Source: Aestuariispira ectoiniformans
Lineage (GTDB): Bacteria; Pseudomonadota; Alphaproteobacteria; UBA8366; Aestuariispiraceae
NCBI RefSeq assembly: GCF_025136295.1
Contig: NZ_CP062788.1
Location: forward strand, 3,923,588-3,987,587
Direction of reading: 5' to 3'
Length of the DNA stretch: 64,000 bases
The position numbers and the translations under genes are program-made. Shown here piece after piece: positions 1 to 64,000 of the stretch. Below the pieces are notes generated by a model, which was not told where the DNA came from, ran no database searches, and was given only the letters and a program-made list of their open reading frames with translations. Positions within the stretch are counted from its first letter, which is position 1; each line of letters opens with the position of its first letter.

Positions 1-615
1 GACCTTGGTCTCCTTTTGCCCGGGCGCGCGTTCCTTCGCCTTCAGCGGCTTTTTGGCATGGGCCGCCCGATCCTCCTCAACCGCCAGGTCCAGCGCGTCC
101 CAATAGTCGGCCCGGGACTTGGCGACCACTTGGCTGTCCCATTTGTTCTTGTTGGCATTGGCCTTCAGATGGGTGCTGTCGGTATAAAGCACCGTGCCGT
201 CCACAAGACCCTTGGCAATCGCCTGTTCGACAATGTGATCGAAAATATCCTGCGCCACAGACACATCCCGGTAGCGGCGGCGGCGGTTCTGCGACAGTGT
301 CGAGGCATCGAACACCTTGTCGGTGAGGCCCAAGCGCAGAAACCAGCGATAGGCCACATTCACCTCGATCTCCCGCACCAACTGCCGCTCCGAGCGGATG
401 CCGAACAGGTAGCCGATGAACAGCGCCTTGAACAGCATCACCGGGGCAAGCGCCGGGCGGCCGTTATCCGCGCAATACAGACCGGCCACCCGGTCGTGGA
501 TAAACGAAAAGTCGATCACCGCATCGATCTTGCGAAGCAGGTGATCCGCAGGCACCAGACCCTCCAATGTCACCATCTCAAGTCGGCCCTGTTCAGGCTG
601 GGGCTTCTTCAACAT
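1..615 (-). CDS. IS1182-family transposase, N-terminal part (runs off the window)
   Basis: The minus strand reads open from an ATG at 613-615 to the window edge, giving 205 codons without a stop. The start MLKKPQPEQGRLEMVTLE, followed by an RKIDAVIDFSFI-like segment, the RPALAPVMLFKALFIGYLFG block and a later LYTDSTHLKANANKNK segment, is the N-terminal architecture of IS1182-type DDE transposases: the conserved DUF772-like domain, then the first catalytic Asp in YTDST. The catalytic C-terminal half lies outside the window, so intactness cannot be judged. A 254-aa ORF on the other strand is a codon-structure shadow of this gene. Confidence 0.85.
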   Translation of the reverse strand, partial: MLKKPQPEQGRLEMVTLEGLVPADHLLRKIDAVIDFSFIHDRVAGLYCADNGRPALAPVMLFKALFIGYLFGIRSERQLVREIEVNVAYRWFLRLGLTDKVFDASTLSQNRRRRYRDVSVAQDIFDHIVEQAIAKGLVDGTVLYTDSTHLKANANKNKWDSQVVAKSRADYWDALDLAVEEDRAAHAKKPLKAKERAPGQKETKV

Positions 616-670
616 AAGACAATAGAATCACAAAGGCCCCGCTTGCGCGAGACCTTTGTCAGCAGTCTGA
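1..670 (-). mobile_element. Partial IS1182-type insertion sequence, 5' end
   Basis: The transposase start is followed outward by about 55 bp that include an imperfect palindrome at 631-658 (CAAAGG arm, CCTTTG arm, GC-rich centre). This resembles the terminal region of IS1182 elements. The exact element end and target duplication cannot be set because the other end is missing; 670 is an estimate based on the hairpin that starts at 671. The element lies directly against the 3' end of the unrecognised gene at 694-2022. Confidence 0.5.
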
Positions 671-693
671 GGCGGCCGATTGGCCGCCTTTTT
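671..693 (+). terminator. Rho-independent terminator-like hairpin at IS/gene border
   Basis: A perfect 7-bp stem GGCGGCC-GATT-GGCCGCC (671-688) is followed by TTTTTC on the plus strand. No plus-strand gene precedes it, so it probably limits transcription coming out of the IS region into the antisense strand of the gene at 694-2022. It may belong to the IS end rather than to a host transcript. Confidence 0.55.
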
Positions 694-2022
694 CTACAAG
701 TTTTCTTTTTTTGCCTTCTTGATGTGACGCTCGACCGCAACTACAAAAGCATTCCCCTTACTAAGTGTTCCATCCACTAATGCGCACAGGTGTTCCGTCG
801 TTTCATGCGTCGAACCTATATAACCCGAACGCACCAGTTCATAGAAAGCGCGCGGTCGCATATAATTGCCGTTCAATGCCTTGTAGCTAATTCTTACCCC
901 ACCTCGTTCGCCTAATGCAGCATCACAGTCTTTCCACTTCATGTAGTGCTCTATTGGCATCAAAAACGTTTGCTCGGTCAGAGCTCCGTCTCGAGGAACG
1001 AATTTCAGGTAAAAATGAGCAGGGTTCAGTCTATATTCGTCGTGGCTAGTATCATGAGTTTCCGCAAAACGCTCCATGCGAGCGATTTCATCAAGTAACT
1101 GCGCATCTTGCCTGTAGATTGTGTCCTTGTCGCCCTTCACCTTTTCCATCATTTTATACTGCACCATTACAGTATTACCGTTGGTGTGGTTATGGTAGAT
1201 TAAGTCGACTCCAAACAGCTTCTCTAAAGGCTGTTTATTCCCCAATATTATATCGAGGCGGCTATTCCCCTTCTGGAAGCTGGCGATTCCAGTATTGGAA
1301 CTACTGATGAAATCATAATCGAGAAATCTCCGACTATCATCAACAACAACCATGTCTTCATACAAATGAAGTGGGTGATCACCTTCAAATTTCTCACTAA
1401 TGTGGATGCGCTCAGCAGGATCGTTTTTGTCAAACCCAAAGGCTGTAAGCGCAGTATTGACAGCATCAACTTGCAGAGAATATGCGTCGTGAAAAACGTC
1501 GTTATGTAGAAGTTTTCGTACAATTTTTTCGATAACTGGTCTGTTCTCATCAATTCTGTAAAGAGTGGTGAGAACAATCTTTGCCAAATCTGTATGCAAT
1601 ATGAACGCAAAACCCCAAGGTCTTTTTTGCAGATCGAATAATCTTGGTAAGTTCTCGGATTTGACTATCGAAAGCAGTGTATCCAAGTCGTCTGGCTGAA
1701 TTTCAAGACTATGAATAAGCTTGATTCTCGACTGTACGGTGGTGACTGCTCTGTGCGAGTTAATAATACCTAAGAAAATTTTAGGTTTTCCATCCACGTC
1801 ACCGAAAGTCATACATAGAGATTTTTGCTCAAAGCCGCCTAAGACGGAATGATCTGTCGCCCATGAAAACGCTATACTTCCAGAATGCGACAGTAAAACT
1901 CTCCGCCAGGCGTCATTCGGTAACCTCAACATGCATAGCTTATGCGATTCTATGTAAGTAAGGAGCCTTTCTAATGTTTGTAGTTCGCTTTCAACGAACT
2001 CCGACTGACTCTGAAGGTCCAT
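694..2022 (-). CDS. Unrecognised 442-aa protein with PD-(D/E)XK-like nuclease motif (possible defence gene)
   Basis: I do not recognise the family by name. Seen: no signal peptide or membrane segment, a mixed charged sequence, and near residues 265-300 the pattern LEKLFGVDLIY, eight residues, VMVQYKMMEK. The G-(V/I)-D-L-I ... (V)-Q-x-K spacing matches the catalytic core of PD-(D/E)XK nucleases with a QxK variant, as in Mrr-like restriction enzymes. After it comes a helix with RQDAQLLDEIARMERF. The start codon has GAGGT about 7 nt upstream. The gene looks more AT-rich than its neighbours, has long AT-rich upstream DNA and abuts an IS1182 element, which suggests horizontal acquisition. Nuclease function and a role in defence are inferred; a regulator or toxin with the same fold is possible. 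Confidence 0.6.
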   Translation of the reverse strand: MDLQSQSEFVESELQTLERLLTYIESHKLCMLRLPNDAWRRVLLSHSGSIAFSWATDHSVLGGFEQKSLCMTFGDVDGKPKIFLGIINSHRAVTTVQSRIKLIHSLEIQPDDLDTLLSIVKSENLPRLFDLQKRPWGFAFILHTDLAKIVLTTLYRIDENRPVIEKIVRKLLHNDVFHDAYSLQVDAVNTALTAFGFDKNDPAERIHISEKFEGDHPLHLYEDMVVVDDSRRFLDYDFISSSNTGIASFQKGNSRLDIILGNKQPLEKLFGVDLIYHNHTNGNTVMVQYKMMEKVKGDKDTIYRQDAQLLDEIARMERFAETHDTSHDEYRLNPAHFYLKFVPRDGALTEQTFLMPIEHYMKWKDCDAALGERGGVRISYKALNGNYMRPRAFYELVRSGYIGSTHETTEHLCALVDGTLSKGNAFVVAVERHIKKAKKENL

Positions 2023-2358
2023 TCAATTACCTCGTTGGAAATTTAATCTATTAAGAAACATACGACTTAAACTTCAGTACTTTCTTATGCATATAGGCGC
2101 GCTAAAATAGCGAGCAAGAAAAAAATTCAATCTTCAGAAAAATGACTGGAAACCCGGAGGCATCTTTCGCGATCAGCTATCCATCTTGCCTTTAGGTCCG
2201 CTCCCCACCCTCAAACTAAAATCAAAATGCCAACTACACGCTTGAAGTGGGATCATCACTTTTCCTTATAGATCCCACAGCAATATAAATTTGCCTCCCT
2301 CCGCCCGTTGACGGACAGTGCGCTGATTGAGTTTCACCGCCGCTGACGAGGCCCGCCC
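2023..2358. other. AT-rich intergenic region between divergent genes
   Basis: These 336 bp separate the divergent nuclease-like gene and the AllA-like gene. The left 200 bp are AT-rich and should hold the promoter of the 442-aa gene. I see no RNA gene, clear inverted repeat or insertion element here. Short ORFs reading across it are antisense shadows of the AllA-like gene. Confidence 0.6.
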
Positions 2359-3018
2359 ATGGATGCACAAGCGCCCCAATATATTTTCGACGCCGCCGAA
2401 AAACCGTCCCTGCCGCTGCATGAGGTGCCCCTGGTGGTCGCCACCGAGGAGACGGTGAAGGGCTATGGCTGTCTGGTGGACGATCCCGATGCTTTCGAGA
2501 TCGAGATCGTGCAATGGCCGGCGCAAGGCTGGCGCAAGGTGGATGCGGGCACGGGCGACGAGGCGGGCTATGTGGAGGGCATCTTCCACGGCAATTGGAA
2601 GGGTGACGTGCTCTATGGCTCCAACGAGGCGGTGAAGGGCCATTATGTACTGGGCTGGTCCCAGGACCCGCAGCAGGCAAGCGCCGAGGCGGCCACCGGA
2701 CCGCGCGACAAGGTGCTGCTCTGGCATATGAATTACCACCCGGACGGCGGACAGCTTTTCTTCCCGCTGGACAAAAAGCCCTTCGTCGTGCCCGTGGCCC
2801 TGCCCGGCGACAACCTGACGCCGGAGAAGGTCATCGCGTTGTGGTGCGACGGCGCGAAGGGCCTCTATATCCATCCCAACATCTGGCATGAGGGCATCTT
2901 CCCGGCAGAAGACAACCAGCGTTTCCTGGACCGCCAGGGCCGCGTCCACGCCCGCGTCAGCTGCGACATCGGCGCGGAATTCGGCGTCTATCTATCGGTG
3001 CCCCTGTGCCGTTCCTAA
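2359..3018 (+). CDS. Ureidoglycolate lyase (AllA)-like protein
   Basis: The 219-aa protein carries the AllA-type cupin signature: WHMNYHPDGGQLFFPL at about 122-137 and IHPNIWHEGIFP at about 171-182. In this family these contribute the metal or active-site residues that cleave ureidoglycolate to glyoxylate and urea in purine (allantoin) breakdown. It is longer than E. coli AllA (about 160 aa) because of an N-terminal extension of roughly 50 residues. No other allantoin genes are adjacent, so the substrate is uncertain; many alphaproteobacterial members are annotated only as AllA-like. The ATG follows a GAGG-like segment near 2347. Confidence 0.75.
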   Translation: MDAQAPQYIFDAAEKPSLPLHEVPLVVATEETVKGYGCLVDDPDAFEIEIVQWPAQGWRKVDAGTGDEAGYVEGIFHGNWKGDVLYGSNEAVKGHYVLGWSQDPQQASAEAATGPRDKVLLWHMNYHPDGGQLFFPLDKKPFVVPVALPGDNLTPEKVIALWCDGAKGLYIHPNIWHEGIFPAEDNQRFLDRQGRVHARVSCDIGAEFGVYLSVPLCRS

Positions 3019-3116
3019 TCCGGCAGGCTTGATACAGATTAATGCGCCCGGCTCCCCGCGCGTCAGAATGGCGATAGAGATTCATTCATTATCGCCTGGC
3101 GCGAAGGAGCCTGATC

Positions 3117-3650
3117 ATGACTTTCAAAAATATGTTTATTGCCACCGGACTGGCGGTTGCGCTCACCACCGGCGTCGTCACAACCGCATCGGCCCATGGC
3201 ATGGGCGGCGGCACCACGCCCTGCGGCGGCTATCAGGGCGGGCAGATGGGGCCGGGTTATGGCATGGGTCCCGGAATGATGGGACAAGGTATGATGGGAC
3301 AAGGCATGATGAACGGCGGCATGGGCTACGGCATGGGCCAGGGCTACGGCATGAACCCGATGATGGGGCGCGGCATGATGGGCGGTCAGGGTATGGGCCC
3401 CGGGATGATGGGGCAAGGCATGATGGGCGGCCAGACCATGATGGACCGCAACATCCAGACCGAAGACGTCCGCCGCATGATGGAATACCAGCTCTACTGG
3501 AACGGCAATCCCAACCTCAAGCTGGGCAAGATCAAAGAAGTCAGCGACGATGTCATGTCTGCGGAAGTCGTGACCAAGGACGGTTCGCTGGTACAGCGCT
3601 ATCTGATCAACCGTCATACGGGCTGGATGCAACCCGCACCGCAGCAATGA
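3117..3650 (+). CDS. Exported Met/Gly-rich repeat protein
   Basis: This 177-aa protein has a signal peptide (residues 1-26, cleavage after TASA). A low-complexity stretch (about 40-110) follows, made of degenerate repeats such as GPGMMGQGMMGQGMM and GMGYGMGQGYGMN, with very high Met and Gly content. The C-terminal about 70 residues are ordinary sequence, with a YWNGNPNLKLGKI segment and a terminal VQRYLINRHTGWM motif that may form a small folded domain. Met-rich periplasmic sequences often bind Cu(I) or Ag(I), but no copper genes adjoin it, so this is a guess. A GAAGGAG ribosome site lies just before the ATG. The family is not recognised. Confidence 0.8.
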   Translation: MTFKNMFIATGLAVALTTGVVTTASAHGMGGGTTPCGGYQGGQMGPGYGMGPGMMGQGMMGQGMMNGGMGYGMGQGYGMNPMMGRGMMGGQGMGPGMMGQGMMGGQTMMDRNIQTEDVRRMMEYQLYWNGNPNLKLGKIKEVSDDVMSAEVVTKDGSLVQRYLINRHTGWMQPAPQQ

Positions 3651-3685
3651 TCGGAGCACACGTCCCGCTAATCAACCTCCTCCCC

Positions 3686-3793
3686 CGTCATGCGCGGGCT
3701 TGACCCGCGTACCCACGGGGGCTTCCAAGTTAACGGGGAAAACCGGAAACGACACTGCCCTCGCGGGTGGCCGGATCAAGTCCGGCCATGACG
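3686..3793. repeat. REP/BIME-like intergenic palindromic repeat
   Basis: The 108-bp segment starts with CGTCATG followed by GCGGGCTTGACCCGCG and ends with GGCCGGATCAAGTCCGGCC followed by CATGACG, so the outer arms are inverted copies and each arm contains its own palindrome. The layout (gtcatg, GC arm, cTTGAc core, GC arm) is the common intergenic repeat of many alphaproteobacterial genomes. It lies between the Met-rich gene and the convergent fpr gene. Only one copy is present in this window. Confidence 0.7.
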
Positions 3794-3816
3794 AAAATTA
3801 CAGTCCACGCCCAAAA

Positions 3817-3842
3817 GAAAAGGCAGCCCGAAGGCCGCCTTT
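3817..3842 (-). terminator. Terminator of the ferredoxin-NADP reductase gene
   Basis: On the minus strand an 8-bp stem (AGGCGGCC, TTCG loop, GGCTGCCT with one G-T pair) is followed by TTTCTTTT, 26-47 nt downstream of the fpr stop codon. This is a standard rho-independent signal. Confidence 0.75.
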
Positions 3843-3867
3843 CGCAATTCTGAGATGCCGTCCGGGA

Positions 3868-4671
3868 TTAACCGACGAAGGCTCTTTCCACCACGAACTG
3901 GCCGGGAGCCGCATTGGAGCCTTCGGTCAGGCCGAAGCTTTCGGTCAGTTCCTTGGTGTCCTTGAGCATATCCATGGAGCCGCAGATCATGACCCGGTCT
4001 TCTTCCGGGTTCAGTTTCGGCACGCCCAGGTCTTCAAACAGCTTGCCGCTTTCAATCAGATTGGTGATACGGCCCATGCGCGGGAAGTCTTCGCGCGTCA
4101 CACTGGTGTAATGGCGCAGCTTTCCTTCGACCATCTCACCGACCAGCGGGTCTTCCACCAGATCCTTGACGAGCTGATTGCCGTATTCCAGTTCGGCGAC
4201 CGTGCGGCAGGTATGGGTCAGGATAACTTCGTCATAGCGTTCATAGGTTTCCGGGTCGCGGATAACACTGGCGAAAGGCGCAATGCCCGTGCCGGTGGAG
4301 AACATATACAGCCGCTTGCCCGGCAGCAGTGCATCCAGCACCAGCGTACCGGTGGGCTTCTTACCAAGCAGCACCATATCACCCGGCTTGATGTTCTGCA
4401 GACGCGAGGTCAGCGGACCGTCCTGAACCTTGATGGAGAAAAACTCCAGCTTGTCATCCCAGGCGGGGCTGGCGACCGAATAGGCCCGCAACAGCGGCTT
4501 GCCATCGACCATCAGGCCGATCATGACAAATTCGCCGGACCGGAAACGGAAGCTTGCCGGACGCGTGATCTGGAAGGAGAACAGGCTGTCTGTCCAATGC
4601 TTCACATCCAGCACGGTTTCCCCGGTGACGGATTTCGGCAGTTCGATCTGGTCTAACTGGTCGAAAGGCAT
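3868..4671 (-). CDS. fpr: Ferredoxin--NADP reductase
   Basis: The 267-aa protein has the bacterial Fpr layout: an FAD-binding beta barrel with RAYS (62-65) and GPLTS (85-89), then the NADP-binding domain with STGTGIAPF (about 125-133) and a CGSMDML segment. It ends in VERAFVG, typical of bacterial subclass Fpr enzymes whose C terminus packs on the flavin. It moves electrons between NADPH and ferredoxin or flavodoxin in the cytoplasm, often in response to oxidative stress. It is monocistronic, with its own terminator and about 310 bp of upstream DNA containing two inverted repeats. Confidence 0.93.
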   Translation of the reverse strand: MPFDQLDQIELPKSVTGETVLDVKHWTDSLFSFQITRPASFRFRSGEFVMIGLMVDGKPLLRAYSVASPAWDDKLEFFSIKVQDGPLTSRLQNIKPGDMVLLGKKPTGTLVLDALLPGKRLYMFSTGTGIAPFASVIRDPETYERYDEVILTHTCRTVAELEYGNQLVKDLVEDPLVGEMVEGKLRHYTSVTREDFPRMGRITNLIESGKLFEDLGVPKLNPEEDRVMICGSMDMLKDTKELTESFGLTEGSNAAPGQFVVERAFVG

Positions 4672-4754
4672 GAAAGAGCTCCTATTCGAATTCGCACGCC
4701 CGTGCGGATTTTCTCAGCGTCCAAAACACGAAGACAGACACATTCTGTCCGGTT

Positions 4755-4828
4755 TTGCCGATCTTATTTCGGATCGGCAATTGAATTATTTGCGCCAGGT
4801 CAATTGGGATTGCGGCGTAATGTCGCAA
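4755..4828. promoter_or_regulatory. Two inverted repeats upstream of fpr (possible operators)
   Basis: In the 312-bp gap between fpr and the cyclase gene there is a perfect 9-bp inverted repeat TTGCCGATC / GATCGGCAA (4755-4763 and 4772-4780, 8-nt spacer). A second dyad, TTGCG-N9-CGCAA, lies at 4810-4828. The first starts 83 nt upstream of the fpr ATG. They could be operators for fpr or processing hairpins; no T-run follows either. The rest of the gap, up to 4983, shows nothing recognisable beyond AT-rich sequence near 4930-4980. Confidence 0.45.
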
Positions 4829-4983
4829 AAGACCGGGCCGTTCAGACCGCCGCAGCCAAGGCTGTCTTCACAGCGGCAGAAGGTGTGATATGGCCTAATT
4901 TTCAATCTATTTCAACACCTGAACGTGTTTTTGTGTAAATTATTTTAATTCACACTGCATCTTTGTTGTATTTGGTTGAATAT

Positions 4984-6423
4984 TCAACCATTATTAAGCC
5001 CAGGTAAATAGCGCAAGTCAACAGACATTTGCATGCCTCGAAGCTTTTGATTCTCAAGCAAAGTAAATTCGGTCAGGCAATCCGCTGGCAAAACGGCCTC
5101 CGCGAGAACCTCACGGGCAAGGGCTTCGCTGATCACAAGCCCTGCGTCAAGATGACGCCCCATGGTCTGCAGGCGGCTGGCAATGTTGACGCTGCCGCCG
5201 ACAACGACAAAGGCCATATTGCGGTCACGGCCGATATTCCCCATCACCGCCTCGCCGTAATGGATGCCGATACAGGCCCTGACCGGACGCTGACCGCTGG
5301 CAATACGCTGCGCATTCCAGGCCTGCAGTTCCCGCTGCATCGCCATGGCGCATTTCAAGGCATCACTGGCATCATGGCTCCCCGGTTCCGGTGTGCCGAA
5401 TGTGGCCAGCAAAGCATCGCCGATGTATTTTTCCAAGGTACCGTCATGGGCAAAGACGTGAGCCTCCATACGGCCATGAAAATCCCTCAGCAGATCAAGC
5501 ACGCCCTCGGGTGTCTTGTCCTCCGTCAATCCGGTGAAACCGACGATATCGGCAAAGAGGATGGCAACCTTGCGCTTTTGCGCCTGTCCGACCGCACCCC
5601 CCTGTTCGGTCAGGCGCGCCGCAACTTTGGGGGAGAAATAACGGGACAGGTTGTTCTTCTGGACCTCCGCGCCGACACTTCGAAAGACTAGCTTGCGGGA
5701 CCGGTGCACAGCCACCGCCAGACCGATGGAGGCAATCATAAAAATGACCGTCTGTTCGATGGCTTTGCTACTATCGACGTAATTCGGGTCCAGATAGATG
5801 GCGAGGATATCCGCCACTGTCATCGCCGGGTCCGTGTTCTCCTCATTGAAAATAACCGCCCCGGGCAATGTACCCAACCAGAACGCCAGAGAATTCCAAA
5901 CCACCACGACACAAGCCCCAAACCACATCATCAACCAGGGCGAATAGGTCAGCGCAACGATAACCGCCATCACGTAATAGTAATTGAAAAGCGAGGTCCG
6001 CAGGATCAGTGCCTGCGGCACCACAGTGTCCTGAAAGGGTGAAGGAATCAGCCAGACCATTGGCAGGAAAATCGCATCCAGCAGTACGGTCAGGTATAGT
6101 ATCCAACGCCAGGATGGCCGGAAATAAACGATCCCCAGATGAATGAACCCGATGATGAGAAACGGCAGGGTGTTGCTCATGTCATAGAGCATTTCCAGGA
6201 ATTCGGGACTCGTAATGAATTCGCGGGCGGAGCCTTTGAGTTCTGCCCAGTACAGAAAGGTCGCAAGGTTAAACAGATTGACGGCAATAATGGAAGTAAT
6301 GCGGACGGCCACACCCAGTTTTATACCGGCAATCTCCTCACCATCAATCAAGGCCGCCGTGGTCTCATTCGGTCTGAAATGGCTGCGGCTTCCAATCCGC
6401 GCGAGGAAATTCAGGGGTTTCAT
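4984..6423 (-). CDS. Membrane-anchored class III adenylate/guanylate cyclase
   Basis: In this 479-aa protein, residues about 35-240 hold five or six hydrophobic helices. The C-terminal catalytic domain (about 280-465) starts with ILFADIVGFTGLT and contains TLEKYIGDALLATFG. The two metal Asp (D292, D336), the purine-reading Lys (K332) and the catalytic Asn and Arg (VNIASR) are all present. The position that normally holds Asp, Thr or Ser seven residues before that Asn is Val, so ATP versus GTP preference cannot be read. The ATG lies 3 nt after the stop of the CRP-like gene, so the two are almost certainly one operon, consistent with cAMP production for that regulator. Confidence 0.88.
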   Translation of the reverse strand: MKPLNFLARIGSRSHFRPNETTAALIDGEEIAGIKLGVAVRITSIIAVNLFNLATFLYWAELKGSAREFITSPEFLEMLYDMSNTLPFLIIGFIHLGIVYFRPSWRWILYLTVLLDAIFLPMVWLIPSPFQDTVVPQALILRTSLFNYYYVMAVIVALTYSPWLMMWFGACVVVVWNSLAFWLGTLPGAVIFNEENTDPAMTVADILAIYLDPNYVDSSKAIEQTVIFMIASIGLAVAVHRSRKLVFRSVGAEVQKNNLSRYFSPKVAARLTEQGGAVGQAQKRKVAILFADIVGFTGLTEDKTPEGVLDLLRDFHGRMEAHVFAHDGTLEKYIGDALLATFGTPEPGSHDASDALKCAMAMQRELQAWNAQRIASGQRPVRACIGIHYGEAVMGNIGRDRNMAFVVVGGSVNIASRLQTMGRHLDAGLVISEALAREVLAEAVLPADCLTEFTLLENQKLRGMQMSVDLRYLPGLNNG

Positions 6424-6426
6424 GGT

Positions 6427-7113
6427 CTAATCCGTCGGCGTTTCGGCAACATCCCGCAGGGCATCTTCGTCCAGCAGGGAAATCCTCCCCTTTGCCAGGT
6501 CAATCCAGCCCTCGCGCCGCCAATATTGCAGCACCTTGTTGACGGCTTCGCGCGATACGCCAGTCATCTGGCCCATTTCACTTTGGGAAATCCGGATCGT
6601 CACTGCCCCCTCAACCGGCGCCACGGCCTCACGCATCAGCAGCAACCGCTTTGCCAGCCGCGCCGACAACGCCAGAAAGGCCGTATCCTCCACCTGGGAA
6701 CTGATCCAGCGAATCCGGCGGCAAAGCAGGTCAATCATATGCCGCGCCAGCACAGAGGAACGATCAACAAGGGCCATGAAGTCACGACGTCGGATCAACA
6801 GAAGGTCAGCCTGTTCCTGGCCTGACGCATCCGCACTGCGCACGGTGCCGTCCATCAGGGCGATCTCGCCAAAGACCTCCCCCGGCTGCATGATGTTCAG
6901 GATGATTTCCTTGCCGTTTTCCGACTGTACGGAAATCCGGACCCTACCGGAGAGTACGCAATAAAGGCCGTCGGCCTCGTCCCCTTTTTGAAACAGAAGC
7001 TGGTCCTTGCCAATTGTCCGTGTGACGGCCATCCCGGCCAGTTCGCCAATCACGTCTTTCGGAAGTCCGCGAAAGATTCCGAACGTCTCTATAAGCCCAA
7101 TATGCCCGGTCAT
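6427..7113 (-). CDS. CRP/FNR-family transcriptional regulator, CRP-like
   Basis: The N-terminal cyclic-nucleotide domain contains PGEVFGEIALMDGTVRSA. This keeps the Gly-Glu and Arg-Ser pair that hold cAMP in E. coli CRP. The C-terminal winged helix carries SQSEMGQMTGVSREAVNKVL, with Arg-Glu in the recognition helix as in CRP. No FNR-type N-terminal cysteines are seen. I start at the ATG at 7111-7113, which has AGGA about 6 nt upstream, rather than the TTG at 7167. A perfect TGTGA-N6-TCACA site lies 76-91 nt upstream, between this gene and divergent mipA. The next gene, 3 nt away, encodes a nucleotide cyclase. 228 aa from this start. Confidence 0.88.
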   Translation of the reverse strand: MTGHIGLIETFGIFRGLPKDVIGELAGMAVTRTIGKDQLLFQKGDEADGLYCVLSGRVRISVQSENGKEIILNIMQPGEVFGEIALMDGTVRSADASGQEQADLLLIRRRDFMALVDRSSVLARHMIDLLCRRIRWISSQVEDTAFLALSARLAKRLLLMREAVAPVEGAVTIRISQSEMGQMTGVSREAVNKVLQYWRREGWIDLAKGRISLLDEDALRDVAETPTD

Positions 7114-7188
7114 GTCTGATCCTACCCCAATGCGCCAAATAACGCCGCCGGGAGACCAAAAGGTCAAGTGATAGTTTCATATTCAATT

Positions 7189-7204
7189 TGTGAACCGGTT
7201 CACA
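7189..7204. promoter_or_regulatory. Perfect CRP-type operator TGTGAACCGGTTCACA
   Basis: This is a 16-bp perfect palindrome that fits TGTGA-N6-TCACA exactly. It lies in the 154-bp divergent intergenic region, 76 bp from the CRP-like start and 64 bp from the mipA start. The recognition helix of the adjacent regulator keeps the Arg-Glu residues that read TGTGA in CRP, so autoregulation and control of mipA are plausible. Binding itself is inferred. Confidence 0.75.
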
Positions 7205-7267
7205 GACCACCCCGCCCGGGGCTGGTATTCCTCCCCCAGTTCGAATGAATTGGCTTGGAGTAAATGA

Positions 7268-8053
7268 ATGCAACGCTTCCTGCTGTCGGCAACGGCCCTG
7301 ATCACCGGCCTGTCGGCTTTCCCCATGGCATCTTATGCCCGCGACTGGTCCCAGGTCGATTTCACCCTCGGGATAGGGGCCGTCTACGGGCCTGATTATG
7401 AAGGGTCCGACGATTATGATTTCGGCCCTATGCCGATCATCGAGGTCAACTGGGCCGACACCGTCGTCCTGGGCTTGGACGGCCTGCGTGTGAACGCCAT
7501 ATCCGTGGAAAATGGCGACAGCGCCTTTACCGCCGGGCCAATGCTGGGTTACGACGGTGGCCGCGATGAAGGCGATAACGACGCCCTGCGCGGTCTGGGC
7601 GATATCGACCAGACCATCGAAGGCGGCGGCTTTATTGACTATTCCTATGGCCCCTGGATGGCTAATCTGACGGTCCGCACGGACCTCGGCGACGGCCATG
7701 ACGGCACTATTGCGGAATTGTCCGCAGGTTACGGCTGGCATTTCGAAAATGGCGTCAACCTGTCCACCGGCGTTGCCACCTCCTGGGCCAGTGAAAAATA
7801 CATGCAAAGCTATTTCGGTGTCGATTCCGGCCAGGCGTCGCGGTCGGGCTATCAGCGCTATGACGCAGGCGCCGGCTTCAAGGATGTCACCCTCAACTTC
7901 AATGCATCCTACAGCTTCGACGAAAACTGGAACGTCTTTGCCATATCCAGCGTTGGCCGCCTGATCGGCGACGCCGCCGACAGCCCCATCGTCAAGGACA
8001 AAGGATCTGAAACACAATTCGTGAACGGTGTGGGTATCAGTTACAGCTTCTAG
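7268..8053 (+). CDS. MipA/OmpV-family outer membrane protein
   Basis: This 261-aa protein has a signal peptide (1-24). After it come alternating hydrophobic beta strands rich in Gly, Asp and aromatic residues, and a C-terminal strand ending in Phe (NGVGISYSF), as expected for an outer membrane barrel. The early LGIGAVYGPDYEGSDDYDFGPMP pattern (given here only as its motif) is the MipA/OmpV signature. The family includes MltA-interacting scaffold proteins and osmoregulated OmpV; the specific role is unknown. GGAG precedes the ATG. A CRP-type palindrome lies 64 bp upstream and a strong terminator lies about 125 bp downstream, so it is likely a single-gene unit. Confidence 0.85.
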   Translation: MQRFLLSATALITGLSAFPMASYARDWSQVDFTLGIGAVYGPDYEGSDDYDFGPMPIIEVNWADTVVLGLDGLRVNAISVENGDSAFTAGPMLGYDGGRDEGDNDALRGLGDIDQTIEGGGFIDYSYGPWMANLTVRTDLGDGHDGTIAELSAGYGWHFENGVNLSTGVATSWASEKYMQSYFGVDSGQASRSGYQRYDAGAGFKDVTLNFNASYSFDENWNVFAISSVGRLIGDAADSPIVKDKGSETQFVNGVGISYSF

Positions 8054-8178
8054 GGTTCCGTCCTCCCCGTTACCCTTCGGACGGAACCACGTAACAGATC
8101 CCTCATCCAGGCGGCCGGGCCTCCTCACTATATCCCACCCAGTAGACCGGCCGCCTCCCCCCCTCTCAAAAACCTCCA

Positions 8179-8216
8179 CCCCCGGCCACCGCCTCCCGGC
8201 CGGGGGTTCCCTTTTC
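8179..8216 (+). terminator. Rho-independent terminator after mipA
   Basis: A 9-bp GC stem CCCCCGGCC / GGCCGGGGG (8179-8187, 8198-8206) with a 10-nt loop is followed by TTCCCTTTTC. It lies between mipA and queG, both on the plus strand. Confidence 0.7.
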
Positions 8217-8292
8217 GACGTCCACCCAACATCCGTTGACAGGCCGGGCTGACCGGCTATTTCTCTGATGGGATCAGAAGAAGGCAGCCAGC

Positions 8293-9429
8293 GTGAGCGG
8301 ACAGGCAGAAACTATCGCAACCGATATCAAGGAACGGATTATCGCCAAGGCAAAGGAAATCGGTTTCGACGCCGTTGCCTTTGCCCCTGTCACCACGCCG
8401 GAGCGGAACAAGGCGCGCTTTCGAGATTTCGTTGCCAATCACGAATATGGCGGCATGGACTGGATGGAGGCCCGCGCCGACTGGCGGGAAAGCCCCGAGG
8501 CCCTGTGGGAGGAAGTCCGGTCGGTCATCGTGCTGGGCACCAACTACGGACCCAGCCTCGACCCGATGGAGAAACTGCACAGGCATGACCGCGCCAATAT
8601 ATCCGTCTATGCCCAGAACAAGGACTATCACGACCTCGTCAAAAAGCGCCTCAAACGCCTGGCGCGCTGGCTGGTTGAGGAAAGCGGCGTACAGGTGAAG
8701 GTCTTCGTCGACACCGCGCCTGTGCTGGAAAAGGCGGTTGCCGCACAATCACGGCTCGGCTGGCAGGGCAAACATACCAACATCGTGTCAAAGGACTATG
8801 GCTCCTGGCTGTTCCTGGGGGAGGTCTTTACCACCCTTGAAATCGCCACCGATCCGGTTCACCGTGACCAGTGCGGCAGTTGCACTGCCTGCCAGGACGT
8901 CTGCCCGACCAAGGCCTTCCCGAAACCCTATACTCTCGATGCGCGCCGCTGCATCTCCTATCTCACGATCGAACATAAAGGCCATATCGCGGAGGAATTC
9001 CGCGAACCCATGGGCAACCGGGTTTACGGTTGCGACGACTGTCTGGCCGTCTGCCCCTGGAACAAATTCGCCAAACAGGCGCGCGAGGCCGATTTCTGGC
9101 CACGTGCCGAGTTGACCGCACCGCGATTGGCGGATTTCCTGGACCTCGACGATGCAGAGTTCCGGGCGCTGTTCCGTGGCTCTCCCATCAAACGCGCCGG
9201 GCGCGACCGTTTCCTGCGCAATGTGCTGATCGGCCTTGGCAATAGCGGCGATGCCAGTCATGCTCCTCGTATCGAAGTTATGTTGCGCGACGAGAGCCCC
9301 CTTGTGCGGGCCATGGCAGTCTGGGCGTTATACCGGTTATTGCCCGGGGAGGCGTTTGCCACGCTGCGCAAAAAATATTGTGAGGAAGAAGCGGATACGG
9401 ACGTTCGCCAGGAATGGGACAGAACCTAA
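8293..9429 (+). CDS. queG: Epoxyqueuosine reductase
   Basis: QueG performs the last step of queuosine synthesis, reducing epoxyqueuosine to queuosine in tRNA wobble positions, with cobalamin and two [4Fe-4S] clusters. The 378-aa protein shows the DUF1730-type N-terminal domain, the cluster motif CGSCTACQDVCPTKAF starting at C194 and a second motif CDDCLAVCPWNKFA starting at C247. A C-terminal HEAT-like segment (VRAMAVWALYRLL) follows. The start is GTG at 8293; length and motif order match QueG from other Proteobacteria. It stands alone between the mipA terminator and a sensor kinase, with no other que genes in the window. Confidence 0.95.
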   Translation: MSGQAETIATDIKERIIAKAKEIGFDAVAFAPVTTPERNKARFRDFVANHEYGGMDWMEARADWRESPEALWEEVRSVIVLGTNYGPSLDPMEKLHRHDRANISVYAQNKDYHDLVKKRLKRLARWLVEESGVQVKVFVDTAPVLEKAVAAQSRLGWQGKHTNIVSKDYGSWLFLGEVFTTLEIATDPVHRDQCGSCTACQDVCPTKAFPKPYTLDARRCISYLTIEHKGHIAEEFREPMGNRVYGCDDCLAVCPWNKFAKQAREADFWPRAELTAPRLADFLDLDDAEFRALFRGSPIKRAGRDRFLRNVLIGLGNSGDASHAPRIEVMLRDESPLVRAMAVWALYRLLPGEAFATLRKKYCEEEADTDVRQEWDRT

Positions 9430-9564
9430 TCCTGAAGTTGAATTCCCCCCTCGCGACACCACTAAAAGCGTTACTACACCTGGCTTTCAGACAATTTCCG
9501 ATTAATTTTATTTAAACGTTTCATGGGGTAAAGATAGTCGCAGTTAATTTGCGGAGACTCTTGA

Positions 9565-11811
9565 GTGAAGCCCCCCGATACCGTGTCAGCTTTCTGGTCT
9601 GAAAAGATACAACGATCTTTGAAGCTTACAGTTGCCGCCCTTGCGCTGTTAAGCATCGCCGCCCTTCTATCCTTCGGCGGGGAAGCGATCCGGCGTTTCC
9701 AGACCGCGGAGGCGCATTGGAACGAGTACAACCGGAACTCACAGGCCATCGCCCGCTCGACCTCCAACCTGTTGGAAAGCGTCGGTTACGGCGGCTTTAT
9801 CCATAATTTCAAAAATTACGTCCTGCGACGCGACCCCGGCTACCTATCTGCCCTGAAGGCCAACATAAACTCCTATAACAATGAAATGGCGCGCCTGGAA
9901 CAATTGCTGCCGACAAAGGAAGAACAAGCGGCACTGGCCACGATCCGCGCAACATTCGGCGAATATATCGCCAATATCGACAAGGCGGTCGCCATGGGAA
10001 ACGACGTCACCCCGACAGCCCTGGACAAGACAGTCAAAGTGGACGACGCCCCAGCGAAGGCCGCGTTCCAGCTTTTGCTGGAAAAGAACAAGGCCCGTAG
10101 CGAGGAGCAGGAGCAGCAAGCCCAGGCAGCCTATGACGACACGATTTCCTTCCTGAGATATGGCGCAGCGGTCGGCCTTCTGATCATCGCCAGTGCCGCC
10201 GCCATCGTTTACCTGATCGAGCGTATAACAAGCATCTCCCGGGCCGTGGCAACAGCCTATCAGCAGATCAATAGCCTCATAGATCAGTCGCCCGACCCCA
10301 TGCTGTATGTCAATCGTGAGGGAGCCATCATCCGGGCAAACCGCGCCGCCGTTGAATTCTTCGGTTATGATCGCCCGGCCCTGGAACAAATGCTGGTGGA
10401 AGACCTGCTTCCGGAACGGTTCAGAAACACGCATGCAGACAAGCGTAAGAGTTTTTTTGGTAAATCCCAGGGCATCCGTCCCATGGGAACGGGCAAGGAC
10501 TTCCATGCCCTGACACGCGACCACGGTGAGCGCACGGTCGATATCAACATCAACCTGGTCGAGGACGACGGTGACCAGATCGCCATTGTCGGCATGCGCG
10601 ACGTCACCGAGAGCCGAAAGATGCAAAGCATCCTGATGAAGGCGAAGGAAGAAGCCGAAGCCGGCTCGAAAGCCAAGAGCGAGTTCCTGGCCACCATGAG
10701 CCATGAACTGCGCTCCCCCCTGAATGTCATCCTTGGCTATAGCGAACTGATGCGCATGGGCGATCTGGATGATAAAAACCGCGAATATGCCACGAATGTC
10801 ACCAATGCGGGGGAACATCTGCTCGCCCTGATCGGGGACATCATGGATTATTCCAAAATCGAGGCGGGTACCCTGGAACTGGAGAAAATTCCCTTCGACC
10901 TGATCGGCAGCATCCGGGATGTGGCAAATGCCCAGCGCCTTACCGCAGAGGGCCGGGGCAATCACCTTGAAGTCATTCTGCCCGAGACATTTTCGCAATG
11001 GGTCGTCGGGGACCCCACGCGGATACGCCAGATCATTGTGAACTACATTTCCAATGCCTTGAAATTCACCGAAAATGGCGTCGTGTCGGTCAAACTCGAC
11101 ATTCTGGATGAAACTGAAGACTGGGCATCCTGCAGACTGTCGGTCAGGGACACCGGGATCGGCGTCCCCGAAGACAAGATCGACTATATTTTCGAGCGGT
11201 TCAGCCAGGCCGACAGCTCAACCTCGCGCCGCTTTGGCGGCACCGGCCTGGGACTGGCGATCTGCCGGAACCTGGCACTTGCCATGGGCGGCCAAGTCGG
11301 CGTGCAAAGCGACGTTGGCGTGGGCAGCGAATTCTGGTTTGAAATCACGCTTCCGGTTGCCCCTCCCGCCAACGCTGCGAACAATATAGAGATGGAGCGC
11401 GCGTCCCGTGGTCTGTCCATACTCGTCGTCGATGACATAGAGCTGAACCAACGCATGGTGAAGCTGTTGCTCGAAAAACTGGGGGATGTTGTCACGATCG
11501 CCGCAAACGGGGCGGAGGCCGTGGAGAAAATGCGCAATACACATTTTGACGCGGTCCTGATGGACATACATATGCCGGAGCTGGATGGAATCGAAGCAAC
11601 CCGTCAAATCCGGCATCTACCCAACAAGGGCGGATCGGACACACCGATCTTTGCAATGACGGCGGACGTCGCCGACCATAACGTCAAGAATTACCTGGCA
11701 GCGGGCATGACGGGCTGTCTTTCCAAGCCGGTCAATTTCAATATCCTGCGGGATACCCTGGCGCGTCTTCGCGCAGAAACCAACAATGAAAGGGGCGCTG
11801 AAGCTACCTGA
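9565..11811 (+). CDS. Hybrid sensor histidine kinase (PAS-HisKA-HATPase-REC)
   Basis: The 748-aa protein has two membrane helices, near 20-42 and 205-228, that flank a helical periplasmic domain of about 160 residues. A PAS domain (about 235-345) follows, then a HisKA domain with H380 in ATMSHELRSPLN and an HATPase domain with GTGLGLAI. The C-terminal receiver domain has acidic residues in VVDDIELN, phospho-acceptor D667 in LMDIHMPELDG and Lys in SKPVNF. It likely senses an envelope signal and relays phosphate through an unlinked Hpt protein or regulator, since no response regulator is adjacent. The start is GTG with GGAGA upstream. Confidence 0.92.
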   Translation: MKPPDTVSAFWSEKIQRSLKLTVAALALLSIAALLSFGGEAIRRFQTAEAHWNEYNRNSQAIARSTSNLLESVGYGGFIHNFKNYVLRRDPGYLSALKANINSYNNEMARLEQLLPTKEEQAALATIRATFGEYIANIDKAVAMGNDVTPTALDKTVKVDDAPAKAAFQLLLEKNKARSEEQEQQAQAAYDDTISFLRYGAAVGLLIIASAAAIVYLIERITSISRAVATAYQQINSLIDQSPDPMLYVNREGAIIRANRAAVEFFGYDRPALEQMLVEDLLPERFRNTHADKRKSFFGKSQGIRPMGTGKDFHALTRDHGERTVDININLVEDDGDQIAIVGMRDVTESRKMQSILMKAKEEAEAGSKAKSEFLATMSHELRSPLNVILGYSELMRMGDLDDKNREYATNVTNAGEHLLALIGDIMDYSKIEAGTLELEKIPFDLIGSIRDVANAQRLTAEGRGNHLEVILPETFSQWVVGDPTRIRQIIVNYISNALKFTENGVVSVKLDILDETEDWASCRLSVRDTGIGVPEDKIDYIFERFSQADSSTSRRFGGTGLGLAICRNLALAMGGQVGVQSDVGVGSEFWFEITLPVAPPANAANNIEMERASRGLSILVVDDIELNQRMVKLLLEKLGDVVTIAANGAEAVEKMRNTHFDAVLMDIHMPELDGIEATRQIRHLPNKGGSDTPIFAMTADVADHNVKNYLAAGMTGCLSKPVNFNILRDTLARLRAETNNERGAEAT

Positions 11812-11845
11812 AGCCAGCCTCCTCCACTTTCCGATGCCCTGGAAT

Positions 11846-11874
11846 CAAAAAGCCCGCCGCTAACGCGACGGGCT
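11846..11874 (-). terminator. Terminator of rpmB
   Basis: On the minus strand the stem AGCCCGTCGC / GCGGCGGGCT (loop GTTA, one wobble pair) is followed by TTTTTG, starting 24 nt after the rpmB stop codon. Confidence 0.8.
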
Positions 11875-11897
11875 TCGATGCTCCAGCGTAATCGTTG

Positions 11898-12191
11898 TTA
11901 CGCAGCGGCCGTAGCGGCCCTTTTCTGAATACGACGCTTAATGCGGCGTGCTTCTTCCGGCAATTTGCGGTTCGGCGTGCCGAGCAGGAATGCATCAAGG
12001 CCGCCTTTGCTTTCGATGGTGCGCAGCGCACGGGTTGAGAGGCGCAGGCGCACGGGCTCGCCCAGCACGTCACTCTGCAGGCTGGTGGTCTGAAGGTTCG
12101 GCAGGAACCGACGACGGGTTTTGTTGATCGCATGCGAAACGTTATTACCGCTCTGCACACCTTTACCGGTGATCATGCAACGACGAGACAT
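11898..12191 (-). CDS. rpmB: 50S ribosomal protein L28
   Basis: This 97-aa basic protein begins [20 protein letters not shown] and contains [11 protein letters not shown] and [21 protein letters not shown], diagnostic of bacterial L28. It sits in the large ribosomal subunit near the E site. As in many alphaproteobacteria the gene stands alone, without rpmG. It has AAAGGATTTGAG upstream and a clean terminator downstream. Confidence 0.97.
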
Positions 12192-12553
12192 AGCTCAAAT
12201 CCTTTCAATATCGGCATCTTTTGACGCCTTTTCTTGCTTGATGCAGCGGCCCTGAGGCCGCTATAATCGCCTTCGCCTCAAGTTCCCCTGAGACCGAAAG
12301 CGCGCTCTTGTAAGACACCCCGCCCGGCCGGTCAACCCAAAACCCGCGTTTTCCGCCTGTTTCGGACGATAGCCACCCCGTAACTCTGTCGATCGGGCTG
12401 TTGCAATCCCGCCACAATCCGACCTCAGTTTTGTCACACCAACTTTAAGTCGTTGCCTTCAAACCGAAGTTGTCTATAGATAGTGCCTGCACCGGACGTT
12501 GCATATATGGCCGCGCTGCTGCTTGGGGATAATAGATTTTGGGGAGAGTTTCC
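12192..12553. other. Intergenic region between divergent rpmB and the PagL-like gene
   Basis: These 362 bp must hold both promoters. A 7-bp hairpin AGCGGCC-CTGA-GGCCGCT (12245-12262) sits in the rpmB leader. A TATAAT hexamer lies at 12262-12267 on the plus strand. A 70-aa ORF on the minus strand (12205-12417) has no recognisable features and I do not call it. I see no RNA gene. Confidence 0.5.
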
Positions 12554-13054
12554 GTGAGTTGCCGGATTCTCAGTGTTCTTTCGGTTCTTTTGGTTTTGGT
12601 TGCCGCCAATGTTGCGCGTGCTGATGACGAACCCGCTTTCCTGCGGGGCGGCATTGGGTATTACGATATCAATGACAACGAAGATGCCGCGGAATTTAAC
12701 GTAGAATATATTTCCAATTCCAAATGGTGGGTCTTCAAGCCCTTCATTGGCGCCATGGCGACCAGCGATGCCGCAGCCTATGTCTATGGCGGCATACGCA
12801 TGGACATCTTCCTGGGCAAACGATTTGTTGTCACCCCCTCCTTCGCGCCGGGCCTTTATCACGATGGCGACGGCAAAAATCTGGGGCACACGATCGAATT
12901 CCGTTCAGAACTTGAGGTGGCCTACCGTTTCGATGACCGCTCCCGTCTGGGCCTGTCGATTTTCCACATCTCCAACGCCCATCTGAGCGATAACAACCCC
13001 GGAACCGAGGTGGTTACCGTCAACTATTCCTATCCGATCAGCGACCTGTTCTAG
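12554..13054 (+). CDS. PagL-like lipid A 3-O-deacylase (acyloxyacyl hydrolase family)
   Basis: Counting from the GTG at 12554 (GGGGAGAG upstream; a TTG five codons earlier is less likely), the 166-aa precursor has a signal peptide ending near ARA. A small outer membrane beta barrel follows. The segment IFHISNAHLSDNNPGTEV carries His138, Ser140 and Glu152. Their 2- and 12-residue spacing equals the PagL catalytic triad (His-x-Ser, then Glu). The enzyme would remove the 3-O-acyl chain of lipid A in the outer membrane, softening LPS recognition. The gene is monocistronic, with its own terminator. Confidence 0.82.
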   Translation: MSCRILSVLSVLLVLVAANVARADDEPAFLRGGIGYYDINDNEDAAEFNVEYISNSKWWVFKPFIGAMATSDAAAYVYGGIRMDIFLGKRFVVTPSFAPGLYHDGDGKNLGHTIEFRSELEVAYRFDDRSRLGLSIFHISNAHLSDNNPGTEVVTVNYSYPISDLF

Positions 13055-13080
13055 GCCTGCGATCAGGGGAGTTTAGCACA

Positions 13081-13103
13081 AGGGGCCTTGCGGCCCCTTT
13101 TTC
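13081..13103 (+). terminator. Terminator after the PagL-like gene
   Basis: The stem AGGGGCC-TTGC-GGCCCCT (13081-13098) is followed by TTTTC on the plus strand, 27 nt after the stop codon. Confidence 0.85.
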
Positions 13104-13217
13104 GTGCCTGCCGTTACGATCCTCCGATTAATAAATATCAATGCATTCAGTGTGATTTCGAGCGATAATAGTGGTCACGCTGCCAATGGGCTATGTCTGC
13201 CATAACCGGAGATTGCC

Positions 13218-13676
13218 ATGAGTTTTTTTGAATGGACCCCTGAGATGAGCGTCGGGCTGGCCCGGTTGGATGATGACCACAAAGGGCTGATCGCGATCAT
13301 CAACCGGCTGGCCGAGACCTGCGGCAAGCCCGACCAGCATGCAGTCATCGAACAGGCCTTTCGCGCATTGCTGCGCTACACCGAAGTTCACTTTGGCCGC
13401 GAGGAAGCCGTGCTAAACGCAGTGCATTACGCATCGCTTCAGGGCCACCGCCACCAACATCATGACTTCATCAAGGACATCCTTGAACTTCGCCATGCCT
13501 TTGGGCAGGCCGGTGATGAGGAAACCCAGCGCGAATTGCTGGACTATCTGAAAGATTGGCTGACCAATCACATCATGATCGAAGACATGGCGTATAAGTC
13601 TGCCGTGGAACACAGCGCCATCGCGCGGGACGCCGCAGAACGTTTTTCGTCTCTGGATATCTGGACGACCCGATAG
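13218..13676 (+). CDS. Bacteriohemerythrin
   Basis: The 152-aa four-helix protein has the diiron O2-binding ligand set: H21 (DDDHK), H58 and E62 (HFGREE), H77 and H81 (HRHQH), H118 and D123 (NHIMIED). It has no signal peptide or extra domain, so it is a soluble single-domain hemerythrin, probably used for O2 storage, delivery or sensing in the cytoplasm. The ATG is well placed after CCGGAGATTGCC. It converges with kdsB 22 bp downstream. Confidence 0.93.
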   Translation: MSFFEWTPEMSVGLARLDDDHKGLIAIINRLAETCGKPDQHAVIEQAFRALLRYTEVHFGREEAVLNAVHYASLQGHRHQHHDFIKDILELRHAFGQAGDEETQRELLDYLKDWLTNHIMIEDMAYKSAVEHSAIARDAAERFSSLDIWTTR

Positions 13677-13698
13677 GCCGGACAAACGCCCCCCAACC

Positions 13699-14430
13699 TC
13701 AACCTTGTAAAAGTCGGCGTGCCTTTTCCAGGTCTTTCGGCGTGTCAACGCCCAGCGGGATGGTGTCGACCAGACTGACGTCAATACGCATGCCGTTTTC
13801 CAGGGCACGCAACTGTTCCAGTTTTTCCCGCTTTTCCAACACGCCCTGAGGAAGGGCGACAAAACGCGCCAGCGCATCCCGGCGATAGGTGTAAAGACCG
13901 ATATGGTGATAGAGCGGGCCTTCTCCATAAGGCGCGGTCGCCCGGGTAAAGGTCAGCGCACGGGCCACCGTGCGGCCATCCTCGAAACCGACGAATGCCT
14001 TTACCACGCTGGGCGCGACCTTTTCTTCCTCATCGGTGATTTCCACCACAAGGGTGGCAATATCGACCTCTCCTTCGGCCAAAGGCGCAACAGAGGCCTC
14101 GATCAGGGCTGGATCGAGGGTCGGCAGATCGCCCTGGATATTGATGATGACATCATGCTTGCCGTCCGGATCGACCTTTTGAACTGCTTCCCAGACCCGA
14201 TCCGACCCGGAAGGGTGATTCGGGTCGGTCAGCACCGCCTGGCCGCCAACGGCCGTGATCGCATCAACAATTTCCTGTTCCCCCGCAGCAACGACGACCG
14301 GCCCCAGTTCACACTCCACCGCACGGCGCCAGCAATGGACGATCATCGGCTCTCCGTGAATGTCCGCCAAGGGCTTGTTGGGTAGACGCGTTGCGGCCAT
14401 ACGGGCGGGAATCACGATCAGCGGGTTCAC
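13699..14430 (-). CDS. kdsB: 3-deoxy-manno-octulosonate cytidylyltransferase
   Basis: KdsB activates Kdo to CMP-Kdo for LPS inner-core synthesis. The 243-aa protein starts [20 protein letters not shown], the nucleotide-binding signature of CMP-sugar synthetases. It continues with [16 protein letters not shown] and VINIQGDLP, both typical of KdsB, and ends in an ARRLL helix. Length matches the family (about 245-250 aa). It is a single gene, divergent from the cytochrome c gene. Confidence 0.95.
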
Positions 14431-14611
14431 TCTAGCACCTCAAAAAACACAAAATAGATCAAGGAAATCGGCCTCGGGATGCATCCGGGCATTGATTTGA
14501 CAGCGACTAGAGGATATACCGCTTTGCGAGTCGGGCAACAAGTAAAGTATGCCCTATTTTTGTTGCGTCGAACGCGACAAGACGAAGGATCGAATTTCGA
14601 GGGCCTGGGAC

Positions 14612-15160
14612 ATGAAAGACGCGCTGCTGTTTAACAAGATCGCTGCCGCCGTTCTCGCCGCAGCTTTGCTGGCGATGGTAACGGGTGCGCTGTCGCGCAT
14701 TCTGTACACTGATCACACACCGGAAGAACCGGCCTATGTGATCGCTACCGGTGAAAGCGCAAGCGCTGCCGCCACGGATGAGCCGAAGAAACCTGCCGGC
14801 CCCGCGCCGATTGCAGACATGCTGGCAAGCGCCGATGTCGAAAAGGGTGCAAAGCTGTTTAAGAAATGCGGCGCCTGCCATGACGGTTCCAAGGGTGGCC
14901 CGAACAAGGTCGGCCCGAACCTGTGGAACGTCGTGAACCGCCCGAAAGGCAGCCACGAAAGCTTTGGCGGCTATTCCAGCGCCATGAAGAGCTTTGGCGG
15001 CGAGTGGTCCTACGAAGAGCTGAACCACTTCCTGTTCAAGCCGAAAGCCTATATCGAAGGCACGGCAATGACCTTCGCCGGTTTCAAGAAAGACAAGGAC
15101 CGCGCCAACATCATCGCTTATCTGCGTACGTTGAGCGACAACCCGGCTCCGCTGCCCTAA
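14612..15160 (+). CDS. Membrane-anchored cytochrome c (CycM/c552 type)
   Basis: The 182-aa product from the ATG at 14612 has an uncleaved N-terminal membrane anchor (about 9-30) and an Ala/Pro/Glu-rich linker. A class I cytochrome c domain follows, with heme motif CGACH (86-90), KVGPNLW and the axial Met in GTAMTFAG. Alphaproteobacterial CycM proteins of this layout carry electrons from the bc1 complex to cytochrome oxidases in the membrane. An in-frame upstream start at 14549 would add 21 residues that do not look like a leader. Confidence 0.9.
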   Translation: MKDALLFNKIAAAVLAAALLAMVTGALSRILYTDHTPEEPAYVIATGESASAAATDEPKKPAGPAPIADMLASADVEKGAKLFKKCGACHDGSKGGPNKVGPNLWNVVNRPKGSHESFGGYSSAMKSFGGEWSYEELNHFLFKPKAYIEGTAMTFAGFKKDKDRANIIAYLRTLSDNPAPLP

Positions 15161-15250
15161 GCTTACCGGCCTAAAATACCGACCTAATTATCAAGAAATG
15201 GGGGCGGCCATTAACCATGGCACGCCCCTTATCTTTTTGGGGAGACGACA

Positions 15251-16033
15251 ATGGTTACACCCGTCAGCGACGACATTATTGCCCTGGCTCATAAGCTGGC
15301 CGACACGGCGGCGCCAATCGCCCGGTCCTATTTCCGCCAACCGTTGGAGATCATCGACAAGGCCGACGAAAGCCCGGTGACGATCGCCGACCGGACGGCA
15401 GAAGCCGAAATGCGTAAAGTGATCGAAGCCACCTTTCCCGACCATGGAATCTACGGCGAAGAACATGGTCAGGTGCGCCTGGATGCCGACCATGTCTGGG
15501 TCCTGGACCCGATCGACGGCACCAAAGCCTTTATCACCGGCATGCCCGTATTCGGCACCCTGATTGCCGTCGCACAGGAAAAGAAACCTGTCCTGGGACT
15601 TATCGAACAGCCGATCACCCGGGAACGCTGGATCGGCGGCATCGGCCACCCGACCACCCTGAACGGGGAAGCCGTGAAGACGCGTGACTGTGGCGGGCTG
15701 AAAAATGCCGCGATGTATATCACCACGACCGATATGCTGGAGACCGACGAAGAGCGCGCACGCTACCAGAAACTGAAAGACACCGTGAAGATCACGCGGT
15801 TCGGCGGGGATTGTTATTCCTATGGCCTGCTGGCCGCAGGTCATGTGGACCTGGTGCTGGAATCACAGCTTCAGCCCTATGACTTCATGGCTCTGGTTCC
15901 CGTTGTCGAAGGGGCCGGCGGCATCATGAGCGACTGGCAGGGCAATCCCCTGACCCTCGATTCCGGGCCGCAAGTCCTGGCGGCCGCCACAAAAGAAATT
16001 CACGAGGAAGCATTGGCCCTGCTCAACGGGTAA
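15251..16033 (+). CDS. hisN: Histidinol-phosphatase, inositol monophosphatase family (HisN-like)
   Basis: The 260-aa protein has the IMPase metal site: E70 in YGEEHG and D86 and D89 in LDPIDGTKAF. The late FGGDCYSYGLLAAGHVDLVLE region, given here only as its motif, is closest to HisN among the family. HisN removes phosphate from histidinol phosphate in histidine synthesis. CysQ or SuhB are alternatives, but the DCYSYG motif argues for HisN. The ATG follows GGGGAGACGACA. A terminator lies 24 nt past the stop, so it is transcribed separately from the convergent gene. Confidence 0.85.
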   Translation: MVTPVSDDIIALAHKLADTAAPIARSYFRQPLEIIDKADESPVTIADRTAEAEMRKVIEATFPDHGIYGEEHGQVRLDADHVWVLDPIDGTKAFITGMPVFGTLIAVAQEKKPVLGLIEQPITRERWIGGIGHPTTLNGEAVKTRDCGGLKNAAMYITTTDMLETDEERARYQKLKDTVKITRFGGDCYSYGLLAAGHVDLVLESQLQPYDFMALVPVVEGAGGIMSDWQGNPLTLDSGPQVLAAATKEIHEEALALLNG

Positions 16034-16056
16034 AGCCTCGAAGAGAAGCAAACGGA

Positions 16057-16086
16057 AAGGGCCTGTTCCATACGGGCCCTTTTTTG
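16057..16086 (+). terminator. Terminator after hisN (possibly bidirectional)
   Basis: The stem AAGGGCC / GGCCCTT (16057-16063, 16075-16081) has an 11-nt loop and is followed by a T-run to 16085. It sits between convergent hisN and the binding-protein gene. Confidence 0.8.
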
Positions 16087-16105
16087 TATCTGTCGGGAGT
16101 ATTTG

Positions 16106-16918
16106 TCAGGAACCGAAAAACTGATCGGCAATCCTGTCGATCTCGCCGGTCGAATGCATATCCTTCAGGATTTCATCCATCTGGCGGACAAAATCCTCCT
16201 TGAAGGGATAACGTTCCGGCTGTTTGTTGGTGTAACCGATATAGGCCCAATGCCCCGCCCCTGTTGTCGCCTCTTGGATATGATGCTTGTCGGGATCATA
16301 TCTGCCCGATCGTTGCAGCGCCTGTAATTCCCACTGTATGGCGCGGCGGTCATTCACGAAGCAATCGATACGACCATGCACCAGCATACGCAGCCCGGTG
16401 TTGGTATCCGTCACCTCATTCAACTGGATCAGTCCGGCATTGACGGCACCGAAAAACGCGGGCCCCGGCGTCAGAAACCCCTGGTTGTTTCCGATCCGCA
16501 GATTGTAGAAATCATCCGGCCATTTGGAACGCGGGCGCCCCATCACGCTGTCGCGGCAAAAAATGGAGACCTGCTCCAGCAACATTGGTTGCGAGTAGGG
16601 CTGCATATAGGGGCGTTGCTCCGGGAAATAATACGGTGGGAAAATCGCGAAACCGTCCCCACGCGCAACGAGGGCCAACCCCCTTTTCCAGGGCAACATG
16701 CGGATTTTTACATCGAAACCGCGCACCCGCTTGAAGGCCTCGCGGAGGATGTTCACATAAATCCCCTGGGCCTGTCCGTCGTCCTCGTAGGAATAGGGGA
16801 TATAATCGTTATCGCCGATGATTTCGACGGAAATCAGTTCCGCCCTTGCCACAGAAATGGACAATACCAAGGCGGCAGCGATTGCCGACAGATATTGCAG
16901 GGGGCGCATCCAAGACAT
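16106..16918 (-). CDS. Periplasmic solute-binding protein family 3-like
   Basis: This 270-aa protein has a signal peptide (1-26, ARA end). The mature sequence begins with IIGDNDYIPYSYEDDGQAQG, continues GIYVNILREAFKRV and ends with DEILKDMHSTGEIDRIADQF. This is the fold pattern of SBP_bac_3 (amino-acid type) binding proteins. No permease or ATPase gene adjoins it, so it could feed a distant ABC system or act as a sensor-associated binding protein. The ligand cannot be read from the sequence. About 160 bp of upstream DNA separates it from divergent yejA. Confidence 0.8.
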   Translation of the reverse strand: MSWMRPLQYLSAIAAALVLSISVARAELISVEIIGDNDYIPYSYEDDGQAQGIYVNILREAFKRVRGFDVKIRMLPWKRGLALVARGDGFAIFPPYYFPEQRPYMQPYSQPMLLEQVSIFCRDSVMGRPRSKWPDDFYNLRIGNNQGFLTPGPAFFGAVNAGLIQLNEVTDTNTGLRMLVHGRIDCFVNDRRAIQWELQALQRSGRYDPDKHHIQEATTGAGHWAYIGYTNKQPERYPFKEDFVRQMDEILKDMHSTGEIDRIADQFFGS

Positions 16919-17076
16919 GGCTGGCTTACCTCTCCGCAGTGTTCCCCGTGTTCAGTGTAGCACATTTGCATTCACCGAAGGCCTTTCCCGTTCAACATCT
17001 TGTAAAATCAAAAATTTGCCGCTTTTTTGCGGTCTGGTAAGCGATTATAGTTTCATCAGCTAATAAGATCGCAAGG

Positions 17077-18939
17077 ATGAGAACAGGGGTCAGGGTCATC
17101 ATAAAAATCGCCATCGGGGTTGTCTTTTCCCTTACCGTCCTGCTGTCCACCGGGCAGGCCCACGAGTTGGACGGCGTGAAGGGCAGTTATGGAATCGCCA
17201 TCTATGGCGACATGAAATATCCATCGGATTTCACCCATTTCGACTATGCCAATCCCGATGCACCGAAGGGCGGCAAGCTGCGCCAGGCCGTTGTTTCCGA
17301 TGGTTACGACAGTTTCAATGTCGTCACCCCCAAGGGCCACCCGGCAGCCGGGATCAATCTGATCTATGAAAGCCTGATGGCGCAATCCGATGACGAACCC
17401 TTTGCCCTATACGGCTGGCTGGCGGATGACGTACACCTGGCCGACGACCGCAGTTCAATCGCCTTTCACATCCGCGACGAAGCCCGCTGGCACGACGGCA
17501 AGCCCATCACCGCCGACGACGTTATTTTCTCCTTCAACACCTTCGTTGAACACGGCGCGCCGCTTTACAAGCTGTACTACGGTGATGTGGCTGATGTTAA
17601 AAAACTGGACGATAAGACCGTCCGCTTCAACTTCAAGACCACAAAAAACAAAGAATTGCCCCTGATCCTGGGACAGTTGACCATCCTGCCCAAACACTAC
17701 TGGGAAAGCCGCGATATCACGCGCACCACCCTGGAACCACCGCTGGGAAGTGGCCCCTATCGCATCAAGGATTTCGAGGGAAACCGCTATATCACCTATG
17801 AGCGGGTGAAGGACTATTGGGCCAAGGACCTGCCGGTCAACAAAGGCCGCTTCAACTTCGACATCATGCAATATGACTATTATTCGGACACATCCGTCGC
17901 CCAGGAGGCCTTCAAGGCGGGCGAGTTCGACTTCCGTTGGGAAAATACCGCCAAGGACTGGGCGCTGGCCTATGACATCCCCGCCGTGCGCGACGGGCGG
18001 ATCGTCAAACAGACTTTTAAGGACAAGACGGCCCAGGTGATGCTGGGTCTGCTGTTCAACATGCGCAAGGACAAGTTCAAGGACCGGCGCGTCCGCAAGG
18101 CCCTGACCGCCATCTACGACCATAGCTGGTCCAACAAAAACCTGTTTTTCAACCAGTATTCCCATCTGCGCAGCTTTTTCGGGGACGGCGATCTTGCGGC
18201 CAAGGGCCTGCCACAGGGGCGTGAACTGGCAATATTGAACCAGTACCGCGATCAACTGCCACCGGAAGTCTTCACCCGGGAATACAACCCGCCCAGCACA
18301 AACCGGCCCAACGGCCTGCGTGACAACCTGCTCAAGGCCTCAGACCTGCTGGAAGAAGCAGGCTGGGTGATCGACCCGGACACATTGATGCGGGTGAATA
18401 AAGAAACCGGAGAGCCTTTCACAATCGAAATCCTGATGAGCAGTACCTCATTGCAACGTGTGCTGCTGCCGATCGCCCGCAACCTGAAACGGCTGGGCAT
18501 CGAGGCCAAGCTGAACATTGCGGATTCCTCACAATACATCAAACGGGTACGCGACCGGGATTTCGACATGATCTGGCTGGGTTGGGCACAGTCCCTGTCA
18601 CCCGGCAACGAACAGCGCGAGCAATGGGGCAGCGCCTCTGCCGACAGCCCCGCAAGCCAGAATTACACCGGCCTGAAAAATCCCGTCGTCGACGCCTTGA
18701 TCGAAAAGATCATTACCGCCCCTGACCGGAAGGAACTGGAGGCACATGTCCGTGCGCTGGATCGGGTGTTGCAATGGCAATATCTGCTCGTGCCCGGTTA
18801 CTATTCGATGACCGACCGGGTTCTGCGCTGGAACAAATTCGGCCTGCCCGAGGTACAGCCCTGGTCCGGTTACAGCCTGACGACCTGGTGGTACGATCCC
18901 GTGTTGGCGCGCAAACACGGCCTGGCCGGGGAGAGTTAA
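17077..18939 (+). CDS. yejA: YejA-type peptide ABC transporter substrate-binding protein
   Basis: The 620-aa lipid-free periplasmic binding protein (signal peptide about 1-28, GQA cleavage) belongs to the SBP_bac_5 family. Seen motifs are YGIAIYGDMKYPSDFTHFDY near the mature N terminus, PKGGKLRQA, and the GSGPYRIKDFEGN segment typical of oligopeptide binders. YejA works with YejBEF to import peptides; in enterobacteria the system takes up microcin C. It is the first gene of a tight four-gene operon, with yejB starting 3 nt after its stop. The ATG follows AAGG very closely, so the exact start has some doubt. Confidence 0.92.
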   Translation: MRTGVRVIIKIAIGVVFSLTVLLSTGQAHELDGVKGSYGIAIYGDMKYPSDFTHFDYANPDAPKGGKLRQAVVSDGYDSFNVVTPKGHPAAGINLIYESLMAQSDDEPFALYGWLADDVHLADDRSSIAFHIRDEARWHDGKPITADDVIFSFNTFVEHGAPLYKLYYGDVADVKKLDDKTVRFNFKTTKNKELPLILGQLTILPKHYWESRDITRTTLEPPLGSGPYRIKDFEGNRYITYERVKDYWAKDLPVNKGRFNFDIMQYDYYSDTSVAQEAFKAGEFDFRWENTAKDWALAYDIPAVRDGRIVKQTFKDKTAQVMLGLLFNMRKDKFKDRRVRKALTAIYDHSWSNKNLFFNQYSHLRSFFGDGDLAAKGLPQGRELAILNQYRDQLPPEVFTREYNPPSTNRPNGLRDNLLKASDLLEEAGWVIDPDTLMRVNKETGEPFTIEILMSSTSLQRVLLPIARNLKRLGIEAKLNIADSSQYIKRVRDRDFDMIWLGWAQSLSPGNEQREQWGSASADSPASQNYTGLKNPVVDALIEKIITAPDRKELEAHVRALDRVLQWQYLLVPGYYSMTDRVLRWNKFGLPEVQPWSGYSLTTWWYDPVLARKHGLAGES

Positions 18940-18942
18940 GCA

Positions 18943-20052
18943 ATGCTTCCTTATATCATCAGACGCCTGTTTCTGGTCATACCGACATTGTTCCTGATCG
19001 TGCTGATCAACTTCGTGATCGTGCAACTGGCCCCGGGCGGCCCCGTGGAACAATTGATCGCGGAACTTGAGGGAACGGCAACCACGTCCGGCGCCCGTTT
19101 TGGCAGTGGCGCACAGGGGGATGTGGGCGCGCCCGCCGTGCAGAACAACAAAGGCGACGGTGAAAGCAGCAACTACCGCGGTTCACGCGGGCTGGACCCG
19201 GAATTCGTCGCCCAGATCGAAAAACAATTCGGTTTTGACAAGCCCATGTATGAGCGATTTTTCCTGATGCTGGGCAATTATCTGCGTTTCGACTTCGGGG
19301 AAAGCTATTTCCGGGACCAGAAGGTCATTGATCTAGTGATCGACAAGATGCCGGTCTCCATATCCTTGGGTGTGTGGACGACGTTGCTCACCTACCTTAT
19401 TTCCATCCCGCTCGGCATTCGCAAGGCCGTGCGGGACGGCAGCAGCTTCGACGTCTGGACCAGCGGGGCGGTGATCGTGGGCAACGCCATCCCCTCCTTC
19501 CTCTTCGCAGTGCTTTTGCTGGTCCTGTTTGCCGGTGGACGTTATCTGGACTGGTTCCCCTTGCGCGGGCTGACTTCCGACAATTGGGAATTGATGTCCT
19601 GGCCCGCGCGGATCGTCGACTATTTCTGGCATATCGCCCTGCCTGTCGCCTCCATGGTAATCGGTGCATTCGCCGGGCTGACCATGCTGACCAAGAACAG
19701 CTTTCTTGACCAGATTCGCGCGCAATATGTACTGACCGCACGTGCCAAGGGGCTGACCGAACATCGTGTGCTATACGGCCATGTCTTCCGCAATGCGATG
19801 CTGATCGTGATTGCAGGCTTTCCTGCCGCCTTTATCGGCATTCTGTTCACAAGCGCCCTGCTGATCGAGGTGATCTTCTCGCTCGACGGGCTGGGTAGGC
19901 TTGGGTGGGAGGCCCTGGTCAAGCGGGACTACCCGATCATGTTCGGCACGCTTTACTTCTTTACCCTGCTGGGCCTCCTCATGGGGATCATCAACGACGT
20001 GCTTTATATGGTTATCGACCCGCGCATTGATTTTGAAGCGAGGGACCAGTGA
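18943..20052 (+). CDS. yejB: YejB-type ABC transporter permease
   Basis: The 369-aa inner membrane protein has an N-terminal helix ([25 protein letters not shown] in outline) and a periplasmic stretch of about 100 residues. The BPD_transp_1 domain follows, with the EAA loop [20 protein letters not shown]. The long insert with [10 protein letters not shown] is typical of YejB. It forms the channel with YejE. The stop codon overlaps a GTG and lies 3 nt before the ATG of yejE. Confidence 0.94.
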
Positions 20053-20054
20053 CC

Positions 20055-21119
20055 ATGACAAGGAAGCAGCGCAAGGTTCTCGGTCTGTTGCCGGTCTCCC
20101 CCATCACCTGGCAGCGGTATTTGCGGTTCCGGGCGAACCATCGCGCCAGATGGTCTCTGTGGATTTTCCTGGCATTGTTTATCATCAGCCTGTTTGCGGA
20201 ATTCATCGCCAATGACCGGCCACTTGTCGTCTATCACGGGGGCAGTCTCTATTTCCCGGCGCTCATTGCCTATCCGGAAACGGATTTCGGTGGTGAGTTC
20301 AAGACCGAGGCTGATTATACCGACCCCTATGTGATCAATCTGATTGAGGAGGACGGCTGGCTGATCCGTGCACCGATCCCCTTCCGCTATGACACATTCG
20401 TCGTCGGGCTGGATACGCCATCGCCCTCCGCGCCGACCGCGCAGAACTTGCTGGGCACGGATGATCAGGCCCGCGACGTAGTCGCAAGGTTGATCTATGG
20501 CTTTCGTATATCCGTTCTGTTCGGCCTGCTGCTGACTGTTTTCAGTTCCATCATTGGTGTCGGCGCTGGCGCGTTGCAGGGGTATTTCGGCGGATTGGTG
20601 GACCTGTTGGGACAGCGTTTCATCGAGGTATGGGGCGGGTTGCCAACGCTTTTCATCCTGATGATCCTGGCCAATATCATCACACCCAGTTTCTGGTGGC
20701 TGCTCGGCCTGTTGCTGTTGTTTAGCTGGACGGCGCTGACCGGTGTGGTCCGGGCAGAGGTTTTACGGGCGCGCAATTTTGAATATGTCCGCGCCGCACG
20801 TGCACTGGGTGTCAGCAATATGACAATCATGTTCCGCCATATCCTGCCCAACGCCATGGTCGCGACGGTCACCTTCCTGCCCTTCATCACCGCAGGATCG
20901 CTGGTCACGCTCACCTCGCTGGATTTCCTGGGCTTCGGCCTGCCACCGGGATCGCCCTCGCTGGGCGAGATGCTGCAACAGGGCCGATCCAATCTTTATG
21001 CGCCCTGGCTGACCTTCACCGCCTTCTTCGCCATTGCGATCATGTTGTCACTGCTGGTTTTCGTAGGCGAAGGCATACGTGACGCCTTTGACCCCCGCAA
21101 AGCGGTCCGTGAGGAGTAA
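20055..21119 (+). CDS. yejE: YejE-type ABC transporter permease
   Basis: The second permease of the peptide importer is 354 aa from the ATG at 20055. A GTG at 20049 overlaps the yejB stop, but AGGGAC sits 8 nt from the ATG. The N terminus has RFRANHRARWSLW and a first helix with FLALFIISLFAEFIAN. A periplasmic insert contains LLGTDDQARDV, and the EAA loop is ARALGVSNMTIMFRHILPN. These match YejE/OppC-type permeases. It lies 6 nt ahead of yejF. Confidence 0.94.
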   Translation: MTRKQRKVLGLLPVSPITWQRYLRFRANHRARWSLWIFLALFIISLFAEFIANDRPLVVYHGGSLYFPALIAYPETDFGGEFKTEADYTDPYVINLIEEDGWLIRAPIPFRYDTFVVGLDTPSPSAPTAQNLLGTDDQARDVVARLIYGFRISVLFGLLLTVFSSIIGVGAGALQGYFGGLVDLLGQRFIEVWGGLPTLFILMILANIITPSFWWLLGLLLLFSWTALTGVVRAEVLRARNFEYVRAARALGVSNMTIMFRHILPNAMVATVTFLPFITAGSLVTLTSLDFLGFGLPPGSPSLGEMLQQGRSNLYAPWLTFTAFFAIAIMLSLLVFVGEGIRDAFDPRKAVREE

Positions 21120-21125
21120 CCCGCC

Positions 21126-22754
21126 ATGTCCGATCCACTCCTGTCCGTGAAAGACCTGTCCGTCGACTTCCATATGGCCGACGGCGATCTTACCGCAGTG
21201 GAGCATGTCTCTTTTGACCTGGCCAAGGGGGAAACCCTGGCCCTGGTCGGGGAAAGCGGCTCCGGCAAGTCAGTCACGGCCCTGTCGGTCCTGCAACTGC
21301 TGCCCTACCCCACCGCCTCCCATCCCAATGGGTCGATCAGGCTGGACGGCAAGGAAGTCGTCGGCGCACCGGTAAAGGAACTGCGCCGGATCAGAGGCAA
21401 CAAGGTCTCTATGATCTTCCAGGAACCGATGACGTCCCTCAACCCGCTGCATACGGTCGAAAAACAAATCCGTGAAAGCCTGCTGATCCATAAGGGCCTG
21501 ACACCACAGCAGGCACGGCCACGGGTGATCGAACTGTTGGACCTGGTAGGCATCCGCAATCCGGAAGAACGCCTGAACTCCTACCCCCATGAACTGTCCG
21601 GCGGGCAGCGTCAGCGCGTGATGATCGCCATGGCGCTGGCCAATGAGCCGGACCTCCTGATCGCGGATGAACCGACCACCGCACTGGACGTCACCATCCA
21701 GGCCCAGATTCTGAAGCTGTTGAAAGAACTACAGCAAAAATTCGGCATGGCGATCCTGTTCATCACCCATGATCTGGGCATCGTGCGGGAAATGGCGGGC
21801 CGGGTCTGCGTGATGCAACAGGGTAGAATCGTCGAACAGGGCGAGACCACCTCGGTCTTCGACAATCCGCAGGATACCTATACCAGACATCTGCTCGCCG
21901 CCCAGCCCAAGGGCCGCAAGGCGCCGGTCCCGGAGAACGCCCCGATCATCCTGAAAGGCGAGGATGTGAAGGTATGGTTCCCGATCAAGCGTGGCGTCTT
22001 CCGGCGCACGGTGGACTATATCCGTGCCGTCGACGGCATCTCTCTTACCATCCGGCAGGGGCAGACCCTGGGCGTGGTGGGGGAAAGCGGCTCCGGCAAG
22101 ACGACGCTGGGCATGGCGCTTTTACGCCTGCTGTCCTCCAAAGGCGGCATTACCTTCGGCGACCGGAGTATCCAGGGCCTGGGGCAGCGCGAATTACGCC
22201 CCCTGCGTCAGGAAATGCAGGTCGTCTTCCAGGACCCCTTCGGCAGTCTCAGCCCGCGTATGTCCGTTGGTGATATCGTCGGCGAGGGCCTGCGCGTTCA
22301 CCGGCCAAAACTGGACGAGTCGGAACGGGACGACCTTGTTGCCAACGCCCTGCGGGAGGTACAGCTCGACCCAGAAGCCCTGCATCGCTATCCACATGAA
22401 TTCTCCGGTGGACAGCGCCAGCGTATCGCTATCGCCCGTGCGCTTATCCTTAAACCAAAATTCATTGTGCTGGACGAACCCACATCGGCGCTGGACATGT
22501 CGGTTCAGGCGGAAATCGTGGATTTGCTACGTGGACTGCAGGAAAAACACGGTCTGTCCTATCTCTTTATCAGCCATGACCTGAAAGTGGTTCGCGCCAT
22601 GGCCGATGAAGTCCTGGTCATGCAGGAAGGAAAGGTCGTGGAACACGGAGCCGCCGACCAGATATTCGATGCCCCGGACAAGGCCTATACCAAAGCCCTG
22701 ATGGCCGCCGCCTTCAAGCTAAAGGCCGATGAAAGCGGGGCTGTGGCAATATAG
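21126..22754 (+). CDS. yejF: YejF-type ABC transporter ATPase (two ABC domains)
   Basis: The 542-aa fused ATPase powers the YejABEF importer. Domain 1 has Walker A GESGSGKS, signature LSGGQRQRV and Walker [13 protein letters not shown]. Domain 2 has [20 protein letters not shown] and [12 protein letters not shown]. Both have the H-loop in ITHDLG and ISHDLK, so all nucleotide sites look active. It is the last gene of the operon. A GC-rich 8-bp inverted repeat (22762-22769 with 22780-22787) follows the stop and overlaps the convergent marR end. Confidence 0.95.
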
Positions 22755-22770
22755 AAGATTAACGGGGCGC

Positions 22771-23121
22771 TTATTCTTCCGCCCCGTCGCCTGCTTCCAT
22801 GATCAGGTCGGCGAATTCGGACAGATAAACCGATCCCTTGACCGTGCGCTGGATATTGACCGAGCGGCGGTCATTCTCATCCGGTTTCCGGCGGACCATG
22901 CCCAGTTCCGACAAGCGGTCCAAGGCGCGGGTGATCGCGGGTTTGGAAACGTTCAGCATATCCGCCAGGCCGCGCACCGTATGGGGTGGCTGGGTCAGGT
23001 AGACGGTGGTCAACACCGCCATCTGACGGGCAGACAGGTCCGGCGAATCCCGCCGAACGCTTTCGACGATGGCACCCTGCCACAAGGCAAGCGCCTGATT
23101 TTGTGTCAATTTCACAGTCAT
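22771..23121 (-). CDS. MarR-family transcriptional regulator
   Basis: The 116-aa protein is a compact winged helix-turn-helix: LSARQMAVLTTVYLTQPPHT, then VRGLADMLNVSKPAITRALDRL (recognition helix) and the wing GMVRRKPDENDRRSVNI. This is the MarR fold, shorter than usual because the N-terminal dimer helix is reduced. It converges with yejF and lies 60 bp from the aminopeptidase gene on the same strand. Its target is unknown. Confidence 0.85.
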   Translation of the reverse strand: MTVKLTQNQALALWQGAIVESVRRDSPDLSARQMAVLTTVYLTQPPHTVRGLADMLNVSKPAITRALDRLSELGMVRRKPDENDRRSVNIQRTVKGSVYLSEFADLIMEAGDGAEE

Positions 23122-23181
23122 ATCGATTTCGTTATGATTACAGCTTGACCATAGCCAAGGGTGCTAACGGGATCAAGGTGC

Positions 23182-24552
23182 TTATCCAAAACGATTAGCG
23201 ATATAGCTATAGACCGCCCGGATTCCCTGCGCTTCACCGCCTTCCGGCCGTCCGTCGCGGGCAGAGAGGTTCCAGCTCATCAGGTCGATATGTGCCCAGT
23301 CGATATCCTCGCCAACGAACTCCTGCAGGAACAGGGCGGCTGTGATCGACCCCCCGTATGGACCACTGGAACAGTTTGAAATGTCTGCCGTTTTACTGTC
23401 GAGCAGCTTCCGGTAGGACGCGAATAACGGCATCCGCCAAAGCGGGTCCGAATCGCTGGTGGAAAACTGCAGGACTTCCCCGGCCAGTTGGTCACTGTTG
23501 GTGAACAGCGCCGGCATTTCCGTGCCAAGCGCCACTCGCGCCGCGCCGGTAAGCGTGGCAAAGTCAAAGATCACCTCCGGCTTGTCCTCGGAAGCCAGCA
23601 CCAGTGCATCGGCCAGCACCAGACGGCCTTCGGCATCGGTGTTGTAGATTTCCACTGTCTTGCCATTGCGCGCCGTCAGAATATCCATCGGACGATAGGC
23701 ATTGCCGGAAACAGCGTTTTCCACCGCCGAGATCAACACGCGCAGGCGCACATCCAGGCCGGTTGCCATGATCATCCGTGCCAGCCCCAGAACCTGTGCA
23801 GAGCCGCCCATGTCCTTTTTCATCATCAGCATGCCGCTGGCCGGTTTCAGGTCCAGCCCGCCGCTGTCAAAGCAGACGCCCTTGCCCACCAGGGTCACTT
23901 TCGGCGCCGTCGGCTCTCCCCAGGTCAAGTCGATCAGGCGCGGGTCCCGGCTGCTGGCGCGACCGACCGCATGGATCATCGGGAAATTCTCTTTCAGAAG
24001 GTCCTTGCCTTTGACAACCGACACTTCACCGCCGAATTCCTTTGCCAGTTCCTTGGCGGTATCGGCCAGTTCGCGCGGCCCCATGTCACTGGACGGGGTG
24101 TTGACCAGATCGCGCGTCAGATAGATGGCAGAAGCCTGCGCCTTCACAAATTCCCGGTCGGCTTCCACCGGCCAGATTAGTTCGCGCAGTCCTTCCTCGG
24201 ATTTCCTGTAGCGGTCAAAACGATACTGGCCCAGCGCCCAGCCGAGCGTTGCCGCATTGGCCGCAGTCCCGTCCTTGTCTGCATCTATGCGGTAACGTCC
24301 CGCCGGAAGTTTGGCAACCACGCCCCCCCAGGACCAGATCGGTTCTGCGTCATCCACACCGACCAGCGCCGTATCGACCCCGTTTTCCCCCGGCAGCAGC
24401 AGCACGCTGCCCGCCTTCGCCTCATAGTGAGATGCCTCTACCCAGGCTTTGTATTGCTCACCATGGCGGTTCAGCCAGTCCGGCAGGCTTTTTTCACAAA
24501 GCGGGATCAGGGCAACGGTCTTTTTGGTCGCGCGGTCCACAAAACACTGCAT
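23182..24552 (-). CDS. Leucyl aminopeptidase family protein (M17)
   Basis: This 456-aa cytosolic metallopeptidase has the M17 catalytic domain: VTLVGKGVCFDSGGLDLKP with the metal-binding Lys and Asp, MKKDMGGSA, and the family signature NTDAEGRLVLADAL. The N-terminal domain is shorter and less conserved than in PepA, as in the alphaproteobacterial second M17 group. It releases N-terminal residues from peptides, which fits the nearby peptide importer, although that operon is on the other strand. It is followed upstream by the TPM operon with a 39-bp gap. Confidence 0.92.
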   Translation of the reverse strand: MQCFVDRATKKTVALIPLCEKSLPDWLNRHGEQYKAWVEASHYEAKAGSVLLLPGENGVDTALVGVDDAEPIWSWGGVVAKLPAGRYRIDADKDGTAANAATLGWALGQYRFDRYRKSEEGLRELIWPVEADREFVKAQASAIYLTRDLVNTPSSDMGPRELADTAKELAKEFGGEVSVVKGKDLLKENFPMIHAVGRASSRDPRLIDLTWGEPTAPKVTLVGKGVCFDSGGLDLKPASGMLMMKKDMGGSAQVLGLARMIMATGLDVRLRVLISAVENAVSGNAYRPMDILTARNGKTVEIYNTDAEGRLVLADALVLASEDKPEVIFDFATLTGAARVALGTEMPALFTNSDQLAGEVLQFSTSDSDPLWRMPLFASYRKLLDSKTADISNCSSGPYGGSITAALFLQEFVGEDIDWAHIDLMSWNLSARDGRPEGGEAQGIRAVYSYIANRFG

Positions 24553-24591
24553 TAGGGAACTCCCGAGAAATCTTTCGTTCTGATTGTCTGT

Positions 24592-25209
24592 TTACTTGTC
24601 TATCACGTCATTGGAAAGCGAACCGTCACGCAAGTTGTCCGACGGAAAGTGACGCGTCAGCAGGTCGCCGCATTGTTCAACCGCATGAACCAGTCCATCC
24701 AGGGCCTTGCCCTCCCTGACCCGGCCGGTCAGCTCATTCACCAGTTCCTGCCAATAGCCGTCCGGCACCTGGGCGTTAATGCCATGGTCGGCGATGATCT
24801 CCACATGATGTTCCAACTCGGAGACAAAAATCATGATTGCATTATTGTCCGGCGTCGCGTGAAGACCGTGATCGAAGAACAGGGTCCGGGCATTCCGGTT
24901 CGCCCGGCGATGCTTCACCGACGATGGAAGCAACAGCCCTTTTAGCGGAGACAACTGGAACAGAAGGTTCGAGACGACAAAGACACCTATCTGGGCGCCA
25001 TAGACGCCAAGAAGCGACCAGTCGAGCCCCAACAGGCCGATTACCGCCGGGGCAAACAGGGCGAGCCCTGCGGACCACAATAGCGGGATATAGAGATATT
25101 CGTCCGATTCCTTGAGAACCACGGCCACAATATCGCCACTGGTTATTTCCTCTGCCTTGTCGATTGCCTCGACCAGGCTCTTTCGTTCGTTTGCACTCAA
25201 CAATGCCAT
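24592..25209 (-). CDS. TPM-domain membrane protein
   Basis: The 205-aa product from the ATG at 25209 contains an N-terminal NERKSLVEAIDKAEEITSGDIVAVV segment (motif outline) and two membrane helices (about 42-80). A C-terminal half follows with NAIMIFVSELEHHVEIIADHGI, the core of the TPM (YgcG-like) domain. It lies 1 bp after the preceding TPM gene and forms an operon with it and lemA. Such lemA-TPM-TPM triads occur widely in Proteobacteria; the cellular role is not established. Confidence 0.85.
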   Translation of the reverse strand: MALLSANERKSLVEAIDKAEEITSGDIVAVVLKESDEYLYIPLLWSAGLALFAPAVIGLLGLDWSLLGVYGAQIGVFVVSNLLFQLSPLKGLLLPSSVKHRRANRNARTLFFDHGLHATPDNNAIMIFVSELEHHVEIIADHGINAQVPDGYWQELVNELTGRVREGKALDGLVHAVEQCGDLLTRHFPSDNLRDGSLSNDVIDK

Positions 25210-25210
25210 C

Positions 25211-25957
25211 TTACCATCCCCCCGACGCGCCGCCGCCACCGGAACTGCCACCACCGCCTGAGAATCCTCCGCCGCCAAAACCACCACCGCTGGAAAAGCC
25301 TCCGCCATGGTAGCGATGGCCGTGGCTAATGTATATGCCGCTTCTGCCGCCCCGGGTTACGCGGAGCACAAATAGGAAGATCATGGCAATTACGAAGAAT
25401 ACGAACATCAGGAAATCACTGTCGATGCCACCACCGCTCTTGCCGTCCTTGATCCATTCGGGCGGTGTTCCCGCCAGAACGTCTAACACGGCCGCTGTGC
25501 CATCTTTTATGCCCTGGGCATAGGCCTGTTTCTTGAAAGCCGGAATGATCTTGCGCTGGATGATCAACTTGGACGTGGCGTCCGTCAGCAAGCCTTCCAG
25601 GCCATAGCCGACTTCGATGCGCACCTTCCGTTCATTGGGCGCCACCAGCAACAGCACGCCGTTGTCATGTTCCTTCTGCCCAAGCTTCCAATGGCGGAAC
25701 AGGCGGTTTGCATAATCCTCGATCGCATAGCCCTGCAGCGAAGGAACAGTCGCGACCACGACCTGATTGGACTTTGCCTGTTCATGGGCGCGCAGCTTTT
25801 CCGTCAGGGCGGCACGTTCACCGCCGGAAAGCAGCGCCGCATCATCCACCACACGCCCGGTCAGTTTTGGAAAATCCGGATCGGCCAGCACCTGTACTGG
25901 CACGATCGCCAGCAGCAGGACGAATACCGCAAGAGACTTGCGCAGGACCGCAGTCAT
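25211..25957 (-). CDS. TPM-domain protein, YgcG family
   Basis: The 248-aa exported protein has a signal peptide (1-25), then a TPM domain starting FPKLTGRVVDDAALLSGGE and containing YAIEDYANRLFRHWKLG and DNGVLLLVAPNERKVRIEVGYGLEG (motif outline). A membrane helix (about 184-202) follows, then a Gly/Ser-rich tail with the repeating GGGF/GGGG pattern. The tail ends in GGW, a hallmark of this family. The ATG overlaps the lemA stop codon by one base, so translation is coupled. Confidence 0.9.
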   Translation of the reverse strand: MTAVLRKSLAVFVLLLAIVPVQVLADPDFPKLTGRVVDDAALLSGGERAALTEKLRAHEQAKSNQVVVATVPSLQGYAIEDYANRLFRHWKLGQKEHDNGVLLLVAPNERKVRIEVGYGLEGLLTDATSKLIIQRKIIPAFKKQAYAQGIKDGTAAVLDVLAGTPPEWIKDGKSGGGIDSDFLMFVFFVIAMIFLFVLRVTRGGRSGIYISHGHRYHGGGFSSGGGFGGGGFSGGGGSSGGGGASGGW

Positions 25958-26562
25958 CAGCCGTTCCCCATCTTGATGACGGGAGCGTTTTCAATGCCTT
26001 CCTGATCCACCGTGAAATTCTGCAGCGGCACCGCATCGGAATAGAGGATCATGGCCCAGATCCGGCCGGGGAAGGTGCGCAGTTCGGTGTTATAGGCCTG
26101 CACCGCCTGGATGTAGTCGCGACGGGCCACGGAAATCCGGTTCTCCGTGCCTTCAAGTTGTGCCTGCAACGCCAGGAAGTTTTCGCTGGCTTTCAGGTCC
26201 GGGTAGCGTTCCGACACCACCATCAGCCGCGACAGCGCCTGGGTCAGCGCCCCCTGGCTCTGCTGGAAAGCCTGGAAAGCCTGCGGATTGGTCAGGATAT
26301 CCTTGGGGATATTGATCTGGGAGACCTTCGCCCGCGCCTCTGTCACCGCCGTCAGCGTTTCGCGTTCATGGGTGGCATAACCTTTGACCACCTCAACCAG
26401 GTTGGGGATCAGGTCCGCCCGGCGTTTATACTGGTTCAGGACCTGCGACCAACTGGCCTTCGCCTGTTCATCCAGAGTGGGAATCGCATTCACGCCACAG
26501 CCCGTAAGAAGCAGACTGAACCCGACGATCACCAGAAAAGACCGAAGCCAAGATTGGCGCAT
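25957..26562 (-). CDS. lemA: LemA-family lipoprotein
   Basis: The 201-aa protein starts with a lipoprotein signal ending LLLTGC (lipidated Cys22). The LemA signature follows: KASWSQVLNQYKRRADLIPNLV, then VKGYATHERETLTAVTEARA (motif outlines). The rest is predicted coiled helices. LemA and TPM proteins form an envelope module of unknown function. It is first in the three-gene operon. Confidence 0.92.
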   Translation of the reverse strand: MRQSWLRSFLVIVGFSLLLTGCGVNAIPTLDEQAKASWSQVLNQYKRRADLIPNLVEVVKGYATHERETLTAVTEARAKVSQINIPKDILTNPQAFQAFQQSQGALTQALSRLMVVSERYPDLKASENFLALQAQLEGTENRISVARRDYIQAVQAYNTELRTFPGRIWAMILYSDAVPLQNFTVDQEGIENAPVIKMGNG

Positions 26563-26644
26563 AATGAACCCCCAGAATGTCGTTATTGCCTTAAGCCTTG
26601 GTGAAATCTAAAGTTTCGCTGCATTCAGTCAACAGGAAAGCATC

Positions 26645-27298
26645 ATGTCAGCCCTTCGTCTTATTATCGGCAACAAAAACTATTCCTCCTGGTCCCTGCG
26701 CCCGTGGCTCGCGTTGAAGATGGGCGGTTTCGGCTTCACCGAGGAGGTCGTCCCCCTGTTTGAGAACGGCTTTGTCGAGGCGATGGACGCCCATAGTCCG
26801 TCGCGGAAGGTCCCTGTCCTGATCCATGGCGACCTGACCGTGTGGGAATCGCTGGCGATCTGTGAGTATCTGGCGGAACTGAAGCCGGAGGCCTATTTGT
26901 GGCCGGACGACATGGAAATCCGCGCACGCGCGCGCAGCGTGGCAACCGAAATGGCCGCCGGAATGACAGGTGTGCGCAATGCCATGCCCATGAATGTGCG
27001 TCGCAGGGTGGAGAATTTTGAACCCGACGCCGCCGCCCGCAAGGATATCCGACGTATCCTGGATATCTGGGAAGACTGTCTTGCCCGCAAGCAGGGCGAT
27101 GGCCCCTTCCTGTTTGGGCATTTTACCATTGCAGACGCCATGTATGCACCGGTTGTCACCCGTTTTCAGACCTATGGCATCAATGTCGACGGCACCTGCC
27201 GCCGCTATATGGATGCTGTCCTGTCTCTGGGCCCCATGCAGGAATGGGCCGAGGCCGCCGCGGACGAACCCTGGGTGATTGAACGGGTTGAGCTGTAA
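26645..27298 (+). CDS. Glutathione S-transferase family protein
   Basis: The 217-aa protein has an N-terminal thioredoxin-like domain starting LIIGNKNYSSWSLRPWLALK, with the likely glutathione-activating Ser in SSWS. The KVPVLIHGDLTVWESLAICEYL segment, given in outline, supplies the cis-Pro and the Glu-Ser pair that hold glutathione. A helical C-terminal domain follows, with HFTIADAMYAPVV. Substrate unknown; close to the YfcF-like or Ser-type alphaproteobacterial GSTs. Divergent from lemA. Confidence 0.9.
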   Translation: MSALRLIIGNKNYSSWSLRPWLALKMGGFGFTEEVVPLFENGFVEAMDAHSPSRKVPVLIHGDLTVWESLAICEYLAELKPEAYLWPDDMEIRARARSVATEMAAGMTGVRNAMPMNVRRRVENFEPDAAARKDIRRILDIWEDCLARKQGDGPFLFGHFTIADAMYAPVVTRFQTYGINVDGTCRRYMDAVLSLGPMQEWAEAAADEPWVIERVEL

Positions 27299-27306
27299 CT
27301 GTTCTT

Positions 27307-28128
27307 TCAGGCACCGTTCGCACAGTCGGGCGGCGGCAGCTTTTCCAGATGCGTCAGGGTCCCCTTCGCAACCAAAGCGTCTCCCTCAAGTCTCAGCCGC
27401 GTGATGATACCGTTCTTGAGCATGTCATAGGTGCTGACGAAAATCGGCTCGCTGTCTTCAGAGGACAGAGGGAAGAAGCTGCTCACCATGTGATAGGATG
27501 CCCCGTCCAGCAATTCCGGATTGCCAATCGGGGCTTTCTCCAGTGCCGCCCCCTTGCCCAGCCATAGGTCGCTCACGCGGACAGCGTCCTGATCATCGCC
27601 GGTGAAAAGCTGATAGGTTCTGATTTTGGCCCCATCAGTCACCTGTTTAACCGTCAGATACATGGAGCGCATCGGCAGGAGAACACCCTTGGGTAAATCC
27701 TTCGCCTTGGCCGTTTCCGGCTTGGAGAAAGTGACATGCTGGCCAGAAACCTCCCCGGCCAATTCATCCATCACCTGACCATTGACCCGCTGTTCGGTAC
27801 GAAAGCGCAGCCAGTCACCCTCCAGCCCTTCCTGCAGGCCGGTCAGTGTTTCCATACGCACGCTGTCCCCCGTTTCCCCATGCAGGGAGAACTCCATGCG
27901 CGAGAACATGGCCCAGTCCTTACAGCGCCGCTCCGTCCGGATAATCAGGTCGCCGCCGGTGGACCCGACGATCCCGGGCATGCGGACCTTCTCAAGGTCC
28001 AGTTGATACCGGGCGACATGCGAGACAAGCTCCTGCGCCGATGCCGCACCGGACAGCAGACATGCCAGCAGGGCTACGAAGAATGCGGTCCGCCCGCGCC
28101 GCAGACTGCCAGTCGTCGTTTCCATCAT
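27307..28128 (-). CDS. eipB: EipB-type envelope integrity protein (DUF1849)
   Basis: This 273-aa periplasmic protein has a signal peptide (1-31). The DUF1849 body includes YQLDLEKVRMPGIVGSTGGD (motif), RRCKDW with Cys69 and, at the C terminus, PPPDC with Cys269. In Brucella EipB a conserved disulfide joins equivalent cysteines and the protein is needed for cell envelope integrity. The two cysteines and the overall length match, so I use the name by homology. It lies 40 bp after yjbQ on the same strand and ends 8 bp from the convergent GST gene. Confidence 0.85.
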   Translation of the reverse strand: MMETTTGSLRRGRTAFFVALLACLLSGAASAQELVSHVARYQLDLEKVRMPGIVGSTGGDLIIRTERRCKDWAMFSRMEFSLHGETGDSVRMETLTGLQEGLEGDWLRFRTEQRVNGQVMDELAGEVSGQHVTFSKPETAKAKDLPKGVLLPMRSMYLTVKQVTDGAKIRTYQLFTGDDQDAVRVSDLWLGKGAALEKAPIGNPELLDGASYHMVSSFFPLSSEDSEPIFVSTYDMLKNGIITRLRLEGDALVAKGTLTHLEKLPPPDCANGA

Positions 28129-28168
28129 CTGTCTCTCCCGATGCCGTATCCGGTCATCAGCCTAGCCG

Positions 28169-28588
28169 TCACTGCCCCAGCAAGTGAAGGGTTATTTTTC
28201 GATGATGCGGATGATGGCGATGTTCAAACAGGTAAAGCCCCTGCCAGGTTCCCAGCCCCAGCCGCCCGCCGGTCACCGGAATATTCACCGATACATCCGT
28301 CAGTGCGGTCCTGATATGGGCAGGCATATCATCCGGCCCTTCGGCCCGATGCCTGTACCAGGGTTCATTTTCACTCACCAATCGGCGGAAGAATTCCAGC
28401 ATATCCCGCTGAACATCCGGGTCGGCATTCTCCTGGATCGTCAGAGAACAACTGGTATGGCGGCAAAAGACCGTCAGCAGACCGGTATCGACACCCTGCC
28501 GGGAAACCCAGGTATCGACATCACGGGTGACTTCATAAAGCCCCTGCCCTTGAGTAGAGACCGAAATTTCTGTTTGTGCTTGCTGCAT
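28169..28588 (-). CDS. YjbQ/UPF0047 family protein
   Basis: The 139-aa protein has the family core FCRHTSCSLTIQENADPDV, DMPAHIRTALTDVSVNIPV (motif outlines) and LYLFEHRHHPHHRKITLHLLG with the conserved His cluster. YjbQ proteins form trimers and are annotated as secondary thiamine-phosphate synthase enzymes on weak evidence. It lies upstream of the eipB homologue and downstream of the PAS kinase gene, on the same strand. Confidence 0.9.
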   Translation of the reverse strand: MQQAQTEISVSTQGQGLYEVTRDVDTWVSRQGVDTGLLTVFCRHTSCSLTIQENADPDVQRDMLEFFRRLVSENEPWYRHRAEGPDDMPAHIRTALTDVSVNIPVTGGRLGLGTWQGLYLFEHRHHPHHRKITLHLLGQ

Positions 28589-28622
28589 CCTGTCTCTTTC
28601 CCACCGTGACGCCGACAGGGTT

Positions 28623-30302
28623 CTAGAGGGCTGCTTCCGCAGTCGGCGTCACCGTTTTGCTGTCGGGTGAATTATAGCTGACCCGGTCGAAGGGAAAAGT
28701 CACACGCGCCGTGGTTCCCTTGTTCGGCTCACTCTCCAGCACCAGATCACCGCCATGCAATTGCATGAAACGCTGTACCAGACTGAGGCCCAGGCCGGTC
28801 CCTTCCACCTTGCGCGACAGGGAACTATCCGCCTGGCCGAAAGGCTGCAGGACACGGTTGATATCTTCCGGGGCAATGCCGATGCCGGTGTCGCTGACAT
28901 CTATTTCAAGGCCGCCCTCTCCGGTGCGGGCGACGGAAACGGTAATCTGTCCGCCCTCATGGGTGAATTTCACCGCATTGGACAGCAGGTTGAGCATAAC
29001 TTGCTTGAACACCCGCCGGTCCGCACGAAGCAACAGGCCGGCCTCCTGTTCCACCAGGGAAACCGCCAATCCGTTGCGCACGGCTTTCTCGCGTATCAGC
29101 CTCAGGCAGCGGGACAATTCATCCCGGCAGGGGAATACTTCGTCATCCAGAAGATATTCCCCCGATTCCACCTTGGACATGTCCAGAATATCGTTCAGGA
29201 TTTCGAGAAGATGCCGCGCACTGGTATTAATGTCGTCGATATATTCCTGGTACTGCTGCTGTTCGATCGGGCCGAAAAGCTGGTTTTGCAGGATTTCCGA
29301 AAAACCGATGACAGCGTTCAGCGGCGTCCGCAGTTCGTGGCTCATATTCGCCAGGAATTCCGACTTAGCCCTGTTGGCGATTTCGGCCGATTCCTTGGCA
29401 AGGCGCAGCGCCTCGTGGGCACGGTAGTTTTCCGTCAGGTCCGTTCCGATCGCACCGATGCCGATAATCTCGCCATCACTTCCCCGCACCGGGAATTTCT
29501 GCAGCAACACGATCTTGTCGCGCCCATCGGACTGCGGGACCGAGACCTCCCGCTCAACGAGGCGGCCTTCCTCGATCACAAGGTTGTCCTGCTCCACGAG
29601 GATCTTCGCAAGACTGCCTGGCAGCAAATCGGTCAGCACCCTTCCGACCACATTTGCACCTTCGGGATTATAGGTTTTATGCCAGCTTGAGTTGGCCAGG
29701 ACACAACGGCCCTGGCAGTCCTTGAAAACAATGGTCAAAGGAGTGTGTTCGATGAAGGATTGAAGCTGGCGGTTACTGGCCTGACGGGCGTCCTCCAATT
29801 CTTTCAGCTCCGTGATGTCCTGCAGGCTTCCTTCGATCCGGCCAACCTGCCCCGCTGTCCCTTCGACAAAAACGCCATGTTCTTCCACATGACGCGTTTC
29901 CCCGTCAGCCCGGCGAATACGATAGCGGGTTTCATAGGACAGTTTGTTGATCGCAGCGTTTTCACGGGTTGCAACCAGATGGTCGCGGTCTTCCGGATGC
30001 ACATAGCCCTGGAATCCGGAACCCGTCCTGAGCGCCTCGTCCAGTTCCAGCCCCAGCAAACGGGCGACGCCCTCGCTGTAAAGTTCCTTGTCGTAACCGG
30101 GTTCGCAACTCCAATAGCCGACGCGGGCCAGCTCCCTGACCCTGTCAAAGCGGTGCTGGACCTCTTCACGGTCGCATGGGCGCGACTGCGGAGTAAGGCT
30201 CCGCCCCGCGCGGCGCAGCAACGCATAGGCGGCTCCGCCCGCCAGCAAAGCGCCTGCGGCAAATGCAGTCGTACCAATCCAGACGATGTCGAGTTCCTGC
30301 AC
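28623..30302 (-). CDS. PAS-domain sensor histidine kinase
   Basis: This 559-aa protein has one N-terminal membrane helix (about 9-29) and two PAS domains (about 55-165 and 178-295, the first with the PAC segment RYRIRRADGETRHVEEHG). HisKA follows with H322 in ANMSHELRTPLNA, then an HATPase domain with N, G1 (DTGIGIAPED) and G2 (GTGLGLSL) boxes. There is no receiver domain and no adjacent response regulator, so it is an orphan kinase. The start is GTG. It likely senses a cytoplasmic or redox cue through its PAS domains. Confidence 0.92.
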   Translation of the reverse strand: MQELDIVWIGTTAFAAGALLAGGAAYALLRRAGRSLTPQSRPCDREEVQHRFDRVRELARVGYWSCEPGYDKELYSEGVARLLGLELDEALRTGSGFQGYVHPEDRDHLVATRENAAINKLSYETRYRIRRADGETRHVEEHGVFVEGTAGQVGRIEGSLQDITELKELEDARQASNRQLQSFIEHTPLTIVFKDCQGRCVLANSSWHKTYNPEGANVVGRVLTDLLPGSLAKILVEQDNLVIEEGRLVEREVSVPQSDGRDKIVLLQKFPVRGSDGEIIGIGAIGTDLTENYRAHEALRLAKESAEIANRAKSEFLANMSHELRTPLNAVIGFSEILQNQLFGPIEQQQYQEYIDDINTSARHLLEILNDILDMSKVESGEYLLDDEVFPCRDELSRCLRLIREKAVRNGLAVSLVEQEAGLLLRADRRVFKQVMLNLLSNAVKFTHEGGQITVSVARTGEGGLEIDVSDTGIGIAPEDINRVLQPFGQADSSLSRKVEGTGLGLSLVQRFMQLHGGDLVLESEPNKGTTARVTFPFDRVSYNSPDSKTVTPTAEAAL

Positions 30303-30339
30303 GATACGGTTCCCCCACCCCCGTGAAGTCTAGGCCAAC

Positions 30340-30681
30340 CTAGAATATTTCATCACGGTCGCTCACCAGATTGGTGAGGACCGAAAGGTTGCGGCGCAAT
30401 CTTTGACGGCCGACCAGCTTACGCTGTGCCGGGACCGGCAAGTCTGTGAAATTCAGAATATTCTTGGAAATCAAAACGTCGATCAGATCCTCGACGATAC
30501 GAGCCATTTCCAGGTCGGAACGCGACAATTCGTCCAGCATGACCGACGGCGACGCATGTTTAAGATAGGCGACCACGTCCGGATGATCCGGCGAAAGATT
30601 ATCCTGCCCCGGTTCTGTCGGGCGATCACTGATCCCGACAACTTTGCCATCCGTGTCACGTGTTACATAGGGCATCGCCAA
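30340..30681 (-). CDS. Small conserved protein, 'tryptophan synthase beta-like' group
   Basis: The 113-aa acidic protein starts MAMPYVTRDTDGKVVGISD, followed by LSPDHPDVVAYL and a C-terminal LISKNILNFTDLPVPAQRKL motif. Short proteins of this pattern occur in marine Proteobacteria and are often labelled tryptophan synthase beta-like, though they are far too small to be that enzyme and show no PLP site. The function is unknown. It lies 37 bp upstream of the PAS kinase on the same strand and may share its transcript. Confidence 0.8.
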   Translation of the reverse strand: MAMPYVTRDTDGKVVGISDRPTEPGQDNLSPDHPDVVAYLKHASPSVMLDELSRSDLEMARIVEDLIDVLISKNILNFTDLPVPAQRKLVGRQRLRRNLSVLTNLVSDRDEIF

Positions 30682-30839
30682 TTTCCCTTGCGATTATCAG
30701 CCGCGATGGTCTGATCCGTCACACCGATCCATCGCTACCGTTGAACTAGATGGCATAAATTCGCCAAGGGGAAAACCTGGATTCGTCTAAAATACCATAT
30801 GAGTAACAGCGTCTGCCGTTCAGGCCGCAGCGATCCAAT

Positions 30840-30873
30840 AAAAAAAGGGGCCGGAAAATACCGGCCCCTCTTT
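30840..30873 (-). terminator. Terminator of the atpI-B-E-F'-F operon
   Basis: On the minus strand the perfect 9-bp stem AGGGGCCGG / CCGGCCCCT with a TATTTT loop is followed by seven T. It begins about 27 nt after the atpF stop. Confidence 0.9.
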
Positions 30874-30896
30874 CAAGTATTGTCCGATCGCGGCGA

Positions 30897-31403
30897 TCAG
30901 TGCAGTCGCTCGGCCAGATCTTCGATAGCGCCATCGACCATGACATCGCCGTCCTTGCCGGAAAGTTTTTCCGTCAAAACCGACTGCGATGCCTCAATAG
31001 CCAGATCAACAGCCTTGCCACGCACTTCGTGCAGGGCTGCCGCCTCGGCCTGGCCGATACGATCCAATGCCTGCTGTTCACGGCGAGCAAGCGTTTCTTC
31101 GAGGCGTTTGGCGGCCTCTTCACGCATATGCTCAACGTCAAGCTTGGACTGGCTTACGATATCTTCCGCGGTCTTCAGGGCTTCATCCTGCTTACGGCGA
31201 TATTCCGCCAGCATAGCCACCGCTTCTTCCTTCAGGCGTTCCGCTTCGTCCAGTTCGGATTTGATGCGGTTGATACGACCCTGAAGGCCATCCTTAATGG
31301 AAACGCGACCTTTCCACCAAACCAGGAAAACAACAACGACCATCGCCACTGAGATCCAGGTATAGGTATCGGTCAAAAGTCCGCCATGGTGTTCAACGGC
31401 CAT
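30897..31403 (-). CDS. atpF: ATP synthase F0 subunit b
   Basis: The 168-aa subunit has an N-terminal membrane helix (about 12-30: YTWISVAMVVVVFLVWW) and a long charged coiled coil rich in Glu, Ala and Lys. This is the peripheral stalk of ATP synthase, linking F0 to the F1 head with b'. Last gene of the F0 operon; a strong terminator follows. The F1 genes are not in this window, the usual split of alphaproteobacteria. Confidence 0.93.
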   Translation of the reverse strand: MAVEHHGGLLTDTYTWISVAMVVVVFLVWWKGRVSIKDGLQGRINRIKSELDEAERLKEEAVAMLAEYRRKQDEALKTAEDIVSQSKLDVEHMREEAAKRLEETLARREQQALDRIGQAEAAALHEVRGKAVDLAIEASQSVLTEKLSGKDGDVMVDGAIEDLAERLH

Positions 31404-31436
31404 GGGTTATCTCCCCTTACGCGTTAAATGCGGTGA

Positions 31437-31916
31437 TTACTTAGCGACACTGTCCAGCGCGGCATCGACGGCCTTGCGGTCCGCACTGCCTGCCAGACGT
31501 TCTACCGTCGCTTCAGCGATTTCACCGGCCATTTCGCGAACATGGGAGAGCGCCTTTTCACGCGCTTCCGCAATCCGCTGGTCGGCTTCGTCAAGTTTCG
31601 CCGCGATGTCGGCATTGGCCTTTTCGATCCGCTTGGCCTGCTCTTCAGCCATATCGTCCGAAGCCTTACGCAGGATGTCCTGCGCTTCGGCACGGGCCTT
31701 CGCCAATGCCGCTTCGTAGTCGGCCAGAACAGCTTCCGCTTCGGCCTTGGCTTCTTCCGCACGCTTCAAGTCCGCGCCAATGCGCTCTTCACGCATTTCC
31801 ATGACTTCGGTAATGCGCGGCAGGACGAATTTCCACATGATGAGGAAAAGCGTCGTGAATACAACCACAAGCCAGAAAATCTGGCTCGGGAAGTGGGTTG
31901 GGTCAAACTGGGGCAT
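31437..31916 (-). CDS. atpG: ATP synthase F0 subunit b'
   Basis: The 159-aa paralogue of subunit b has a membrane helix (about 12-32, FWLVVVFTTLFLIMWKFVLP) and a coiled-coil tail starting with RITEVMEMREERIGADLKRA (motif). The start MPQFDPTHFPSQIFW is typical of b' subunits in photosynthetic and other alphaproteobacteria. It pairs with b in the stator stalk. It lies between atpE and atpF. Confidence 0.93.
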   Translation of the reverse strand: MPQFDPTHFPSQIFWLVVVFTTLFLIMWKFVLPRITEVMEMREERIGADLKRAEEAKAEAEAVLADYEAALAKARAEAQDILRKASDDMAEEQAKRIEKANADIAAKLDEADQRIAEAREKALSHVREMAGEIAEATVERLAGSADRKAVDAALDSVAK

Positions 31917-32076
31917 CCTGAAACCTCACCGTCCTGTTTGCGGCCGAAACAGCATTAGCACCGTCCGGCTCTCAGGAATTGCACGACAGTCGGTTATCCC
32001 GGTCGTCATGCAAACGACAGGGAGGGCCAGTTAAAACCGGGCCCTCCCCGCCGTGAATTCTCGAACGCTTAAAAGA

Positions 32077-32301
32077 TTAAGCGAACAGGGCCATCAGAGC
32101 CACGATCAGGGCGAACAGGGCAATAGCCTCGGTCACGGCGAAGCCGATCCAGATGTTCGCACCGATTTCAGCTTTGGAAGCCGGGTTGCGGGACAGGGCG
32201 GTGATGTAGGACGCCCAAACGTTACCCACACCAACACCGGCACCAATCATGCCGATAGCAGCCAGGCCAGCGCCGATCAGTTTTGCAGCATCTGCTTCCA
32301 T
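32077..32301 (-). CDS. atpE: ATP synthase F0 subunit c
   Basis: This 74-aa hairpin has two membrane helices joined by the polar loop SRNPASK (R38-N39-P40). The ion-carrying carboxylate is E58 in AVTEAIALFAL. It forms the rotor ring. The helix-1 glycine repeat (GMIGAGVGVGNV) is standard. E58 with the adjacent residues does not show a clear sodium signature, so protons are the likely coupling ion. Confidence 0.97.
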   Translation of the reverse strand: MEADAAKLIGAGLAAIGMIGAGVGVGNVWASYITALSRNPASKAEIGANIWIGFAVTEAIALFALIVALMALFA

Positions 32302-32372
32302 GGAATTAATCCTTTCCTCGATAAAACTAGTTAAGACCTTGAAATTCTAAAACTCTTAGACCGACATCCGCC

Positions 32373-33104
32373 TTAGTGCAGGTGGATTGCATCATGCAGG
32401 TAGATGCAGGTCAGGATGGTAAAGACATATGCCTGGATCACAGCGACCAGGAATTCCAGCATCGTCAACGCGACCAGACCGGCCAGCGGCAGGACACCGG
32501 CGATCCCCAAGGCGATAACGAAGCCTGCAATCACCTTCAGGATCACGTGACCAACCGTCATATTCGCAAACAGACGAACGGACAGGCTGATCGGACGCGA
32601 AAGATAGGAGACCAATTCGATCGGGATCAAAATGAACGCTGTCCACCAGGGCGCCCCATGGGGGAAGAACAGGGACAGGAATTTGAAACCGTGACGAACG
32701 ATACCGATTACCGTGACCCCGACAAAAATCACCAGCGCCATCGAGAACGTCACGATCAGGTGGCTGGTAAAGGTGAAGGCGTGCGGGATCAGGCCCAGAA
32801 GGTTGCCGAACAGGACGAACATGAACAGCGTGAAGACGAAGGGGAAATACTTCCGGCCTTCATTGCCCACGTTGTCGCGTACCATGTTGGCAACAACTTC
32901 ATACAAGGATTCGACCATTGACTGCCAGTAGCCGGGAACCAGCGAGCGACGGCGAATGCCAAGGCTCAGGAAACCGATGCAGAAAACGGCGGTGATGACC
33001 ATCCACAGGGAAGAGTTTGTGAAGGCTACGTCGTATTGGCCGATCATGATGCTGTCACTAATCGGCTTAATCTCGAACTGCTCTAGCGGACCGGCCACGG
33101 TCAA
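32373..33104 (-). CDS. atpB: ATP synthase F0 subunit a
   Basis: The 243-aa membrane protein provides the proton half-channels. The essential Arg is in SLSVRLFANMTVGH, and the C-terminal helix has the LEFLVAVIQAYVFTILTCIYL pattern (outline). Start MTVAGPLEQFEIKP fits alphaproteobacterial AtpB. It lies 65 bp after atpI and 71 bp before atpE. Confidence 0.96.
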   Translation of the reverse strand: MTVAGPLEQFEIKPISDSIMIGQYDVAFTNSSLWMVITAVFCIGFLSLGIRRRSLVPGYWQSMVESLYEVVANMVRDNVGNEGRKYFPFVFTLFMFVLFGNLLGLIPHAFTFTSHLIVTFSMALVIFVGVTVIGIVRHGFKFLSLFFPHGAPWWTAFILIPIELVSYLSRPISLSVRLFANMTVGHVILKVIAGFVIALGIAGVLPLAGLVALTMLEFLVAVIQAYVFTILTCIYLHDAIHLH

Positions 33105-33169
33105 CCCCCTTCAAATTTAACCGGCGGGGTACCGCCGGCATGTCTCACCAATAACAAAATCAAGCTGCC

Positions 33170-33532
33170 TTAACGCTGCGCATCCTTTTCGGACCGCGCC
33201 GCTTCGGCGTCCTGTTTCGCGCGCTTGGCCTGCGCATCCAGCTGGTTGGCGGTGCGAACAACATTCATCACCCCTGCCGCAGACCCGAGGATGAAGAAAA
33301 TGATCAACATCCAAGGTTGCGTTTCCAGCCAGCGGTCGAGAACCACCCCCATCCCAACGCCGACACCGACACCCGCCACCAGATCAACGGCTATGCGAAT
33401 GCCCACCCCAACACCCGACACTCCACCCTTCGAAACAGGGTCGGAGGCCGGTTTGGGCTGTCGTCGCTGCTGCACAGCCTTAAGCCGTGCATCCAGGTCT
33501 TGCAGTGATGGTGGTTGTTTATGTTCTTCCAT
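33170..33532 (-). CDS. atpI: AtpI/AtpZ-like ATP synthase assembly protein
   Basis: From the ATG at 33532 the 120-aa protein (MEEHKQPPSL start) has a charged, Gln/Pro-rich N terminus and two membrane helices (about 42-66 and 72-92, with GVGVGMGVVLD and MLIIFFILGSAAGVMN). This is the AtpI layout found at the head of F0 operons, where it aids c-ring assembly. Ten further upstream codons are open, but the MEEH start is the usual one. Confidence 0.85.
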   Translation of the reverse strand: MEEHKQPPSLQDLDARLKAVQQRRQPKPASDPVSKGGVSGVGVGIRIAVDLVAGVGVGVGMGVVLDRWLETQPWMLIIFFILGSAAGVMNVVRTANQLDAQAKRAKQDAEAARSEKDAQR

Positions 33533-33787
33533 CGAACCTGCTGCCCACGCGAAACGCGGCAAAAATACTGACCACCCCTATCGAAGTCAAGGTACAAAGA
33601 GATTACAAAAATTCTGCAAAAATCGCAGAATTCCGGGGTTTCATAGATATTGCCGGAATCTTGACTATTTTCTGTGCCGGTTAATTACCACGAATTGGCA
33701 CAGGATTGCCTCATTGTCGCCCGACATTTTTGTCCAAAAACGCATACTGGGGAATCAGCCACAAACACAATCCAAAGTGCCCCATGA

Positions 33788-36700
33788 TCACACCGCATCG
33801 CGCATGGCGGCAGCCTGACGCAGGTCGACAGAGACAAGCTGGCTGACACCGCGTTCCGCCATTGTAACGCCAAACAGCCGGTCCACGCGCGCCATTGTCA
33901 TCCGGTGGTGGGTCACGACCAGGAAGCGGGTGGTCCCTGCCGCCGCCATTTCCTCCAGCATCATGCAGAATCGGTCGACGTTCGAATCGTCAAGCGGCGC
34001 ATCCACCTCATCAAGCACGCAGATCGGGGCCGGGTTTGTCAGGAAGACAGCAAACAAAAGGGACAGGGCCGTCAGCGCCTGCTCCCCACCGGAGAGAAGC
34101 GACATTACCTGCATCCGTTTGCCCGGCGGAGACGCCATAATTTCCAGTCCTGCCTGCAACGGGTCTTCCGCCTCCGTCAGCTTCAACTTTGCTTCACCGC
34201 CACCGAAGAGCTTCACAAAAAGCTCCTGGAAATGGTTGTTCACCTCTTCAAAGGCGGCAAGCAGGCGGCCCCTGCCTTCGCGGTTCAACGCAGCAATGCC
34301 CTGACGCAGGCGTGCAATCGCCGCCAGCAGGTCATCGCGTTCGGTATGCATGGAAGTAATCTTGTCGGACAGTTCCGCCGCTTCCTGTTCGGCGCGCAGG
34401 TTGACCGCCCCCATATTGTCCCGCTCGCGGGTCAGGCGGTCCACCTTGACCTCCACCTCGGCCTTGGGCGGCAGTTCCTCGCCTTCCTCGATTCCGGCAA
34501 CGCGCAGAACATCTTTGGGATAACAATCCAGTTTTTCCTGGATTCGTTCTGCAACGTTATTGGCATTCTGCTGCGCCTGTTCGACCTCCGCCTGTCGGCG
34601 CACCCGCATCTCGCGGGCCTCCGCCAGCGCATGTTCGGCATCCTTCAGCGCCCGGTCCACATCCATCTGGAAGCGCTCCGCCTCCGACAGTTTGTCCGCC
34701 ACCGCGTTGCGTTTCGCCTCTGCCTCGGTAATTGCATCCAGAAGCCCAAGGCGCTGTTCGGCAATTTCCTCCGGTCGGCTTTCCAGCAATTCCTTTTGTT
34801 CCGCCGCCGATTCCGCACGCATGGACAAATCCTCCATGCGTTCCCCCGCACCTGCAGCCCGCTCCTGCCAGGAAGCTTCCTCAACCTCGATGGCTGACAG
34901 CCGGGACCGGCGGCTTTCCGATTCGCGCTGCAGCCGGTCGAAGGCACTGCGCTTTTCGACCTGCACCGTCCGCAATTCGGCCAGCACCGCGCGCAGTTGA
35001 TTGACCCGGTCCCAGGCCTGCTGCGGGTCTTCCAAACCGTCCAGGGCTTCCTGCGCCATAACGAGCTGCGCCTGCGTTTCCTCTATCTCCTGGGCGGTGC
35101 GCTCCGCATTTTCCTCGACGCTTGCCACGCGCGATTGTGCGGCGGCGGCCCGGCTGGACAGGGAGGAATGGGCCTGGCGGGCTTCATTGACCTTGGCATA
35201 GGCCTGCTGCTGGGCCTCACGCCGTTGACGGGTTGCCTCATTGGCGCGTTGAGCCGCCTCCACCGTATCGGCAAAGGCCGTCTGCGCCGATTCGGTCAGG
35301 GCTTCCGCCTGAAGGCGGGCCTCCTCCAGTAGGGTCTCCCCTTCGACCTTTGCCGTTTCCACCTGCTCTTCGGCCGCCTCGCGGATTCCCGCCAACTGGC
35401 TTTCCGCCTCAACGATCTGATCGCGAAGCTCCACAAGACGGTTCATCTGCTCCAGTCGCTTGGCCGCTGCTGTCGGCGCGCCTTCGGCCACCGTAAAGCC
35501 ATCCCAGCGCCACAACCCGCCATCCCGACTGACCAGACGTTGTCCCGGCCCAAGACTACCCTGCAACCGCCTGCCGGTTTCAGCATCCGCCACGACGCCG
35601 ATCTGCGCCAGGCGCCGGTTGAGCGCGGACGGCGCGGTCACGAATTTGACCAGAGGTTCCGCCTCTTTCGGCATGCCCATCATCCCGGAGAGCGGCGGCA
35701 ACCCGGCCCAATGCACCGGCTCCGTCTCATTGACGGATGCGTCCAGATCCTCGCCCAGTGCCGCGCCAAGGGCCTTTTCATACCCCGGCTCCACCTGCAG
35801 TGAATCCGTCACCGGGTCCTTGAGTTCCGCCTGCGCGCCCTCCACCAGTTTGGTGAGCGCCTTTTCCTCTGCCGTCAGGGTCGCCAGCGCCGATTCAGCC
35901 TGCTGTACCTGCTCACGGGCGGCCTTTTCCGCATGTTGCAACCGCTCGCGCGCCTGCGCGTCGGCGGTATCAGTCAACTGCCGGGCCTGCTGTTCGGCCT
36001 GTTGCAACTGATCGCGGGCAGCGCGTTCCGCCTGATCGGAAGCCGCCTGGCTTTCTTCCGCCGCCTCCAATGTGGCACGCGCCTCCTCCAGGATTTCCTC
36101 CGCCTCTGCAACGGCCTCCGCGGCCAGTTCCAGTTCCGCCACGACTTCCATCTCGGCGGTAAGGCTTTCACGCTCTGCCGCCAGTTCTTCCGCCCGAAGT
36201 TTGAGACGCTCGATACGTGCCTCTGCCTGATTGATCTGCCCTGTCAGGGAATTGCGCTGGGCATCCAGTCCGGCAACCGATTCGGTCAGTTGCTGAAGCT
36301 CTGTTTCCTTTTCGGCAACCTCTTCGGTTGCGATTTCCACCGCCTCCTGCAATTCGGCAACCAGGTCCGACTGGTTTTCATCCGTCCCGGCCAGTTCCTC
36401 GCGTTCGGCCAACAGCCGCTCCAGTGCCGCCCGGGCATCCTGGGACAGGGATTGCTCACGATCCAGATCGGCCGCGATCTGCCGCAAACGGTTTTCCAAC
36501 TCCAGCTTGGTTTGCTGAATGCGGCTTTCTTCGTTGGTCAATTCCCGTTCGGCCAGTTGCAGCCGCTGCAGTTCCGCCGAAGCCGCCGCTTCCGCCTTAC
36601 GCAATTCCGGCAGGGCTTCCGACGCCCGGGTCTGGGCCGCGGCCCCGCTGGCGGTAAGTTGGGTGCGGTCGGTCACGACCTCTTCGATTTCGCCGAGACG

Positions 36701-37447
36701 CTGCCCCGCCTCTTCCAGTGCGACCCGGCTTTCCTCCCAGCGCAGATGCAGCAGAATCCCCTCAAAGCGTCTGATCTGTTCGGACAACTTGCGATAGCGG
36801 TTTGCCTGACGGGCCTGGCGCTGCAACCCCTGGTTCTGGGTTTCCAGTGCGCCAATCACATCTTCCAGTCGTTCCAGATTGCTTTCCGCCGCTTTCAGGC
36901 GCAGTTCCGCCTCATGCCGCCGGGAATGCAAACCGCGAATCCCGGCCGCCTCTTCCAGAAGGGTACGTCTTTCTGAAGGTTTGGCGCCGATCAGCGCGCC
37001 AATGCGTCCCTGGCTGACGATTGCGGTTGAATTCGCGCCACTGGCCAGATCCGCAAATAAAAGCTGTACGTCGCGTGCGCGCACATCCCGGCCATTGATC
37101 CGGTAGCTTGACCCCTGCCCGCGTTCGATACGCCGGGTAATCTCCAACTCGTCCGCGTCATTGAACGCGATCGGACCTGTGCGGCCCGAGTTGTCGAGAA
37201 CAACGGAAACCTCCGCCAGGTTCCGGGCCGGACGATTGGACGAGCCACCAAAGATGACGTCGTCCATATCCTTGCCGCGCATACGCTTGGCCGAGGTTTC
37301 CCCCATGACCCAGCGCAGGCTTTCAATTACATTGGACTTTCCGCAGCCATTCGGTCCGACAACGCCCGTGAGTCCGGGTTCGATCAGCATTTCTGTCTGA
37401 TCTGCAAAAGACTTGAACCCGGAAACTCTTAGCTTCTTAAAGTGCAC
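33788..37447 (-). CDS. smc: Chromosome segregation protein SMC
   Basis: The 1219-aa condensin ATPase has the N-terminal Walker A GPNGCGKSN (31-39). Two long Glu/Ala/Gln-rich coiled coils flank a hinge near residues 540-660, with GYEKALGAALGEDLDA at its start. The C-terminal head has the signature LLSGGEQALTALSLLFA and Walker B ICVLDEVDAPLDD. It loops and individualises chromosomes with ScpAB. Slightly longer than the usual 1150-1190 aa, owing to Ala/Glu-rich coil. Downstream of dsbA-like and dciA-like genes in one operon, a common alphaproteobacterial order. Confidence 0.96.
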   Translation of the reverse strand: MHFKKLRVSGFKSFADQTEMLIEPGLTGVVGPNGCGKSNVIESLRWVMGETSAKRMRGKDMDDVIFGGSSNRPARNLAEVSVVLDNSGRTGPIAFNDADELEITRRIERGQGSSYRINGRDVRARDVQLLFADLASGANSTAIVSQGRIGALIGAKPSERRTLLEEAAGIRGLHSRRHEAELRLKAAESNLERLEDVIGALETQNQGLQRQARQANRYRKLSEQIRRFEGILLHLRWEESRVALEEAGQRLGEIEEVVTDRTQLTASGAAAQTRASEALPELRKAEAAASAELQRLQLAERELTNEESRIQQTKLELENRLRQIAADLDREQSLSQDARAALERLLAEREELAGTDENQSDLVAELQEAVEIATEEVAEKETELQQLTESVAGLDAQRNSLTGQINQAEARIERLKLRAEELAAERESLTAEMEVVAELELAAEAVAEAEEILEEARATLEAAEESQAASDQAERAARDQLQQAEQQARQLTDTADAQARERLQHAEKAAREQVQQAESALATLTAEEKALTKLVEGAQAELKDPVTDSLQVEPGYEKALGAALGEDLDASVNETEPVHWAGLPPLSGMMGMPKEAEPLVKFVTAPSALNRRLAQIGVVADAETGRRLQGSLGPGQRLVSRDGGLWRWDGFTVAEGAPTAAAKRLEQMNRLVELRDQIVEAESQLAGIREAAEEQVETAKVEGETLLEEARLQAEALTESAQTAFADTVEAAQRANEATRQRREAQQQAYAKVNEARQAHSSLSSRAAAAQSRVASVEENAERTAQEIEETQAQLVMAQEALDGLEDPQQAWDRVNQLRAVLAELRTVQVEKRSAFDRLQRESESRRSRLSAIEVEEASWQERAAGAGERMEDLSMRAESAAEQKELLESRPEEIAEQRLGLLDAITEAEAKRNAVADKLSEAERFQMDVDRALKDAEHALAEAREMRVRRQAEVEQAQQNANNVAERIQEKLDCYPKDVLRVAGIEEGEELPPKAEVEVKVDRLTRERDNMGAVNLRAEQEAAELSDKITSMHTERDDLLAAIARLRQGIAALNREGRGRLLAAFEEVNNHFQELFVKLFGGGEAKLKLTEAEDPLQAGLEIMASPPGKRMQVMSLLSGGEQALTALSLLFAVFLTNPAPICVLDEVDAPLDDSNVDRFCMMLEEMAAAGTTRFLVVTHHRMTMARVDRLFGVTMAERGVSQLVSVDLRQAAAMRDAV

Positions 37448-37471
37448 GGACGCTCCGCTGACAATGGCTCC

Positions 37472-38080
37472 TTACGGGAGGAATTTATCAATCGTGGATT
37501 CGAACTCTTCGAGGTCGACATCACCCTCGATCTTTTCCTCACCATCGGCGCCTTTGATGATGAAAGTCGGAGTGGCGCTTACTTCATATTTCTGCGCCCC
37601 TTCCATACGGCTCTTGATGATGTCATCCATGATCTTGCCTTCAGACAGGCAGGCCTTGAACTTGTCTTCGCTGACGCCACCCATCTTGCCCAGACGGGTC
37701 AGACCTTCGATCGGATTTTCGGAAATCCATTTTTCACGGTTACGGAAAAGCGCATCGAGGAATTTGAAATAGCGATCCGGCGGCGAGCAACGCGCCAGAA
37801 GTGCCGCAGCGGCGGCAGCCTGGTCCCAGGGGAAGTCCCGATAGACCAGCTTCACCTTGCCGGTGTCGATATATTTCTTCTTGATTTCCGGCAGCTTGTC
37901 TTTGTGGAAATCGGCGCAATGCGGGCAGGTCAGGGACGAGAATTCAATCATCGTGACCGGCGCATTGGGATCACCCAGCACCCGCTCCTGGATCGCCTCA
38001 TCAAGATTCACCTCGGCGGCGTTGGCGGTAACGGCCCAGAATGTCAGGCCCACAACAATCAGCGACAAAATTCGGCGCAT
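37472..38080 (-). CDS. DsbA-family thiol oxidoreductase
   Basis: The 202-aa periplasmic protein has a signal peptide (1-21) and a thioredoxin fold with the active site CPHC in FSSLTCPHCADFH. The cis-Pro lies in the SATPTFII strand (VSATPTFIIKG). The fold contains the usual helical insert with an extra Cys pair. It probably forms or shuffles disulfides in exported proteins. It lies 24 bp ahead of smc and downstream of the DciA-like gene. Confidence 0.93.
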   Translation of the reverse strand: MRRILSLIVVGLTFWAVTANAAEVNLDEAIQERVLGDPNAPVTMIEFSSLTCPHCADFHKDKLPEIKKKYIDTGKVKLVYRDFPWDQAAAAAALLARCSPPDRYFKFLDALFRNREKWISENPIEGLTRLGKMGGVSEDKFKACLSEGKIMDDIIKSRMEGAQKYEVSATPTFIIKGADGEEKIEGDVDLEEFESTIDKFLP

Positions 38081-38164
38081 GGATAATCCTCATTCGAAAC
38101 AGACTGAGTAAAAGTATAGGGCAGCGGAGATTTAGAGAGTCAAGCCAGCCCCCTCACGCGGTAT

Positions 38165-38707
38165 TTATTGACCACTCTTTGTGTCATTTTTTTGGCGCAG
38201 GACGGATACCCCCAAACGACGCAGAACCGCCCGGATTTCCTCGTCTTCCACCTCCGCCAGTTCACCATCCAGCCGGGCCATGGCCTCTTTCGACGGCGGG
38301 GCGGGTCTTTGCGCGGTCTTGCCCCATAAATCGGTCTTTTTGCGAATCGGGGCCTGATGCAGGCGAACATCGGCCACCGCCCCATAACCAAAATGGGTAT
38401 TGATCCGTTCAATCAGGATCGGCGTCATATGCTGTAACTGTACGGCCAGCGGGCCGGTGACACGAATATGCAATGTGCCTCCCATACGCTGTCCCTTCGG
38501 AAAGGAAAGCCGCACAGGCTGGGAGCAGGCGGCCAGGTCCTTGCCGACAATGGTATCCCAGTCGGTAATCACGGAGACATGGTCAAAGCCATGACGCCCC
38601 AATGCCCGGCGGGTCAGCTTCGGGATCATGGTCCCGATCAGGCGGGTATACCCGCGGCGTGCGGGTTTTGACTTGTCCTGATTCTGCTTGTCGGATGGGG
38701 AGCCCAT
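38165..38707 (-). CDS. DciA-like protein (DUF721)
   Basis: The 180-aa protein contains the DUF721 core: GFDHVSVITDWDTIVGKDLA, then GTLHIRVTGPLAVQLQHMTP and INTHFGYGAVADVRL (motifs). DciA helps load the replicative helicase in bacteria that lack DnaC or DnaI. The C-terminal Glu-rich tail and N-terminal basic tail are probably disordered. The gene is the first of the dciA-dsbA-smc operon and is divergent from mutY, an arrangement conserved in many alphaproteobacteria. Confidence 0.9.
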   Translation of the reverse strand: MGSPSDKQNQDKSKPARRGYTRLIGTMIPKLTRRALGRHGFDHVSVITDWDTIVGKDLAACSQPVRLSFPKGQRMGGTLHIRVTGPLAVQLQHMTPILIERINTHFGYGAVADVRLHQAPIRKKTDLWGKTAQRPAPPSKEAMARLDGELAEVEDEEIRAVLRRLGVSVLRQKNDTKSGQ

Positions 38708-38755
38708 TCAATTCCGCCCTTTAAGGTTTCGCCCTGACCGTATAGACAGTCCAGT

Positions 38756-39847
38756 ATGACACAGAAAGCAAGAAATGAGGACAGCATCGCAGGCCCTGTC
38801 GCGGAACGCCTGCTGGACTGGTACGACCGCCACCGCCGGGTTATGCCCTGGCGGGCGAAAGCAGGCGAAACGCCTGACCCTTACCATGTCTGGCTCAGCG
38901 AAATCATGCTGCAGCAGACAACAGTCGCAACCGTCAAAAGCTATTTCCTGAAATTCCTGGAGCTTTGGCCCACGGTCGAGGATTTGGCCGCCGCACCGCA
39001 GGACGATGTGCTCACTGCCTGGGCGGGATTGGGTTATTATGCCCGCGCACGCAATCTGCATAAATGCGCGCAGCTGGTCGCAAATGATCTGGCCGGTCGT
39101 TTTCCGAATACCGAAAAGGACCTGCTGAATTTACCCGGCGTGGGGCGTTACACCGCCGCCGCCATTTCGTCCATCGCCTTCGATACACGCTCTGTGGTCG
39201 TAGACGGCAATGTGGAACGCGTGATGGCGCGGTTGTTCGATTCCCATGCGGAACTGCCCAAGGAAAAAGGCGAATTCTATCGCCTGGCAGGGCTTTGCAC
39301 GCCCGACCTGCGGCCCGGCGATTATGCCCAGGCTGTTATGGACTTGGGCGCGACCATCTGCACGCCAAAGAACCCGAAATGCACGCTTTGCCCGCTGGTG
39401 GACCTGTGCCAGGGCAAGCCCCATGCGGAAAGCCTGCCGCGCAAGGCGCCTAAAAAGACCAAACCGGTCCGGCGCGGTTATGCCTTCTGGCTGGAACGCC
39501 GGGACGGCACGATTCTGTTGTGCAAGCGCCCGGACAAGGGATTGCTGGGCGGCATGGTCGGCTTCCCCGGCAGCGAATGGACCGAAGACAGCCTGCCCCC
39601 GGCCCCCAATACGGTTCCGATCCCGGTCACAAATCTGACCGAAATCAGCGGTATGGTCCGCCACACTTTCACCCATTTTCATCTGGAACTATCGCTGTTC
39701 AAGGGCGATGTGGTTCAGGACCGCTATGAGCATCTGCCGGAAAAACACTTCTGGGCACGCCCGGAGGAATTCGGCGACCATGCCCTGCCGACCGTCATGC
39801 GCAAGGCCGCGGATCTTGCCATCGACGCACTAAAAGGCGAAGAATAG
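38756..39847 (+). CDS. mutY: A/G-specific adenine glycosylase
   Basis: MutY removes adenine mispaired with 8-oxoguanine. The 363-aa protein has the helix-hairpin-helix motif LPGVGRYTAAAIS, with the catalytic Asp in VVDGNVERV. The [4Fe-4S] set is C202-x6-C209-x2-C212-x5-C218. A C-terminal Nudix-like domain for 8-oxoG recognition contains GLLGGMVGFPGSEW. ATG at 38756, divergent from the DciA-like gene, followed by mscS. Confidence 0.96.
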   Translation: MTQKARNEDSIAGPVAERLLDWYDRHRRVMPWRAKAGETPDPYHVWLSEIMLQQTTVATVKSYFLKFLELWPTVEDLAAAPQDDVLTAWAGLGYYARARNLHKCAQLVANDLAGRFPNTEKDLLNLPGVGRYTAAAISSIAFDTRSVVVDGNVERVMARLFDSHAELPKEKGEFYRLAGLCTPDLRPGDYAQAVMDLGATICTPKNPKCTLCPLVDLCQGKPHAESLPRKAPKKTKPVRRGYAFWLERRDGTILLCKRPDKGLLGGMVGFPGSEWTEDSLPPAPNTVPIPVTNLTEISGMVRHTFTHFHLELSLFKGDVVQDRYEHLPEKHFWARPEEFGDHALPTVMRKAADLAIDALKGEE

Positions 39848-39890
39848 GAAAAATTGGCATAAGCCATTACCACAGAAGATCGAGGGTCAC

Positions 39891-41045
39891 GTGGAGAAGT
39901 TGCAGAAATTCTGGGATATCGTGGTTCATGTCTGGCAGGAAGGCTATATGGGGATCGACTTCGGTCGAATCTTCACGGCAATTGCCATTTTCCTGTTGTT
40001 CCTGGTATTCCGCCGCGTCTTTTCCCGCGTCGTTCTGAGATATATCTCCCGCCTGTCACGAAGAACCAAGACCGAGGCGGATGACCGGCTGCTACGGGCC
40101 GTCAAAAACCCCGTCCGTTTCATCCCGGTCCTTCTGGGCCTGTTCTTCGCAGAGGAATATCTGAACCTGACGGGAGACATGCAGGCCTTTGCGGATAACG
40201 TTGTGCGCTCTCTGGTGATCTTTGTTCTCTTCTGGACCATCTTCCGCGCCGCCGATCAGTTTTCCTACATGCTGTTCCGGCTGGACAAGGTGTTACAGAA
40301 TTCCGCCCTGGTGGGATGGATCGGCAAGACCGTCAAGATCATCGTCGCGGTATTGGGCGTCGCCACCATTCTGGAACTTTGGGGCATTTCGGTCGCCAGC
40401 CTGATCGCCGGTCTCGGCCTGTTTGGCGTGGCCGTGGCACTTGGCGCGCAGGATATGTTCAAGAACCTGATTGCAGGTATTCTGATTATCGCCGAACGGC
40501 GCTTCAACGTGGGCGACTGGGTCAAGGTCGACGGCGTGGTCGAGGGCACGGTAGAGAATATCGGTTTCCGGTCCACCTTCATCCGTCAGTTCGACAAGGC
40601 CCCGGTCTATGTTCCCAATACCAAACTGGCCGACAATGCCGTCACCAATTTCAGCGCCATGACCCATCGGCGCATCTATTGGAAAATCGGCGTCGAATAC
40701 GACTCCTCCGTCGATCAGCTACGCCAGGTCCGCGACGGCATCGAAAAGCTGATCATCGGCAATCCCGACTTTGCCCAGCCGGAGGAAGTATCCACCTTCG
40801 TGCGGATCGACAGCTTCAATGCCTCCTCGATTGATATCCTGCTCTATTGCTTCACCCGCACGACCAACTGGGGTGAGTGGCTGTCCATCAAGGAAAAGCT
40901 GGCGTTGGACATCAAAGATGTTGTCGAAGGCGCGGGCACGCATTTCGCATTCCCCAGCCAGTCCATCTACGTTCACAGCCTGCCCGGCCATATGGACGGA
41001 CCGGAGGTTTTCAACCCGCCGCAGGAGCAAAAAAGCACCGGCTGA
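39891..41045 (+). CDS. MscS-type mechanosensitive ion channel
   Basis: This 384-aa protein has four or five N-terminal membrane helices. The pore helix has the Gly/Ala-rich GLGLFGVAVALGAQDMFKNL (motif), and the beta domain has NVGDWVKVDGVVEGTVENIGFRST (outline), the MscS signature. It opens on osmotic downshock to release solutes. The start is GTG preceded by CGAGGG. It lies 43 bp after mutY and may share its promoter. Confidence 0.93.
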   Translation: MEKLQKFWDIVVHVWQEGYMGIDFGRIFTAIAIFLLFLVFRRVFSRVVLRYISRLSRRTKTEADDRLLRAVKNPVRFIPVLLGLFFAEEYLNLTGDMQAFADNVVRSLVIFVLFWTIFRAADQFSYMLFRLDKVLQNSALVGWIGKTVKIIVAVLGVATILELWGISVASLIAGLGLFGVAVALGAQDMFKNLIAGILIIAERRFNVGDWVKVDGVVEGTVENIGFRSTFIRQFDKAPVYVPNTKLADNAVTNFSAMTHRRIYWKIGVEYDSSVDQLRQVRDGIEKLIIGNPDFAQPEEVSTFVRIDSFNASSIDILLYCFTRTTNWGEWLSIKEKLALDIKDVVEGAGTHFAFPSQSIYVHSLPGHMDGPEVFNPPQEQKSTG

Positions 41046-41140
41046 AAAGCCGCTCGCGGAGAAATCGCTTAAGACCCGCGCGAATTATATGTATGCTATT
41101 CAATCGGACTTGGTTGTAATCACTGGATACATATTCGCCC

Positions 41141-43072
41141 ATGTCAGATTGCGATGACAGCGCCCCCTCCGCCCTTCTGGCATTGGCCGCGTTGCATACA
41201 AGGCATGCCGTACTGATCACCAGCGCGGACGATCGCATTCAATGGGTCAATCAGGGTTTCACCGATCTGACCGGCTGGAAACTTTCTGAAATCGTTGGAA
41301 AAACACCCGGAAGCCTGTTGAACGGGCCCGAGACCTCTCCGGAGGTGGTCCAACAGTTCAAGAATGGCGTGGAAAGAGGCGAGCGTATTTCCACGACGTC
41401 GCTTTGTTATGGTAAGGATGGTCAATCCTTCTGGCTGAAGGTCGAGAAAGAGCCGGTCTACAGCGAACAGGGTCGCCTGGAATATTTCATCTCTATCGAA
41501 ACCGACGTCACCCGCTATGTTCAGCAGGAAGTGATGCTGGACAAAAGCGAACGCAGGCTGCGAGACGCCATCGAAGCTCTTGGCGACGGCTTCGCCTATT
41601 ACGATGCCGAAGACCGGTTGGTGATCTGCAACGAGCGTTACAAGGAAATCTATTCGCTGTCGGCCTCGCATATCTATGAAGGCGTCAAATTCGAAGACCT
41701 CCTGCGGGTCGGCCTGGATAGGGGCCAGTATCTGGATGGACTGGACGATCCGGAAGCGTGGTTACAGGAACGACTGGCCGCCCACCGCAACGCCACAGGC
41801 GAGACTACGGAGCAGTTGCTGGACGATGGAACCTGGCTGCATATCAAGGAAAGCCATACGCGCGACGGCGGCGTTGTAGGCATCCGCCGGGACGTAACGG
41901 ACCTGAAAGAGGCCCAGCTTGCCGCCGAACAGGCCCAGGCCCGCGCCGAGGCCGCCAACAAGGCGAAATCAACATTCCTGGCAACCATGAGCCACGAGTT
42001 GAGGACACCGATGTCGAGTATTCTCGGGCTGATCGAGTTGTTGCAATTCACCGATCTGGACGAGACGCAGCGGAAACATATCGACGACATCAAGACCACA
42101 TCGGAAAGCCTCCTGGTCCTGTTGAATGACATTCTGGACCTGTCGAAAATCGAAGCCGGACATGTAGGGTTGGAAAATCAGGCGTTCAGCCCGGTCGAAC
42201 TGGCACATCGCATTCAGTCCCTGTTTCTGCCCAATGCCCAGTCCAAGGGCCTGCGCCTCTATCTGGATATCGACGATAATATCCCCGACCTGGTCCGCGG
42301 CGACCCCGCGCGCCTGCGCCAAATTCTGACAAATCTGGTGGGCAATGCGCTGAAGTTCACGCTCGAAGGCTCTGTCTCCATCTGCCTTCGCCGTCAGGAG
42401 CGGTTTCTGATTTACGAGGTGCAGGACAGTGGTATCGGCATCGCTGCGGATCGTCTCCCCGATATCTTCGACCCGTTCGTGCAGGGCGATTCTTCCGTCT
42501 CCCGCCTTTATGGCGGGACAGGGCTGGGACTTGCCATCTGCAAGCGTCTCGCGGATGCCATGGGGGGAACGATCTGCGTGGATTCCACCCCTGGCATCGG
42601 CAGTAGTTTTCGCATTGAAATCCCCTTCTCGCCGGAAAAGCCGGAAACAGCGGTCAAACCGGCGATTGAACAGAAGCCCCCTCCCCGGACGACGTCAATC
42701 AAATCACCGTTGCGTTTCCTGGTCGCCGAAGACGTTGCCCTGAACCGGGCCATCGTGGTGAGTATCCTGGAACGGCACGGCCATATTGCCGAAACCGTGG
42801 AAAACGGCCGGGAGGCCGTCGACAAGCTTCGCAACGGCAAATTCGATCTGGTCCTGATGGATATCCGGATGCCGGTCATGGACGGGCTTACCGCAACGCG
42901 CCTGATCCGGTCGGAAGAAAAGAACGGAGCACATATCCCCGTCATTGCCATAACAGCAGACGTTCTGGACGTTCAACGGGACGAAATCCTGGCTGCCGGG
43001 ATTGATGCCGTCATCACCAAACCCATCGACTGGGAAAAGCTGCACAACACGATCAGCGGGCTTTTGATCTGA
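41141..43072 (+). CDS. Hybrid sensor histidine kinase (PAS-PAS-HisKA-HATPase-REC)
   Basis: The 643-aa cytoplasmic kinase has no membrane segment. PAS 1 (about 10-130) contains GKTPGSLLNGPETSPE, typical of PAS/LOV-like folds but without the LOV cysteine. PAS 2 follows (about 140-250). HisKA has H285 in ATMSHELRTPMSS and the HATPase has GTGLGLAI. The receiver domain has D574 in LMDIRMPVMDG and Lys in ITKPIDW. Orphan, with no regulator or Hpt gene adjacent. ATG at 41141. Confidence 0.92.
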   Translation: MSDCDDSAPSALLALAALHTRHAVLITSADDRIQWVNQGFTDLTGWKLSEIVGKTPGSLLNGPETSPEVVQQFKNGVERGERISTTSLCYGKDGQSFWLKVEKEPVYSEQGRLEYFISIETDVTRYVQQEVMLDKSERRLRDAIEALGDGFAYYDAEDRLVICNERYKEIYSLSASHIYEGVKFEDLLRVGLDRGQYLDGLDDPEAWLQERLAAHRNATGETTEQLLDDGTWLHIKESHTRDGGVVGIRRDVTDLKEAQLAAEQAQARAEAANKAKSTFLATMSHELRTPMSSILGLIELLQFTDLDETQRKHIDDIKTTSESLLVLLNDILDLSKIEAGHVGLENQAFSPVELAHRIQSLFLPNAQSKGLRLYLDIDDNIPDLVRGDPARLRQILTNLVGNALKFTLEGSVSICLRRQERFLIYEVQDSGIGIAADRLPDIFDPFVQGDSSVSRLYGGTGLGLAICKRLADAMGGTICVDSTPGIGSSFRIEIPFSPEKPETAVKPAIEQKPPPRTTSIKSPLRFLVAEDVALNRAIVVSILERHGHIAETVENGREAVDKLRNGKFDLVLMDIRMPVMDGLTATRLIRSEEKNGAHIPVIAITADVLDVQRDEILAAGIDAVITKPIDWEKLHNTISGLLI

Positions 43073-43088
43073 CCGGTCCAAAAGACCA

Positions 43089-43652
43089 TTACCGGCTTCG
43101 GAAAGTCTCCACTTTCGCCCGGTTGCCGCAGGTTTTCATATTGCACCAGCGCCGTCCCCGGCCCCGGCCATGGTCCAGAAATAGCCAGCTACAACGCCCG
43201 CATTCGCGAAGCCGCTTCAGCTCATCGGAACGCAACAATGCCTCAAAGGCCAGCACCAGCCTATCCACGACCACTGTCGAAGACGCGCCGGAAGCCTCCC
43301 ATGAGAAAGCCTCCCCACGATGAACAAAAGCCGCCCGGGACAAGGCATCGCGAACTTTTTTCATCAGCAGTTTCTCGGCCTCATCAGGCACCTCATGCCC
43401 ATGTGCCAGGGCGCTTAGAACGGCAAAGCCCGCCTCTCTCAACTCATGGATTTCCATCAGAAGCAGATCGGAATCCACCGTAGTCGGGGATGTATCGAAA
43501 AGGCCGGACGCCAACGCCCACGACTGAAAATCCTGCCAGTCCGTCAGCCGGGTCCGGTCCCGTGACTTGTCCTGGCCATCGACCGTATTCACGAAATCCA
43601 GGGCCGGATGCCCTCCGACAAAGTCGTCTTCAATCCATTCCCGCATAAGCAC
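43089..43652 (-). CDS. CGNR zinc-finger / ABATE-domain regulator
   Basis: The 187-aa protein begins with the ABATE (stress-response) domain motif GGHPALDFVNTV and ends with the CGNR zinc finger: CGRC...LFLDHGRGRGRRWCNMKTCGNR, given in outline. Two CxxC/CxxxxC pairs bind zinc and contact DNA. Such proteins are putative transcriptional regulators. Divergent from the alpha/beta hydrolase gene 93 bp away, which it may control. The intergenic region is AT-rich. Confidence 0.9.
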   Translation of the reverse strand: MLMREWIEDDFVGGHPALDFVNTVDGQDKSRDRTRLTDWQDFQSWALASGLFDTSPTTVDSDLLLMEIHELREAGFAVLSALAHGHEVPDEAEKLLMKKVRDALSRAAFVHRGEAFSWEASGASSTVVVDRLVLAFEALLRSDELKRLRECGRCSWLFLDHGRGRGRRWCNMKTCGNRAKVETFRSR

Positions 43653-43745
43653 CGTAACCTCTTTTTTCGATTTAACGGTTGAAACCCGTCATATTGTGTC
43701 GTAACTATTAAATTAATCTTATAGGTTACGCCAAAGAAAAAGTCC

Positions 43746-44549
43746 ATGTTGGAATTGCCTGAACGCTTTATTCACGAGGGAAAGCCTGTTGCCTGGGGGC
43801 GGATAGGCGACGGACAACCGCTGGTCCTGGTCCACGGCACTCCTTTTTCCGCGCAGGTCTGGCGCAGGATTGCGCCACTGCTGGCAAAAAAATGGACGGT
43901 CTATTATTTCGATCTGATGGGATATGGCCTGTCGGATATGACGGCAGGCGAGGATGTCTCCCTGGGCGTGCAGAACGGATTACTCGCCGCCCTGCTGGCG
44001 GAATGGGGTCTCTCCCGCCCATCGGTCCTGGCCCATGATTTCGGCGGGGCAACGGTGCTGCGCGGCTATTACCTGAATGACTTGCGTTACGAAGCACTGA
44101 CCCTGATTGATCCGGTGGCAGTCGCCCCCTGGGGCTCCCCCTTTGTACAGCATGTGCGACAGCATGAAGCCGCCTTTGCCGGCATGCCCGGCTATATGCA
44201 TGACGCCTTGCTACGCGCCTATCTACAGACGGCCGCCTGTCGACCGCTCGGCGAAGAGGCGTTTTCCGCCTATATGTCGCCCTGGCAGGGGAAGGTTGGC
44301 CAAGCTGCATTTTACCGCCAGATCGCCCAGATGGATCAGGCCTATACCGACGCAGTCGAACCGCTCTACGGCCCGATGGACTGCGCGGTCCGGCTGCTTT
44401 GGGGCAAGAGGGATGACTGGATTCCCCTGCCCCAGGGCAAAAAGCTGGCTGAAAAACTCACCGGTGGGAAGCCGACCGTGATCCCCGATGCGGGACATCT
44501 GGTGCAGGAGGACGCCCCGGAAGCTATTGTGGCGGCGATGCTGGCCTAG
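43746..44549 (+). CDS. Alpha/beta hydrolase with Asp nucleophile motif
   Basis: The 267-aa protein has the oxyanion-hole motif LVHGTPFS and the nucleophile elbow LAHDFGGATV. The nucleophile position is Asp (HDFGG), as in haloalkane dehalogenases, haloacetate dehalogenases and epoxide hydrolases. The His of the triad is in PDAGHLVQED. The substrate is not known. The stop is TAG, whose last base belongs to the IS that begins there. Without the IS the gene would have ended in TAA at the same codon, so the protein is unchanged. Confidence 0.88.
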   Translation: MLELPERFIHEGKPVAWGRIGDGQPLVLVHGTPFSAQVWRRIAPLLAKKWTVYYFDLMGYGLSDMTAGEDVSLGVQNGLLAALLAEWGLSRPSVLAHDFGGATVLRGYYLNDLRYEALTLIDPVAVAPWGSPFVQHVRQHEAAFAGMPGYMHDALLRAYLQTAACRPLGEEAFSAYMSPWQGKVGQAAFYRQIAQMDQAYTDAVEPLYGPMDCAVRLLWGKRDDWIPLPQGKKLAEKLTGGKPTVIPDAGHLVQEDAPEAIVAAMLA

Positions 44550-45400
44550 GCCGTAAACTCATAAACAGGATTCCCCTTTCGGTCTTGATGTGATTCATGT
44601 CTCTTGTTGCCGAACGAGGGAGTTTTCATGAGCCGCCGCCGCTACGAACTGACAGATTTCGAATGGTCGATTATCGCACCTTTGCTGCCGAACAAGCCGC
44701 GCGGGGTACCACGTGTCGATGACCGGCGGGTGCTGAACGGCATTCTGTGGCGGTTCCGGGCAGGCACGCCTTGGGCGGAGATACCGGAGCGTTACGGCCC
44801 CCATACGACCTGCTACAATCGCTTCGTCCGCTGGCGCAAGGCCGGGGTATGGGATCGGCTTTTGGAGGCAATCTCAGCGGCTTACGACAGCGACATCGTC
44901 ATGATCGACAGTAGTTGCGTCCGGGTCCATCAGCATGGTGCGACCGGTAAAAAGGGGGATCTGACGATGGCTGCATGGGCCGTTCCCGGGGTGGACTGAC
45001 GACCAAGATCCATGCCCTTGTCGACGCTGAAGGTCGGCCGGTGAAACTGGCCCTCACGCCGGGGCAAGCTCATGACGGCCGATCAGCGGAGGGCCTGCTC
45101 AAAGACTTGAAGGAGGGGGCCATCCTGCTGGCCGACCGGGCCTATGACAGTGACGCCATCCGCGCCCTTGCCGACGCGCGCAAGGCCTGGGCCAATATTC
45201 CGCCAAAACGGAACCGCAAAAAGACCTTCGCCTTCTCAAGCTGGGTCTATCGCCAGCGCAACCTCGTCGAGCGCTTCTTCAACAAGCTCAAGCAATTCCG
45301 GGGCATCGCCACGCGATACGACCGTAACCCAGAGAATTTCCTGGCTGCCGTCAAGCTCGCTTCATGCCGCATCTGGATCAGAAGTTATGAGTCTGCGGCC
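44549..45400 (+). mobile_element. Complete IS5-family element (IS427-type), 852 bp
   Basis: The terminal inverted repeats are GGCCGTAAACTCATAA (44549-44564) and, on the other strand, GGCCGCAGACTCATAA (45400-45385), with 14 of 16 bases equal. A TA duplication flanks the element (44547-44548 and 45401-45402). One transposase is encoded in two overlapping frames. It is inserted exactly between the tail-to-tail stops of the alpha/beta hydrolase and ectC genes. All features fit a complete, probably active IS427-group element. Confidence 0.9.
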
Positions 45401-45403
45401 TAA
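44628..45403 (+). CDS. IS5-family transposase made by -1 frameshift
   Basis: Frame A (ATG at 44628, [20 protein letters not shown], to 44999) holds the N-terminal domain and the first catalytic Asp in [20 protein letters not shown]. Frame B (to 45403) holds [19 protein letters not shown], the second Asp in [10 protein letters not shown] and Glu in [14 protein letters not shown]. The frames join at AAAAAG (44949-44954): slipping one base back gives [19 protein letters not shown], the normal family sequence. The fused product is about 258 aa. The frame B stop TAA uses the duplicated target TA plus one flanking base. Confidence 0.88.
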
Positions 45404-45786
45404 TAGGCGGAACCGCTTTCCGATGTCAGATTGTGGCGTTCTTCCCCCTGCAATGGCGGGTTGAAGACACTGACCAGGATCAGGTCGCTGTCTTTACCGC
45501 CACGCAGGTAATGGCGGTCATGATTGTCTAGGACATAGACGTCGCCCTCGCGGATCGGATGGATCGTGCCGTCCATCTCCTCCACTTCGCCTTCCCCGGC
45601 GATGCAATAGCAGGCCTCCAGATGATTGCGATATTCCAACAGGGATTGCGTTCCGGCGCGGACCACCGTGTGGCAGATGGTAAAGCCCATATCGTCCGCC
45701 AGCGTCAGGAGACGATGACTGGTGCCATTGCCCCATTCAACAAAATGATCGGTCTTTTCAACATCCGACAGGCTGCGCACAAACAT
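45400..45786 (-). CDS. ectC: Solitary ectoine synthase
   Basis: The 128-aa cupin is an L-ectoine synthase. It contains [37 protein letters not shown] and [10 protein letters not shown]. The Fe(II) ligands of EctC are present: E57, Y84, H92. The Cys that sits in the canonical CVFNPP motif is Ser here. EctC closes N-gamma-acetyl-diaminobutyrate to the osmolyte ectoine. No ectA, ectB or ask gene is nearby, so it is an orphan. I start at the ATG at 45786, preceded by AGGGAGA; an upstream in-frame ATG at 45864 would add 26 residues containing a second copy of the HxVEWGNG motif. Its stop overlaps the IS end. Confidence 0.88.
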
Positions 45787-45819
45787 GATCGTCTCCCTTA
45801 TGCCATTGCCCCATTCAAC
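45723..45819. repeat. 19-bp direct repeat in and upstream of ectC
   Basis: TGCCATTGCCCCATTCAAC occurs at 45723-45741, inside the ectC coding region, and again at 45801-45819, in the ectC leader, 78 bp apart (26 codons). Both copies lie in the same reading frame, so the leader reads HVEWGNG like the protein N terminus. It looks like a partial duplication of the gene start. Confidence 0.85.
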
Positions 45820-45967
45820 GTGATGCGCTGATTGCCCAATGCTCGCCCGGTTATTGATGTGCATAACTGGCTTCTTTGCATAATCAGCCTACAGGGTGTA
45901 AATATTTCTATAGGAACCTTGCCTTCAAATGATGATTTTAAACATCAGAAGTTAGAAATTTTAACAG

Positions 45968-46843
45968 ATGGACTTACCGCCGCTGAATGCACTGAAAGGC
46001 TTTGAGGCCGCCGCACGGACGGGAAGTTTTTCCCAGGCGGGAGACGAGCTTTGCGTGACTCACGCCGCCATCAGTCACCAGATCAAACAGTTGGAGGAAT
46101 GGTTCGGCCGCCCGTTATTCCTGCGCACAGGGCGCGGCGTGGAACTGACCCCTTTGGGGCAGGCCCTGGGCGAAGCAGTCAGCGCGGCGCTCGGCGATCT
46201 GTCGCAAGCCTGCCGAAAACTGCGCGCGGAAACGGAACGGGCATCGGTTTCCGTCGGCTGTATCCCCTCCATCGCGTCGCGTTGGCTGGTGCCTAACCTT
46301 CAGGCTTTCAGCACCGCCTTCCCCGATATCGATATCCAGGTTTCCTATGCCCATTCGGGCGATCCCAGGCTGCTGAACCGTTACGACGTGGTGATTACCC
46401 ATGGCGCACAGGCCACCCGCGATGCGATCCGTCACAGACTATTTTCCCGGTTGAGCAAGCCGGTCTGCAGCCCGGGCTATCTGGACAGACACGGCCCCTT
46501 TCCAACTGCCGAAAGCATCCTCGCGGCCGACCTTCTGCATGACGAAGGCACCGCCGCCTGGGAGGAATGGGGCGAGAAGGCCGGTGCAGCCTCAACCGGT
46601 TTCCGCAAGGGCCCGGTCTTTCAGGATTTCAACCTGCTGGTCACTGCCGCCATCGCCGGTCATGGCATCGCGCTTTGTCCCGTGGAAGTTTTTCAGGCGG
46701 AGCTTGAGCGCGGAGATCTGGTCATCCTGAGCGAGACCGCCATCCAGGAGAATGACAACTATTTCGCGGTGACCACCCCGACTTTATCACCTGCAGCGAA
46801 GCAATTCCTGGAATGGTTCACCGCCCTAACGACAGGCCGTTAA
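45968..46843 (+). CDS. LysR-family regulator, GcvA-like
   Basis: The 291-aa protein has the N-terminal helix-turn-helix LPPLNALKGFEAAARTGSFSQAGDELCVTHAAISHQIKQLE (outline), the pattern of GcvA-type LysR proteins. A periplasmic-binding-like effector domain follows, with the IPSIASRWLVPNL strand. It is divergent from ectC across a 180-bp AT-rich spacer and is the best candidate regulator of it, by the usual LysR layout. The effector is unknown. Confidence 0.92.
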   Translation: MDLPPLNALKGFEAAARTGSFSQAGDELCVTHAAISHQIKQLEEWFGRPLFLRTGRGVELTPLGQALGEAVSAALGDLSQACRKLRAETERASVSVGCIPSIASRWLVPNLQAFSTAFPDIDIQVSYAHSGDPRLLNRYDVVITHGAQATRDAIRHRLFSRLSKPVCSPGYLDRHGPFPTAESILAADLLHDEGTAAWEEWGEKAGAASTGFRKGPVFQDFNLLVTAAIAGHGIALCPVEVFQAELERGDLVILSETAIQENDNYFAVTTPTLSPAAKQFLEWFTALTTGR

Positions 46844-46872
46844 ACGTCCCTCGCCCCAAAGTTTTACAGCAC

Positions 46873-47775
46873 CTAACCGCCTTCCCGGCCAAAAGAATCC
46901 TGCCGACTCTCGAACAGATCCGCCAGGGCGGCGGAAACCTGACGAATATGCGGCAGATGGCGGTCATCGTCATGGCTCACAAGCCATTGCGTATGGCACA
47001 ACTCGTCAATCGTTGGAGAGCATCGCCGAAGCCGAGCATCCGCGTCACCTATAAAGCAAGGTAGTATGCAAAGCCCCTCACCGGCCCCGACAGCCTCCAG
47101 AATCGTCTGGGCCGTACCACAGACCAACTTTGCCGCCTGCCCCGCCAATTGCAATTGCAACCACGCTGTTGATGCCCCGGTTTTTGTTGCGGAGACAACC
47201 CAGTCACAGGCCATGTAACGAGCCTCGGTTAACGCATCAGGGTGAGACTCAACGTAATCCGTCGCGCCATAAATAGCGAAATGAACCGGCCCAATGCGTT
47301 TTCGGGCCAGCCCCTGCTGTTCCGGCTTTTGATTGCGGATGGCAATATCCGCTTCCCGGCGCGAGAGATTAAGAAAGTCTGCCCCGGTCAACAGCTCAAT
47401 CCGCAGCCCGATCCGCCCCTCACAAATCTCGGACAGGTTACGGGCTATAAACACACTGGTCCAAATCCCCGCAGTTATGCGAACCACAGGTCTTGGATCA
47501 AGATTTTCCTGCCAATTGGATATAAGTTGGGCCTGCATGGTCATGCCACGGACATATTCAAACAATTCCCGCCCAGCCGAGGTCAATTTGTAGCCCGAAT
47601 GCCGACGATCAAATAGCGCCGCACCAATGGTCCGTTCCAACGCAGCCATGCGTCGGCTCAAGGTTGGCGCGCTGGCGCCCGTAGCCCCCACCGCGCCGGA
47701 CAAACCACCATTTTCAGCAACAGCAAAGAAAAGCCGTAAATCCTCCCAACCCATCTTTTCATTATTGAAAGTCAT
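46873..47775 (-). CDS. LysR-family regulator
   Basis: The 300-aa protein has a winged helix N terminus (WEDLRLFFAVAENGGLSGAV, with the recognition helix SAPTLSRRMAALE) and the LysR effector domain, with RREADIAIRNQKPEQQGLARK in outline. It converges with the other LysR gene and is divergent from the small monooxygenase-fold gene 118 bp away, which it probably controls. A 17-bp dyad sits in that spacer. Confidence 0.9.
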   Translation of the reverse strand: MTFNNEKMGWEDLRLFFAVAENGGLSGAVGATGASAPTLSRRMAALERTIGAALFDRRHSGYKLTSAGRELFEYVRGMTMQAQLISNWQENLDPRPVVRITAGIWTSVFIARNLSEICEGRIGLRIELLTGADFLNLSRREADIAIRNQKPEQQGLARKRIGPVHFAIYGATDYVESHPDALTEARYMACDWVVSATKTGASTAWLQLQLAGQAAKLVCGTAQTILEAVGAGEGLCILPCFIGDADARLRRCSPTIDELCHTQWLVSHDDDRHLPHIRQVSAALADLFESRQDSFGREGG

Positions 47776-47847
47776 TTTTCAAATTCAGCTATTCCATTTC
47801 ACATCACTTCGGGAAAATATCTCTGAATTCATAGAATATACAATGAA

Positions 47848-47864
47848 ATATCAGATGTAGATAT
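47848..47864. promoter_or_regulatory. LysR-type dyad ATATC-N7-GATAT
   Basis: This perfect 5-bp dyad with T-N11-A geometry lies 30 bp upstream of the monooxygenase-fold ATG and 73 bp upstream of the divergent LysR start. Position and form fit a LysR recognition site, but the spacer is AT-rich and chance is possible. Confidence 0.4.
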
Positions 47865-47893
47865 CTCATCAATTATGAAAGGGAACTGTATAC

Positions 47894-48214
47894 ATGACCG
47901 CAAGGAACAAAGGAACACACTCCCAATTCCTCAAGGTAGTATTCGACGTCCTGCCCTCGTCCCGCGAGGCATTCATCGGTTTATTGGAAAGTGTTCAGGC
48001 CGACCTCCCCACGGTACCGGGCTGCCTGGGGGTTAGAATATTCGCCCATGACGATACCCCGAATCGTTTCACGTTGATTGAGGAATGGGACGACCGGGAC
48101 CTCCACCAGACGCATATCAATGGCATGGTTAAATCCGGCGCTTGGACAAAAATAGAGGCCATGTTGAGCCAGCCACCTGAAAGCCAGTATTTAACCCCGT
48201 TTGAGGCAGTGTAA
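47894..48214 (+). CDS. Antibiotic biosynthesis monooxygenase (ABM) fold protein
   Basis: The 106-aa protein shows the dimeric ferredoxin-like ABM pattern: FLKVVFDVLPSSREAFIGLL, then PGCLGVRIFAHDDTPNRFTLIEEWDD in outline, and an H-x-x-H segment (LHQTHINGMV). Family members act on quinones or other aromatics, or degrade heme, without cofactors. Here the divergent LysR suggests induction by a small molecule. Substrate unknown. Confidence 0.85.
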   Translation: MTARNKGTHSQFLKVVFDVLPSSREAFIGLLESVQADLPTVPGCLGVRIFAHDDTPNRFTLIEEWDDRDLHQTHINGMVKSGAWTKIEAMLSQPPESQYLTPFEAV

Positions 48215-48227
48215 CGGCACCTCGCCG

Positions 48228-48695
48228 TCAAACCGGCTTTGCCACCATCAGGTAGAAGATAGATATCAGGGCGATGAAGGCGGGCCAGCCCAGCGCGAAC
48301 CAGATACGCATATATTTGTGGTAAAGCGGCGGCAGGGCGCTGCCGCTTTCCGCAGCCTCGACCGCCAGGTCGCGCGCCCTGATCTGCAACCACACCACTG
48401 GCAGCCAGCAGACAAGCGCGATGAAATAAAGCGCGTAAGCCCAATGCAGCCAGGGCTCTTTCCAGTCATAGCCCGCGATATAGATCAGATAGGCGCCGCT
48501 CAGGGGCTGCAGGATAGCCGACGGCGTTGTGAACCACCAATCCGCCCGCACCACATTGCGCGCCACCACAGCAATCGCCCGAACATCACCGCTCAAATGG
48601 GTCAGCCACATATGCAGGGCCGTGCCGATGCCGGTGCCGAACAACACGGTTGAACTCAGGATATGCACCCATTTGGCAACGAGATAGGCATCCAT
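48228..48695 (-). CDS. DUF2269 integral membrane protein
   Basis: The 155-aa protein has four membrane helices, starting AKWVHILSSTVLFGTGIGTA and including HWAYALYFIALVCWLPVVWLQIR (outline). The conserved WVH and WFT segments are typical of DUF2269. The ATG overlaps the stop of the upstream epimerase gene by one base, so the pair is translationally coupled. Their joint role may be in membrane lipid or quinone chemistry, but nothing direct supports this. Confidence 0.88.
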   Translation of the reverse strand: MDAYLVAKWVHILSSTVLFGTGIGTALHMWLTHLSGDVRAIAVVARNVVRADWWFTTPSAILQPLSGAYLIYIAGYDWKEPWLHWAYALYFIALVCWLPVVWLQIRARDLAVEAAESGSALPPLYHKYMRIWFALGWPAFIALISIFYLMVAKPV

Positions 48696-49984
48696 CAGCG
48701 TTCATCCTCCAGCACCATCCAGACCAGGACCAGCGCCAGGATCGGGATGTTTTTCAACAAGGGTCCCAAGGGTTCCGCCCATAGGTCGGGGCTGAGGGAG
48801 GTCAGGCCAATGGTATAGCCGCCGACCAGCACCAACTGCACCAGGCCAGTCAGCTTGGGCCGGAAATGCAACAGGATCGCTGCGGCCAGGATCAGATCGA
48901 AAATGCCGAAACCTCTCGCCGCCCAGGCCGCCCCTGCCTCTGTCAGGCCCAGACCATTTAATAGGGGCGCGAAATCGCTGACCGGCGCCATCAGTCCCAA
49001 CAGGCCGGAGCAGGCCCAGAGGACAATCAAAGACAGCCAGACCAATGGCCGCAACAGGGTGAACCGCGCATGCCAGCGGTCCTGCACCTGCGCCGGGCTG
49101 GCGGAAAGCGCATCGGCGAAACGGCGCGGCTGCAGGCCGGTCGCCTCTTGATAGGCCTGCGGGTCCGCCGCATTGCCGAAATCTAGCTGCTTGAGCGATG
49201 TGGTCGTCAGCGCACCGGTCCCGATCCGGTCACCGACTTTCGCCAGCAGCCCGACCAGACGGCGTGGTACAGAGAAAAACGGGACCGGCGCAAAACCCAG
49301 CCATTGGCGCATATGGCCCAGAATATCCCGCATGGTCATGGTTTCGGGTCCGCAGGGTTCCAAAACCTGACGGGCATAACCCGGTTCCGCCACCGCCGCC
49401 GCCACACAGTCGCAAAGGTCGTCTACATGGATCGGGGTGAAAACCTGATCACCTTTCCCGATCAACGGCACCAGAAAAGGACAGACGGCCAGCGCCCGCA
49501 TCAGCGACGTTCCACCATACGATCCGCTGCCATAGACTAAAGACGGACGCAGAACGACCCAGTCCATCTCGGTTGCCGTGAGATAGTCATCGGCGGCGAG
49601 CTTACTGCGCGCGTAATCCGTGTCAGCGCCGATACTAACCGCTGAAATCTGCACCACCCGGCGGATGCCCAACCGCTTACAGGCTTTGAAAAGAGCGATG
49701 GGGCTGTCCCGGTGGATGGCCCAAAGCGACTGCCCGTGACGATCTTGTAAGACACCTGCGCAGTTGATCACCGCATCGACACCCGCCAGTCGCGGGGCCC
49801 AGGCCTCTTCCCCCGTGTCGAGGTTCATATCCCCCTGAACCACCGTGATATCCGGAAAGCGTTGTTGCATGGATTCCGGCCTGCGCACGACGGCTGTAAT
49901 CTCATGACCGTCCTTCAAAAGCCGCGCCACCAAAGACGCTCCAATGAACCCATTGGCGCCGGTGACAAGTATTCGTGCGCCCAT
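48695..49984 (-). CDS. NAD-dependent epimerase/NmrA-like protein with C-terminal DoxX-like membrane domain
   Basis: The 429-aa protein has an N-terminal Rossmann domain with GANGFIGASLV, DAVINCAGVLQD and an atypical-SDR layout; no clear YxxxK is seen beyond YARSKLAADDYL. It ends in about 130 residues with four membrane helices of the DoxX-like type, starting near LRPLVWLSLIVLWACSGLLG (outline). Fusions of this kind, followed by DUF2269, recur in Proteobacteria. Function unknown. An AGGAGGG site lies 6 nt upstream of the ATG. Confidence 0.9.
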   Translation of the reverse strand: MGARILVTGANGFIGASLVARLLKDGHEITAVVRRPESMQQRFPDITVVQGDMNLDTGEEAWAPRLAGVDAVINCAGVLQDRHGQSLWAIHRDSPIALFKACKRLGIRRVVQISAVSIGADTDYARSKLAADDYLTATEMDWVVLRPSLVYGSGSYGGTSLMRALAVCPFLVPLIGKGDQVFTPIHVDDLCDCVAAAVAEPGYARQVLEPCGPETMTMRDILGHMRQWLGFAPVPFFSVPRRLVGLLAKVGDRIGTGALTTTSLKQLDFGNAADPQAYQEATGLQPRRFADALSASPAQVQDRWHARFTLLRPLVWLSLIVLWACSGLLGLMAPVSDFAPLLNGLGLTEAGAAWAARGFGIFDLILAAAILLHFRPKLTGLVQLVLVGGYTIGLTSLSPDLWAEPLGPLLKNIPILALVLVWMVLEDER

Positions 49985-50003
49985 TTCTTTCCCTCCTCAA
50001 AGT

Positions 50004-50033
50004 AAAATACGGCAGTATTCACCGCCGCATTTT
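50004..50033 (-). terminator. Terminator after ccrM
   Basis: The minus strand shows a 10-bp stem AAAATGCGGC / GCCGTATTTT (one wobble) with a 10-nt loop followed by ACTTT, 34 nt after the ccrM stop and just before the epimerase ribosome site. Confidence 0.6.
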
Positions 50034-50066
50034 ATTACTCTGGCTTAGCCGAAGTTGTCGCGCCTT

Positions 50067-51259
<1,193 letters not shown>

Positions 51260-51347
51260 TACTTACCCAATATTTTCGCAAGATGTTGAACCACAGGATA
51301 ACTGGGTGGATTTACTCACCCTTTATCCCGCTGTTTCCACAGCCGCC

Positions 51348-51356
51348 TGTGGATAA
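51348..51356 (-). promoter_or_regulatory. DnaA box (TTATCCACA) between clpP and ccrM
   Basis: TGTGGATAA on the plus strand is a perfect DnaA box on the minus strand, 190 bp upstream of ccrM and just past the clpP stop. Single boxes occur by chance, but DnaA control of ccrM would make sense for a replication-linked methylase. Confidence 0.4.
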
Positions 51357-51367
51357 CTTTTCAGAGA

Positions 51368-52015
51368 TCAGTCACGACGTGCTCGATCCTCGATCTCACT
51401 TCTATTATTGAGCACGGTATCCACCAGCCCCCAATCGCGTGCCTCCTCCGCATTCATGAAGAAATCCCGGTCAAGCGTCTGCTCCACTTCTTCATAGCTA
51501 CGGCCGCAATGATGGGCATAGAGAGACTGGATGCGTTTCTTCAGTCGCAGCATGTCTTCCGCATGCCGCTCGATATCGGATGCCTGCCCGCGGAAGCCGC
51601 CGGAAGGCTGGTGGACGACAATGCTGGCATTGGGCAGGGCAAAACGCTGTCCCGGTTCCCCCGCCATCAGAATGAAGGACCCCATGGAACAGGCCGTGCC
51701 CATACACAGCGTCGAAACCGGACATTTGATCAACTGCATCGTATCGTAGATCGCCATGCCCGCCGTCACCACACCGCCGGGGGAGTTGATGTAAAGTGCA
51801 ATTGGCTTTTTCGGGCTTTCTGCCTCAAGGAACAGCAATTGCGCACAGATCAGCGCCGCCATGCCGTCTTCCACCTGACCGTTAAGAAAGATGATCCGCT
51901 CCCGCAACAGCCGGGAATAGATATCGAAGGACCGCTCCCCACGGCCAGACTGCTCTACCACCATAGGGACGAGCTGCATCATGTCGCGCATCGGCAACCT
52001 CCTGAAACTTGGCAT
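51368..52015 (-). CDS. clpP: ATP-dependent Clp protease proteolytic subunit (ClpP paralogue)
   Basis: The 215-aa serine peptidase has the full triad: S110 ([11 protein letters not shown]), H135 (VVHQPSGG) and D184 (LDRDFFM). The nucleophile motif reads ACSMG where most ClpPs have AASMG. Residues 72-80 contain the conserved INSPGG. No clpX, tig or lon gene is adjacent, unlike the main clpP of alphaproteobacteria, so this may be a second ClpP copy. Starts at 52015 or at a nearby in-frame Met. Confidence 0.92.
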
Positions 52016-52039
52016 TGAGTGATTAATCCGGGTGGTGAT

Positions 52040-52435
52040 TTATGCTGCCAGCCGCATCACCGGTTCATTACTGTTGGCGGGCATGCCCTGCTGGACCGCC
52101 GCTATATCGTGCACCAGCCGAAAACAGGTCCCGCCATCCTGATCCGGTGACAGTTCCACCGTAATGACGCTATCCACGTCATGACCGATTTCGCGCCACT
52201 CGAACTGCATACAGCGATAGGGCTCCGCCTCGACCAGGCGGCAGTCGGCCACCTTTTCCTGCAGTTCCTCGTCCCGATAGAAGGCGAAATCCCGCCCCTG
52301 ATCCAGGCTCAGGTCATTGGGCAACAGCCATGCCGCCAGGAAATCGGAAATGGTCAGCGCCCGCCAGACCTTTTCCGGCGACGCATCCAGCGTCGCCTCG
52401 ACAATCACAGGCTCCGGCTTTTCTTCCATTGTCAT
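52040..52435 (-). CDS. SRPBCC (AHSA1-type) domain protein
   Basis: The 131-aa protein (ATG at 52435, MTMEEKPEPVIVEATLDASP) has the START-like signature EATLDASPEKVWRALTI, followed by a helix-grip fold. The ATG overlaps the stop of the ArsR gene (ATGA), so the two are coupled. ArsR-SRPBCC pairs are common; the SRPBCC domain may bind a hydrophobic ligand. The 25 codons upstream belong to the ArsR frame overlap. Confidence 0.88.
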   Translation of the reverse strand: MTMEEKPEPVIVEATLDASPEKVWRALTISDFLAAWLLPNDLSLDQGRDFAFYRDEELQEKVADCRLVEAEPYRCMQFEWREIGHDVDSVITVELSPDQDGGTCFRLVHDIAAVQQGMPANSNEPVMRLAA

Positions 52436-52746
52436 TGATCCATCTCCCCCAATAGCTTTTTCAGGGCGTCCACACGCTGCGGCCAGAAGACGCGATAGCG
52501 TTGCAGCCATTCATGCAAAGGCGCCAACCCATCCGCCGCCACGGAATAATAGACGCTGCGGCCCTGCCTCTCTTCCTCGATGAGGCCCGCATTCCTCAGG
52601 ACGGAGATATGCTGTGACACTGCAGGCTGGGATATCTCGAACCCCTGCCTGATCTCCGATGCGTTCAATTGCTCATCCGCGAGGCGTTCGAAAATCGCAC
52701 GGCGCGTCGGATCGGCAAGCGCTTTGAAAATCTGTGTTTCATCCAT
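52432..52746 (-). CDS. ArsR-family transcriptional repressor
   Basis: The 104-aa winged helix protein has IFKALADPTRRAIFERLADEQLNASEI (outline) and the recognition helix GFEISQPAVSQHISVLRNAGL. There is no ELCVCDL metal site, so it is of the non-metal ArsR type found with SRPBCC partners. A 15-bp palindrome sits 18 bp upstream of the start, consistent with self-repression. Confidence 0.93.
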   Translation of the reverse strand: MDETQIFKALADPTRRAIFERLADEQLNASEIRQGFEISQPAVSQHISVLRNAGLIEEERQGRSVYYSVAADGLAPLHEWLQRYRVFWPQRVDALKKLLGEMDQ

Positions 52747-52764
52747 GTCAAATTATAAGCATAG

Positions 52765-52779
52765 ACTTATCTGATAAGT
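52765..52779. promoter_or_regulatory. ArsR-type operator palindrome ACTTATCTGATAAGT
   Basis: A perfect 7-bp inverted repeat around a central T lies 18 bp upstream of the ArsR ATG, in a short AT-rich leader. Position and symmetry fit the autoregulatory operator of the ArsR-SRPBCC unit. Confidence 0.6.
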
Positions 52780-52839
52780 AAACACTTATTTCATTAAAAA
52801 ATGACGGCCCGAAAGTCGGGCCGCCACCTATCAGTTCAA

Positions 52840-53604
52840 TCAGGTTCGGTTTATCGAGACACCGCCATCCACCAACATCGACGAACCAGTCACAAAACTG
52901 GCGTTATCCGATGCCAGGAACAGTGCCGCCCGGGCAATTTCCAGAGGGGTTGCAATGCGCTTCAACGCATGCATTCCCTTGACGAACTCAAGCATCTGCG
53001 GATCGGACATGGCAGACCGCCCCATGGGCGTATCGGTGCCACCGGGCAGCAATGCATTGACCCGCAACCCCTGCGGACCGTGCTCTGCAGCCAGGCATTG
53101 CGTCAGCCCCACCAGACCCGATTTGGCGGCGGCATAGGCTGCCATGCCGGGCATGCCAACGGTCTTCCCGACAAATGTAGAGGTGAAAATCAACGACCCC
53201 GCCCCTGATTGCAGCATTGCCGGAATCTGGTGCTTTGCTGCCATAAAGGCGCTGGTCAGATTGATTTCCACGCAGTCCCGCCAGTCATCCACCGTCATAT
53301 CGGGCACGGGGCCTATTGCCCCCAACGTCCCGGCGTTATTGAAGGCCACATGCAGACCGCCAAATCGTTCCAACGCGGTATCGACGAGGTCCTGTTGAAA
53401 GCCCTCATCACAAACGTCACCGCTGACAACGATCGCCTCACCGCCATCACTGTCGATCACGCCAGCCAATTCATCGAGCGCATGTTTACGCCGCGCGCCG
53501 ATCACAACCTTTGCGCCTTCCGCCGCAAACAACCTTGCAGCGGCCCAGCCAATCCCCGAACTGGCACCGGCAATGATGGCGACTTTTCCTTCCAATGCAG
53601 ACAT
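52840..53604 (-). CDS. SDR-family oxidoreductase
   Basis: The 254-aa classical short-chain dehydrogenase has GASSGIG for NAD(P) binding, NNAG in VAFNNAGTLG, the catalytic Tyr-Lys pair in AYAAAKSGLVGLT and the C-terminal FVTGSSMLVDGG. I start at the ATG at 53604, with AGGAGG about 8 nt upstream; the ORF could run 25 codons further. Substrate unknown. It does not overlap its neighbours. Confidence 0.9.
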   Translation of the reverse strand: MSALEGKVAIIAGASSGIGWAAARLFAAEGAKVVIGARRKHALDELAGVIDSDGGEAIVVSGDVCDEGFQQDLVDTALERFGGLHVAFNNAGTLGAIGPVPDMTVDDWRDCVEINLTSAFMAAKHQIPAMLQSGAGSLIFTSTFVGKTVGMPGMAAYAAAKSGLVGLTQCLAAEHGPQGLRVNALLPGGTDTPMGRSAMSDPQMLEFVKGMHALKRIATPLEIARAALFLASDNASFVTGSSMLVDGGVSINRT

Positions 53605-53760
53605 CCTGCTTTCCTCCTGTTTCATATGCCGCCGATCCGGCGGTAAGAAAACAAAAGCAGCATGGAAGGCCGGCGACATTCCGATTCCTGCGGCGTATCC
53701 ACTTAATTAAAATAAAGTCAAAATACGCAGGAAGCGGGTGTTTTACGGCAAGTTTTCCAG

Positions 53761-54615
53761 CTAGACTTGCGAGGCGCTGAATCGGTAACGGGGCGCGGTA
53801 ATATCCTGCTGTGCCTCAATCAGAGCCAGTTCCCGACCACCATATTCACGTGTTGCATAAAGCAGGCTGTAAATGGTCGACGTGGTGCGTTCCAGCGCCT
53901 TCCGCAGGCTTTTGGTCTGCAGGTAATGCCCGACGAACAGGGCCGCACAGGCATCCCCCGCCCCATTGGGCAGAACCGGAAAGCCCAAAAGCGGCGTTTC
54001 CACCAGCCAGGTCTCGTCACCGTCCGAAGCCAGCATCTCGATGCTATCCAAAGACGTATCCTTGCGGTCGAGGCTGGTCACAAGCACCATCTTCGGCCCG
54101 GCCTCCAGCAATTGGTCCACCGCAGCCTTGGCACTTTTCATATCAACCACCTTGCGGCCGGTCAGCAATTCCAGTTCGAAATGATTGGGCGTCAGGATAT
54201 CGGCGGCCGGCAATGCATGGTCCCGGATAAAATCGGGGATGGTATCGCGCACATAAACGTCCTTGCCCACGTCCCCCATGACCGGATCACAGCAAAAGAT
54301 CATGTCGCGGTTGGCCGCCCGCACCTTGTCCACCGCCGACAGCACCACTTCCCCCAGTTGCGCTGAGCCCAGATACCCCGACAGCACCACCTGACATTCC
54401 GGCAGCACACCGCGCTCCTCGATCCCCTGGATTATTGCGCCAACCTCATCCGGGTCCTGCACATTGCCACGAAAACTTTCGTAACCGGCATGATTGGAAA
54501 ACAGAACGGTGTGCACCGGCCAGACCTCGAACCCCATCCGCTGCAGGGGGAAGACGGCGGCGGAATTCCCAACATGGCCGAAAGAAACATGACTTTGAAT
54601 GGACAGGATCGACAT
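53761..54615 (-). CDS. pdxY: Pyridoxal kinase (PdxY type)
   Basis: The 284-aa kinase phosphorylates pyridoxal to PLP in the B6 salvage path. It starts SILSIQSHVSFGHVGNSAAVFPLQ (outline), the PdxY/PdxK signature. It also has CCDPVMGDVGKDVYV and the anion-hole motif PNGAGDACAALF with the catalytic Asp. Length and motifs match PdxY. Start chosen at the ATG at 54615. Divergent from the CoA-ester lyase gene. Confidence 0.93.
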   Translation of the reverse strand: MSILSIQSHVSFGHVGNSAAVFPLQRMGFEVWPVHTVLFSNHAGYESFRGNVQDPDEVGAIIQGIEERGVLPECQVVLSGYLGSAQLGEVVLSAVDKVRAANRDMIFCCDPVMGDVGKDVYVRDTIPDFIRDHALPAADILTPNHFELELLTGRKVVDMKSAKAAVDQLLEAGPKMVLVTSLDRKDTSLDSIEMLASDGDETWLVETPLLGFPVLPNGAGDACAALFVGHYLQTKSLRKALERTTSTIYSLLYATREYGGRELALIEAQQDITAPRYRFSASQV

Positions 54616-54724
54616 AGACGCGCTCCACAGACGGAAAGACATTATATTTATAGAGATGGGGAGTTTGCCTCCCCGCGGACGGGTTTTATAGTGGCATCAA
54701 GAGTTAACATCATTGGGATAGATC

Positions 54725-55600
54725 ATGCCAGTTGTCATCCGCCCCCGCCGTTCGGTCCTCTATATGCCGGGGTCCAACCCGCGTGCGCTGGAAAAAGGCC
54801 GAAGCCTGGCCGCCGACGCATTGATTCTCGATCTTGAGGATTCCGTTGCCGTCGACCGGAAGGAAGAGGCCCGGGATGCAATCGTCGCAACGCTCGCCCA
54901 GGGCGGCTATGGCGGCAGGGAACTGCTGGTGCGGGTCAACGGCCTGGACAGCCGTTGGGGCCGTGACGACCTGACTGCCATTGCCCGCGCCGGGGCGCAT
55001 GGCATCGTCATGACCAAGGTGGAAAGCGCGGATATCGTACGCAAGACCGCCCATATTCTGGATGAGGGCGGCGCGCCGGAGACCCTTGCGATCTGGTGCA
55101 TGATCGAAACCCCCATGGGCGTGCTGCGTGCAGAGGAAATCGCCGCCGCCGATCCAAGGATGGCGGGCCTGATCATGGGTACCGCGGATCTGGCGATGGA
55201 ACTGAACTGCCAGAACACCATCACCCGCGAGGCCTTTCTCTACAGCCTCAGTAAATGCGTGCTGGCAGCCCGTGCCCATGGCCTGTCGATTCTGGACGGT
55301 GTCCACGAGGACCTGGAAGACGACGAAGGTTTTGCCACTAGCTGCCGACAGGGACGCGACCTGGGCTTTGACGGCAAAACCCTGATCCACCCGAAGACAA
55401 TAGCGATGGCCAATGAGGTCTTCGGCCCGAACCTGGACGAATTGGACGAGGCTCGCGCGAAAATCAATGCCTTCGAAAAGGCCCAGGCCAACGGCCAGGG
55501 GGTCACGACCCTCAATGGCAAACTGGTGGAACATCTTCATGTAAAGCGCGCCCGCCGCCTGATCCAACTGGCCGAGATGATCGAACAATTGCAAGGCTGA
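54725..55600 (+). CDS. CitE-like CoA-ester lyase (HpcH/HpaI family)
   Basis: The 291-aa protein has the citrate-lyase beta layout: RSVLYMPGSNPRALEKG, LILDLEDSVAVDRK, VRVNGLDSRWG, IETPMGVLRA and GTADLAMEL, with the metal Glu and Asp in the last two. A C-terminal lid has GFDGKTLIHPKTI. Members split malyl-CoA, methylmalyl-CoA, citramalyl-CoA or similar. No citrate lyase alpha or gamma genes are near, so it is a stand-alone lyase, possibly L-malyl-CoA or citramalyl-CoA lyase. Confidence 0.87.
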   Translation: MPVVIRPRRSVLYMPGSNPRALEKGRSLAADALILDLEDSVAVDRKEEARDAIVATLAQGGYGGRELLVRVNGLDSRWGRDDLTAIARAGAHGIVMTKVESADIVRKTAHILDEGGAPETLAIWCMIETPMGVLRAEEIAAADPRMAGLIMGTADLAMELNCQNTITREAFLYSLSKCVLAARAHGLSILDGVHEDLEDDEGFATSCRQGRDLGFDGKTLIHPKTIAMANEVFGPNLDELDEARAKINAFEKAQANGQGVTTLNGKLVEHLHVKRARRLIQLAEMIEQLQG

Positions 55601-55632
55601 TACGGGCACGCCGATCGGTTATCCAGCCGACA

Positions 55633-56349
55633 TCAATGCCCCGGCCCCATGCCGAAGCTGAGCGTGGAGACCAACCCCAGCTCGTCCACTTCCGGGTCGT
55701 CATCAACGGCCCGGTCGAGCGACGTCGAAATGACATTCAAGCCGTCGTTACGGATGGTGAAGCTCACCTTGCCATCCGCATCACTGACCAGACTTTCATT
55801 ATCGCCGTCATTGATGAAGTCGGCGGCAACCACGGCCCCTTTCACCGGCTTGCCGTCGCTTAGAACCTGAACCGTCAACCGATCCCCCATCGACAGTTTC
55901 ACCGGATCCTGTAACGGGACAATTTCCAGCGGCAGCCCTTTCGGTTCGATATTGCGCGAGCCGCTCTTCAGCAGGGCCACCATATATTTCAGGTAACGTC
56001 CGCTCTGAACCGCCCCCTTGACCTCCGGTCTTGGCTTATTGTGCCATTTGCCGCGTGCATCCTTGGTCCAATAGCCGTTGTCAAAGGTAACGACCACACC
56101 GGCAGCCTGCGGCGGTTCCTCCAGACGAATGTGATCGTTCATAGGATCGATTTTTACGGCCAGACCTCCGCCAGCCTTGTCAAAGGCGGTCGCCGACGTC
56201 ACGCGGGCCGGGTTATAGGCATCGTCACCACCGCCATGTCCATAGACCACGGCAAGGTCGCCATAGCGCCGTTCAATCCAGGCTCCATGCCCCCAGGCGG
56301 TGCCGGACACAAGGGCCGTCACGAAGGCCAGTGCGAGCATTTTCTTCAT
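55633..56349 (-). CDS. Periplasmic DUF4198-type protein
   Basis: The 238-aa exported protein (signal peptide MKKMLALAFVTALVSGTAWG, ATG at 56349) begins with mature HGAWIERRYG and continues to a C-terminal Ig-like segment with LTVQVLSDGKPVKGAVVAAD and DADGKVSFTI. It belongs to the DUF4198 group, some of which sit with nickel or cobalt uptake genes; the N-terminal His may bind metal. No transporter is adjacent. It converges with the lyase gene. Confidence 0.85.
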   Translation of the reverse strand: MKKMLALAFVTALVSGTAWGHGAWIERRYGDLAVVYGHGGGDDAYNPARVTSATAFDKAGGGLAVKIDPMNDHIRLEEPPQAAGVVVTFDNGYWTKDARGKWHNKPRPEVKGAVQSGRYLKYMVALLKSGSRNIEPKGLPLEIVPLQDPVKLSMGDRLTVQVLSDGKPVKGAVVAADFINDGDNESLVSDADGKVSFTIRNDGLNVISTSLDRAVDDDPEVDELGLVSTLSFGMGPGH

Positions 56350-56543
56350 TGCCAATCTCCACGTATGTTTTGTTATAACATCACGCTTTAATCATAATTG
56401 AAAATGCCTCGCAACATCATTTTCTATTTTCAGGAGAATTTTGGCAAGAAAGAAGCGCCGGGGGCGCCGACAGATGGGGGTTGAGGCCATTGTCGCATCC
56501 ACGTCCCGGGCAACCCAGGGGACATTCCCGACGCTTCTTGATC

Positions 56544-56564
56544 GAACCCCGAAGGGTTCTTTTT
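56544..56564 (+). terminator. Rho-independent terminator-like hairpin in the gene-poor region
   Basis: GAACCC-CGAA-GGGTTC is followed by TTTTT on the plus strand. No plus-strand protein gene ends nearby, so a short non-coding transcript from about 56400 is one reading. A 61-codon TTG-started ORF (56441-56626) with an AGGAG upstream reads through it and is not called. Confidence 0.55.
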
Positions 56565-57093
56565 CCTGGAAACGGTGTCCCGGATACCACGCCGGTGATC
56601 TCGGTCACCCTGGCAAAGCACCTTGACCTGGCGCGGCACCTGCCGGTGGTTCGCCACCGGCGGAAAGCCCCTAAACAGCATGTCGGACAAGGGAGATTGC
56701 CGCGTCACACTATCCGGCGTTTGGACTTCGGGCTTACGTCCTGCCCCAACGCAGCCGGTCATTCGCACAAAGGATTGTGACTGCCCTCAATCCCCTGTTG
56801 ACCGGAAGGCACCGGTTTACCCGGTTTGCTTTCCCACGGAACAGACACCGAAGGCTAAGCTGTCTGTTCCGCCGCACAGGAAATCCCACACAGAACGTGT
56901 TTCCGGGATTTCCTCCAATCCTTTGATTTTCAAAGCTGAAGCTACGCCCCAAGCCCCTCTAAAACCAAGTCCAGGATTGGCGTTTCCATATAAAAATTGT
57001 CCGCTGAATCAATTTCAGAGTCCATAGAAAAGTAACGATTAAGTAAAAAAAGTTGTGCAAAAATTATATTCTAACCCACATCCCACACACAAC

Positions 57094-57114
57094 TTATCCA
57101 CACACTTTTCCACA
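57094..57114 (+). promoter_or_regulatory. DnaA-box-like pair
   Basis: TTATCCACA (57094-57102, perfect box) and TTTTCCACA (57106-57114, one mismatch) lie close together in AT-rich DNA, with GANTC at 57006, 57018 and 57123. This may control the acyltransferase operon or be a DnaA-binding cluster; I do not call it an origin. Confidence 0.4.
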
Positions 57115-57366
57115 AATAATAAGAATCAACACCTTAATGACTAAGTATTATTTCTTGAAATTTTACAGTAGCAACGGATTAGGCTCTCGATCACTATTCT
57201 GTCGCCCCGCATCCTTACAGCTTCGCTGAGAAGTCCCACCCGCCTTGCCGCCCCCACGGCCCCCTACGCCAACGTGGCATTAAAGTTGACTATTACCGTA
57301 TATCAGTTATTCAGTGGCGGCCTCAGGCGCAGAAAACATCGTTTTTTTTTAGAGTTGAAGTAGATC

Positions 57367-58875
57367 ATGCTATTCAATTCATTAGAGTTCTTATACTTTT
57401 TCCTTCCTGCGTCATTCTTGGGTTTCCAAATCCTACGACGCTACCGGCAAGGGGCTTTTGCGCTTTTCTTCCTCGGATTTTGTTCTCTATTCTTTTATGG
57501 CTGGTGGTCACCGGCCTATCTCATACTGTTACTGATCTCAATTATCGCAAACTTTTCACTGGGGCGCGCCATATCGCGGTCCTACAGCAAGGTAATACTG
57601 ACTGTTGCGGTCATCGGAAATCTTACATTTATCGGCTGGTTCAAATATGCAAATTTCTTTGTTGGCAATTTGAATTGGGTAACAAATACAGATATTTCAC
57701 TACCTGATATTATCCTGCCCTTAGGCATCTCATTTTTCACTTTTCAGCAAATCGCATATCTCGTTGACTGCTATAAACATAAAGTGGAGGAACATAGTTT
57801 TCTCCACTACCTGGTCTTCGTGTCGTTCTTTCCACAATTAATCGCGGGCCCTATCGTCCATCACGGCGAGATGATTCCCCAACTGGTGAACCGCATTCGC
57901 GAGAAGCAGAATTGGACCCTTGTTGCATTGGGGTTAACGCTGTTCGGTATCGGCCTATTCAAAAAAGTCATTCTGGCGGATAATCTCGCCGTCTATGTCA
58001 GCCCCATATTCGAAGCCGCCGACGCGGGCCACGCAGCCTCTCTGCTGGAGGCCTGGGCAGGTGCGTTGGGCTATACATTACAGCTCTATTTTGATTTCTC
58101 TGGTTACTCTGACATGGCGATCGGCTTGGGCTATCTGTTTGGTGTTGAATTGCCCGTGAATTTTTTTTCACCCTACAAGGCGGGTAGTATCATCGAATTT
58201 TGGCGGCGCTGGCACATGACACTGTCTCAATTCCTGCGCGATTACCTCTACATCCCTCTCGGTGGAAACCGCAAAGGGAAGGCTCGGCGCCATCTGAATC
58301 TCATGATCACCATGCTTTTAGGAGGTCTATGGCACGGGGCCGGGTGGAATTTTGTGATCTGGGGCGGGCTGCACGGCGGCTATCTGATCATCAACCACCT
58401 CTGGAGCGCCATTTTTCCGACAGCATCTGCGAATAGAGCATATACACTCGCCTGCCATACGGTGACCCTATTAGCAGTCATCACCGCCTGGGTGGTGTTC
58501 CGCGCCGAAACACTCGCAGGCGCTCTCAATATCCTTCAAGGTATGGCAGGGATGTCAGGAACAATACTGCCTCAGAGCCTCGCCGGTACGGCGTTTCTGT
58601 TCAATGATGCAATCATTGCGGAAAGCAAGGCAATCGGAGCGCTATCATCAATGTCTGCCTTCACAACAATAGGCATCGGCTTTCTAGTTGTGTTCCTTTT
58701 TCCAAACTGCGCAGAGATCCGCGCCTGGATTCTCGGCCAGGGTGAGAAACATGCCTTCTCGTGGCAGCTAAACAAACGTTGGCTAGGTGTGGCAACAATT
58801 ACACTATGTGCTAGCTTATACGCCGTTACGTACTATGCGAACCGAGTATCCGAGTTCATCTATTTCCAGTTCTGA
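57367..58875 (+). CDS. MBOAT-family O-acyltransferase (AlgI-like)
   Basis: The 502-aa membrane enzyme has about 11 helices. It starts LFNSLEFLYFFLPASFLGF and contains FFPQLIAGPIVHHGEMIPQ, FDFSGYSDMAIGLGYLFGVE and LLGGLWHGAGWNFVIWGGLHG (outline) with the catalytic His of the MBOAT site. AlgI-type enzymes pass acetyl groups across the inner membrane for exopolysaccharide or peptidoglycan acetylation. The partner gene starts 10 bp after the stop. The pair is less GC-rich than most of the window, suggesting transfer. Confidence 0.93.
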   Translation: MLFNSLEFLYFFLPASFLGFQILRRYRQGAFALFFLGFCSLFFYGWWSPAYLILLLISIIANFSLGRAISRSYSKVILTVAVIGNLTFIGWFKYANFFVGNLNWVTNTDISLPDIILPLGISFFTFQQIAYLVDCYKHKVEEHSFLHYLVFVSFFPQLIAGPIVHHGEMIPQLVNRIREKQNWTLVALGLTLFGIGLFKKVILADNLAVYVSPIFEAADAGHAASLLEAWAGALGYTLQLYFDFSGYSDMAIGLGYLFGVELPVNFFSPYKAGSIIEFWRRWHMTLSQFLRDYLYIPLGGNRKGKARRHLNLMITMLLGGLWHGAGWNFVIWGGLHGGYLIINHLWSAIFPTASANRAYTLACHTVTLLAVITAWVVFRAETLAGALNILQGMAGMSGTILPQSLAGTAFLFNDAIIAESKAIGALSSMSAFTTIGIGFLVVFLFPNCAEIRAWILGQGEKHAFSWQLNKRWLGVATITLCASLYAVTYYANRVSEFIYFQF

Positions 58876-58885
58876 GAGCGCGTTC

Positions 58886-59989
58886 ATGAGTGCCACCCGA
58901 TTTATCGTCTGCTTGCTCTCTATCACCTTCACAATCCTTGCCCTGCCGGCAAGTTTGGTTGTTGTCGGTGACCCTTTTCAGGTTTTGCACCGTAACTGGT
59001 TTGGTCAAAATGGTTATCTAAATTCGGATCGCTTCCAGAATGCAGGCCTAATCAAGCGGTTGATTGCTGATCAGCCGGAGCGCCACGATTCAATAGTTCT
59101 TGGCACGTCCATGAGTCAAAATTTCGATATCCAGCAATTATCGGAAGAGATGAACTGGAAAGGGCCTGTCAAGCTAACCATCGCTGGTGGACGCGCGCGT
59201 GAGATCGCTGTCATTGCAACCGATGCCTTGCGGTCGGGCTCCATCAAACATGTTTTGTGGGAAATTTATTCGGGTTACGAGTTGAAAGACCCGTTCGCGC
59301 TGCACCCAGAAGCACCACTGCCACTTTATATGTATAGCGAGAATAGCATTGATCTCTGGCGCTATCTATTCAATCAGGACATCGTAGATAAAGCGGTTAA
59401 AACAATTTTTCGGCGGAATGACCGGAAGTTCAGAGACATAAAAAACTTGTACCGGTGGGAGCAACCGGAAGCCTTCCAGGCCTTTTCTTCACCCGCCAAC
59501 ATTGAGCAGCTAAACCGAAAGATGGCTGCAGCGCCACCATTATCCCCAAGAAGCGCCGGAAACGACTATTATCTGAACATTGATAAGAACCTGATTCCGA
59601 TCATTAAAGCGCATCAGGATGTGGAGTTTAATCTATATTTCCCACCCACTTCCTATTACGGGCTGACGTTGACGACACCAGCGAAATTTTGGACAAGAAT
59701 GAACACACGCAAATATCTGTTGGAGCGCGTATCTATATTCCCGAATGTCCATGTATTTGCCTTTGATCTCTACGATGATTTCGGCGCAAAAGCAGCTAAT
59801 TATAAAGATCTTAGCCACTATTCGCCGGCCGTAAGCAAGGCGATTGTCAGGTATATTGCACAAGGTAAATTCGAAATTAGAGCGAATGAATGGGATGGCT
59901 ATGTTGCGACGTTGCTCTTGAAACTGCAGCAATTCCGACAGAATACGCTGCAGGGCCAGAAGCAAACAGTAAGCAGGTCGCTCAACTAA
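58886..59989 (+). CDS. SGNH-like acyltransferase partner (AlgJ/AlgX-like)
   Basis: The 367-aa protein (ATG at 58886) has an N-terminal membrane anchor (about 6-24) and a periplasmic domain. The motif IVLGTSMSQNFD is the Gly-x-Ser nucleophile block of this family and DLSHYSP near the C terminus supplies the Asp-x-x-His pair. It probably receives acetyl from the MBOAT protein and moves it to a polysaccharide. No glycosyltransferase genes are in the window, so the acceptor is unknown. An upstream open frame overlaps the MBOAT end and is not used. Confidence 0.82.
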   Translation: MSATRFIVCLLSITFTILALPASLVVVGDPFQVLHRNWFGQNGYLNSDRFQNAGLIKRLIADQPERHDSIVLGTSMSQNFDIQQLSEEMNWKGPVKLTIAGGRAREIAVIATDALRSGSIKHVLWEIYSGYELKDPFALHPEAPLPLYMYSENSIDLWRYLFNQDIVDKAVKTIFRRNDRKFRDIKNLYRWEQPEAFQAFSSPANIEQLNRKMAAAPPLSPRSAGNDYYLNIDKNLIPIIKAHQDVEFNLYFPPTSYYGLTLTTPAKFWTRMNTRKYLLERVSIFPNVHVFAFDLYDDFGAKAANYKDLSHYSPAVSKAIVRYIAQGKFEIRANEWDGYVATLLLKLQQFRQNTLQGQKQTVSRSLN

Positions 59990-60170
59990 TTTGATCAGGC
60001 CTGCGAGATGCCTCGCACCTCACCTGGCACAACCATCGTGAGAGCCGACAGCATAACAAAAACATTACTTTGTTATGAATTTATTTATTTTTTTTGTTCT
60101 TAATGATCTCTGACCAATAGGCAACTGCATTAATTGCCTGTGCAACAAGGGTTGGGAGGAGGTCACAGTC

Positions 60171-62120
60171 ATGTCGCTCAACATCGGAAGCCGCATTTTA
60201 CTGGCGGCTGCGTTGATTGTCGTTTTGACGTTTATCGCATTCATTTTGTATTTCGACTTCAACCAGAGAAGCGAAATCCGGTCCGCGCTGCGCTCCAGCG
60301 TCGAGGAAACCGGCGCGCTGGCCACCACCAGCATTGCCAACTGGGTCAACGGGCGACAACTGCTGATCGAAAACACCGGTCAGAATATCGCCACGGCTGA
60401 CGATACGAATGCGGACACCATCCGTACATTCGTCGACCGGCCGGTTTTGCAGGACAGCTTCATGTTCACCTATTACGGCAGTGCCACCGGCGCAATGACC
60501 ATGAACCCGCCGGACGAACTGCCCTCGGACTACGACCCGCGCACACGCCCCTGGTACAAAGATGCCGCCAGTGCCCGGTCCAGCACATTGACCGAACCCT
60601 ATGAAGATGCCTCCACCGGCAAACTCATCGTAACAATGGCCACGCCGGTTCAGGACGGCAGTACGCTCAAAGGCGTTGTCGGCGGCGACATCGACATCAC
60701 CACCCTGGGAGATATCGTGCGCAACGTCGACCTCGGAGGTATCGGGTATGCCTTCCTGGTAAACAGCGAAGGCACGATCCTGATTCATCCTGACAAGGAT
60801 TTCACCCTGACCCCGATGTCCAAGGCCTTCCCGGAGAATACCCCTTCCGTCAGCCAGGGCTTGAGCGCGATTGACGACAGCAGTGGTGATCAGATTTTCG
60901 TCTTCTTCCCTGTCAAAGGCCTGCCCACGGTCAAATGGTCACTCGGTTTCGCCATCGACCGCGACGCCGCCTTCGCCGCCCTGTCGAATTTCCGGTTAAC
61001 CGCCATCATCACAGCAGTGATCGCGGTCTTCGCGATCATGATCCTGCTCGGGATTATGGTGCGGACAATGGTCTCCAAACCGGTCGTCGCCATGACCAGC
61101 GCCATGACGGAACTGGCCGGCGGCAACAAGAATGTCGATGTGCCAGGTACCGACAAAAAGGATGAAATCGGCTCCATGGCCTCCGCCGTGCTGGTCTTCA
61201 AGGAGAATGCAATCGAGATGGACCGCCTGGCAGAAGAAAACGAAAAGGCTGCCCAGCGCATGGAAGAAGAGCGCAAGCGGGCCCTGAATGACATGGCCGA
61301 CTCCTTTGAAAAGACGGTCCTGTCCATCGTGGAGACAGTCGCCAAGGCCGCCGAAAACACCCAGAAGGTGGCGGGCGAACTGACCGACAGTGCGGCGGAA
61401 TCGAATTCCCGTGCAATCGCCGTTTCCAATGCCGCCGCCGAAACCACGCAAAGCGTACAGACCGTCGCCGCGGCAACAGAGGAACTGTCTGCGGCGATCA
61501 AGGAAATCGGCGTGCAGGTTTCCCAGTCGATCCAGGTCGCCAGCGAGGCAGTGCAGGGTATCGACCGAACCGGCAGCTCGGTTTCCAAACTGGCCGATGC
61601 AGCCCAGCATATCGGCGAGGTTGTCACCCTGATCAACGAAATCGCCGATCAGACCAACCTGCTGGCGCTGAACGCCACGATCGAGGCCGCCCGTGCGGGC
61701 GATGCAGGCAAGGGCTTTGCCGTTGTCGCGAGCGAAGTGAAATCGCTCGCCTCCCAGACCGGTAAGGCGACCGAGGAAATCGGCACCCAGGTCGAAGGCA
61801 TTCAGTCCTCCAGCACACAGTCAGTCGATGAAACCGGCCAGATCAAGACCACCATCGACCGGATCAGCGAATTCACCAACGCCATCGCGGCAGCCGTTGA
61901 ACAACAAGGCGTGGCGACACGGGAAATCGCCGACAGCGTCCAAAAGGCCGCGACCGGCACCCAGGAGGTTTCCAGCAACGTGGCAGCCGTAACGGAGGCC
62001 TCCTCGATGGTCAGCGAGGAAGCCAAGCGCCTGTTGGACTCTTCCAGCGAAATGCAGGCACAGGCGGAAAACCTGCGCAAGGAAGTGAGGGATTTCCTCT
62101 CCACGGTTCGCAAAAGCTGA
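60171..62120 (+). CDS. Methyl-accepting chemotaxis protein with dCache amino-acid-type sensor
   Basis: The 649-aa receptor has membrane helices at about 7-29 and 275-300 flanking a dCache domain. Residues Y121, R126, W128, Y129 ([12 protein letters not shown]), Y144 and D173 match the amino-acid-binding dCache_1AA motif. A HAMP domain (about 300-360) and the signalling domain follow, with [22 protein letters not shown] in outline. It most likely senses amino acids. No che genes adjoin it. A bidirectional terminator lies 30 bp downstream. Confidence 0.92.
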
Positions 62121-62150
62121 TCCGGCGGAGAAAAAGCCCGAAGAAGCAAT

Positions 62151-62180
62151 GGGGGAGACGGTTCTGCCGTCTCCCCCTTA
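62151..62180. terminator. Terminator after the chemoreceptor gene
   Basis: A perfect 11-bp stem GGGGGAGACGG / CCGTCTCCCCC (62151-62161, 62167-62177) with TTCTG loop is followed by TTATT. It lies between the chemoreceptor gene and the convergent SDR remnant. Confidence 0.75.
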
Positions 62181-62199
62181 TTCGTTTTGTGCGACCGGA

Positions 62200-62676
62200 T
62201 CAGATCGGCTGGGCCGTGGGCCGGAACAGGATTTCGTTCACGTCCACATCCTCAGGTTCATTCACGGCGAAGGCAGCCATACGCGCGAAACTGTCGGCCG
62301 GAATCGCGATCTGGCTCACGAACTCTTTCGTCTGCGCCTGGATCTCTTTTTCGGTAATATGGTCAAGTAATTCCGTTGCAACGGCACCTGGCGAAATCAC
62401 CGTGGTGCGGATGTTGTAAGGCTTCACTTCCTGACGCAAGCCTTCCGACAGGGCCCGAACACCGAACTTGGTCGCGCAATAGACGGTGGCGTCCGGACCG
62501 AGTTTATGACCGTAGACGGATGACACATTGATGATATGGCCGGATTTCTGGGCCTACATATGGGGAAGTGCCGCGGCGATACCATAAAGCACCCCCTTCA
62601 GATTGACGTCGATCATTTGATCCCATTCGTCGACCTTCAACCGCTCCAGCGGCGCCAACGGCATCACCCCCGCATT
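62200..62676 (-). pseudogene. SDR oxidoreductase remnant (5' truncated, in-frame stop)
   Basis: Read upward from 62200 the minus strand gives an SDR C-terminal half: [29 protein letters not shown] with the catalytic Tyr-Lys. A TAG at 62554-62556 interrupts [11 protein letters not shown]. Further upstream the frame continues as [17 protein letters not shown] and [13 protein letters not shown] to about 62676, then homology stops. The N-terminal 80 or so residues with the nucleotide-binding GxxxGxG are gone. The gene is dead. The intact ORF from 62526 is a fragment only. Confidence 0.82.
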
Positions 62677-62731
62677 TACTTTGCTGGTCGATGCCCTGCG
62701 CTATCGCGGCTCCCCGGACGCGCCGGCCTAG
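62660..62731 (+). pseudogene. LysR-type regulator C-terminal remnant
   Basis: On the plus strand the frame [19 protein letters not shown], then DAPA and TAG at 62729-62731, looks like the last residues of a LysR regulator (typical end: SPAF-x-LLVDALR). It overlaps the broken start of the SDR remnant. A divergent LysR-SDR pair that lost both 5' parts and the spacer in one deletion would give exactly this. Confidence 0.55.
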
Positions 62732-62814
62732 TCCCCAGACAATGAATGGTTGGTTTTTTTTCAAATTTGGTGCCCCAATTCGTTGATCTTTCCCGCAATG
62801 CACAAGAAAAACTT

Positions 62815-62842
62815 TTGACAGGCAACGCACCAGGAGTAGTTT
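62815..62842 (+). promoter_or_regulatory. Possible sdh promoter
   Basis: TTGACA (62815-62820) and TAGTTT (62837-62842) with 16-bp spacing lie about 143 bp upstream of sdhC in otherwise unassigned DNA (62732-62985). The -10 match is weak. Confidence 0.35.
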
Positions 62843-62985
62843 AGGACGTGATCCAAAGCGGTGATTTTTTTCGTAAAAACGACCGCGGGCCTCGGGATCA
62901 GGAGGGGGTTGAGGATTTCGGCCCCAAACACGGACAAGGGAAATATGTGCGGTGCAACCGCCAATCACACATTTAAGGGGTGGTC

Positions 62986-63366
62986 ATGAGCTCTGAAAAC
63001 AGGCCTCTGTCCCCGCATTTGCAAATTTATCGCTGGCAGTGGACCATGGCGTATTCGATTCTGCACCGTGCAACGGGTGTTGCACTGGCAGTCGGCGCAT
63101 TGTTCCTGGCTTGCTGGTTGATCGCGCTTGCGGGAGGCGCAGACGACTTCAACGCCGTCCAGGCATTCTCCACTTCCATCATCGGCCGCGTGCTGTTGCT
63201 GGGCTGGACCTGGTCGCTTTTCTATCACCTTCTCAATGGCATTCGGCATCTGGTCTGGGACAGCGGTCGCTGGCTCGACCTGAAATGCGCTGAGTTGTCC
63301 GGGCATGCAGCCGTGGCGGGATCCGTCATTCTGACGCTGATCGCCTGGGCCATCGCCTATATGTAA
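62986..63366 (+). CDS. sdhC: Succinate dehydrogenase cytochrome b556 subunit
   Basis: The 126-aa product from the ATG at 62986 (a GTG lies two codons earlier) is the large membrane anchor of complex II. Motifs are RPLSPHLQIYRWQWTMAYS, SILHRATGVAL and the heme-ligand region FYHLLNGIRHLVWD. Three helices are seen. It binds heme and quinone with SdhD. AAGGGG is 8 nt upstream. First gene of the sdh operon. Confidence 0.95.
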   Translation: MSSENRPLSPHLQIYRWQWTMAYSILHRATGVALAVGALFLACWLIALAGGADDFNAVQAFSTSIIGRVLLLGWTWSLFYHLLNGIRHLVWDSGRWLDLKCAELSGHAAVAGSVILTLIAWAIAYM

Positions 63367-63380
63367 GGGAGCGAGCGGAT

Positions 63381-63761
63381 ATGTCGTTGAAAACTCCATT
63401 GGCCAAAGCACGTGGCCTGGGTTCCGCCAAGGAAGGCGTCCACCACTGGTGGGTACAGCGTATTTCGGGCGCCGCCCTGGTACCGCTAACCCTGTGGTTC
63501 GTCTTTGCCGTCGCGACCATGACCGGCAGCGACCATGCTGCTGTTGCCGCCTGGGCCGCCACCCCGGTGAACACCGTTCTGCTGGTGCTGTTGGTGGCAA
63601 CCACCTTCCACCACGCCCATCTGGGTTTGCAGGTGGTGATCGAGGACTATGTCCATAACGGCTTCTGGAAGCTTGTTTTGCTTGTCGGCATCAAATGGCT
63701 GAGCGCACTGATCGGTGTCGCCGCCATCATCGCCGTCCTTAAAGTCGCGTTCGGAGGTTAA
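63381..63761 (+). CDS. sdhD: Succinate dehydrogenase membrane anchor subunit
   Basis: The 126-aa protein has three membrane helices. It contains [20 protein letters not shown], the SdhD hallmark with the quinone-site residues, and [17 protein letters not shown] with the heme-side His. It lies 14 bp after sdhC and 5 bp before sdhA. Confidence 0.95.
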
Positions 63762-63766
63762 GGGTT

Positions 63767-64000
63767 ATGGCTCAATCTTACGAAATCATCGACCACGCCT
63801 ATGACGTGGTTGTCGTCGGTGCCGGGGGCGCGGGCCTTCGCGCCACATTCGGCCTGGCGGAAGCCGGGCTGAAGACCGCCTGCATCACCAAGGTCTTCCC
63901 GACCCGCAGTCACACGGTTGCCGCACAGGGCGGGATTTCCGCCTCACTGGGTAACATGGGTGATGATAACTGGCGCTGGCATATGTATGACACCGTCAAG
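63767..64000 (+). CDS. sdhA: Succinate dehydrogenase flavoprotein subunit, N-terminal part
   Basis: The first 78 residues are visible; the gene runs off the window. The FAD-binding motif [13 protein letters not shown] (about 15-27) and the covalent-FAD His49 in [17 protein letters not shown] are those of SdhA, which oxidises succinate to fumarate. AGGGTT precedes the ATG. It is the third gene of the sdhCDA operon. Confidence 0.95.

Follow-up and report, generated by a model that had tools for sequence, protein, structure and literature searches.

A predicted large structured noncoding RNA of Alphaproteobacteria, encoded behind a DnaA-box array and often divergent from sdhC

A hairpin-dense segment near the right end of a stretch of the Aestuariispira ectoiniformans genome (64,000 nucleotides of contig NZ_CP062788.1, here called the window) is, as judged by sequence comparison, very probably the gene of one large structured noncoding RNA on the minus strand. 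Comparison with related genomes reveals its structure, its strand, its conservation, the array of DnaA boxes before it and its sdhC neighbourhood. The explanation that best fits the whole is a stand-alone structured RNA whose transcription is tied to DnaA and which probably acts in trans (probability roughly 0.6). The RNA measures about 545 nt in the window and roughly 0.4-1 kb in relatives. Its features are given below in the direction of the RNA, followed by sdhC.

57106..57114, minus strand: DnaA box TGTGGAAAA (RNA strand), in an array conserved in relatives
57094..57102, minus strand: DnaA box TGTGGATAA (RNA strand), with exact copies on the 5' side of the core at 11 of the 13 family loci
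57054..57062, minus strand: third DnaA-like box TTTTGCACA (RNA strand), its place matching that of TTATNCACA in relatives
57020..57035, minus strand: block TTACTTTTCTATGGAC, identical in G010 (another genus), carrying the proposed -35
57019..57024, minus strand: proposed -35 TGGACT, placed from the array layout in relatives
56995..57000, minus strand: proposed -10 ACAATT, weak and likewise predicted
56442..56988, minus strand: predicted noncoding RNA, from folding, covariance and the closing helix
56981..56988, minus strand: 5' arm of the closing helix, UGGAAACG
56878..56914, minus strand: hairpin with a 10-bp base
56838..56870, minus strand: hairpin
56642..56663, minus strand: hairpin
56589..56636, minus strand: core hairpin with its covarying outer helix
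56603..56622, minus strand: invariant core GGUGCUUUGCCAGGGUGACC, a 20-mer common to 13 of the 14 family genomes
56567..56574, minus strand: 3' arm of the closing helix, CGUUUCCA
56544..56559, minus strand: small hairpin P0, GAACCCUUCGGGGUUC, counterpart of the GGAGCC hairpins of relatives
56527..56539, minus strand: 5' arm of the terminator stem P1
56503..56523, minus strand: P2 of the three-way junction
56468..56495, minus strand: P3 of the three-way junction
56450..56463, minus strand: 3' arm of the terminator stem P1
56440..56449, minus strand: T-rich tail, then TCTTGCC; weak in the window's genome, T8 in G003
62986..63363, plus strand: sdhC, in divergent orientation at a distance of 6.3 kb from the RNA

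The segment had been singled out by a sequence-only reading, which listed five stems between 56430 and 56930 and saw no convincing protein there. All five stems are present (56544-56559, around 56590-56605, 56642-56663, 56838-56870 and 56878-56914; the last two and the third were listed at 56838, 56879 and 56642). One of them, around 56590-56605 and listed at 56594, and the conserved fold of the core (56603-56622) compete with each other. Five ORFs (63-134 aa) lie here, none with a Pfam match (E up to 1), in keeping with the absence of a protein. Two of the interpretations offered were one or more structured RNAs and a decayed repeat cluster. The former gained support in the form of a single RNA on the minus strand. 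The latter did not, as direct repeats in the segment are short two-copy matches and the segment matches its own genome once when 59 genomes are searched. Behind the 56544 stem lies a T-run that had been read as a terminator. It belongs to the plus strand and, seen from the RNA strand, becomes an A-run preceding the conserved small hairpin; the actual predicted terminator is on the minus strand, ending near 56442. Paired changes among relatives, the check which that reading had proposed, were found in the outer helix of the core, in P1 and in the closing helix.

Folding energies of positions 56440-56935 were well below those of dinucleotide shuffles (z of -5.28 for the minus and -4.38 for the plus strand). 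For the predicted RNA itself the values were -4.1 (minus) and -3.5 (plus). The lowest z from 50 further stretches of 547 nt, taken elsewhere in the window, was -3.92, near enough to -4.1 that folding energy alone does not make the segment unique. The strand was assigned by two other observations. Consensus energy was lower for the minus strand in all three cuts of an alignment of six genomes from one genus, and the outer helix of the core, read on the minus strand, contains 12 G-U cells versus 2 A-C. Together these place the RNA on the minus strand, and a plus-strand reading was rejected. A coding reading was also rejected: the core gives VLCQGDR in one frame, yet without any synonymous-site variation. 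As stop-free frames reach 242 codons in GC-rich members, open frames are uninformative on coding.

Sequence conservation is concentrated in the core. The search of 59 genomes with the segment returned matches in nine, including the window's own, and most spanned only about 35 nt. This stretch contains the 20-mer GGUGCUUUGCCAGGGUGACC (56622 to 56603, minus strand), which is identical and single-copy in 13 of the 14 family genomes; named carriers include Aestuariispira insulae, Hwanghaeella grinnelliae, Marivibrio halodurans and Pacificispira spongiicola. In the 14th, G005, an assembly gap (N run) just upstream of sdhC leaves the core impossible to judge. The N run (L083) falls exactly at the expected site of the RNA; folded GC-rich DNA may assemble poorly. 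Exact copies of the 20-mer in genome contigs amounted to 13 stretches, 11 of them from the family. Matches in L069 and L072 came without the enclosing stem and were taken as chance, as were six three-mismatch matches to the core pattern outside the family.

The helix that encloses the core varies in sequence and keeps its pairing. Six of its eight pairs changed on both sides, and compensated cells numbered 18 versus 6.1 in shuffled alignments (0 of 500 shuffles). The signal was lost when the partner segment was slid, and a MAFFT alignment, which is not fitted to structure, gave nearly the same result (17 cells). Weaker measures were less decisive: the count of pairs changed on both sides was equalled in 19 of 500 shuffles, and the pair types in 15 of 500. 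In other families of the order, the loop keeps GCCAGG on stems that vary (GGUCU..AGACC, GGUUU..AAACC, GACAGAC..GUCUGUC). When the core hairpin and P1 were taken together over three families, 12 of 17 pairs had changed on both sides, a result reached in none of 500 shuffles.

A second structured element, found across the class, forms the 3' domain. It consists of a GGAGCC-type hairpin (P0) followed by a terminator with a long stem (P1, of the GAGGCGUCRGG type), and P1 encloses two more hairpins to give a three-way junction. Across the class, 97.6% of P1 cells are paired and eight of 11 pairs show changes in both partners, a level reached in none of 500 shuffles; the variety of P1 pair types was equalled in 69 of 500 shuffles. 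The domain has the GC-rich stem and T-run of an intrinsic terminator, with a T-run that is weak in the window and good in G003. Within the family, 11 of 13 loci have a terminator-like stem and T-rich tail on the 3' side of the core; the two g3 loci (L012 and L013) contain no convincing terminator stem in that position. Separately, an 18-nt sequence within the terminator, GGTGGTCCCACCAACTCC, is identical in five f2 genomes (G021, G033, G024, G019 and G014). The f2 loci concerned include L097, L099, L100 and L107.

At the other end, the predicted promoter is preceded by DnaA boxes. These typically comprise CTGTGGATAA, followed after about 12 nt by TGTGGAWAA and after about 40 nt by TTATNCACA. 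Sites were counted over 35 genomes, four of them with a second site (39 sites in total). At least one strict box was present at 31 of the 39 and none at eight, while 17 had at least two within 90 bp, where dinucleotide shuffles predict 0.01. The window has two strict boxes, the clustering predicted from sequence for a DnaA-regulated promoter. They adjoin the hairpin segment and sit outside 56430-56930. From the sequence of the array and its constant place, we consider it likely that transcription of the RNA is under DnaA control. A 5' motif, YACGYR, occurs 112-136 nt after a DnaA box at 23 of 59 loci versus 21 of 921 background windows; this is a looser motif, picked after a stricter one had been found at 9 of 48 loci (0.33 expected). 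In several loci the -35 was read as TGGACA or CTTGCA, chosen by eye. One genome, G345, has a second R3 match (see below) on contig 106 (L256), away from sdhC and with its own DnaA-box array, which may be a paralogue of the RNA.

The 5' end of the RNA was modelled by setting the transcription start 35 nt after the start of the -35 and pairing the first nucleotides with the segment just before P0. The start so predicted, near 56988, agrees with this closing helix. Over 19 loci, one per species, arms from the same species paired with a mean of -18.6 kcal/mol versus -13.5 (sd 0.77) for swapped arms, and none of 20,000 permutations was as low. Of the family members, the test covers those outside g2, g3, g5 and g7, groups whose 3' domains could not be aligned. 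For single species, seven of the 19 ranked 10th or lower of 37, and G014 shows nothing. Minimum free energy folds of 24 RNAs placed the helix as expected in 13, elsewhere in six and nowhere in five; this set is without the G002 sites, in which no terminator was matched by pattern. Species-matched pairing of the arms thus supports both the predicted 5' end and an RNA body closed upon itself.

Covariance models, built stepwise, were used to follow the RNA through the class. The first, R1, spanned 48 nt and was too narrow, with matches in 10 of the 385 class genomes. Four of these belong to the family; the six matches outside it were judged not credible, and the sole one examined closely (G317) lies in a gene. 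With E up to 0.05 allowed, R2, a model of the 3' domain from 12 sequences, matched 25 of 43 genomes in the order. Fifteen of these fell below 1e-20, 12 of which are in the model. In the class sample it matched 25 of 385 genomes at E up to 0.01. R3 describes the small hairpin and terminator from 24 sequences. At E up to 0.001 it matched 37 of 385 genomes, which represent 19 families, and 20 of the 37 are outside the model. This count is a lower bound, as the known members G004 and G009 were missed; its weakest matches, G107 and G117, look unrelated and may be chance. R3 also matches the opposite strand weakly at some sites, as expected of a long stem. An RNA present in about 19 families of the class sample and two more of the window's order, and absent from Rfam 15 at cut-off, represents an annotation gap in a well-studied class. 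Among the loci collected, L071 (CP051228.1) is from a record titled Mesoflavibacter sp. and carries an alphaproteobacterial RNA locus. Mesoflavibacter is a name from the Bacteroidota, and the record is probably mislabelled.

The usual neighbour of the RNA is the succinate dehydrogenase gene sdhC. The arrangement upstream of and divergent from sdhC recurs in other families of the order. Of the 15 strong order-level R2 matches, 13 have sdhC divergent on the same contig, and in the remaining two the contig with sdhC breaks off nearby. In 12 strong relatives at order level that carry both on one contig, no more than about 2 kb separates sdhC from the RNA. Over the 39 sites, sdhC lies 5' of the RNA at 21, at distances of 776-4239 nt. 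Of the 20 genomes outside the R3 model, ten have sdhC in this place (G049, G058, G121, G163, G169, G256, G271, G345, G393 and G420). At the remaining 18 sites sdhC was not found within 2.2-5.1 kb, and several of these have the array. The RNA is therefore linked to sdhC yet also occurs apart from it. The 6.3-kb distance in the window reflects three intervening genes (57367-62120), encoding an MBOAT acyltransferase, an unassigned 400-aa protein and a Cache/HAMP chemotaxis receptor. In one family, f71 (L245, L246 and L248), the 3' domain of the RNA has moved off sdhC to a place beside one conserved peptidase-like gene and one gene resembling alcohol dehydrogenase, as named by eye from their translations. 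Pairing of the core with the sdhC leader was considered and rejected, since the complement of the core has no match of at least 7 nt in the 700 nt around the sdhC start of the window's genome. Having succinate dehydrogenase as usual neighbour suggests where a partner of the RNA might be sought.

Our data suggest a model in which the promoter sits directly behind the DnaA-box array. DnaA, whose activity follows replication state, would turn the RNA up or down. The transcript would be closed by its own ends, would show the hairpin with the GCCAGG loop, and would end in the small hairpin and three-way-junction terminator. The conserved loop may then let it work in trans, either by base-pairing to a target or by holding a protein. 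Transcription, the direction of control by DnaA and trans action are what we infer in this model. Action in trans, which we somewhat favour over control of sdhC in cis, is the weakest clause, drawn from conservation of the loop, from the sites lacking sdhC and from the absence of any place for pairing in the leader of sdhC. Against the explanation as a whole it counts that both the T-run and the -10 are weak in the genome of the window and that eight of 39 sites have no strict box. The conserved link between RNA and sdhC would also fit a cis role, and so counts against the trans reading. A bolder version, which we put forward as less likely than not, is that the RNA is a class-wide output of DnaA, its GCCAGG loop coupling replication state to central metabolism or the cell cycle. 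If true, the RNA would be as deep as many housekeeping RNAs and would be made when DnaA fires or is spent. We know of no earlier RNA arm of a replication initiator's regulon. A DnaA-box array in front of an RNA offers a direct and testable link from the replication initiator to that RNA.

Alternatively, the locus could be a cis element of sdhCDAB, in which a divergent transcript and the boxes tune the sdh promoter through transcription, supercoiling or shared DnaA sites and the RNA itself matters little. Such a role would account for the position of sdhC, which is 5' and divergent at 21 of the 21 sites where it was found and in 13 of the 15 strong order-level matches. It sits poorly with the 18 of 39 sites without sdhC in 2.2-5.1 kb, with the three genes and 6.3 kb between the two in G000, and with class-wide covarying helices, needless for a mere transcription event; we regard it as unlikely. 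A locus that titrates or resets DnaA, as datA or DARS do, with the RNA as by-product or structural helper, would explain the density of the array (many loci have at least three DnaA-like boxes, and 17 of 39 sites have two or more strict ones in 90 bp) and, in G000 and G009, a position some 1.0 Mb away from the origin inferred by skew. The near-constant spacing of 112-136 nt between the array and the 5' motif of the RNA (23 of 59 loci) is instead operator-like, and we think this reading rather improbable.

The boxes also adjoin AT-rich DNA, as they would if the locus were a chromosomal origin of replication next to an RNA. In two complete genomes, GC skew has the same sign on both sides of the element (negative in G000, positive in G009) and changes sign elsewhere, near 0.65 Mb and 1.5 Mb respectively, making an origin hardly credible. 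GC-rich DNA might also raise the suspicion of stems that resemble terminators and cluster by chance, of decayed repeats or of a protein gene, the more so as the weak R3 matches G107 and G117 seem unrelated. The lack of a Pfam match, a core invariant at all codon positions, the covariation and the single copy in the genome speak against these readings, and we hold them to be very improbable. A structured RNA whose transcription is tied to DnaA remains our preferred explanation.

The RNA does not correspond to a family in Rfam 15, which returned no match at the gathering cut-off in the whole window and none up to E 5 in 55900-57400. In the loci of relatives, 16 and 19 loci gave only sub-threshold matches and 15 more gave none at cut-off. 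One such match, to RsmW in L093 (27.3 of 52 bits, E 1.2), overlaps the 3' end of the RNA. 6S RNA, RNase P RNA and alpha tmRNA are closed by 5'-3' helices, and in this they resemble the RNA described here. They differ in that the family genomes have their own copies elsewhere: each was located away from the site in 14 of 14, 6S at cut-off in nine. In the window's genome, alpha tmRNA (RF01849) matches at 3587804-3588164, RNase P RNA class A (RF00010) at 3593383-3593770 and 6S RNA (RF00013) at 1680486-1680645. The sequence-only reading had correctly dismissed RNase P and tmRNA.

datA and DARS of E. coli are noncoding clusters of DnaA boxes away from the origin. The locus shares with them its noncoding nature and a box cluster off the origin. 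It differs in that the boxes precede a predicted promoter and a conserved structured RNA; to our knowledge, neither datA nor DARS is an RNA gene. Searches of the open-access literature turned up no paper naming such an RNA, and passages of PMC4414408, PMC5988900 and PMC2704228 make no mention of sdhC. In being long, highly structured and stand-alone, with sequence poorly conserved except in small islands, the RNA is reminiscent of OLE, GOLLD and ROOL, large bacterial RNAs whose function is unclear (compare the opening of the abstract of PMC12286853). It is set apart from them by its predicted DnaA-box promoter, its usual sdhC neighbour and the lack of an Rfam 15 match at cut-off.

PMC4414408 describes EcpR1, an sRNA of the Rhizobiales of about 101 nt, encoded near divK-pleD. 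It acts on the mRNA of dnaA and uses a conserved loop to repress both dnaA and gcrA. Identity with EcpR1 was rejected on the lack of an Rfam match and on gene neighbours, which are sdhC and others rather than divK-pleD. The complement of the core near the dnaA start of G000 extends to 7 nt only, which is chance level. The two RNAs are alike in being alphaproteobacterial, in presenting a conserved loop on a variable stem and in having a link to DnaA. The direction of the link is where they differ: EcpR1 acts on the dnaA mRNA, whereas here DnaA boxes precede the RNA.
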